Both the position numbers and the translations under genes were made by a program. Shown one piece after another: positions 1-41,584 of a DNA stretch of 41,584 nt. How positions within the stretch are numbered: the stretch's first letter is position 1; every line of letters begins with the position of its first letter. The DNA comes from Candidatus Kuenenia stuttgartensis. Lineage in GTDB: Bacteria > Planctomycetota > Planctomycetia > Pirellulales > UBA1268. Under the pieces are notes generated by a model, which did not search any database, had not been told where the DNA came from, and saw nothing but the letters and a program-made list of their open reading frames with translations. The stretch is from positions 1 through 41,584 of the forward strand of contig CAMCQY010000017.1 in the NCBI GenBank assembly GCA_945877135.1, given 5' to 3'.

Positions 1-263
1 TCGAGCCTGCTGCCGTCGCCAAACGCATCGAGATAGCAGCGGGTCGCCGCGGCCTGCTCGTTGCCAGCAGGCAGGGCCTCGAGAGCCAGCAGTGCATCGA
101 GTGCAAACGACGTGTAGTAGAGATCGGGCCGGCCGCCGCGATTGCAGTAGCCACCGCCTGGGGTCGCGAGCGACTGGAGAAACGACACCACGAGTTCAGT
201 CGCCTCGCCGAGCGTCCGCCGGGCGAGGCGGGCCACCTGCAGCATCTGCAGTCGCTGGCTCAT
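1..263 (-). CDS. Prenyltransferase/squalene-oxidase (terpene cyclase alpha/alpha barrel) repeat protein, N-terminal part, truncated by window edge
   Basis: Own translation of minus strand from ATG 263: MSQRLQMLQVARLARRTLGEATELVVSFLQSLATPGGGYCNRGGRPDLYYTSFALDALLALEALPAGNEQAAATRCYLDAFGDGSRL. The GGY.....PDLYYTSFALDAL pattern is typical of prenyltransferase-beta/squalene cyclase repeats. ATGA overlap with the upstream gene stop at 260-262. Not in the supplied ORF list because it runs off the window. Confidence 0.7.
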   Translation of the reverse strand, partial: MSQRLQMLQVARLARRTLGEATELVVSFLQSLATPGGGYCNRGGRPDLYYTSFALDALLALEALPAGNEQAAATRCYLDAFGDGSRL

Positions 264-2062
264 GCCGTCGCAGCCGGGCTCGCGGCGGCTGACTGTAGCC
301 CGGCGCCGTTCTCGCGGGCCACTTTCGCCTCCTGCTCGCGGCAGTAGCCCTCGAAGGTGAGCTCGTTGAACATCTTCGCCAGCACCCGCCGCAGCAGCCC
401 CTTCAGCGTCGCATCGGAGAGGCCCTCGAGGGCCCGCACCGCCTGCTCCTTGTAGCTCTCGAGCAGCAGCGCCGCCTTCTCGTCGGCCTTGGCCGTGCGG
501 ATCGCCTCGCGGAGACGGTCGGGCGTGGCGGCGGGATGGGGTTTTCCCGAGTTGATGGCCGCGAGCATCTCGCGGTCGTCGCCGCGAGCCCGTTCGGCCG
601 CGAGAGCGAGCACCACGCTCGGCCGCGACTCGACATTGCTGACAAGGCCCGCGTCATCGAGCATGTCTTCAAGGTCATCCTTGATCTGGTAGGCGATGCC
701 CACCGCCTCGCTGTAAGCCCGCAAGGCATCGGAGACCTCGTCCGCCCGGCCGGCGCCGATGGCAGCCAGTTGCAGCGCCACGTCGAACGCGGGCGATGTC
801 TTAAGCCGGAAGATCTCCAGCACCTGGCGGCTGGCCAACTGCGAGGGATTTCGGCTCCAGGCGAGTTCGGCGCCCTGCCCCTGACAGAGCAGCCGCTGCG
901 CGCCGGCGGCCTCCCGAACGGCGGCGCGGATGCGATCGGCATCGAGCCCCGACTCCGCCAGCAAACGGTAGCCCTCGCCGATCAGCAGGTCGCCCACGTT
1001 GAGTGCAATCGGCACGCCGTGCGCTCCGCAGAGCGTCGGCTCGCCATACCGCTCCAGATCACCGTCCTCGATGTCGTCGTGGACGAGCGACGCCTTGTGA
1101 AAACACTCCACAGCCACGGCGATCCGCTGGATCGCGTCGATCGCGTGGGTGTCGTGGGGCTTGATCCCATCGTGCTTCTCGTCGCCGTCAACAGGCCGCA
1201 ATGCCTCGAACACGGCCGCAGCCAGAAAAGGCCGCCAGCGTCGGCCGCCGACAGCCAGCCACTCCCGGCCGATCTCCTCGGCATGGCCCACCGGAGGCCC
1301 CATCAGCCGATCGAGCGCCGGCCGTTCGAACCACGTCTTCACGGTGTCGTGCAAGCCGCCGAGATCGAGCCGACGCGACCGGTCGGCCGCCTCGAGGTGG
1401 ATGTAGTCCCAGACCCAGTCCACATCGACCGTCGTATCGATGCAGTCGTCCTGCAGGAGCGGCACGGCCACTGCCGGAATCGCCGCCGCCTGCACGTGCG
1501 AAAATGTCTTTTCGAGCACAGCCATGCAGCTCACGCCGACGATCGCCTCGATCGTGCCGGTCTGCACCATCGCCATCACCAGTGCCGAGCCCTCGGCCAC
1601 GAGCACCGCGTAGCCAAGCCGCTCGGCCTCCGCCTGGAAATCCTGGATCGAGCAGAGGCCGCACTGCTTGCACAGCAGGCCGAATTCGTCGAAGGGCGCC
1701 GGGCAGCGGTTCTCCACCCGCAGGCACTTGGGCATGAGCAGGAGCCGGCGCTCGAAGGGCACAGCAGCGAGGGCGTCGCGCCACGACTCGTTATTGACCG
1801 TGACGACCGCGTAATCGAGAAACGATTCCGACAGGCCAGCGACGGCCAGCGCGGCGGTCGCCCGCCGCCGAAGTTCCTCCATGCCCAGTGGAGGCACGGC
1901 CCGGTCATGGGTCATCCCGCGACGCACGGCATCGCGGAGGGCATCGCGATCCGCCTTCGTCGGGGGGATGCCGGCCTGCGGCGGCCGCGACCGGATCACC
2001 GCCGGCGGCACCGGTGGCGGCAGGATCGCAAGCGCAATCGTCGCTGGGTCTGCGGTGGACAT
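260..2062 (-). CDS. DUF116 domain fused to polyprenyl synthetase (isoprenyl diphosphate synthase)
   Basis: N-terminal half Cys-rich (CLRVENRCPAPFDEFGLLCKQCGLCSI...GVSCMAVLEK), DUF116-like; C-terminal half has both Asp-rich motifs (HKASLVHDDIEDGD and YQIKDDLEDMLDD). Start chosen at MSTADPATIA because of the strong RBS aggagaggtg just upstream. Confidence 0.85.
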   Translation of the reverse strand: MSTADPATIALAILPPPVPPAVIRSRPPQAGIPPTKADRDALRDAVRRGMTHDRAVPPLGMEELRRRATAALAVAGLSESFLDYAVVTVNNESWRDALAAVPFERRLLLMPKCLRVENRCPAPFDEFGLLCKQCGLCSIQDFQAEAERLGYAVLVAEGSALVMAMVQTGTIEAIVGVSCMAVLEKTFSHVQAAAIPAVAVPLLQDDCIDTTVDVDWVWDYIHLEAADRSRRLDLGGLHDTVKTWFERPALDRLMGPPVGHAEEIGREWLAVGGRRWRPFLAAAVFEALRPVDGDEKHDGIKPHDTHAIDAIQRIAVAVECFHKASLVHDDIEDGDLERYGEPTLCGAHGVPIALNVGDLLIGEGYRLLAESGLDADRIRAAVREAAGAQRLLCQGQGAELAWSRNPSQLASRQVLEIFRLKTSPAFDVALQLAAIGAGRADEVSDALRAYSEAVGIAYQIKDDLEDMLDDAGLVSNVESRPSVVLALAAERARGDDREMLAAINSGKPHPAATPDRLREAIRTAKADEKAALLLESYKEQAVRALEGLSDATLKGLLRRVLAKMFNELTFEGYCREQEAKVARENGAGLQSAAASPAATA

Positions 2063-2114
2063 CGCGGGCACCTCTCCTGGGGAAAGCACAGTATGCCGTT
2101 TCACGCGGTCTTCG

Positions 2115-3029
2115 TCAGGCCGTCCCACCCGCATCAGCAGCTCCAGCCGCCTCTTTCGCGGCAGACGCCCGGGCAGCCGCCGCCTCGACCCGCCGCTGAA
2201 TCTCCTCGGGAGATGGCAGGGCATCGAGCACCTCGCGGGGGATTTGGGCCGCGTCGGCGAGTTTCGTGAGGCACCGCCGCCGTTCGCTCAGCGCCTGATC
2301 GGCACTCCGCTCCTTGGAAAACCTGGTCTTGGCGTCAGCGCTCCGCTCCCTGAGCTTGGCGTAGATGTCGCCGCCGAGGAGCGCGGAGATATCAACCTTC
2401 ATCTTCTCGCGGTGAACGTCCGATTCCGCCACCGGTCCGCCGTCGATCGGGCCCGCGTGATACTTCGGAAACATGATCGCCACCTCGGGGCAGACCCGCG
2501 AGCAGGCTGGGCAGTTGACCTTGCAGTTGGCCGGGTTCTCGACACGCAGCGTGTGGTCGGTCGCCACGCCGTAGACGTCGAACAGGCAGAAGCTCAGGCA
2601 CTGCATGCAGTTGGTGCACCGAGCCGTGTCGATCACCGGAAACCACGGCTTCCACGTCTCGGCTGTGTTGGCGATCGGTCCGTTGGCGACGGCAGACGCC
2701 TCCGGCGGCCGGTTCATCCGCCGCTCGCCCCGGGCCTCTTCGACGGCGGCGACGGTCTCGCCGACCGACAGCCCCGTGACATCGCGAATCGTAACGTCAC
2801 ACCGTCCACTGGGATCACTCACTACGGGCGGCCCGTCAGGAAAACAGCCGATCACGATCAATGCGCCGCCGGCCTGGAGGTCGGCCGCAGCCGCTCCGGC
2901 CCGCGTGACGGCATACCCGCGGTCGAGAAGCGACGCGAAGATGCTGGCTCGGTCGGTCGCGGGCAGCGGTATGGCCCCGGCACCCTCGTAGACGACCACC
3001 CGCGGCGGAAGCAACGCTTCAGCAATCAT
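2115..3029 (-). CDS. 4Fe-4S dicluster ferredoxin-type protein
   Basis: CTNCMQCLSFCLFDVYG ... CKVNCPACSRVCPEVAIMFP, two cluster-binding motifs; ATGA overlap with the upstream gene. Confidence 0.8.
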   Translation of the reverse strand: MIAEALLPPRVVVYEGAGAIPLPATDRASIFASLLDRGYAVTRAGAAAADLQAGGALIVIGCFPDGPPVVSDPSGRCDVTIRDVTGLSVGETVAAVEEARGERRMNRPPEASAVANGPIANTAETWKPWFPVIDTARCTNCMQCLSFCLFDVYGVATDHTLRVENPANCKVNCPACSRVCPEVAIMFPKYHAGPIDGGPVAESDVHREKMKVDISALLGGDIYAKLRERSADAKTRFSKERSADQALSERRRCLTKLADAAQIPREVLDALPSPEEIQRRVEAAAARASAAKEAAGAADAGGTA

Positions 3030-3418
3030 GATCGGGCTCCGTCGGGAGTCGCGAGCCCGCCGGCCAGCACGGCCTCCGCGGTATCGGTCCGCATGTTGAG
3101 AATCTCCACGCCCTGCTTCGGCAGCGGTGCATCGGCAAGGGCGAAGAGCCCCTGCACGGCCCGGGGCCAGCAGGCGAATATCCTGAGCGGACGATCGCCA
3201 CGGGCCAGTTCTGCCAGGTGCGGATCGCGACGGGCGGCCATCTCACAGAGATCGGGCACCATTTCAAAGCCACGGCCCGCCGCCGCGAGGCCCTCGAGCA
3301 CGGCATCCTTCACGGCGGCCGGTACCACCTGTGCATACGCGCAGCGGCAATAGAGGATCCGCGCGGCGTCGTCGGCCAGCATGGCGGCCGTTTCTGCCTG
3401 TGGGTGTGGCTCGGTCAT
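3026..3418 (-). CDS. Small protein resembling hydrogenase iron-sulfur subunit (FlpD/MvhD-like) or similar redox partner
   Basis: MTEPHPQAETAAMLADDAARILYCRCAYAQVVPAAVKDAVLEGLAAAGRGFEMVPDLCEMAARRDPHLAEL...; YCRCAYA/LCEMAA arrangement; ATGA overlaps on both sides. Family assignment tentative. Confidence 0.5.
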   Translation of the reverse strand: MTEPHPQAETAAMLADDAARILYCRCAYAQVVPAAVKDAVLEGLAAAGRGFEMVPDLCEMAARRDPHLAELARGDRPLRIFACWPRAVQGLFALADAPLPKQGVEILNMRTDTAEAVLAGGLATPDGARS

Positions 3419-4656
3419 GGGTGGATCCTTCCCGCCGTCGGATACGTACCGAAGTCGTTGAACCAATACCGCTTCGCAAAACGATACATCCAGTGCTTCT
3501 CCGGAATTTCGCGGCCCGGGAGATCCTGGCTCGACCGGGGCGTCATCGCCAGCAGCTCCTGGCGGGCGGTGCCACGCTGGGTCGTGTCGTGCGCCCCGTG
3601 GCGGTCGGCGATCTCGAGGATCAGACGCGGATTCTCGAGCACCACGCAGCCGCGGCTGTGTTGGGCTGCCGCGTCACGCATGTCTTTCAAAAATGCCGAC
3701 TGCGTCACCTGCTCGTAGAACGATCCCGTGCCGACCTTTTCTACCGCCAGTTGGATGATGGGGCAGGGTTCGATACCGCCCGACGGGCCGACATGGTGCG
3801 TGAGGCCGACCGCCATCGGGCAGAGCGCGTCTCCCTTGTCGTCGTAGTAGGCATCGACGATGGCGATCGGAAGCCTCGCCCGCTGCTCCACCACGAACTT
3901 TCGCACGCGAACGAGCTGGTCGGGCGTGAGCGCCAGTTCCGGCGACGCCTCGGGGCCAACCGGGCGATAGCCATGAAACCAGGCATAGTGCACGCCCAGG
4001 TCGATCAGCCGCCGGAGCCACTCTTCGGTGAGCATGGTGTCGATGTTGGAGCGACAGAGGCTCGTGGCCACGCCCGTGATCAGTCGAGCCTCGAGGCAGA
4101 TTTCGAGGCCACGCAGCGACCGGTCGAGTACCTGACGGCTGCCGCGACGGATGTCGCTCGTCGCAGCGTCACCCTCGATGCTCACCAGCGGCGTGGCGTT
4201 GCCGAGAGACTGCAGGCGGCGGGCCACCTCGGGCGTGATCAGCTGGCCGTTGGTGAAGATTTGGAAGTAGCAATCGGGGTGGGCGGCCAGCAGGTCGAGC
4301 AGCCGCGGGTGGAGGAATGGCTCCCCCCCGAGCAGCCCGAAGAACACGTTGCCGTGCGCCTTCGCGTCACGGATGAGTGCATCGAGCGTCTCGAACGGCA
4401 CCATCGTCCGCGGCGCCTGGACGTCAACCCAGCAGCCCTGGCACTTGAGGTTGCAGGAATTGATGATCGAGAGATGGAGGAACGGGGGGAAGACGACTCC
4501 GCGACGCTGTCTCGCCTTGAATTTCTCGACGGCGATCAGCCCCTTCACGCCAAAATTCCAGCCGAATTTCCAGAGGCAGTTGGGCGCCACCGACGACAGC
4601 ATGTGGCCGGCCATCTGGGGGAGGATCATCGGGGGTAGGCGTGGGAGTAATTTCAT
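3415..4656 (-). CDS. Radical SAM protein with SPASM-like C-terminal Cys region
   Basis: INSCNLKCQGCWVDV (CxxxCxxC), GGEPFLHPRLLDLL, FTNGQLI; C-terminal CPMAVGLTHHVGPSGGIEPCPIIQ. ATG at 4656 preferred over the TTG at 4683. Confidence 0.9.
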   Translation of the reverse strand: MKLLPRLPPMILPQMAGHMLSSVAPNCLWKFGWNFGVKGLIAVEKFKARQRRGVVFPPFLHLSIINSCNLKCQGCWVDVQAPRTMVPFETLDALIRDAKAHGNVFFGLLGGEPFLHPRLLDLLAAHPDCYFQIFTNGQLITPEVARRLQSLGNATPLVSIEGDAATSDIRRGSRQVLDRSLRGLEICLEARLITGVATSLCRSNIDTMLTEEWLRRLIDLGVHYAWFHGYRPVGPEASPELALTPDQLVRVRKFVVEQRARLPIAIVDAYYDDKGDALCPMAVGLTHHVGPSGGIEPCPIIQLAVEKVGTGSFYEQVTQSAFLKDMRDAAAQHSRGCVVLENPRLILEIADRHGAHDTTQRGTARQELLAMTPRSSQDLPGREIPEKHWMYRFAKRYWFNDFGTYPTAGRIHP

Positions 4657-4703
4657 GGCATTCAGAAGTATGGATGATTTCAAGCAGCGAGCAACCTCGC
4701 TCC

Positions 4704-4852
4704 ATGCAAGCCCGACGCGCCAGCGAGGGAATCCGCGTCGCGTTCCCGTAAGGCCATCCGCATTCCCTTGCTAGCGGTGCGGGCTTGGATGATGCAGTGA
4801 GGCACGCGCGGCCCACTCCCATGCAAGCCCGACGCGCCAGCGAGGAAATCTC
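4704..4852. repeat. Cluster of three copies (direct, inverted, direct) of a ~30-nt dispersed repeat (family B)
   Basis: atgcaagcccgacgcgccagcgagggaatccgcg (4704-4737); inverted copy attcccttgctagcggtgcgggcttgga (about 4762-4789); atgcaagcccgacgcgccagcgaggaaatc (about 4821-4850). Confidence 0.75.
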
Positions 4853-4884
4853 AGCGGCTGTTGGGTTGTCGCTCCCGTCCCCAT

Positions 4885-6000
4885 TTATACCCGCGCAGGG
4901 ATCCGGTGGGTCGGAACCGGCCTGCCCGGGCGGAAGTGTTCGAGATGCATGACCTCGTGCGGCACGTTTGCCGCCGCGGCCGATACCGCTGCCCGCACCG
5001 CCCGCTCCAGGTCTGCCGGGTCGGCCTCGGCCCGCAGGTTCACGAGCAACCGGCCGATATCCACCGGCTCAGCGAGCCGATGCGAGAGGTGGGCCACGTC
5101 GGCAGTGCGGACGAGATTCGCGGCGGCGAGTTCGTAGGGATCACCCTCGATCGCGAGCGTGCCCTTGAGATGCGCGATTTCGTGGCCGCTGGCGGCGAGT
5201 GCCTCGCGGATCTGCGAGAGGATCGCTACGAGCAGCGTGTTGCCGTCAAACTCAGCCGCATCAGCCGCCCCGATCCGCACTTCGGCATTGAGCCAGCCGA
5301 GAAGCGACTCCCCGAGCGCATAGCGGTCGTAATCGATCTCGGCGATCGCCGCCGCCTGCGATGCGTCGGCCAGCAGCCGTGCAAACCAAGGCTCGAGGCC
5401 TGTGCCGGCGCGGGCTGAGCATTCCAGGACGGATGCCCGCGGGTTCACTGCCGCGAGGGCTGTCCGCAGTCGTTCGAGCCGCGGGGCATCAACGAGGTCG
5501 CACTTGTTGATGGCGACGATCTCCGCCTCTTCCAGCTGCTTGCGATAGATGTAGCCAACGTGCTCGGAGAGTTTCGCGTCGGCAAGCCCCAGCACGCGTT
5601 CGGCCCGCAGCGGATCGACCACCACGCTCATCGGCGCCACCGCGAACCGGTCGCCGTAGATCTGCTCCAGCGGCAGCGTCACCGTCGCCACGAGGTCGGT
5701 GCAGCTCCCGACCGGCTCGGCGATCAGCACGTCGGGTGCGGTTTCCCGCACGAGCGACTCGGCCGCCTCGACCAATGACGTGAACCGGCAGCAGAAGCAA
5801 CCGCCCACGATCTCCTCGACGGGCATGCGGTGGGCCGCGGCGAGCGCCGTATCGACGAGCCCTCCACCCTGATCGTTTGTGACCAGCCCCACGCGGAGGC
5901 CACGGGCGGTGAGCCAGTCGGCCAGCCGCAGGATCGACGTCGTCTTGCCGGCCCCGAGAAAGCCGCCGACCATGATGTAGCGTGCTGTCGCGACGGTCAC
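4885..6000 (-). CDS. CobW/COG0523-family metal-chaperone GTPase
   Basis: GGFLGAGKTTSI Walker A, GGCFCCRFTSL (CxCC metal-binding motif), NKCDLV (NKxD). GTG start overlapping the upstream stop (GTGA). Confidence 0.9.
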   Translation of the reverse strand: MTVATARYIMVGGFLGAGKTTSILRLADWLTARGLRVGLVTNDQGGGLVDTALAAAHRMPVEEIVGGCFCCRFTSLVEAAESLVRETAPDVLIAEPVGSCTDLVATVTLPLEQIYGDRFAVAPMSVVVDPLRAERVLGLADAKLSEHVGYIYRKQLEEAEIVAINKCDLVDAPRLERLRTALAAVNPRASVLECSARAGTGLEPWFARLLADASQAAAIAEIDYDRYALGESLLGWLNAEVRIGAADAAEFDGNTLLVAILSQIREALAASGHEIAHLKGTLAIEGDPYELAAANLVRTADVAHLSHRLAEPVDIGRLLVNLRAEADPADLERAVRAAVSAAAANVPHEVMHLEHFRPGRPVPTHRIPARV

Positions 6001-6557
6001 ACATCGTCTCCCGGTTCAGACTCGGCAGATGGGGTGGGCATCTCGTGAGTATGCCCGTCGCCATCACTATAGCGGGATGCCTGCAGCTGATTGATCGTCG
6101 CGGTGAGCAGCGCGATGTAGCCGTGGACGTCGAGATGGCCCGGCGTGGGCGTGCCCTGCACCGCATAGAGCCAGCCGGCGCCGTAGGGGTCCGAATGCGT
6201 GAGGCACGCTTCGGCGGTGAGCGCCGGATTGGCCGACTGCAGCGTCCCATCGACCACGCAGAAGAGTTCGCTCACCGCCTTGAAGCCCTCGACGGTGCCG
6301 AGCCGCTCGCCGCCGGCGACAGTCTGGCCCGGCTTCACCTCGAGCACCATCTCCACCAGTTCGCCGAGCATCCGCGTGGCAAACTTCGTGAAGCCGACGT
6401 GCCAGAGCCGCGGCGTGTCGCCGCGAGCATCGAGAGTTCCCACGTCGTCGATGGGCCGGCCATCCGCGGGCCGCATCCAAAAATGCGACGGCGCGTAGAG
6501 GCAGTCTACGGGGAACCGCGCCGAAAAGTGGGCATGCCGAAAGCGGACGGTTTCCAT
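5997..6557 (-). CDS. GcvH-like lipoyl-domain protein
   Basis: METVRFRHAHFSARFPVDCLYAPSHFWMRP...HVGFTKFATRMLGELVEMVLEVKPGQTVAGGERLGTVEGFKAVSELFCVVDGTL; the VEGFKAVSEL segment matches the lipoyl-lysine site of glycine cleavage H proteins. Confidence 0.8.
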   Translation of the reverse strand: METVRFRHAHFSARFPVDCLYAPSHFWMRPADGRPIDDVGTLDARGDTPRLWHVGFTKFATRMLGELVEMVLEVKPGQTVAGGERLGTVEGFKAVSELFCVVDGTLQSANPALTAEACLTHSDPYGAGWLYAVQGTPTPGHLDVHGYIALLTATINQLQASRYSDGDGHTHEMPTPSAESEPGDDV

Positions 6558-6567
6558 GACTGAGATG

Positions 6568-7590
6568 CTATCCGCCTGCCACCCGCCCACGCAACGAACG
6601 CAGTCGGTCGAGCAGCCTTTTGATGTCGGCGGGCAGCGGGCTTTCGAAGCGGAGATCGACCCCTGTTTCAGGATGCACGAATCCCAGTTCGGCGGCATGC
6701 AGCATCACCCGCGGGGCCTGCGACGTGTCCTCCACTTTCATGTGCCGCGGGGCGGAGTAGACCCGCTCGCCGCAGACCGGGTGGCCGATCTCGGCAAGAT
6801 GGATACGGATCTGGTGGGTGCGGCCGGTCTCGAGCCGGCACTCGACGAGCGTGAAGGCGTCGCCGAAATGCTCGACGGGCTGCACGTGGGTAACGGCCCG
6901 CTTTCCTTCCTCTGTCTCGGACGACCCGCGACGGCCGTCACCGCGATCACGGACGAGATTCGTCTGAATCGTGCCTGCCCCGACCCGCCCCACGCAGATC
7001 GCGAGATACCGCCGGTGCGTCGTATGGGCCCGGAACTGTTCAGCGAGGATCCGCTCGGCCGGAACCGTGCGGGCAAACACGACAAGCCCGCTCGTCTCGC
7101 GATCGATCCGGTGCACCGCCCGCACCGGCGGGATGTGGCGGGGCTTTTTGTTGCCGCGGGCGCCGTGACGGGCGAAGAGATGCTTCGAGATGGCGTCGGG
7201 CACCAGTTCGTCGAGCGTCGGCTGCACCTGCCGCCGCCGCGTCGGCCAGGAGAGTTCCTCGGTGTGCCGCGTGGTGGTGATGCCGGTCGGCTTGTCCACC
7301 ACCACGACCTGATCGTCGAGATGGACGACCCGCACATCGTCGGCCTTTGGTGGCGCGGCCGCGGCCGCGGCGAGCACCTTCACCACCTCGCCATCCTTGA
7401 GCCGCCGCGCCGTGTCGGTGCAGATGTTGCCGTGGATCATCACCCGCCGCGACCGCACGAGCTTTTGTACTTGCGACCAGCTCGCCGCGCCGGAGTCACC
7501 CGCGGTCAGCTTGGCGCGGAGAAAGGCCGCGACCGTCTGGCCGCGGTCGGCGGCGGTGACATGGTGGACGATGCCGGGGGAGGGTTTCAT
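6568..7590 (-). CDS. RluA-family pseudouridine synthase with N-terminal S4 domain
   Basis: VRSRRVMIHG S4-like segment; HRIDRETSGLVVFART catalytic motif; ETGRTHQIRIHLAEIGHPVCGERVY. Confidence 0.93.
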   Translation of the reverse strand: MKPSPGIVHHVTAADRGQTVAAFLRAKLTAGDSGAASWSQVQKLVRSRRVMIHGNICTDTARRLKDGEVVKVLAAAAAAPPKADDVRVVHLDDQVVVVDKPTGITTTRHTEELSWPTRRRQVQPTLDELVPDAISKHLFARHGARGNKKPRHIPPVRAVHRIDRETSGLVVFARTVPAERILAEQFRAHTTHRRYLAICVGRVGAGTIQTNLVRDRGDGRRGSSETEEGKRAVTHVQPVEHFGDAFTLVECRLETGRTHQIRIHLAEIGHPVCGERVYSAPRHMKVEDTSQAPRVMLHAAELGFVHPETGVDLRFESPLPADIKRLLDRLRSLRGRVAGG

Positions 7591-7611
7591 GCCGCAAATC
7601 TACCACGGAGT

Positions 7612-7636
7612 CCCCCGGCTTCCGCCGGGGGCTTTT
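7612..7636 (+). terminator. Candidate intrinsic terminator hairpin, plus strand
   Basis: CCCCCGGC-ttcc-GCCGGGGG perfect 8-bp stem (7612-7631) followed by cttttat. Confidence 0.45.
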
Positions 7637-7658
7637 ATGGAATCGGAATCATCCGTAA

Positions 7659-7788
7659 GGGGCTGCCCTTGCCCAGAGAGCCGGCGTTGCTGACCAGCGC
7701 AGGCAGGATGCCGGAGCGCAGTCAGCATCGAGTGAGCGGAGGCAGGATGCCGGAGCGAACGTCCGGCTCTCGGGGCAAGGGCAGCCCC
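7659..7788. repeat. Large palindromic intergenic repeat (family A, two-core copy)
   Basis: Left arm ggggctgcccttgcccagagagccggcgtt (7659-7688) pairs with right arm aacgtccggctctcggggcaagggcagcccc (7758-7788); interior has two direct copies of aggcaggatgccggagcg (7701-7718 and 7740-7757). Confidence 0.85.
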
Positions 7789-7821
7789 GAACCGCCGCCA
7801 GCGGGTCATAGAACCCCCGGC

Positions 7822-7850
7822 TTGACCGCAGTTTCCGCGGTTTTAGACTC
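7822..7850 (+). promoter_or_regulatory. Candidate sigma70-type promoter for purA
   Basis: TTGACC (7822-7827), 17-nt spacer, TAGACT (7845-7850), upstream of the purA start. Confidence 0.4.
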
Positions 7851-7853
7851 TGA

Positions 7854-7881
7854 GGGGAGGCCTCGGTTCGGCAGCCTCCCC
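7854..7881 (+). promoter_or_regulatory. 5'-leader hairpin upstream of purA
   Basis: GGGGAGGC (7854-7861) pairs perfectly with GCCTCCCC (7874-7881), just downstream of the candidate -10. Confidence 0.35.
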
Positions 7882-9242
7882 AGGCGAGCCGTTTTCTCCT
7901 TCTCCTTTCAGCGAGGACCTCCTTCCGTGCCCGGCACATGCGTTATCGGTCTGCAGTGGGGTGACGAAGCCAAAGGCAAGCTCGTCGACATCCTCACCGA
8001 GGACCACGAGATCGTCGTCCGCTATCAGGGCGGCGCCAACGCCGGCCACACCGTCGTCTCCAACGGCCAGACCTGGAAGCTGTCCCTCATTCCCAGCGGC
8101 ATCCTCCGCGACAACGTCACCTGCGTCATCACCGGCGGCGTGGCCCTCGATCCAGCCAGCGTGATCCGGGAGATCGATATGCTCGAAGGCCGCGGCGTGC
8201 GGGTCGAAGGCAAGCTGCGGATCAGCGACCGGGCCCACCTCGTGTTTCCGTGGCACGTGGCCGAAGACAAGCAACTCGACGGCAGTCTGTCGGGGGGCGA
8301 GGCGATCGGCACGACCGGCCGCGGCATCGGCCCCTGCTACCGCGACAAGGTGGGGCGCTCGTTGGCGATCCGCCTCGGCGATCTCTACCGCGATGAGTTC
8401 CGAGGCCGCCTCGAACACATCGTGGGCATCAAGAACCGGCTGCTGTCGGGCTGGCAGGCGGGCGGGGCTGGCAAGCCGGACCTGCTCGACGCCGCTGCGA
8501 TCTACGACCAAACCATGCAGTATGCGGAACGGCTGCGGCCGTACGTGTTCGACACCACGGCCTACCTGCTCGACGCCATCGAGGGGGGCAGCCGCATGCT
8601 CTTCGAGGGGGCGCAGGGAGCGCTGCTCGACATCGACCACGGCACCTTCCCATTCGTCACCAGCAGCAACTCATCCGGCGTCGGCGTGGCGAGCGGCTCC
8701 GGGATCCCGGGGCGATGGATCGAGCGGGTGATCGGCGTCGTGAAGGCCTATTCAACGCGGGTCGGCGGCGGGCCGATGCCCACCGAACAGACCAACCCCA
8801 TCGGCGAACACCTCCGCGAACGAGGTCGTGAATACGGCACGGTGACCATGCGACCCCGGCGGTGCGGCTGGTTCGACGCCGTTGCCGCCCGCTACACCGC
8901 CAGGCTGTCGGGCGTGGATGAACTGGCCGTGATGCTGCTCGACGTGCCGGGCGGTCTCGATGAACTGAAGATCTGCACCGCCTACACGGTGGATGGCAGG
9001 CAGACGAGCCACTTCCCCAGCCATGTCGATGATCTCAAAAAAGCCGAGCCTGTCTATGAGACGCTGCCCGGCTGGCAGGACGACCTTTCGACGTACCGCA
9101 GCTACGATGCCCTGCCCGCAGCCGCGAAAGGGTATCTTGCCAGGATCGGAGAGCTGCTCGGGCGGCCGGTGGCGATCGTGTCGGTCGGCCCCGACCGCGA
9201 GCAGACGATCTTCTGCGACCGCAACGAACAGCAGCAGAAACC

Positions 9243-10063
<821 letters not shown>

Positions 10064-10067
<4 letters not shown>

Positions 10068-11086
10068 CCCCCGAACGAGCATCGTCTGGGCATCCATCCG
10101 CTGCGCATGCGTCGACGGGGCGCACGTCTCCGCTACAGGCCGGCACGTCTCGGCGTGCTATGGTTCGCTCCTTCGGGTCTCGCGTTGTCTTCGCCGGCCT
10201 GATCACAGCCGCCTTCGCGACGCTCGCCTGGGCAGACTCGATCGGCCTCGGCGGCGCAATGCCCGCCTGGTGGCTGCTGCCGGTGGCGATTGTGCTGGCG
10301 GTCGGAAGTGTCACCGAGATCGTTCGGCTCTTCGCGGCGAGAGAGGTCCGACTGCCGGCGTGGCTGCTGCGACCGGCCGTGGTGGCGGTGGTGCTCTCTG
10401 CAGCAGCCGGCGCCGAGGCCTTTGCCGCGGCGTCGTCCGCGGCGTCGCCGGCTGCTGCGATGGGCTGGCCGGCGATCACGGTCATCTTCTCGATCATCGC
10501 GCTGTTCATCGTGGAGATCGCCACGTACAGTCCCAACGGAGCCACGATCGAGCGACTGGCTGCGGGTGCCTTCACGGTCGCGTTCATTGGGCTGCCGCTG
10601 GCCTGCATCGTGAGCCTGCGGCTCTTGTGTCGGGAGAACCTCGGACCGGAGCAGACCGGTCCAGGGCATCTGGGCATGCTGCCGCTCGTGAGTCTTGTCG
10701 CAGTGACAAAGGCGGGCGACATCGCGGCCTATCTGGGTGGCACGCTGCTGGGAAGGCATCGGATGGCGCCGAGCCTCAGCCCCGGCAAGACATGGGAGGG
10801 GGCCGTCGCGGCCCTCGTCGGGTCGTCTGCAGCCGCATGGATCGTGCTCGAGCAGTTCGGCAACGCCGGACCGTCGCGGCCGTGGGGCGGCTGGCTCGCC
10901 TTCGGACTCTGCGTGGGACTCGCCGCCATGATGGGCGATCTGGCGGAATCGCTGCTCAAGCGGGAGTGCGGGGCGAAGGACTCCGGCAGAACGCTGGGCG
11001 GCCTCGGCGGGTTTCTCGATCTCATCGATTCCCTCCTCTTCGCCGCCCCGGTGGCCTGGCTGTTGTGGGTGCTCGGCGGCCGTTGA
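10064..11086 (+). CDS. cdsA: Phosphatidate cytidylyltransferase
   Basis: Multiple TM segments; SLSPGKTWEGAVAALVGS and GDLAESLLKRECGAKDSGRTLGGLGGFLDLIDSLLFAAP signature. GTG at 10064 forms a GTGA overlap with uppS; alternative ATG 10160. Confidence 0.93.
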
Positions 11087-11204
11087 AGGCCGGATTCTCC
11101 GCACAAAACAGGCTATGGGCCTGTTGGCCCCGGAGCGGGTATACTCCATCTATTGTCCCGCTTCCCTCTAAAGACCGTTGGTGTGTCACACGCCACGGGC
11201 TTCG

Positions 11205-12134
11205 ATGTCCCGCACGTCTATCGCGGTTGTCGATTCGAAGCGTCTTGTCGCCGTCTTCGGGCCACGGGACCAACACCTTCGCAGGATCCGGTCAGCCCTC
11301 GGGGTTGGCGTTTCGGCCCGCGACGATTCGATCCAGATCGAGGGCGAGGAGGCGGCCGTTTTGCGTGCCGCCGAGATCTTCGAGCAACTCGACCGCATCG
11401 CCCGTGAGCATGGGACCGTCGAGATCGCCGACGTCACCGAACTGCTGTCGGCAGCCACGGGCACCTCGCAGACGGTGCCACGCGACCCGATCGAAGTGCA
11501 TCGTCCGGACAAACAGGTGCAGCCCCGGTCCGCAGGACAGGCCGCTTATGTGAAGGCGATCCGCGAGCACGATGTCGTGGTCTGCAGCGGGCCGGCCGGC
11601 AGCGGCAAGACCTTTCTGGCCGTGGCGATGGCGGTGTCGGCGCTGCGGACCGAACAGGTTCGCAAGATTGTGCTCGTGCGGCCGGCCGTCGAGGCGGGGG
11701 AAAGCCTCGGCTACCTGCCGGGCGACCTGCAGGCCAAGATCAATCCCTACCTGCGGCCGTTGCTCGACGCACTGCGGGAGATGATGGATTACGAACTGCT
11801 CAAACGGCTCACGGAGCAGGATGTCGTCGAGATGGTCCCGCTGGCCTACATGCGGGGCCGCACGCTCAACAACGCCTTCATCATCCTCGACGAGGCGCAG
11901 AACACCACCGTCGCGCAGATGAAGATGTTTCTGACGCGGCTCGGCGTCGGCTCCAAGATGGTGATCTCCGGAGACACCACTCAGATCGATCTGCCACCCA
12001 ACCGCCGAAGCGGTCTGGTCGATGCGATGGAGCGGCTGGAACGCGTCCGCGGCTGTGGGCGGGTGCAACTCGGCGGGATCGACATCGTCCGCCATCCGCT
12101 CGTCCAGCGGATCGTCGAGGCCTACGGCGACTGA
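11205..12134 (+). CDS. phoH: PhoH-family ATPase
   Basis: VVCSGPAGSGKTFLAVAMAVSAL, VRPAVEAGESLGYLPGDLQAKINPYLRPLLDAL, FIILDEAQNTTVAQMKMFLTRLG. Confidence 0.96.
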   Translation: MSRTSIAVVDSKRLVAVFGPRDQHLRRIRSALGVGVSARDDSIQIEGEEAAVLRAAEIFEQLDRIAREHGTVEIADVTELLSAATGTSQTVPRDPIEVHRPDKQVQPRSAGQAAYVKAIREHDVVVCSGPAGSGKTFLAVAMAVSALRTEQVRKIVLVRPAVEAGESLGYLPGDLQAKINPYLRPLLDALREMMDYELLKRLTEQDVVEMVPLAYMRGRTLNNAFIILDEAQNTTVAQMKMFLTRLGVGSKMVISGDTTQIDLPPNRRSGLVDAMERLERVRGCGRVQLGGIDIVRHPLVQRIVEAYGD

Positions 12135-12140
12135 CGCCCC

Positions 12141-14558
12141 ATGAACATCGCCCCATCCTCCTATCGTCGCCGCATCAAGCGTGGCTCCTCCGTCGAGGTG
12201 CCCCACGGCTTCTGGGGCACGCTGCTGGAGACCGTGTCGCGATCCGAGGTGCTCCTCCGGCTTGCCCTCTGCCTGGGAGCGGCCCTCGTGCTGCTCATGC
12301 TCATGCACGGCTGGTCGGAGCCGTTTCCCTTTCGCGCAGGGATGGTGTCGCCCCGGGGCGTGGTGGCCCGCGTGCCTTTCGAAAAGCCCGACGGGGAGCG
12401 GACCCGCACGGCCCAGGAGCGCGCCGCGGCGCAGGTTCGGGTGGTCTACTCGCAGGACAAGGCGCCGATCGTGCGGCTGCGTGACGGCCTCAAGAACCGC
12501 CTCGCGGAGATCGCGGCGGCAGACGCGGTCACGGCGTCATCGCGGGCGGCCTGGCTGGAGTTCGCCCCCGAAGCCGCCCCGGTGATCGATGCCCTGGTGG
12601 CCGCCGCGGAGAAGCCGGCGGTCCGCGAACCGCCGCTTGCGCCGGACCCCCCTGATGCCACGGCCACGCCTGATGCCGATGCCGAAAAGAAGCCCGCTGC
12701 GGAGTCGGCCGACGCGGTCTCCAAACCTGCCACGCAGCCGGACAACCGGGTGCTCGAGGCGGGCCAGGCCTTCCAACGGTTTCGGGCCCGCATCGACACG
12801 AAGGAGCGGCTGCTCGAATGCGAAAAGGCGATCGATCGCAGCTTCGCTGATGTGGCGAGCATGGGCGTACTCGAGAAGATCCAGCACGGCATCGACGAAG
12901 GGAGCCAGACGGAGATCGACGTCCATCCGCTGGGCAACACCACTGAGGTCACGCGGGCGCAGGTCGCCGACGTGCTGCAGGGCGAGGCGAAGGTTCGGCT
13001 GCGGACACGGCTCGACGAGGAACTCGGAGAGGGGCCGCTGGCCAGCAGGGTATTCTCCTGGCTTGAGCCGCGACTGGCGGGAACGCTCGAGATCGACCGC
13101 GACGCGACGGCCAAGGCCAAAAAGGAGGCGGTCGAAAAGACGCCCCAGCAGTTCGTCCGTTATGCAGCGGGCGATCTGCTGGCCGATCCAGGCGTGCCGA
13201 TGAAGGCCAACGACGTGCAACTCCTCGAGCGTGAGCACGAGGAATACGTCCGCCAGCAGGATGCTCGACAAAGGGTAGGCCGGGCCCTGTCGCTGTTTGG
13301 CCTGTTTGCGGCGATGTTTGCACTGTCGGGATTCTACATCCACCTCCACCATCGTGAGGTGCTCGACGATCTCGGGCACGTGGCCACGCTGGTGGGACTC
13401 TCCGCGGTGACCGTCGTGCTTTGCCTCCTGTCGGCGGGCGAAGCGTGGCGGGCCGAGATCGTGCCGCTGCTGGTATTCGCCATGACCGTGGCGATCGCCT
13501 ACGACGAAGATCTGGCGCTGCTGCTGGCTGCCGAGGTGGCGCTCGTCGTGGTGGTCGGGCTTGGCCGCGGCCTGGCCGACCACGTGACGCTCTCCGCGGC
13601 CGCGGCGGCGATGGTCTTCTGGATGGGCCGGATCCGCAGCCGCAGCAAACTCATCTACGTGGGGTTGTGGGCCGGCGCTGTCGCGTTCGCCACCCAGATC
13701 GGATCCAATCTTCTGGAGGAGCGGCCTTTCGATGTGCAACTGCTCTACGAGGCCGGCCGCACCGGCGTGTGGACGCTGCTGGCCGGTTTTCTGATGACCG
13801 GCCTGCTGCCGTTCATCGAACGCTCGTTTGGCGTGCTCACCGATCTGAGCCTGCTGGAGGTCGGCGACGTGGCCCATCCGCTCCTGCAGGAACTCGTGCG
13901 CCGCGCTCCGGGCACCTACAACCATTCGATCAACGTGGCGAGCATCGGCGAGGCCGCCGCCGAGGCGATCGGCGCCCGCGGGCTGCTTGTGCGGGTGGGC
14001 GCCTATTTCCACGACTCCGGCAAGATGCTCAAACCCGCCTACTTCATCGAAAATCAGGGACAGGAAAACCGGCATGAATCACTCGTGCCGGCGATGAGCA
14101 CGCTGATCATCATCGCCCACGTCAAAGAGGGCGTGGAGCTCGCGCGGCAATACAACCTCCCCCAGCCGATCGTCGACATCATCGCCGAACACCACGGAAC
14201 GACTCTCGTGGAGTTCTTCTACCGACGCGCGACCGAACTCTCGCAGACCGATCCCAACGGAACCGAAGTCGACGAACAGAACTTCCGCTACCCTGGTCCC
14301 AAGCCGAGTTCGCGGGAATCGGCGGTGCTGATGCTTTCCGACGCGGTCGAGAGTGCCAGTCGCGCCCTCACCGAGCCCACGCCCGCCCGCATCGCCAGCC
14401 TTGTGCACGATCTTGCCATGAAGCGGCTACTCGACGGCCAGTTCGACGAATGCGGCCTGACGCTCGAGGAACTCGAACTCATCGAGCGGAGTCTGGTGAA
14501 GAGCCTCACGGCGGTGTATCACGGTCGCGTCAAATATCCAGACCAGAGGACCGCGTAG
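12141..14558 (+). CDS. 7TM-HD family membrane phosphohydrolase (PgpH-like, possible c-di-AMP phosphodiesterase)
   Basis: Large extracytoplasmic N-terminal region, multi-TM block, APGTYNHSINVASI ... AYFHDSGKMLKPAYFIENQ ... IAEHHGT HD motifs. Confidence 0.88.
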   Translation: MNIAPSSYRRRIKRGSSVEVPHGFWGTLLETVSRSEVLLRLALCLGAALVLLMLMHGWSEPFPFRAGMVSPRGVVARVPFEKPDGERTRTAQERAAAQVRVVYSQDKAPIVRLRDGLKNRLAEIAAADAVTASSRAAWLEFAPEAAPVIDALVAAAEKPAVREPPLAPDPPDATATPDADAEKKPAAESADAVSKPATQPDNRVLEAGQAFQRFRARIDTKERLLECEKAIDRSFADVASMGVLEKIQHGIDEGSQTEIDVHPLGNTTEVTRAQVADVLQGEAKVRLRTRLDEELGEGPLASRVFSWLEPRLAGTLEIDRDATAKAKKEAVEKTPQQFVRYAAGDLLADPGVPMKANDVQLLEREHEEYVRQQDARQRVGRALSLFGLFAAMFALSGFYIHLHHREVLDDLGHVATLVGLSAVTVVLCLLSAGEAWRAEIVPLLVFAMTVAIAYDEDLALLLAAEVALVVVVGLGRGLADHVTLSAAAAAMVFWMGRIRSRSKLIYVGLWAGAVAFATQIGSNLLEERPFDVQLLYEAGRTGVWTLLAGFLMTGLLPFIERSFGVLTDLSLLEVGDVAHPLLQELVRRAPGTYNHSINVASIGEAAAEAIGARGLLVRVGAYFHDSGKMLKPAYFIENQGQENRHESLVPAMSTLIIIAHVKEGVELARQYNLPQPIVDIIAEHHGTTLVEFFYRRATELSQTDPNGTEVDEQNFRYPGPKPSSRESAVLMLSDAVESASRALTEPTPARIASLVHDLAMKRLLDGQFDECGLTLEELELIERSLVKSLTAVYHGRVKYPDQRTA

Positions 14559-15082
14559 TGTCCCAACTCCGCGGCCGCGTTGTTCCCCAGCTGCCTTCAT
14601 CGACGCTCGTCGTCGATGTGAGCGACCGGCAAAAACTGATGCGGGTCTCGGCCCGCGGCCTGGAGCGGCTGGTCCGCAGGGCGCTGGTTGCCGAAGGTAT
14701 CGAAGAGGCTGAGATCGGCGTCATCTTGGTTGACGATCGGCGGATCGCAGCGGTCCATCGTCGCTGGCTCGGGAAGCCAGGCCCCACCGACGTGATCACG
14801 TTCGATCTCGCCGCGGGCACCGCCGGCCCGCCGCGGGCCCGCGTCCTGACGGGCGACATCGTGGTCAGCACGGAGACGGCCCGCCGCATGGCCCGTGCCG
14901 TCGGCTGGACGCCCCGCCAGGAGCTCGCCTACTACATCGTCCACGGTCTCCTGCATCTCACCGGCTACAACGATCACACGCCGGCCGAGTGCCGTCAGAT
15001 GCGGGCCCGCGAGCGGGCGGTGATGAAGGCCTGTGGACTGCCGGTTCCCCCGCGAACGAGAGCCGCAGGCAACGGCCCATGA
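14558..15082 (+). CDS. ybeY: rRNA maturation endoribonuclease YbeY
   Basis: GTG start overlapping the previous stop (TAGTG); PTDVITFDL; HGLLHLTGYNDHTPAE. Confidence 0.92.
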   Translation: MSQLRGRVVPQLPSSTLVVDVSDRQKLMRVSARGLERLVRRALVAEGIEEAEIGVILVDDRRIAAVHRRWLGKPGPTDVITFDLAAGTAGPPRARVLTGDIVVSTETARRMARAVGWTPRQELAYYIVHGLLHLTGYNDHTPAECRQMRARERAVMKACGLPVPPRTRAAGNGP

Positions 15083-16407
15083 ATGCCGCGGAATCCCTCG
15101 GACTCGAAACGGCCCTGCTTCTGCTGATGCTGGCCAGTCTGGCAGCCGTGCAGGCCCGCAGTGTCCGCGGCGCCCAGCGGCATCGCATCCAGGATCTCTG
15201 CCGGCGTGCCGGCGTGCCGTCCCACTACGACGAGATCGTGGCGGGGAGCGAGACGATCGCCTTCGTGGCGGCGTCGGTGGTGGTGATCGCGGCGGTCGTC
15301 GCCACGTTGCTGGCTGCCCGTGGCCTGTTGGCAGCTTCCGGGGGCCTGCTGGCGCTCAAGGTGTCGGCCGTCGGCGGATGGATCGCGATCGTGTGGCTCG
15401 TGCTCGTGGTCGTGCCGATGCTGGTGACGAAGTTCGCGGGGCCGTGGATCGTGGTGGCGACGTGGCGGCTGTGGCGCCCCGTGATCGGCCTGCTCGGTCC
15501 TGTCGTGCGGCTCCTCGGCAGCCTGGCGGCGGCGATTGGTCGCGCCCCCGTGGGCCAGGGCGGTGATGATGCGGCGAGCGAGCGTCCGCAGGACGAACTA
15601 CGGCTGGTCGTTGACGAGGCGCATCGCGAAGGCCACATCGAAGGGACCGCTCGCGACATGATCCGGGGCGTCATCGGACTCGACGAGGTCCGCGTGGCGC
15701 AGATCATGACACCCCGCACCCAGATGATCGCGATCCCGCTGGCGACCGATTGGGACGAGGCTGTTCGCATGGCCGCGGAAAGCGGCCACACGCGGCTGCC
15801 GGTGTGGGATCGCTCCGCCGACGACGTCGTCGGCATGCTCCACACGCGGGACGTGCTGAACCGGCTCGCCGAAGGTCTCGCGCCACAGGCCGCAGCCGCC
15901 GCTGCCGACTCCCGCGGCATCCGACCGCTCCTGCGTCCCCCCTGGTTTGTGCCCGAATCGATGACCGTGAGAACGCTGCTGCTGGAGTTCCAGCGTGGGA
16001 AGACGCACATGGCCATTGTCACCGACGAATTCGGGGGCGTGTCCGGACTCGTGACCATCGAGGACGCGCTGGAGGAGATCGTGGGCGAGATTGCCGACGA
16101 ACACGACGAGGCTTTTACGGACGGCATCCGACTGGTCTCGCCCGACGCGTGCGAGGTGCTGGCGCACGTTCCGGTCGCGCGGGTCAACGCACAAATGGGA
16201 TTGTCGCTGCCGGAAGAGGCGGGGTATGAGACGATCGGCGGTTTCGTGTTTCACCAATGCGGCCGCATCCCGGAAGTGGGCGAGAAGGTGAGGTCGCACG
16301 GTGCGTTGCTGGAGGTGCTCGCCGCCACTCGCCGGCGGATCGACCTGATCCGCATCGAGCGGCTCGGGGACGAACGGCCGGGGAGCACCGGAAACGATGG
16401 CAGCTGA
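15079..16407 (+). CDS. CNNM/CBS-domain (CorC/TlyC-like) transporter-associated protein
   Basis: N-terminal TM helices; IRGVIGLDEVRVAQIMTPRTQMIAI; TDEFGGVSGLVTIEDALEEIVGEIADEHDE; ATGA overlap with ybeY. Confidence 0.9.
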   Translation: MNAAESLGLETALLLLMLASLAAVQARSVRGAQRHRIQDLCRRAGVPSHYDEIVAGSETIAFVAASVVVIAAVVATLLAARGLLAASGGLLALKVSAVGGWIAIVWLVLVVVPMLVTKFAGPWIVVATWRLWRPVIGLLGPVVRLLGSLAAAIGRAPVGQGGDDAASERPQDELRLVVDEAHREGHIEGTARDMIRGVIGLDEVRVAQIMTPRTQMIAIPLATDWDEAVRMAAESGHTRLPVWDRSADDVVGMLHTRDVLNRLAEGLAPQAAAAAADSRGIRPLLRPPWFVPESMTVRTLLLEFQRGKTHMAIVTDEFGGVSGLVTIEDALEEIVGEIADEHDEAFTDGIRLVSPDACEVLAHVPVARVNAQMGLSLPEEAGYETIGGFVFHQCGRIPEVGEKVRSHGALLEVLAATRRRIDLIRIERLGDERPGSTGNDGS

Positions 16408-17212
16408 AAAGGCACGGGCGATCGTCATCCGGACATTCCCCTTCGGGGAAAGCAGCTGCGTCGTCACCCTGTTTACCCGAGAGTACGGCAAGCTACGGGC
16501 TCTGGCGAAGGGCGCATGGCGACCCAAGAGCGGATTCGACGCCGCCCTTGACCTGCTTTCGATCTGTCAGGTACTCGTCCTCCGCAAATCAACCGATGCG
16601 CTCGACCTGCTGACGGAAGCCTGTCTCGAGCATCGGTTTCGGGTTGGAAGGAGCCAGGCAGCGTTTCTCGGCGGCATGGATGTCGCTGAACTGCTCGACA
16701 CGCTCACCGCGGATGGCGATCCGCAGCCGGAACTGTTCGATGTCGCCCACGCCACGCTGCGAACACTCTCGGCACCTCGTCCTGCCCATGATCACGATGC
16801 CTCGACAACTGAACTCACCGACGGCCTCGTGCGGGCATTGGTCGCGCACACCGAGTTGGCCATGCTCAGGCTGGTCGGCCATGCTCCGGCACTCGTGCGC
16901 TGCGCCGAGTGCGGCGGCGGTATCGAAGGCAGGAGCCGAATCGCATTCGGGATGCTCGACGGAGGCGTGCTCTGCGAGCGGTGCCGAAGTGGCAAGCGAG
17001 CGGTCGTCTCGATCTCTGCGGATTGCCTGGCGGCGTTGCAGTTACTGGCGGGCACTCCCGACGCGTGGAGGTCTCTGGCCTTGCCACCACCCATCGACGG
17101 CGAGGTTCGTGCCGTCATGAACACCTTGCTTTCCCACCTCCTCGGCAGACGGCCGCGGGTTGCCCCCCTGCTCCAGCCGCGGTCTCGCCCCGGCACGTCC
17201 CGCTCCTCCTGA
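16397..17212 (+). CDS. recO: DNA repair protein RecO
   Basis: ARAIVIRTFPFGESSCVVTLFTREYGKLRALAKGAWRPKS; C-terminal CAECGGG...CERC zinc-type Cys set. Confidence 0.88.
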   Translation: MAAEKARAIVIRTFPFGESSCVVTLFTREYGKLRALAKGAWRPKSGFDAALDLLSICQVLVLRKSTDALDLLTEACLEHRFRVGRSQAAFLGGMDVAELLDTLTADGDPQPELFDVAHATLRTLSAPRPAHDHDASTTELTDGLVRALVAHTELAMLRLVGHAPALVRCAECGGGIEGRSRIAFGMLDGGVLCERCRSGKRAVVSISADCLAALQLLAGTPDAWRSLALPPPIDGEVRAVMNTLLSHLLGRRPRVAPLLQPRSRPGTSRSS

Positions 17213-17237
17213 GACCCGTCTGGCCCGCAGATTCATC

Positions 17238-18584
17238 ATGTCAACCTTGGGCCGCCACTCCCCCCACCGCGATCCGTCGCTCATGCCATCAGTCCGCATC
17301 ACCCACTGTCTTCGGTCGGCCGGATCCGCCTGGTTCCTGGCGTCCCTCGCCTGCGTGCTCCTGCAGGCAGGATGTGCCACGATCAAGCCGCCGACCTGGC
17401 CCTGGTCAAAAAATCCGTCGGCCGACAAGAAACTCGCCGGCGAACTGGGTGAAGATGCCGACTCGTCCGTGATCTCCTCGGAATTCAATCCCACCGAGCA
17501 GGATTTGGGATGGGATTATTTCAAGGGCGAGAACGTCAAGAAGCGTTGGAAGAAGATGCTCGGTCGCGGACCCAACGAGCCTGTGGCCCGCAAGGCTCTG
17601 GCTGAGGCGGATGGCCTGTATCGCGACCGGAAGTACGCCGAGGCCGCCAAGAAATACAAGGTAGCGATCGACCGGTGGCCCGATTCGGTCATCGAGGAGG
17701 ATGCCCTCTGGCAGCTTGCCGAGTGCTGGTTCTTCATGGATCGCTACCCCAAGGCCGAGGACTGCTACGACGAACTGGTCAAAAAATATGCCAACTCGCG
17801 GTACCTCGACCGCGTCGCCCAACGACAGTTCGTGATCGCTCAATACTGGATCGCGCTCGATCAGAAGCACAACTACATGACCATCGTGCCGAACCTCGCC
17901 GACCGCAGCCGGCCGCTGTTCGATACTCGCGGGCGGGCGATCAAGGCGTATGACCATGTCCGCATCAACGATCCCCGCGGGCCGCTGGCCGACGACAGCA
18001 TCATGGCGCAGGCCAACGCCCACTTCGTTGACCGGCAGTGGCTCGATGCCGACTATTTCTACGGCCTGCTCCGCACCGAATATCCCGAAAGCGATTTCCT
18101 CCTCCAGGCCCACCTCCTCGGCCTACAGGCGAAACTGCGGGCCTATCAGGGGCCCGGCTACGAAGGGGGCGTGCTCGATGAGGCCGAGATTCTGGCCGAC
18201 CAGACGCTTGTGCAGTTCCCCGACCAGTTGACGCCAGACGAGGGCGAACGGGTGCAGACCACGCGGGCCGCGATCGCCGCGCAGCAGGCGCAGCGGCACT
18301 GGAACCGCGCCGAGTTCTATGCCAAGGGCAAGCACTACACGTCGGCCCGCATCTACTACGCCCTCATCGCCCGCGACTATCCCAAGACGATGCTCGCGCA
18401 GCAGGCTCGTGACCGGCTCGACAAATACAACGGGCTCGAAGACGTCTCCGACAATCCCCTCCCGATGCTGACGGCACTGCTCAACCCCGACTCGCTCAAG
18501 GAAGCAGAGCTCGACGCGATGGCCGAGGCCGACACGGCGATCGCCCGCCAGGACAACTCCGGCATCGCCCCGCCCCTGCGTTGA
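17238..18584 (+). CDS. BamD/YfiO-like TPR outer-membrane assembly lipoprotein
   Basis: Lipobox-like SLACVLLQAGCATI; repeated TPR-like segments (ADGLYRDRKYAEAAKKYKVAIDRWPDS..., AQQARDRLDKY). Alternative ATG 17283. Confidence 0.7.
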   Translation: MSTLGRHSPHRDPSLMPSVRITHCLRSAGSAWFLASLACVLLQAGCATIKPPTWPWSKNPSADKKLAGELGEDADSSVISSEFNPTEQDLGWDYFKGENVKKRWKKMLGRGPNEPVARKALAEADGLYRDRKYAEAAKKYKVAIDRWPDSVIEEDALWQLAECWFFMDRYPKAEDCYDELVKKYANSRYLDRVAQRQFVIAQYWIALDQKHNYMTIVPNLADRSRPLFDTRGRAIKAYDHVRINDPRGPLADDSIMAQANAHFVDRQWLDADYFYGLLRTEYPESDFLLQAHLLGLQAKLRAYQGPGYEGGVLDEAEILADQTLVQFPDQLTPDEGERVQTTRAAIAAQQAQRHWNRAEFYAKGKHYTSARIYYALIARDYPKTMLAQQARDRLDKYNGLEDVSDNPLPMLTALLNPDSLKEAELDAMAEADTAIARQDNSGIAPPLR

Positions 18585-18598
18585 GACGAAGGGATCTC

Positions 18599-19168
18599 AT
18601 GGCCGCGCGCGTGGACAATCTCCGTCGGCTGGCCTACGTCGTGCTCGTCTGCGTCGCTGTGCCCTGCTGCCTGATCCCGTGCGCCGGCTGCGCCGGCTAT
18701 CGCTTCGGCAACAACACGCTCTACGCTCCGAACGTCCGCACCGTCTACGTGCCGATCATCCAGTCGGACAGCTTCCGCACAACGCCGAGCATCGACATCG
18801 GTGAACGGCTCACCGAGGCGGTCTGCAAGGAGATCGAGAAACGCACGCCGTTCAAGGTGGTCGGCGATCCTGCCGCCGACAGCGTGCTCACCGCGCGGAT
18901 CGTGGCCGACACGAAACGGATGGTGGTGGAGAGCCCCACCGACCAGTCGCGGATGGTGGAGATGAACTTCCAAGTGCTGGTCACCTGGGCCGATCGCGGC
19001 GGTGCGGTGCTGGCGTCAGGCGGCGTGCCGCTCCCGGCGGCGAGCGTGGACGTCGGCCAGGCCGCGATGCTCGTGCCGGAGTACGGCCGATCGGTCGCCA
19101 GCACGCAGCAGGAGATGATCATCAAGATGGCCCAGCAGATCGTGGGTCTGATGGAAGAACCGTGGTAG
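18599..19168 (+). CDS. lptE: LptE-like LPS-assembly lipoprotein
   Basis: Lipobox-like LIPCAGCAGYRFGNNTLYAPNVRTVYVPIIQSDSFRT...; GERLTEAVCKEIEKRTPFKVV; short lipoprotein architecture. Confidence 0.7.
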   Translation: MAARVDNLRRLAYVVLVCVAVPCCLIPCAGCAGYRFGNNTLYAPNVRTVYVPIIQSDSFRTTPSIDIGERLTEAVCKEIEKRTPFKVVGDPAADSVLTARIVADTKRMVVESPTDQSRMVEMNFQVLVTWADRGGAVLASGGVPLPAASVDVGQAAMLVPEYGRSVASTQQEMIIKMAQQIVGLMEEPW

Positions 19169-19348
19169 CTGGAGGCCGTCGCCGACCACTATGCAATCCC
19201 CTCGGTGCACTATGGCGTCGAGGTCAACCGGCGGATTGCCGACGGCACGCTCACCTTCAAGGGTGAGAAGCCTGAGCAGCTCGATGCCGCCGCCACGCCG
19301 ATGCTGTTTTCGAGCGACGGCGTGCACCCGCACGTGGAGACCGTGTGA
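19169..19348 (+). pseudogene. Apparent C-terminal remnant of an SGNH/GDSL-type hydrolase
   Basis: Open frame (no start) directly after and in frame with the lptE stop: LEAVADHYAIPSVHYGVEVNRRIADGTLTFKGEKPEQLDAAATPMLFSSDGVHPHVETV*. SSDGVHP resembles SGNH block V (DxxH). Confidence 0.55.
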
Positions 19349-19355
19349 CGGTGGA

Positions 19356-19375
19356 GTGACGCCCCGTGGCGTCAC
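19356..19375. terminator. Candidate bidirectional terminator/hairpin between convergent lptE and mutY
   Basis: GTGACGCC-ccgt-GGCGTCAC, perfect 8-bp stem, overlapping the mutY stop codon; no clear T-run. Confidence 0.4.
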
Positions 19376-20466
19376 AGCATCCTGACGATCCGTCGCCCCG
19401 GTGACGTCATGGCCAGCGACGCAAGCGCCTTGGCCGTGACCCATCGCCGACCCGGCTTGGCCCTCCCGGCACTGTCCGCCTCGCAGGCCAAGACGTCGAG
19501 CGTGATGCGGTGGTGCGTGACCGTATGCGTGATCGTGCCGAGCCGGCGGGTCGCTCCGCAGGCGAGGTCGCCGAGCACCTCCGATCGCTCGATGCCCCGC
19601 CGCGCCGCTCCTGCCGCCTTTGGCACCCTTGGAAAATCCCAGAGCCCCTCCCACCACTCGCCCGGTCCACGGCGCACGACGAGCACCCGGCCCGCCCGCC
19701 TCACCACCACCGCCGTCTCGTGAATCTCCTTGACCGCCCGCCGCGCGACTTTCATCGGGATCTCCGCCACCCGGCCCGTCCGCTTTGCCTCGCAGCATGC
19801 CGCCAGCGGACAGGTTCCACACAGCGGCCGCTCCGGAGTGCAGACCAGCGATCCCACATCCATCAGCGCCTGATTGAACTTCCCCGGATGCCGCTGCGGC
19901 ACGAGTGCGGCGGCGATCTCCCAGATCGGCTCGTCACCGGCCGCAGACCCGAGCGGCCCCTCATGGCCAGCCAGTCGGGCGATCACCCGTCGCGAGTTGG
20001 CCTCCACGATCGGCTCGGGAAGATCGAACGCGATCGAGGCGATCGCGCCGGCTGTGTAGCGGCCGATGCCGGGCAGGCTGCGAAGCCCCGCGACCGTCCG
20101 TGGAAATTCGCCGGCGTGATCGGCGACGATCGTCTTGGCCGCGGCGTGCAGCTGCCGCGCGCGGCGGTAGTAGCCGAGCCCTTCCCAGAGCCGGAGCACG
20201 TCGTGCTCGGCCGCCGCGGCCAGCGCCGCCACGGTGGGAAACCGCTCCAGAAACCGATCATAAAAATCCCTGACCCGCTCCACCTGCGTCTGCTGGAGCA
20301 TGATCTCGCTCACCCAGACGCGATACGGATCCTGCGACCGCCGCCACGGCAGATCCCGCCGCGCGTGGCCATACCAGGCCAGCAGCGCCCGCACCACGGC
20401 GGTCTTCCCTGCCTTCTTCACACGAGCCCCTTGCAAACCGGTGTTTTTTGGGTTCCAAAACACCAT
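19372..20466 (-). CDS. mutY: A/G-specific adenine DNA glycosylase
   Basis: WVSEIMLQQTQVERV, LPGIGRYTAGAIASIAF (HhH), CTPERPLCGTCPLAACC Fe-S Cys set. True start probably downstream of 20466. Confidence 0.94.
   Translation of the reverse strand: MVFWNPKNTGLQGARVKKAGKTAVVRALLAWYGHARRDLPWRRSQDPYRVWVSEIMLQQTQVERVRDFYDRFLERFPTVAALAAAAEHDVLRLWEGLGYYRRARQLHAAAKTIVADHAGEFPRTVAGLRSLPGIGRYTAGAIASIAFDLPEPIVEANSRRVIARLAGHEGPLGSAAGDEPIWEIAAALVPQRHPGKFNQALMDVGSLVCTPERPLCGTCPLAACCEAKRTGRVAEIPMKVARRAVKEIHETAVVVRRAGRVLVVRRGPGEWWEGLWDFPRVPKAAGAARRGIERSEVLGDLACGATRRLGTITHTVTHHRITLDVLACEADSAGRAKPGRRWVTAKALASLAMTSPGRRIVRML
20440..20464. promoter_or_regulatory. Palindrome in the divergent mutY / TPR-gene intergenic region
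   Basis: GGTGTTTT-ttgggttcc-AAAACACC, perfect 8-nt arms. Confidence 0.35.
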
Positions 20467-20503
20467 AGCCTAACTGCTGGATTCCTCTGCGTCGTCGACA
20501 TCC

Positions 20504-20992
20504 ATGGCCGAAAAACTCACCCTCAAGCGTCACGAAACCACGGCCGGTCCGGCCTGGGAGTTCGTGCATCCGCGGTGTGCCCGTCGGCGGCGCGCCGACA
20601 TGGAAGAGGTGGAGGCGATGGTGGAGGCGGGCGAAACGGAGGTCGCACGGGACGAACTGGTCTGGCTGCTCTCCGAGTGTCCCGACTTCCTCGATGCCCA
20701 CGTGCATCTGGGACTGATCGCCCTCGAGGAGGAGGATCCGAAGCTCGCAAGAGGCCACTTCGGTCGGGCCTATGAACTCTGCCTGCGGGCGTTGGAGGCC
20801 GCCGAGAGCCCGCAGCCCCTGCCCTATGCGCTCGATGGCAACAGGCCGTTCTATGAGGCCGCGAAAGGACTCGTTCACTGCCTGCTCGACATGGGCCGAC
20901 AGAAAGTGGCCAAGGATGTCTGCAAGCGGATCGCCTCGCTCGATCCGTCCGATCCCCTGGCGATCCAACGGCTGGCGGAGCATCGCGGATGA
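20504..20992 (+). CDS. TPR-like protein of unknown function
   Basis: Helical repeat pattern (VEAGETEVARDELVWLLSECPDFLDAHVHLGLIALEEEDPKLARGHFGRAYEL); ATGA overlap with tmk. Confidence 0.7.
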   Translation: MAEKLTLKRHETTAGPAWEFVHPRCARRRRADMEEVEAMVEAGETEVARDELVWLLSECPDFLDAHVHLGLIALEEEDPKLARGHFGRAYELCLRALEAAESPQPLPYALDGNRPFYEAAKGLVHCLLDMGRQKVAKDVCKRIASLDPSDPLAIQRLAEHRG

Positions 20993-21648
20993 CGCCATCG
21001 ACCCAATCGCCCGCAGCCCGGTTCATCGTGCTCGAAGGGATCGACGGCGCGGGGAAGTCGTCTCAGGTGGAGCCGCTCGTCGCCTGGCTCCGCGGATCTG
21101 GCCGCGCGGTCACCACGTGCCGTGATCCCGGCGCGACCACGGCGGGCGACGCGATCCGCGCGATCCTGCTCGACCGCCACGACCTCCAACTGGCGCCGAC
21201 CTCCGAGATGCTCTTGTATATGGCCGCGCGGGCGCAACTGGTCAGCGAAGTGATTCGGCCGAGCCTGGACCGCGGCGAGTGGGTGGTGTCCGACCGCTAC
21301 CTGTTGGCCAACGTCGTCTATCAGGGCCACGCCGGGGGCCTCAACCCCGACACGATCTGGCAGGTGGGCACGGTCGCCACGGGCGGGCTCGAACCCGATC
21401 TCGTGCTGCTGCTCGACGTCGATCTCGACACGGCCGCCCGGCGGCTGGCCCGACCGCTCGACAAGCTGGAAAACCGTGGCGACGAGTATCGCGGCCGACT
21501 GCGCGCGGGGTATCTTGCCGAGTCGGCTCGTCGGCCTGACCGCATCGCCGTCGTCGATGCAACCGGCGATCCCGACACGGTGCAGGAAAACCTACGGAAG
21601 GCGATCGAGCAACGCTTTCCGGAACTGCGTTCGTCGCTGCCAATCTGA
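20989..21648 (+). CDS. tmk: Thymidylate kinase
   Basis: RFIVLEGIDGAGKSSQVEPLVAWL; VVSDRYLLANVVYQG; DLVLLLDVDLDTAARRL. Confidence 0.95.
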   Translation: MTPSTQSPAARFIVLEGIDGAGKSSQVEPLVAWLRGSGRAVTTCRDPGATTAGDAIRAILLDRHDLQLAPTSEMLLYMAARAQLVSEVIRPSLDRGEWVVSDRYLLANVVYQGHAGGLNPDTIWQVGTVATGGLEPDLVLLLDVDLDTAARRLARPLDKLENRGDEYRGRLRAGYLAESARRPDRIAVVDATGDPDTVQENLRKAIEQRFPELRSSLPI

Positions 21649-21687
21649 CACGACCAACCTCACACGACCAGATCGAAGGCAGGGGCG

Positions 21688-22764
21688 ATGGCTTGGCAGG
21701 CAACCACGGGTCGCGGTGAGATCATCGGCCAGGATGCGGTGGTCGGGCAGTTCGTGCGAGCTGCCACGCATGACCGGATCGCGGGCTCGTATCTCTTCAT
21801 CGGTCCAGCCGGCGTCGGCAAGAGCACGGTTGCCGTGGCGCTGGCCAAGTCGCTGCTCTGCGAACGGCCTCGCCCCGGCCTCGTGGCCTGCGGCGCGTGC
21901 GCGTCGTGCGTGCAGGCAGACGGCGGCAGCCACCCCGACATCGACATTGTGGCGAAGCCGCCCGACCGGGCGACGATCCCGCTCGAGATGCTCATCGGTG
22001 ATCCAGAGCATCGCATGCGTGAAGGGCTCTGCTGGCGGCTCCTCCTGCGGCCGGCACTCGGCGGCCGCAAGGTGGCGATCATCCTCGATGCCGACCATCT
22101 CACAGACGAGGCGGCCAACTGCCTGCTCAAGACACTGGAAGAACCCCCCGACCGCGCCGTGATCATCCTGGTCGGCACCACGCTCGAACGACAGCTTCCC
22201 ACGATCCGCTCGCGATGCCAGATCGTACGATTCCAGCCGCTGGAGGAGGAGGCCGTGGACCGCATCCTCACGGCGGAAGCCGTGGCCGCTGGAGGGCCTG
22301 TCGATTCCGCCCTCCTGCACCGGTGCGCCGCTGCCGCCGGCGGCAGTCTGGCCCGCGGGCGGCTGCTGCTCGATCCAGACTTGACGGCCTTCCGCGGTAG
22401 GCTGATCGAACTGTTATCGCAGCGGCCGCTGCACGGCGTGGACCTGTCGCGGGAAACGACTGCGTTGGTGGAAGCCGCCGGCAAGGAAGCGCCGCCGCGA
22501 CGGGCTCGGCTGCGGGTCGTGCTCGAAGCGGCGGTCGATTTTTATCGTGCAGCCCTGCGTCACTCCGTCACCGGCGAGCAGCCCGCCGATCCAGCGATTG
22601 CCCAGCGCGTGGGCGCCTGGGCTGCCGACCCGGAAGAGGCCACGCAGGCGATTCGCAGCACGCTCGAGGCCCTGGAATCGATCGACCGCAACGCCAACCT
22701 TACGATCCTCGTCGATGCCTGGACCGCCGTGCTTGAACAGCCGGCACTCGCCCGGGGCTTCTAG
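21688..22764 (+). CDS. holB: DNA polymerase III subunit delta' (clamp-loader ATPase-like)
   Basis: LFIGPAGVGKSTVAVALAKSLLC, CGACASCVQADGGSHPDI, ANCLLKTLEEPPDRAVIILV. Confidence 0.93.
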   Translation: MAWQATTGRGEIIGQDAVVGQFVRAATHDRIAGSYLFIGPAGVGKSTVAVALAKSLLCERPRPGLVACGACASCVQADGGSHPDIDIVAKPPDRATIPLEMLIGDPEHRMREGLCWRLLLRPALGGRKVAIILDADHLTDEAANCLLKTLEEPPDRAVIILVGTTLERQLPTIRSRCQIVRFQPLEEEAVDRILTAEAVAAGGPVDSALLHRCAAAAGGSLARGRLLLDPDLTAFRGRLIELLSQRPLHGVDLSRETTALVEAAGKEAPPRRARLRVVLEAAVDFYRAALRHSVTGEQPADPAIAQRVGAWAADPEEATQAIRSTLEALESIDRNANLTILVDAWTAVLEQPALARGF

Positions 22765-22795
22765 CCGCCGGATCTCCTGCATGAAGAACGTCCGT

Positions 22796-22864
22796 CGCTT
22801 CCGCTTCGGGCTTGCATGGGAACCCGCAGTCACCCAAGGCCGCAGCGCAAGCGAGGGGATTGCC
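22796..22864. repeat. Inverted pair of family B repeat
   Basis: cgcttccgcttcgggcttgcatggg and ggccgcagcgcaagcgaggggattgcc, mutually inverted with respect to the consensus GCAAGCCCGCAGCGCAAGCGAGGGAAT. Confidence 0.55.
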
Positions 22865-23066
22865 TATTCTTCCCGGCCCCTGTCGACCACCTCGTTTGCG
22901 GGGCCACCTGGGCTGTTTTTTCCCGCCGCACCCTCTGAATCGATTTTTTGGATGGTACCTGTCGATCCTCTTGGAAGGCCGGCACCGTTCGCTGCTGTGA
23001 TGCACCTCGCAGCGTGTGCAACGGGCCCGAGCAGACCGTTGTCGAAGGCCAGGGGGGCGATCGGGC

Positions 23067-25973
23067 ATGTCCGAAAAAAGGGCGGGCGGAATCTTGGCGT
23101 CTTCGTTCGTTGCCGGCCTGCTGCTGGCTGCAGCGATCTTTTCGCCACGGGCCTGGGACCCGGTGCCGGGCCCCTATTTCGGGCTCGAAGACCAGACCGA
23201 TGCCGCGTCCCCCTCGACCGACAGGATGGAGGCGGCGCATGCCGAACTCTCCGCCCGATCCCAGACGCGGGTGTCGGCCGTGACAGCACCGCCGGCTGTG
23301 CCACCGGTCATGCCAGCCGTCGCCCCGACCACTCCAGCCGTCACCGTGTCTGAGCCACCATTGGCTCAGCCAACGCCTCAGACAACTGCGCAGCCAGTCC
23401 AGCAGTTGACACCGGTCGCACATCCAATCGAGCACGTGGCTATGCCCCCCGAGCGCATCGCCATGGCCCCCGCGACGAACCCTGCTGCGTCGGCCGTCCT
23501 CGCCGAGACGCTCGCGCCACCACAGCCCGTGGAGCAGTCCGCTCCCCCCGCGTCGCTGAAGGCGATGATGACGCGGATGCAGGCCGCACAGCCTGCTGTC
23601 GTCCAGCAGCCTCCTCTTGTGCAGCCGATCGAGCAGCCCGTGCCGCAGCCGCCGCAGCCCGTAACGCCTGCGCCCGCGCACACCTGGTCGCAGGCGTTTG
23701 CGCAGGCCCCCGCCGTGATTCCTGTCCAACCGAAAGCGTTGGCCGCCGATCACTTCCACCCGGCGAGCAGCCAGCCGCGTTCGATCAATGTGCCAACAAT
23801 GGCCGGAGGATTGGGTGCGCCACCGCTGCCGGGTGAACCATGGACCGATCCCGATGGTGTCAACTGGTCGGACGTGATCGCCGCCCCACAGGTGCCCGAT
23901 GCGGACCGACGCCGTAACTGGCTGGGAGAGTGGCGGCCCGAGCCACGCCTGAGCCCACCCCGTGCGGCCGACCAACGAGTCGCTGGGAACGCGACGTCAG
24001 GCCGTCTCCTCGACCGGCTCCGTGGAGGCGACCGGCGGGCCGGACAGACTTCCGTCCCCGACGCGGGTTCTGCTATTGCAACCGAAACGCCTCCGCCCGA
24101 CATCAGTCAGTGGCCGCGGGCGATCAAACTGGAACAGCAACTCGACCATCTGGCGACGCTCTCGACCGCGGGCGGCACGGGCGGCGAGCCGATCGGCATT
24201 TGGACGCAACGAACACGGTCCGCGATCCAGGGTGTGCAAGACACACGCGGGGCCCGCGATCCAGCGGCAGACGCCAGCCTGCTCGTGCTGGGAGAAGCGG
24301 TGCTCGCCGGCATGTCGCTGGCCGACACAACCGTCGACGCAAGCCTCGCGACGCACACCCGCCGCACCGCTCTCGCCGTGGCCCGCCGCGTCGCCGTGTG
24401 GCGATCCACCGCTGCCCTCTTCGCGTCGCTCGACCGCAACCCGCAGGAACTCAGTGCCAACGACGCCGCCGCCGCGATGACTCGCCAGGCTGCGGGTCGT
24501 ACGGTCGTGGAGATTGCCCGATTGCTTGACGCGATCGAGCGGTTCGAGCTGTCAACGACTGCGGCCGACGCCATGGCCGTGAAGACCTCACTCGGTTCAA
24601 TCTGCGGCTTCTATCCGACTGCCTCGCGGCCGGTGGCGCGGGCGCTGGAGGATCATTACCTTGCCCCCAACGTGCGGATCGCCGTGCATCAACAGTTCCT
24701 CGGGAAGCTTCTCCCGGGAGCCACCGTCGATACCGCACCCTTTCAGGACGTCGTCATGGGCCGGGAGGTCCGCGGCACCCGCACCGTAGAACGCACCACG
24801 ACGTTGCGGCTCGTGCCCGACGAGGATGAGATCTGCTTCAACCTCGAGGTGCATGGCGACATCGCGTCGCGGGCGGTCACCGAATCGGGGCCCGTCTCCG
24901 TGACGGCCCGCAGCGCCTCGGCGTTCACCGTCCGCAAACCGATCACGATCTCGTCGCAAGGTCTGCTGTTCGGCAATGCCGCCGGCGATGCCTCCAACCG
25001 TTCACGTGTTGACAACATCCAGACGAGCTTCGATGCGTTGCCCGTGATGGGCTCGCTGGTGCGGAATATCGCAAAGAACCAGCAGGCGGAGGCGATGCCG
25101 GAGGCCAACCGCGAAGTGATCGACAAGATCATCTCCCGCGCCTGCCGCGAGGTGGACACGCAGGCGGAGCCTGAGTTTGCCAAGATAGCGGATCGTATTC
25201 GCGACCGCGTCTGGATGCCGCTGGTAAGGCTCGGCCTGGAACCGAAGGCGGTCGCGATGCAGACGACCTCCTCGGTGGCGACCATGCGGCTGCGGCTGGC
25301 GGGGGACACCCAACTGGCAGCCCACACGCCGCGTCCCCGTGCCCCTTCCGACGCGATGCTCAGCCTGCAGGTGCACGAATCCTCGGCGAACAACACGTTC
25401 GATCGGCTCGGCATCGCCGGGAAACGGCTCACGCTCGAGGAACTGATCCAGCTTGTCTGCTCGCAGGTCGGCGTCGAGCCGCGCATCCCCGACGAACTGC
25501 CCGAGGGGGTGGCGGTGGCATTCGCAAAGACGCAGCCACTCCGCGTTGAGTGCCGCGATGGCCTCGTGCACATCCATGTCGCGCTCGACGCGATCGAGAG
25601 CGGCCGCCGCGACTGGTATGACCTGACTGCGCACGTCGCCTACCGGCCGGTCTGTTCAGGACAGCAGGTGTTTCTCGAACGCGAGGGCCCGGTTCAGCTG
25701 GGCGGCCCAGGCCGCGAAGGGCGGATGGAGCTCGCCTTGCGAACCATCTTTGGCAAGATCTTCCCGAAAGAGCGGCCGATCGCGGTGCTGCCCGATCAGA
25801 TAGCGAAGAATGAGAAACTCGCCGACGTGCACGCCGTGCAAGCGGCGAGCAGCGACGGCTGGCTGGCAATCACGCTCGAACAGCGGAAGGCCCCGTCGCC
25901 GGTGATCGCTTCCCCGCCGAAGCCGCAGCGGCCCCGCCCCGTGGAAGCCCGCCGCAAAACCGTCTGGCGGTAG
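23067..25973 (+). CDS. Large secreted/membrane-anchored protein of unknown function with P/Q/A-rich linker
   Basis: N-terminal hydrophobic segment GGILASSFVAGLLLAAAIF; P/Q/A-rich low complexity region (about 23270-23760) followed by a globular ~700-aa C-terminal region with no family I recognise. Confidence 0.8.
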   Translation: MSEKRAGGILASSFVAGLLLAAAIFSPRAWDPVPGPYFGLEDQTDAASPSTDRMEAAHAELSARSQTRVSAVTAPPAVPPVMPAVAPTTPAVTVSEPPLAQPTPQTTAQPVQQLTPVAHPIEHVAMPPERIAMAPATNPAASAVLAETLAPPQPVEQSAPPASLKAMMTRMQAAQPAVVQQPPLVQPIEQPVPQPPQPVTPAPAHTWSQAFAQAPAVIPVQPKALAADHFHPASSQPRSINVPTMAGGLGAPPLPGEPWTDPDGVNWSDVIAAPQVPDADRRRNWLGEWRPEPRLSPPRAADQRVAGNATSGRLLDRLRGGDRRAGQTSVPDAGSAIATETPPPDISQWPRAIKLEQQLDHLATLSTAGGTGGEPIGIWTQRTRSAIQGVQDTRGARDPAADASLLVLGEAVLAGMSLADTTVDASLATHTRRTALAVARRVAVWRSTAALFASLDRNPQELSANDAAAAMTRQAAGRTVVEIARLLDAIERFELSTTAADAMAVKTSLGSICGFYPTASRPVARALEDHYLAPNVRIAVHQQFLGKLLPGATVDTAPFQDVVMGREVRGTRTVERTTTLRLVPDEDEICFNLEVHGDIASRAVTESGPVSVTARSASAFTVRKPITISSQGLLFGNAAGDASNRSRVDNIQTSFDALPVMGSLVRNIAKNQQAEAMPEANREVIDKIISRACREVDTQAEPEFAKIADRIRDRVWMPLVRLGLEPKAVAMQTTSSVATMRLRLAGDTQLAAHTPRPRAPSDAMLSLQVHESSANNTFDRLGIAGKRLTLEELIQLVCSQVGVEPRIPDELPEGVAVAFAKTQPLRVECRDGLVHIHVALDAIESGRRDWYDLTAHVAYRPVCSGQQVFLEREGPVQLGGPGREGRMELALRTIFGKIFPKERPIAVLPDQIAKNEKLADVHAVQAASSDGWLAITLEQRKAPSPVIASPPKPQRPRPVEARRKTVWR

Positions 25974-25987
25974 TCCGCGGACGGTTC

Positions 25988-26075
25988 GGGGCTGCCCATG
26001 TCCTGTCGCCGGACGTTCGCTTCGGTATCCCGCCTTCGCTGGTCAGCAACGCCGGCTTTCGGGACATGGGCAAAC
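25988..26075. repeat. Palindromic intergenic repeat (family A, single-core copy)
   Basis: ggggctgcccatgtcctgtcgccggacgttcgcttcggtatcccgccttcgctggtcagcaacgccggctttcgggacatgggcaaac; closely matches the reverse complement of 7659-7788 minus one ~39-nt unit. Confidence 0.8.
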
Positions 26076-26088
26076 CGCCTTCCTATCC

Positions 26089-26172
26089 GAGCCCGCAGCG
26101 GAAGCGAGAGGAATCCGCGGCCCAGCGCGGCAGTCCACCTGCACACCCTTGCTTGCGCTGCGGGCTTGCATG
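26089..26172. repeat. Inverted pair of family B repeat
   Basis: gagcccgcagcggaagcgagaggaatccgcgg (from about 26089) and acccttgcttgcgctgcgggcttgcat (ending about 26171). Confidence 0.65.
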
Positions 26173-26291
26173 AACCCTGTGGGCAAGGGCGGCGCCCTGA
26201 GCGATCACGCCCCATTGAATTCCTTTGCCAATGGCTGGACAATCCGGGTTTTCCACCGCACTCATCCGTCAACTCCACACCGCAGGCCGTC

Positions 26292-27710
<1,419 letters not shown>

Positions 27711-27723
27711 CACGGAATTCGCC

Positions 27724-28830
27724 ATGCCCCACGACCCAATCCCTTTTCGCATCTCGCGTCGCACGTTCGCTGGAATGACGGCCCTCGTCGCCGCGACCGC
27801 TGCGACGCCGGCCGTGGCAAAGGTCCGCCGCGTCGGTGGTGAGACGATCCTCGGCGAGGGAGCCCACACGTTCCGGGTCCGCCACAACTTCCCGCGACTG
27901 CCCGACCGGTTCACCTGGCAGACCACCCACAACGTCGCTGTCGACGCGGCGGGCAACCTCTACGTGATCCACGAGGGCAAGAAGGAGCAGAAGGACCATC
28001 CGGCGATCTTCGTCTTCGACGCGGAAGGAAAATTCATCCGCGCGTTCGGCAGCGAGTTCCAAGGGGGCGGCCACGGCATCGAGGTCCGCAAGGAGGGAAA
28101 CGAGGAGTTTCTCTATGTCTGCGGCTACCAGCAGGTGAAGAGCTTCGCGAAGATGACGCCTACCGGCGAGATCGTCTGGTATCGCAAGGCACCAATGGAA
28201 TCGGGCGCCTATGCAGCCGGTGAGGACACCTCAACCGCGCCGAGTTGGAACCGGCAGGGCTTCCTTCCGACGAACTTCGCCTTCCTCGACGACGGCGGCT
28301 TTTTGCTTGCCGACGGTTACGGCACGTTCAGGATCCACCGCTACGACAAGGACGCGAAGTGGGTGAGTTCGTTCGGCGGCGCCGGCGACGGCAAGGGCAC
28401 GTTCAACACGCCCCACGGCATCTGGATCGACCGCCGGCCCGCCGCAGATGGCACGGCCCGTGAGCCCACGATCGTCGTCTGCGACCGGGCCCACCACACG
28501 CTGCAGGTCTTCGGCATCGACGGCACCTACCGCGACACGATCGAGGGCTTCGGACTGCCGGCCAACCTCGACACCTGGAAAAGCCTGATGGTGGTGCCCG
28601 AATTGAAGGCCTGCGTGACGCTGCTCGACGAGAAGAACAACGTCGTGACGAGGCTGGGCCGGGCGGTCGAGCGGCTCGATGAAATCAAAAATCTCCGCGG
28701 CCAGCCCGACAAGTGGCGTGACGGCGAGTTCGTTCATCCGCACGATGCCTGCTTCACGCCCGCGGGCGACATCTTCGTGGCCGAGTGGGTCGCGACAGGT
28801 CGCGTCACGAAGCTCGAACGGGTCAGTTAA
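27724..28830 (+). CDS. Tat-exported NHL-repeat / 6-bladed beta-propeller protein
   Basis: ISRRTFAGMTALVAATAATPAVA twin-Arg signal; repeated propeller-like segments (HNVAVDAAGNLYVIHEG, FNTPHGIWIDRR, FVHPHDACFTPAGDIFVAEWVATGRVTKLERV). Confidence 0.8.
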   Translation: MPHDPIPFRISRRTFAGMTALVAATAATPAVAKVRRVGGETILGEGAHTFRVRHNFPRLPDRFTWQTTHNVAVDAAGNLYVIHEGKKEQKDHPAIFVFDAEGKFIRAFGSEFQGGGHGIEVRKEGNEEFLYVCGYQQVKSFAKMTPTGEIVWYRKAPMESGAYAAGEDTSTAPSWNRQGFLPTNFAFLDDGGFLLADGYGTFRIHRYDKDAKWVSSFGGAGDGKGTFNTPHGIWIDRRPAADGTAREPTIVVCDRAHHTLQVFGIDGTYRDTIEGFGLPANLDTWKSLMVVPELKACVTLLDEKNNVVTRLGRAVERLDEIKNLRGQPDKWRDGEFVHPHDACFTPAGDIFVAEWVATGRVTKLERVS

Positions 28831-28845
28831 CGGTCCTCCGGCAGA

Positions 28846-30540
28846 TCATTTCGCAGCACCTGGTATCGCCCAGTCATCCGTACGGAAGGGTGAGGCTGGC
28901 AGGCCTTCGCGATTGGCAAGATTGCATCGCGGCGCGTTGGCCCAGCCATAGCGGACGGCTACGGGACGTGGGACCGCGGCGGAACTGACGAGAACACTGT
29001 CGCCATCGATCCGTGCAGTGGCCTCGTGCCACGTCCGATCCTCTCCGGCGATTGTGAAGCCGACCAACCTGTCGGCAGGAAACTGCTCCACGCCCTTGGC
29101 CAGCCATGGGGACTGGCCCATGGTCAGGCCGCCACCGACTTCGTTGAAGCGGAGCCGAACCGTGCCGTCGGTGATCGCGAAATCCCGATAGATTGGTCCC
29201 GAATGGACGACGTCCTCGGCATACGCGATCTTTCGCGCGGCCAGAGCCAGTCGCAGCCCGATGTCGGTCTTGTTGGCGGGATGGACGTCCCGCGGATCGC
29301 CCACGTCGATGGCCACGGCCAGGCCGGTCTTCGGCACCGCCTGCACGGTCATCAGCTGCGCCTCCCGCAGCCACGGCCACTGATGCCGCTCCGTAGGATC
29401 CTTGGAGTGGTCCCAGCCGGGGAGTTGGACGACGAGAAACGGCATCTCGCCCTGCACCCATCGCGACCGCCAATCAGCGATCAGCCGGGGCAGGAGCGTG
29501 CGGTATTCGAGCCCTGCGCTGCCGTTGGCCTCGCCCTGATACCAGATCACGCCTCGCATTGCGCAGGGCGCGAGTGGCGCGATCATTGCATGGTAGATGA
29601 CTCCCGGAGTTGACGGCCGCGAGTTTGGATCGGGCATTCCCATCGGATCAGGATTCTTCGGCATCGGCCGCGAAGGTTCAGGCTTCGGGCCCGTCGATCC
29701 CGCGGCTTTGAAAGCCTTCATCGCGGCGTTGTAGGCGGGTGCCACCTCGGCCTGCCAGGCGGCAACGTCCTGGCGATATCGCTCCGCGAGTTCCGGATGC
29801 TCCAGCACATCTCGGTGCTTCACAACGGCCTGATCCCACTGCGTGACATACTTCGCAAGGGCAGGCTCCTGCCGCAGGCTGTCGATGCCGAGCCAGCTGT
29901 GAGCAGCCGTCCCACCCCACGAGGAGTGCAGGATGCCGACCGGGCACTTCAGTCGCGACCGTAGTTCCTTGGCGAAGAAGAAGGCCACGGCGGAAAAGCT
30001 GCGGGCCGTCTCCGGAGTCGTTGTCTGCCACACGCCCTTCACATCGGCGATTGATTCGGCTGCCGTCGCTTTCACGACCGTAAAAAATCGCAGCAGTGGG
30101 TCGCTGGCCTCGGGCAGAACCGTCGCGGCATTGTCCACCGAAGAGAGCGGGCTACCCATGTTCGATTGCCCCGACGCCAGCCAGACCTCGCCGACGAGCA
30201 CGTCGCGGATCGTCAGCGTGCCGCTCCCCGTCACGACGAGGTCGCGAGGCTCTTCGCTCGCCGAGAGCGCCGCGAACCTGACCTGCCAGCGGCCCGTTGT
30301 GTCGGCGGTCGCCGTCTGCCGCTGACCGGCAAACTCTACGGTGATCGCCTCGCCCGCATCGGCCCACCCCCACACCGGCACGGGCATGTCGCGCTGCAGC
30401 ACGGCATGATCGGCGAAGACCGCCGCGAGGCGGGGCGCGGCCGCCGCTGGCCGGGCATACGCACCGACCCCGAGCAGCACGAGCAGGGCTGCCAATCGAG
30501 GTAACGGCATGCGGATGGCGGCGTGTCGGTCATTGAGCAT
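28846..30540 (-). CDS. Sialate O-acetylesterase family protein
   Basis: LAAVFADHAVLQRDMPVPVWGWADAGEAITVEFAGQ; VGEVWLASGQSNMGSPLSSV; GVIWYQGEANGS. Confidence 0.93.
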   Translation of the reverse strand: MLNDRHAAIRMPLPRLAALLVLLGVGAYARPAAAAPRLAAVFADHAVLQRDMPVPVWGWADAGEAITVEFAGQRQTATADTTGRWQVRFAALSASEEPRDLVVTGSGTLTIRDVLVGEVWLASGQSNMGSPLSSVDNAATVLPEASDPLLRFFTVVKATAAESIADVKGVWQTTTPETARSFSAVAFFFAKELRSRLKCPVGILHSSWGGTAAHSWLGIDSLRQEPALAKYVTQWDQAVVKHRDVLEHPELAERYRQDVAAWQAEVAPAYNAAMKAFKAAGSTGPKPEPSRPMPKNPDPMGMPDPNSRPSTPGVIYHAMIAPLAPCAMRGVIWYQGEANGSAGLEYRTLLPRLIADWRSRWVQGEMPFLVVQLPGWDHSKDPTERHQWPWLREAQLMTVQAVPKTGLAVAIDVGDPRDVHPANKTDIGLRLALAARKIAYAEDVVHSGPIYRDFAITDGTVRLRFNEVGGGLTMGQSPWLAKGVEQFPADRLVGFTIAGEDRTWHEATARIDGDSVLVSSAAVPRPVAVRYGWANAPRCNLANREGLPASPFRTDDWAIPGAAK

Positions 30541-33010
30541 GCCAATCGAGCAGGGCGGTCTCATCACGGGTGATCCTCGGCAGGGTGCGGCCATCCTCTC
30601 CCTTCGCGAAGGCGATCAGATCGTGCTGGTCGGGCCAGACGATCGAGAGGACGGTATGGTCGTCGTTCCACGTCGTCTTGGGCAGGGCATCGCCCTCGCG
30701 GAAGGGAAACAGGAGAGCCTTGAAGTTCGGCGAATCGCTGCGTGCGCGGACGACGAGTTTCGGAAACGTGAACGGCTTCCCCTGGGGACCGTCGGGCAGG
30801 GTGACGGGCTCGACCGAGGGAGGTGCTGCGGCATCGAGGCCTCGGCCCTCCAGAAAGCGGATCAACAGGTGTCGTTCCGCCCCTGCTTGCGGCGACGTCG
30901 TTTCATCGAGCACAAGCTGGGCCATCGGCCAGTCCGCCCCGCCCACGACCTTCGTCGCACCGAGTGTCACGTCGTCGGCAACCGTGAGATTCCATGAATA
31001 CTCGTGCAACCGGCCGTCGAGTTCGATGTCGTCGAGCACGAGCACGTAAGGATGCGGCCCGCGGACCATGCCGCAGGTGCGGAAGGCCCTGCGGATCCCG
31101 GGCTCGCGTTTGGTCCATCCGGAGAACGGGCTCGGGTTCCGACCCAATGGCTCCGGTTTCCGCGACGTGAGCCAGTCGGGCAGTTGCTCGGTGGGCATGT
31201 CCATCCAGGGCACGGGCGACGGCTGGAGCCGAAAATGGTTCCGGCTGGAGGGCATGCTCACCGTCTTGCTGCGATCCTTAGCGGGCTCGACGTAGTTGCT
31301 CGAGTAGTCCCACGTCACCCGCAGGTCGGTGGCGATGAACGTGGCCTGCGGCCTGTCCTCGCAGGCGACGCACCTGGCCGGAGCGGTCGATGCACCCTTC
31401 CCGTCGATCATCACGACCGAGCGGTTGCCGGCCTTGTAATGCTCCTTCGCCTGCCGCAGTGTGCGGTACAGTCCCCAGTAACGACCGTGCGCATAGAGAT
31501 TGAAGTGGGAGCGATCCGCATACAGGTGGCCGCCGGGGAGGGCCCTGTTCTGGTAGGTAACATACACCGCGTCGGGCGTCCACGCAGACCGCGTGATCAG
31601 GTTGCAGGTGTCGGGTGAGAATTGCGTCAGCGGACGGCCGCGGGCCACCTCCGCGAGCGACTCGTCCCAACTGCTACTCGTATCCACGTCGTTGGCGTAG
31701 ATCGCGCAGACGAGCGGATCGGTCACGGAGAACGGATGCCGCGTGTTGATGCGGTCCTTCTCCGTCAACGCCTCGTAGCCCTCGAGCACCTGGTTGCGGT
31801 AGACGAACCGTCCTGCCGCATCGTCAGGAAAGACGAGGTTATAGAGCACGACATCGGCGTTGCGGGCGATACGGCTACCCGTGCCGTTGCTCGAATCGTA
31901 GAATGTGAATCGGCCACCCCAGGGATCCACCGCCGCGATATAGAAGGTGCGGAACGTGTTGCGGAGACCGCGGCTGGCGATCACATCACGGCCTCGCTTG
32001 GCCACGATCGCCAGGTGTTCGAGAAACATGAAGTTCTTTCCCCAGCCCTCGTACGCCTCGCCGTCGGGAAAGATCGTCGCCGCGTTGGCCGTCACAGCCT
32101 CCACGCAGCGGTCGTAGGCGGCCGGGTCGTATCCCTCTTCTCCCTCGAGACTGCAGCACAGGAAGAGCATCCGAGCCGACCAGGGGATCCAGTTGCTGGT
32201 GTTCGTGGTGAGGCTGCGGAGCGTCTCGCAGCCGATGAACGTCATGCCCGCCGAGCCCTTCGCCACGGCCCGTCGCACGTCGGCCCGCTGCTGGTCGGTC
32301 ATGAAGCCGTGCGTGAAGTCGTACATCAGGCCGAGGGTGCCCTCAAACGTCGGCCCCTGGGCGACCACGCGGAAGTCGTTGGCATCGCGTGGATTCTTCG
32401 ACCGCGCCTTGTCGATCTCGACGCCGAGATTCCGCTCCGTGATCCGCGCCAGCGTCGTCACGGCCGCGGCGGCTTTCTTTCCTCCGACGGCGTCGTCGTC
32501 CACGAGGCAGCGAAAGCATTCGTAGAGCACCACGTAGGCGACGTCCCGCCGGCCTGCGTCCACGCCTGCGGGCGTTTCATCGCGGCCCGCCGCGAGGTCG
32601 TCGTACTGGGCCGCAAGCCCCGACTTCGGGTCGCGCAACTGCTTCTCGACATGCTTGCGGATGTTGCCCATGACGAGCCGGCCGCAGGCGGTCGATTCCA
32701 GCCGTCGGCGGATTTCGGGGAGATCCTCCGGGTTGAAGAGCACGCGAGGATGCACCCCATGCGGAGGCGGGGGAGAGAGCAGGCTGCGATCCATGCCTGA
32801 TCGGTCGAGGTCGATCCGGAGCGGGGCCGAGAAATATTTCGCGATCTCAGCGTCGCTGAAGCCGAAATTACCGTTCCTGCGAACCATCTCCATGTCCAGC
32901 GGCAGGACGATGGCATCTTTTTCATCCGCTGGCTCGGCAGCCACCAACGGTGCGACCGTCAGCACCAGCGCCGCGAAAGCCTGCCAAATCGGAGTGTGGC
33001 AGGCAGACAT
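30530..33010 (-). CDS. Secreted heparinase II/III-like polysaccharide lyase-type protein
   Basis: Signal peptide (WQAFAALVLTVAPLVAA); HPRVLFNPEDLPEIRRRLES entry; alpha/alpha-barrel-like middle (WGKNFMFLEHLAIVAKRGRDVI) and beta-rich C-terminus. Exact family uncertain. Confidence 0.6.
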   Translation of the reverse strand: MSACHTPIWQAFAALVLTVAPLVAAEPADEKDAIVLPLDMEMVRRNGNFGFSDAEIAKYFSAPLRIDLDRSGMDRSLLSPPPPHGVHPRVLFNPEDLPEIRRRLESTACGRLVMGNIRKHVEKQLRDPKSGLAAQYDDLAAGRDETPAGVDAGRRDVAYVVLYECFRCLVDDDAVGGKKAAAAVTTLARITERNLGVEIDKARSKNPRDANDFRVVAQGPTFEGTLGLMYDFTHGFMTDQQRADVRRAVAKGSAGMTFIGCETLRSLTTNTSNWIPWSARMLFLCCSLEGEEGYDPAAYDRCVEAVTANAATIFPDGEAYEGWGKNFMFLEHLAIVAKRGRDVIASRGLRNTFRTFYIAAVDPWGGRFTFYDSSNGTGSRIARNADVVLYNLVFPDDAAGRFVYRNQVLEGYEALTEKDRINTRHPFSVTDPLVCAIYANDVDTSSSWDESLAEVARGRPLTQFSPDTCNLITRSAWTPDAVYVTYQNRALPGGHLYADRSHFNLYAHGRYWGLYRTLRQAKEHYKAGNRSVVMIDGKGASTAPARCVACEDRPQATFIATDLRVTWDYSSNYVEPAKDRSKTVSMPSSRNHFRLQPSPVPWMDMPTEQLPDWLTSRKPEPLGRNPSPFSGWTKREPGIRRAFRTCGMVRGPHPYVLVLDDIELDGRLHEYSWNLTVADDVTLGATKVVGGADWPMAQLVLDETTSPQAGAERHLLIRFLEGRGLDAAAPPSVEPVTLPDGPQGKPFTFPKLVVRARSDSPNFKALLFPFREGDALPKTTWNDDHTVLSIVWPDQHDLIAFAKGEDGRTLPRITRDETALLDWHAQ

Positions 33011-33053
33011 CACCGACTCGAACACGAACACTCGCGACCTGACCATCGATCGG

Positions 33054-33524
33054 CTACAGCTTCTTGGAGGTGAGTTCGAAACGGAAATCGGGGCCGTCAT
33101 TCCGGCCCGGCTTGACGGTCACCTTGAGGCCCGATGTCTCAAGATCCCCGTAGCGTTTCGGAATCTCGTAGATGAGTGGGACGCCATCCATGTCGTCGGC
33201 GCGTGTTTTCCCGGTCCCCTTCAGGTCGTAGTCAGCCTTCTTGAAAAGGACGGTGTAGTCGCCAGCGACGGCACCGCCGTTCGGCGGCCCGCCGCGGGTT
33301 GACGTGAGCCTGAAGCGGCCCTCGGCGCCCGAGCGGCCGATGGCCGTGAGGCCGTCGGCCGAGAGCGGCGCGAATTCCACCGTGGCGGCGACCACGGGCG
33401 TGCCATCGAGGAGCACGACACCCTCCACTGGATGGACCTTCAGCCCTGTCTTCTGACAGCCAGACAGGCCGATGGCGACCAGCCCGCCCACAGCCAACAG
33501 GGCCCATGCGCTCGTCCGTTCCAT
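33054..33524 (-). CDS. Small lipoprotein with carboxypeptidase-regulatory/transthyretin-like fold
   Basis: LLAVGGLVAIGLSGCQKTGLKVHPVEGVVLLDGTPVVAATVEFAPL...GRFRLTSTRGGPPNGGAVAGDYTVLFKK. Confidence 0.75.
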   Translation of the reverse strand: MERTSAWALLAVGGLVAIGLSGCQKTGLKVHPVEGVVLLDGTPVVAATVEFAPLSADGLTAIGRSGAEGRFRLTSTRGGPPNGGAVAGDYTVLFKKADYDLKGTGKTRADDMDGVPLIYEIPKRYGDLETSGLKVTVKPGRNDGPDFRFELTSKKL

Positions 33525-33567
33525 GAATGGTCGCGTTCGCGCCTCCGTGAAGAATTTGTTCACCTGA

Positions 33568-34704
33568 TCAGTCAAGGGACTTGATTCCGATTGTCTCGCC
33601 ACAGTCCCTGGTGCCAATCGCGCCCCACACGCCGTAGACGCTAGGGTTCCTTCCCGACTTGTGAGGACGCGAGGCACTGAGGTTGCCGGTATCGACGTTA
33701 TCGGTGATGAACCGCACCGAGCCGTCGCACATCGCCACCGTGGCCCCCAACTCGTGGAAGCTGCTGGCCGAAACGACGGTGGGGCTGTCGAGGTTCGATG
33801 ATCCTTGGGTGGCCGTGCACGACACGCTGTTGGGCGGCATCACCGCGAAGAAGCAGGTGTGTCCGGGATTTGAATCGACCCACCTCTGCCCCTTGTTGCC
33901 GCCGTTGACGGTGTTCACCTCCCCGCTCGTGATCGTGAAGCCATCCGACTGCGACAAACAATCGGATGGAGGGTATGGCGCCGTTCCGAAAGTGACTCTG
34001 GCCGCGAGCCCCGACTTCACGTTCCGCGAACCAGAAACGCCGATTCCAGCCTCCGACAACATGAGCGTCTGGCTCAGCCCGTCAGCGATGGTGCTAGCCT
34101 TTGGTATCGGATTCGCGTTGCCGTCGTTGTTCACATCGTTCGACCAACGCCACATACTAAACACCCCTCTTCGGCTACCGTCGTTTTTGGGCAAGAGCAG
34201 ATCACCGCGATTGCCTCGGTAGTTCGTCCTTCCCAGCGTGCTGTTCGCGACGACATTGGTGCTGCCGCCAGCATCGGACGGACAGAGCAGGACGTTCGGC
34301 TGGCGTGTGGCCGGGTTCGAGGCTGACGCGGTGAGGGGATTATTGGTCGCACTTGCCTTGAGGTAGGTGACGAAGGCATCGTAATTCTGCTGCTCCTCGC
34401 AGTACGGAAGCACCGCCGCAACCCAGCTGATGTACCACCAGTTGTTGTTTGCCGTTAGGTCCCACCAACTCCTGTTGCCAGACTGTGGCGGAAAATACTT
34501 CTTGGCGGCTTCGTGGCCGAGCACGGCCAGCGACAGTTGCTTGATGTTGTTCGAGCAACTACTCCGGCGGGCCGCTTCCCGAGCAGCCTGGACAGCGGGC
34601 AGGAGTAGCCCCACGAGCGTGCCGATGATGGCAATCACGACGAGCAACTCGACGAGCGTGAAGGCTCGGCGATAAGACCGACTACTCAGGATGAAGCGAC
34701 GCAT
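33568..34704 (-). CDS. DUF1559 prepilin-like protein with type IV pilin N-terminus
   Basis: [52 protein letters not shown]-terminal [14 protein letters not shown] ggagaat upstream. Confidence 0.93.
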
Positions 34705-34758
34705 ACTATTCTCCGCTCAGATGTGAAGAGATGAAACTATGAACAATCCGTCCCAACG

Positions 34759-36027
34759 CTATTGAGGGCCACGAGTCTTTTCGACACGGACCGCGCGGGC
34801 CAGCCGCGAGACATCGGCCGGTTCAACCGTCAACGAAATATCGTCCACGTACTGTCCGGGCAAACGGTCTGCGGCAGTGGCGGCCGCAGCGCTGCGGTCG
34901 AGCGCATAGCAGTGCACGAGCAGATACCGTGGCGAACCCGGCGGCAGCGAAAGCACGACTGTGAGCGGCTGCCATGATGCCGGATCCGCGTCGAGCCGAT
35001 CCTTGGACTCGGCAGCAGCCATCGACGAAGGCCTTTCCACGGCCGCGTCGGGGTCACCGAGCACTTCTTTGTTGAGCCAGAGCGTGTCCTTCACGTCACC
35101 GGGCCCGAGGTGCGTCGCAATCGCTCTCAGCCCACACAGCGGCACGCACCCCTCTGCCGGCTCGACACTGTTGAACCAGGCTGACAGTTCAACGCGGATG
35201 TCCTTGCTCCCCGCGATGGCCCGCAGCTCATCCAGATCGACAAACCGCCAGATTTCCGAAGCGACCCCGGCATAGTCGCGCCCCCGGGGATGGCCGCTGA
35301 CAAATCGGAGCATCGACTGCCCCGACCTCGGCAGCATGCGATTGGCATCCCATTCGCCGCGGCCGACCACGCGAGTCTCGTCTCCTCCCCAGCTGTCGAG
35401 TGTGGTCGGCAGGTAATCCTGCGTTGGCGCCGGCGGTGATTCGAAGCCCTCGGCGAGCACGGTAATTGCCCCGCTCTCTTCGGCCGCGACTCGGCCGGCA
35501 TAGGCTGTCGCCAATGACGTCACCAGCGAACCGAGCCCGACGCCCCCGACCAGAAGCAGGCAGCATGCGGCCAGCACCCCGGGCCGCCACCAGCCGAACC
35601 TGAACTGAGACGGCTGCCGCTCTCTCGTCCGCTCACCTCGGATTGAATCAGCGATCTCAGAGCCGCTCACGGCCACCGTGTCTGCCGCTTCAGCCATCGA
35701 CTCCACGGCCCCACCAAACGTGATGCGGGCGGCTTCGTGTAGCAGTCCGTGAAGTCCGGCCCGTTGCCAGAAGGTGCGGCGAGCGAGCGACGACTCCAGC
35801 AGCGCCGACTCCATTTCGGCGACTTCTTCAGCCGAGATCGCGTCATCGAGCCAGCGCTCGACGAGCGTAGCCACCCGCAACTGATGCGCGGACCCGCGAT
35901 CCGAATGCTCCTGATCCCGTGTCGGATCATTCAGAGCCGATTCGCCACCGATGTCTTTTCTGCCTGTTTCCACACACCACCTTGTTGAATGCCACCGGCG
36001 ATACAGCCGCGAGATCGCCCAACTCAC
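34759..36027 (-). CDS. FecR/anti-sigma-like membrane protein with extracytoplasmic LamG-like C-terminus
   Basis: Cytoplasmic N-terminus (VERWLDDAISAEEVAEMESALLESSLARRTFWQRAGLHGLLHEAAR), single TM (PGVLAACCLLLVGGVGLGSLVTSL), beta-rich C-terminus (AEGFESPP...). GTG start overlapping the sigma factor stop. Confidence 0.75.
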   Translation of the reverse strand: MSWAISRLYRRWHSTRWCVETGRKDIGGESALNDPTRDQEHSDRGSAHQLRVATLVERWLDDAISAEEVAEMESALLESSLARRTFWQRAGLHGLLHEAARITFGGAVESMAEAADTVAVSGSEIADSIRGERTRERQPSQFRFGWWRPGVLAACCLLLVGGVGLGSLVTSLATAYAGRVAAEESGAITVLAEGFESPPAPTQDYLPTTLDSWGGDETRVVGRGEWDANRMLPRSGQSMLRFVSGHPRGRDYAGVASEIWRFVDLDELRAIAGSKDIRVELSAWFNSVEPAEGCVPLCGLRAIATHLGPGDVKDTLWLNKEVLGDPDAAVERPSSMAAAESKDRLDADPASWQPLTVVLSLPPGSPRYLLVHCYALDRSAAAATAADRLPGQYVDDISLTVEPADVSRLARAVRVEKTRGPQ

Positions 36028-36593
36028 GCCTCAGACGCCAGTTTTCTTCCCACGCAATCCCGCAACGCTTCGCGAATCTTCACGAGAGCTGCGTTGACGC
36101 CCGCCACCGACCTGCCCAGGATCTCCGCGATCTCGCCCGGCCCGTGTTCGGAAAAATAACGCAGCCGTACCAGGTCCCTTGATTTCGGCGGCAGCTCGTC
36201 GATGCAGTCGAGCAACGGCACGAGCCGTTCCTCGGCAAGGTCCTCGTGCAGCATGGCAGCTGCCAAGGATTCGATCACTTCTGGCGAGAGCCGTCGGTCG
36301 CTTCGCCGCCGCTCCAGCACCTTGAGCCTCGCGATCGCACAGACCCAGGCGAGAAAGTTCGTGTCGAGGTCGAAATCGCCCGCTTTCGCTGTCACGGTCA
36401 GAAACGTCTCCTGGACCACGTCCTCCGCCGCGGCAAAATCGGCCGTCAGCGCGAGCGCGACCGCCCGCACCTTCGACTGGTGCCGCACGAACAGTTGCTG
36501 GACGGCGGTGATGTGACTTTCGGTGCCGCGACGCACGACCCCCCCGGCAAGTACAGGCAGATGAGAACCCTTCGTGAATGTATGACCCAGCAC
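36024..36593 (-). CDS. ECF-type RNA polymerase sigma factor
   Basis: HITAVQQLFVRHQSKVRAVALALTADFAAAEDVVQETFLTV...FLAWVCAIARLKVLERRR...LDCIDELPPKSRDLVRLRYFSEHGPGEIAEILGRSVAGVNAALVKIREAL. Start uncertain (GTG 36593 chosen). Confidence 0.9.
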   Translation of the reverse strand: MLGHTFTKGSHLPVLAGGVVRRGTESHITAVQQLFVRHQSKVRAVALALTADFAAAEDVVQETFLTVTAKAGDFDLDTNFLAWVCAIARLKVLERRRSDRRLSPEVIESLAAAMLHEDLAEERLVPLLDCIDELPPKSRDLVRLRYFSEHGPGEIAEILGRSVAGVNAALVKIREALRDCVGRKLASEA

Positions 36594-36712
36594 ACCCAAA
36601 ACAAACCCTGACACCCCCCACTCCGCCGCCGAGCGGCCGCGATGCACCAAACACCCCGGAGATTTCGATGTTCTCATGGGTCTGTTTTGGTAGGCCGAGG
36701 ACATCCTTCTGC

Positions 36713-39025
36713 ATGATTCGAGAAAGAACTGCCCACCATGCAGGCCGCGCCACTGGTGCGGAGGCGAGGAGCACCCGCCACCGCGACATCCGTCGCCGAG
36801 CGTGGCTGCGGGCGGTGGCCATGTGGATCGTTGCCGCCGCGGCCGTGCCGTCGTCGCTCCTGGCCCAGCCAACCGCCGAACAGTCGTGGCATGTCGCGCT
36901 GACGGGCGACGATGCCGATCCGGGCACGCTGGAACAGCCGTTTGCAACCCTGGAGCGGGCTCGAGACGCAGCGCGGGAGGCGCGAGGCCGGCCGCGGTTC
37001 GCGACCGACCCACGGCTGGTGATCTCTCTGGCGCCCGGGATCCACCGGCGCAGCCAGCCGCTTGAACTCGACTCGCGTGATCATGGCATCGTCATCCGTG
37101 GACAAGCAGACCGATCGGCACGGCTCCACGCCGGCCGACCCATTCCTGGCAACTCGATCCGCCGCGTGACCGACGCCGCCATTCTCGATCGGCTTGCCCC
37201 CGCCGCGCAGGACCATGTGGTTGCAATCGATCTGGCAGCCGCCGGAGTGCGGCCGTTCAAGGAGCCTCCGGTCATGTTCACCGACGGCGGCGGTCTGCCC
37301 GATCTCTACCTGGATGACACGCCGCTGCCCTTGTCGCGCTGGCCGAACGATGGCAACGCCGTGATGGAAAAGGTGCTCGACCGCGGCACCTGGTCGGGCA
37401 AACCTGCGGAACGCCGCGGTGGCACGTTCCTCTCAACTCTCGATCCGCAGGGCGAGTGGCGACCAAGTCGATGGCGGGGGGCCGACGGCGTCTGGCTCGA
37501 GGGCTACTGGCGGGTGCCATGGATTCCGCAGGCGGTCCGCATCGCGACGATCGATCCAGCCAATCGCACGATCACGCATGCCACGGCCATTCCCGGTGGC
37601 ATCGGCTCGAAGTACGCGGCCAAGGGCTCGCTCGGCGATGGCAAGGAACCGTGGTGCGCCGTGAACGTGCTCGAAGAGATCGACGTAGCGGGCGAATGGT
37701 GCATCGATTTCGCCAAGCAGCTGATCTACCTCTGGCCGCCACGTCCAATCGGCGCCAGAGACAACAGTGGCATCACCGTGGCGGATCAGACGCTGCCGCT
37801 GATTCGGCTCCGCGAGACGAAGGACGTCAGCATCGAACGGCTTTCGATCGAGGGCGGCCTGGCCAATGGCATCGAAATCGTGGGCGGGTCGGGCAACACG
37901 GTCGCCGGCTGCCTGCTGCGAAATCTCGGCGGCACCGCGGTGACGATCCTCGACGGCACCGACAACGGCGTCCGGAGTTGCGACATCCACACCATCGGCG
38001 AGGCGGGCATCCGTCTCACCGGCGGCGATCGGGCCACGCTCTCGCCCTGCCGCAACTTCGCGACCAACAACGACGTGAGCGACGTCGGTCGCCGACGGAA
38101 GACATGGGCGGCGGCGATCCACGTGGGATCGCTCGTCGGACAATTCGACTATGGCAACGCCGTGGGCTGCCGCGTGACCCACAACTTCCTGCATGACCTT
38201 CCGCATGCCGCGGTGCTCTACGAAGGCAACGACAATGTTCTCGAGGCCAACGAGGTCTGCCGCATCGCACTCACGTCGGGCGACGTCGGCGCGTTCTACA
38301 CGCGGCAGGACTGGACCAGCCGCGGCAACCTGCTGCGGCAGAACTACGTGCATGACTGTCCGCGAGCCAACGCCTTCTACATCGACGACGGCGACTCGGG
38401 GGACACGGTCGAAGCGAACGTCGTGGTGCGTTGCGGCTGCGGCCCCTTTATCGGCGGTGGACACGACAACGTCGTCCGCAACAACCTGATCATCGACTGT
38501 GAGATCGGCATCCACTTCGACAGCCGTGGGGTTAGCCGCGGCTACGCCACGCATCCCGGCTACCGTCGCCGCGTCGAATCGGCCCAGCCGGATGCGCCAC
38601 CATGGAGCGAACGCTACCCAAGCCTTACGCGTCTGATCGCCCCAACCCTCGACACGTCCGGCGTGGTCGGCGCGCCCCACGGCAACCTGATCACGGGCAA
38701 TGTCACCGCCGGCTGCAAAAAGCCGCTGCGACTCTCGGGCAAGCCGGCTGAACTCCGCGACAACACCGTCGAGGGCAACGTCGATCTGGGAGACGAACAC
38801 CCCGTGTTCGCGGATGAGGCGGCCGGTGACCTGCGACTTACCCCGGGGTCACCGGTGCTTCGAGCGATTCCATCGATGTCGCAGCTGGCCCGCGACTCGT
38901 TCGGACTGCAGCGTGACGCATACCGCCCCACGTTGCCCGCGTCGCGACAGCCCGTGGCGACACCGTCGTCGACGCCTCGCTTCGACTCCCAGACGGATCT
39001 CGACGCCACCAATCGCGGGAAGTAA
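36713..39025 (+). CDS. Secreted right-handed parallel beta-helix protein (polysaccharide-active type)
   Basis: AWLRAVAMWIVAAAAVPSSLLAQ signal; WHVALTGDDADPGTLEQPFATLERARDAARE; beta-helix rungs (GIEIVGGSGNTVAGCLLRNLGGTAVTILDGTDNGVRSCDIHTIGEAGIRLTGG). Confidence 0.85.
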   Translation: MIRERTAHHAGRATGAEARSTRHRDIRRRAWLRAVAMWIVAAAAVPSSLLAQPTAEQSWHVALTGDDADPGTLEQPFATLERARDAAREARGRPRFATDPRLVISLAPGIHRRSQPLELDSRDHGIVIRGQADRSARLHAGRPIPGNSIRRVTDAAILDRLAPAAQDHVVAIDLAAAGVRPFKEPPVMFTDGGGLPDLYLDDTPLPLSRWPNDGNAVMEKVLDRGTWSGKPAERRGGTFLSTLDPQGEWRPSRWRGADGVWLEGYWRVPWIPQAVRIATIDPANRTITHATAIPGGIGSKYAAKGSLGDGKEPWCAVNVLEEIDVAGEWCIDFAKQLIYLWPPRPIGARDNSGITVADQTLPLIRLRETKDVSIERLSIEGGLANGIEIVGGSGNTVAGCLLRNLGGTAVTILDGTDNGVRSCDIHTIGEAGIRLTGGDRATLSPCRNFATNNDVSDVGRRRKTWAAAIHVGSLVGQFDYGNAVGCRVTHNFLHDLPHAAVLYEGNDNVLEANEVCRIALTSGDVGAFYTRQDWTSRGNLLRQNYVHDCPRANAFYIDDGDSGDTVEANVVVRCGCGPFIGGGHDNVVRNNLIIDCEIGIHFDSRGVSRGYATHPGYRRRVESAQPDAPPWSERYPSLTRLIAPTLDTSGVVGAPHGNLITGNVTAGCKKPLRLSGKPAELRDNTVEGNVDLGDEHPVFADEAAGDLRLTPGSPVLRAIPSMSQLARDSFGLQRDAYRPTLPASRQPVATPSSTPRFDSQTDLDATNRGK

Positions 39026-39205
39026 TCACGGCGGCATGGGAATCAAGACTCGACGCCAGGCGTGAAGGGGCGGAGTCTGAGTGGTATACAACATCAGTTC
39101 GCTGGAGGACCTGGATGACGAAGGGTTCCCAGACGAGACCGATGGACGAGCGGGCGAATCCATGGAACGAACACAACACAGCCCCAGCAATCCTGGAAGC
39201 AACGA

Positions 39206-41236
39206 ATGAGATATGCAACGACCGCGACGCTCTTTCTGCTGGCTGGAATGACTTCACCCATGCTCGCCCCTCGCGCCGCCGAGCCCAACTACGACGAGGC
39301 CGCCGTCAGGCAGTACACGCTGCCCGACGTGCTTGCCGGGCCGGACGGCAGGCCCGTCTCCTCGGCCGACGCCTGGAAGCAAACCTCGCGGCCGCACCAG
39401 TTCGAGCTGCTGGAAAAGTTTGTCTACGGCAGGCGGCTGCCGGCGGTGCCGGTGACGGCGGTGGGGGACGTGGAACGGGCCGACATCACGCTGCCGGGCG
39501 ATGTCGCGGCCGTTCGGGTGCAGGCAAGGCTCAAGCTGGGTGAGGCCGCCGACGCACCAGCCACCGAAGTCCTGCTCTATCTCCCCAGAGATATGCCCAA
39601 GGCCACCTCGCCCAACACATCCCACCGCGTGCCGGTCTTCCTCAATCTCAACTTCCGCGGCAATCACGCCGAGCATGCCGACGCCGCCATCCGGCTCTCG
39701 ACCACCTGGATGCCCGACGACAAGGCCGCCGCGATCGTCGACCACCGCGCCACTGAGGCCTCGAGGGGCACGAGCGGCCAGCGATGGCCCGTCGAAGCGA
39801 TGCTGGCCCGTGGCTATGGCATGGCCACCGCCTCCTGTGGCGATGTCTTCCCCGACCGGGCTGATGGCCGCACCGCGAGCGCACTGAAGTCAGTCGGCCG
39901 GCCGGTCGAAGGAGACCTTCCTGCTGACGAACCGGGCGCGATCGCCACGTGGGCCTGGCAGCTCTCCCGCATCCTCGACTGGCTCGTCACGCTGCCGGAG
40001 GTCGATCCCACTCAGGTGATCGTCGTCGGATTTTCACGACTTGGAAAGGCGGCACTCTGGGCCGGCGCCTGCGACGAACGCTTCGCCATGGTGGTTTCGA
40101 ACGAATCGGGCTGCGGCGGTGCGGCCCTCTCGCGCCGCAACTTTGGCGAGACGGTCGGCGTGATCACGAAGCGATTCCCGCACTGGTTCTGCCCCGCCTT
40201 TGCGACCTATGCCGACCGGGAAGTGGAACTCCCTTGCGACCAGCACACGCTGCTGGCGATGGTCGCACCGCGGCCGCTCGTGGTGGCCAGCGCCGTGGAG
40301 GATCGCTGGGCCGACCCGCGTGGCGAATTCCTCTCGGCCGTCGCCGCGGAGCCGGTCTGGAAACTCTTCGGCCTCACCGGCCTGGGCACGAATGACTATC
40401 CCGCGGCCGACAAGCCCGTCGGTGAATCGATCACCTACTACGTCCGCAGCGGTCGTCACGAACTGCTTTCATACGACTGGCAGCGGTTCGCCGACATCGC
40501 CGACCGCACGCTCCGCAAGCAGACACCGCCGCCAGCCGATGGCTACCCCGCCTTTCACCCGGTGCAGTCGCCGCTGCCGGTGACGCCGCCGGCCGGTGCG
40601 ATCGTACTTCTGCCAGAACGTGTCGATGCGACCACCGACCTGAAGACGTTCGTCGGCATGTCCGGCGGGCCGATCGACTGGAAGATCGACGATGGCACGC
40701 TCCAGGTGCAGACGACGGAGAAGCATGCCAATCACATCGTCTCCACCATGCTGTTCCGCGACGCCGACATCCACGCCGAGTTCATGACGTCGCCTGAGGC
40801 AAAGGGCAACAGTGGACTCTACCTGCACGGCCACTATGAGATGCAGATCTATGACTCATTTGGCGTGCAGCCGCCGACGGATCAGGACGAGGGCAGCCTC
40901 TACCGATTCGGACGGCCGATCGTGAATGCCAGCCTGCCCACGGGCCAGTGGCAGGTCTACGACATCCGCTTCATTGCGCCCCGGCGTGATGCTGCGGGCC
41001 GGATTGCGAAGCCGGGCAGTGTGACGGCATGGCTCAACGGACGGCTCGTGCAGAATGAACTTCGATTTACCGAACCGCGTTCGCCCTACACGCCCTACAA
41101 GCATGGCGTGACCGACTCTCTCAAGGGTGTCGAAAGGCACCTGCTCGCCACCGGCGAGGGCCCGCTCTTCCTTCAGGATCACGGCAGCCCCACGCGGTTT
41201 CGCAACGTCTGGATCAAGCGACTCGACACGCCGTGA
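39206..41236 (+). CDS. Glucuronoyl-esterase-like (CE15-type) alpha/beta hydrolase fused to a DUF1080 (LamG-like) C-terminal domain
   Basis: Signal peptide; VIVVGFSRLGKAALWAGACDERFAMVVSNESGCGGAALSRRNFGE (GxSRxGK nucleophile motif); GRHELLSYDW His; C-terminal DLKTFVGMSGGPIDWKIDDGTLQVQTT...SGLYLHGHYEMQIYDSFG, DUF1080-like. Confidence 0.85.
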   Translation: MRYATTATLFLLAGMTSPMLAPRAAEPNYDEAAVRQYTLPDVLAGPDGRPVSSADAWKQTSRPHQFELLEKFVYGRRLPAVPVTAVGDVERADITLPGDVAAVRVQARLKLGEAADAPATEVLLYLPRDMPKATSPNTSHRVPVFLNLNFRGNHAEHADAAIRLSTTWMPDDKAAAIVDHRATEASRGTSGQRWPVEAMLARGYGMATASCGDVFPDRADGRTASALKSVGRPVEGDLPADEPGAIATWAWQLSRILDWLVTLPEVDPTQVIVVGFSRLGKAALWAGACDERFAMVVSNESGCGGAALSRRNFGETVGVITKRFPHWFCPAFATYADREVELPCDQHTLLAMVAPRPLVVASAVEDRWADPRGEFLSAVAAEPVWKLFGLTGLGTNDYPAADKPVGESITYYVRSGRHELLSYDWQRFADIADRTLRKQTPPPADGYPAFHPVQSPLPVTPPAGAIVLLPERVDATTDLKTFVGMSGGPIDWKIDDGTLQVQTTEKHANHIVSTMLFRDADIHAEFMTSPEAKGNSGLYLHGHYEMQIYDSFGVQPPTDQDEGSLYRFGRPIVNASLPTGQWQVYDIRFIAPRRDAAGRIAKPGSVTAWLNGRLVQNELRFTEPRSPYTPYKHGVTDSLKGVERHLLATGEGPLFLQDHGSPTRFRNVWIKRLDTP

Positions 41237-41238
41237 GG

Positions 41239-41385
41239 TCAGACGGGCACGACCGCCCCCGACCGACTCCAGATGCTGAGGAGCCGGTCGGAGGCACGCG
41301 CAGGAGCCGGTGAATTCTGCGGCTCACGAGCGATATATGATTCGTCCAAGAGCCTCCCGTAGCAGAATCCGCCGGCGACGAGCAT
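41239..41385 (-). CDS. Small ORF (48 aa) or gene-end remnant in the glnB downstream region
   Basis: Own translation: MLVAGGFCYGRLLDESYIAREPQNSPAPARASDRLLSIWSRSGAVVPV*. Below the size cutoff of the supplied ORF track; no family recognised. Confidence 0.25.
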   Translation of the reverse strand: MLVAGGFCYGRLLDESYIAREPQNSPAPARASDRLLSIWSRSGAVVPV

Positions 41386-41490
41386 GCCGCAGCCGGCGGG
41401 CTGGATTCAGCACGCAGCCACAGCGTCAGCGTAAAATCCGGACAAGTTAAGAAATCGCCGCCACGATTGGACGGCTTCTTTCACGAACAA

Positions 41491-41584
41491 CTAGATCGCG
41501 GCCGCGGCGGTTTCGCCGGTCCGAATCCGCACCACCTCGGCGAGGTTTGTCACAAAGATCTTGCCGTCGCCGACCTGGCCGGTC
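41491..41584 (-). CDS. glnB: Nitrogen regulatory protein P-II, C-terminal fragment (truncated by window edge)
   Basis: Own translation: TGQVGDGKIFVTNLAEVVRIRTGETAAAAI*, matching the P-II C-terminal signature TGxxGDGKIFV. Confidence 0.88.
   Translation of the reverse strand, partial: TGQVGDGKIFVTNLAEVVRIRTGETAAAAI

Follow-up and report, generated by a model that had tools for sequence, protein, structure and literature searches.

What is made by a row of genes that sets a prenyl diphosphate synthase and a terpenoid-type repeat protein beside a radical SAM enzyme, a ferredoxin and further redox proteins? These genes lie at one end of the 41,584-nucleotide stretch analysed here (the window), which is contig C17 of genome G000 and whose base 1 is the contig end. 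An earlier note on this DNA proposed one undescribed system in which a prenyl chain is made, cyclised and subjected to Fe-S and radical SAM chemistry, and our analysis supports that proposal. We consider it probable (about 0.6) that the cluster encodes one pathway, yielding a polycyclic isoprenoid lipid directly from a long-chain prenyl diphosphate without squalene.

Organisation of the locus

An ORF check of the window placed seven genes on the minus strand at positions 3..6557. The junctions described in the earlier note were borne out, namely four overlaps of 4 nt (GTGA or ATGA) at GcvH-CobW, rSAM-FlpD-like, FlpD-like-ferredoxin and synthase-cyc, with gaps of 52 nt between ferredoxin and synthase and of 228 nt between CobW and the radical SAM gene (rSAM). 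The last gene, cyc (3..263, minus strand, start 263), runs off C17, leaving only the N-terminal 87 aa in the window. Extension to the left had been suggested as the way to finish this gene as a cyclase. Contig C143 of the same genome shares 149 identical bp with the end of C17, and the join does complete cyc, to 302 aa; the product is, however, no DxDD cyclase. Moreover, the join adds a co-directional class II cyclase gene (C143:897-2732), giving the order GcvH-CobW-rSAM-FlpD-like-ferredoxin-DUF116/synthase-cyc-cyclase in this genome.

Conservation of the gene set

The genes of this locus are neighbours in other planctomycetes too. Among 199 Planctomycetota genomes, the DUF116-synthase fusion was found in 49 (a hand-compiled list of fusion matches), the cyclase subfamily in 46 (E < 1e-100) and the rSAM in 41 (E < 1e-80). 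Fusion and cyclase occur together in 44 genomes, and all 41 genomes with the rSAM have the fusion; Fisher tests across the 199 gave 6e-36 and 7e-35, values that treat related genomes as independent. Even where the rSAM is encoded at a distance from the cluster (G181, G069, G048 and G152) it is still present once per genome. Many of the genomes surveyed are MAGs.

A one-genome-per-species scan with the cyclase alignment returned at least 575 relatives. By record title, the best-scoring 80 come from Planctomycetota, Verrucomicrobia, Lentisphaerae, Kiritimatiellae, Acidobacteria, Bacteroidota (Marinifilum and Labilibaculum) and Desulfobacterales. Beside the cyclase at these 80 loci, many of which end at contig ends, we found cyc (53), the DUF116 fusion (48), the ferredoxin (38), the FlpD-like gene (31), the rSAM (29), GcvH (19), a cysteine desulfurase (17) and CobW (16). 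Where the fusion was missing from the cyclase locus (26 genomes), it was present elsewhere in the genome in 22, and the rSAM in 24. Distances between the genes covary across 44 complete loci (Mantel r 0.64-0.95, from raw distances that include shared ancestry). The minimal operon, seen in cultured Marinifilum, reads ferredoxin-rSAM-fusion-cyc-cyclase.

Co-conservation beyond close relatives had been set beforehand as the refuting test of the proposal; the genes co-occur across phyla and the proposal is not refuted. The gene set is one conserved system common to about five phyla, far beyond chance. A search of the open-licence literature found no description of the DUF116-synthase/cyclase/rSAM gene set.

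The cyclase, cyc and the DUF116-synthase fusion

The class II cyclase has 611 aa, with N- and C-terminal squalene-hopene cyclase (SHC) domains, DADDT at residue 356 and TAH at residue 423. It is homologous to SHC, and its segment 'dltAHal' aligns with 'DVTAHVL' of a solved SHC, corresponding to the SHC-type catalytic His. DxDDT is kept in 113/115 relatives of the cyclase.

The repeat protein cyc, a Prenyltrans-like single alpha-alpha-toroid, had itself been taken for the cyclase. This did not hold: DxDD occurs in only 7 of 80 cyc relatives and is missing in the other 73, the sequence PDLLST stands at the equivalent place in 56 of the 80, the cyc of this locus likewise has PDLLST in place of DxDD, and the gene that follows cyc, on C143, encodes the cyclase. 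Since PDLLST lies where the acid motif would be, this half-size toroid protein probably acts as a partner or carrier and not as a cyclase.

The fusion (260..2062, minus strand, 600 aa) joins in a single ORF a DUF116 domain (PF01976, 127 bits against a cut-off of 25) and a polyprenyl diphosphate synthase domain (polyprenyl_synt, 121 bits, also above the Pfam cut-off), and carries conserved Cys in the former domain and both Asp-rich motifs in the latter. Seven Cys of the DUF116 domain are conserved at 98% or more across relatives. In 93 synthase sequences the first DDxxD is invariant, as is the middle Asp of the second Asp-rich motif (D/N-D-x-x-D). The two chain-length positions ahead of the first motif are Ala/Ser, unlike those of short-chain farnesyl synthases. 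Two ordinary polyprenyl synthases exist besides the fusion in 15/17 genomes examined. A fold search with the DUF116 model (pLDDT 90) gave no significant match, and in four planctomycete genomes the surroundings of free-standing DUF116 genes were uninformative, one of these genes adjoining a methionyl-tRNA formyltransferase-like gene.

Is the cluster part of a hopanoid pathway?

Planctomycete genes of this type have been read as hopanoid genes, for example a gene of Poriferisphaera corsica that may belong to this subfamily (PMC7783415). That precedent, the homology of the cyclase to SHC and the retention of DxDDT and the SHC-type His would all suit a pathway to hopanoids, triterpenes derived from squalene, that includes additional genes and whose cyclase is a divergent SHC. 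However, against the NCBIfam hopene_cyclase cut-off of 431 bits the cluster cyclase scores 62 in this genome and 88-137 among relatives, and a genuine hopene cyclase, reaching 458 bits in spite of its truncation, is encoded elsewhere in the same genome, where it adjoins HpnH. Moreover, squalene/phytoene synthase (SQS_PSY) is unmatched in 14/39 cluster genomes, among them two Marinifilum, one Labilibaculum and the 99% complete G057, and HpnH is absent from all 14. The cluster resembles terpenoid pathways with a class II cyclase in its proposed way of working, but fails hopanoid pathway membership on three tested features. We therefore set aside a hopanoid identity on the SQS_PSY and HpnH absences, the low hopene_cyclase score and the separate hopene cyclase, and regard the divergent-SHC explanation as improbable.

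The missing squalene synthase bears on a further explanation, that the Fe-S/radical SAM part reductively couples two prenyl diphosphates in a new reaction that substitutes for squalene synthase, with the cyclase then acting on the coupled hydrocarbon. Such a reaction would fit an Fe-S DUF116 domain fused to a prenyl synthase, the reductive character of the core parts and the lack of SQS in many cluster genomes, but the cluster is retained in the 25/39 genomes where SQS_PSY exists, this one included, and we think it rather unlikely. Returning to a single pathway that bypasses squalene, its predicted substrate is a prenyl diphosphate, given the absence of squalene synthase from those 14 genomes; the 25 genomes with SQS_PSY enzymes count against this reading.

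Redox and accessory genes

The rSAM (3415..4656, minus strand; start ATG 4656, with an alternative TTG at 4683) is a SPASM/twitch-type radical SAM enzyme, in which CxxxCxxC and the auxiliary-cluster Cys pattern (here CP-x17-CP) are both found in 54/54 sequences; it reached no NCBIfam equivalog cut-off. A B12-type radical SAM protein occupies the rSAM slot in G107, G145, G114 and G041 (without a SPASM rSAM) and in some Phycisphaerae. The ferredoxin-type protein (2115..3029, minus strand) has an additional N-terminal domain and two [4Fe-4S] motifs, the latter present in 75/75 ferredoxins. Minimal clusters encode the ferredoxin as a fusion with the FlpD-like domain.

That domain is here a separate small alpha/beta protein with four Cys (3026..3418, minus strand). 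It had been named FlpD, an identity we could not confirm: Pfam and NCBIfam profile searches gave no FlpD match, and a model (pLDDT 87) had no significant fold match, the best being a weak similarity to MvhD (E 0.08, TM 0.42). Homology to the HdrA N-terminus, suspected from the Cys spacing, was unsupported by sequence search and dropped. The FlpD-like protein presumably serves in electron transfer.

The GcvH-like protein (5997..6557, minus strand, start 6557, or 6698 for a longer ORF) matches PF01597 at 58.6 bits and falls below the gcvH equivalog cut-off, and its lipoyl-type Lys is invariant in 27 sequences. The COG0523/CobW-type GTPase (4885..6000, minus strand, start GTG 6000) matches PF02492 at 88 bits and has a GGCFCC-type (CxCC) metal motif in 38/38. 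A cysteine desulfurase adjoins the cyclase in many planctomycete clusters. The cluster has neither GcvH nor CobW in Bacteroidota and Kiritimatiellae, nor in most Phycisphaerae loci; the lipoyl and CobW parts of the earlier proposal are thus not core, and GcvH, CobW and cysteine desulfurase are accessory. These genes also bear on whether the locus serves to mature Fe-S/lipoyl enzymes or to metabolise lipoate, the terpenoid genes being chance neighbours. Their joint presence with the rSAM in many clusters would agree with this, yet in the best 80 loci, many cut by contig ends, GcvH, CobW and the desulfurase (IscS) drop out (19, 16 and 17) and the fusion, cyc and cyclase stay (48, 53 and 80). We judge such a role very improbable.

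Proposed pathway and its meaning

We propose that the synthase domain, whose motifs are described above, would condense isoprene units to a prenyl diphosphate, probably a long one. The DADDT acid and fixed His of the class II cyclase would then protonate the far end of the chain and the rings would close, a predicted cyclisation step that the motifs support well. The FlpD-like/ferredoxin pair may deliver electrons to the rSAM and the DUF116 domain, and these two may alter the prenyl product, or its diphosphate end, by reductive or radical chemistry at low potential. Where present, GcvH, CobW and cysteine desulfurase could lend dithiol, metal or sulfur support. We infer the redox step and the product, and the putative roles of DUF116, rSAM, FlpD-like protein and cyc are assigned by domain type.

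Polyprenyl diphosphate is the usual donor of quinone tails, which raises the alternative that the product is the cyclised tail of a quinone or of another lipid bearing a head group, and not a free terpenoid. However, the cluster neighbourhoods contain no recurring prenyltransferase for a head group, and the chances of such a product appear low.

The squalene-independent pathway may yield a membrane lipid of which traces survive in sediments. Tricyclic terpanes are cheilanthanes, C19-C54, and a proposal of 1982 reportedly placed their origin in bacterial membranes. They are widespread petroleum biomarkers of debated source (PMC10464518). We offer it as speculation, not as a result, that an anaerobically operable route turns long-chain polyprenyl diphosphate into tri- or polycyclic isoprenoids and that its carriers are the long-sought biological source of tricyclic terpanes, a link we think unlikely.

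The pathway, spread over about five phyla and usually in single copy per genome, has stayed unnamed because its cyclase resembles SHC. If our reading is true, matches to such cyclases are no ground for counting an organism among the producers of hopanoids. Moreover, DUF116, a family of unknown function, gains a chemical context. Cultured Marinifilum and Planctomycetales carriers make the pathway directly testable.

Comparison with known systems

With HdrA/MvhD-type electron transfer proteins the cluster shares a small Cys-rich domain and a two-cluster ferredoxin, but it is without a family match, FAD or HdrBC subunits. The hopanoid pathway (HpnC-D-E-F-H) resembles it in the class II fold, the DxDDT acid with its His partner and radical SAM tailoring, whereas the cluster needs no squalene synthase, has its own DUF116-fused polyprenyl synthase and a different rSAM, and its cyclase lies under the hopene cyclase cut-off. 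Entries 7xq4 and 8zg0 we take to be class II (di/sesqui)terpene cyclases with prenyl diphosphates as substrates; here the likeness is a class II cyclase supplied by a prenyl synthase, and the cluster differs in a cyclase of 600-620 aa with SHC-like DxDDT and His, and in its Fe-S/rSAM partners. The Bacillus sesquarterpene route runs from heptaprenyl diphosphate through YtpB and SqhC, using a long prenyl chain and an SHC homologue and no squalene. The cluster is without a visible YtpB-type protein and adds an Fe-S/rSAM module, but what the two have in common is an SHC homologue that cyclises, or in the cluster would cyclise, a long prenyl chain without squalene.

Genomic context of the cluster

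Parts of an ABC transporter (a LolD/MacB ATPase and an FtsX permease) repeatedly adjoin the cluster in the loci compared, as do PQQ-type beta-propeller proteins (L100, L117, L164, L135, L144, L046, L079, L112 and L131), the hosts being Bacteroidota, planctomycetes and verrucomicrobia. Together, these transporter parts and beta-propeller proteins possibly form an export module.

In some Phycisphaerae (L101, L104 and L090), the genes after the cyclase encode a regulator of the MarR type and a fusion of DUF6132 with thioredoxin, and in L101 an MFS transporter sits between the DUF116-synthase fusion and cyc. Several verrucomicrobial loci (L105, L106, L141, L147, L155 and L156) have a DCC1-like thiol-disulfide oxidoreductase adjoining the cyclase, the DUF116-synthase fusion, where found, lying at another site in the genome. 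Upstream of the cluster in a Kiritimatiellae MAG (L092:2-3573) are benzoyl-CoA-reductase/double-cubane-like subunits and their activator ATPase. In the window itself, two plus-strand ORFs near the cluster, opposite in strand to its genes, resemble, when judged by eye, genes for an undecaprenyl diphosphate synthase (9243-10067) and a CDP-diglyceride synthase (9959-11086).

The window's genome, G000, carries a second, diverged DUF116-synthase paralogue of 667 aa on contig C71 (locus L051, 1-18733). It is missing several Cys of DUF116, and at its locus there are also an ABC transporter of the FtsX/LolD type and a gene for a radical SAM protein resembling HemN/HutW. Lastly, contig C162 of G000 (L173) holds a hopanoid locus apart from the cluster, in which HpnH comes after a canonical hopene cyclase that is cut short where the contig ends.
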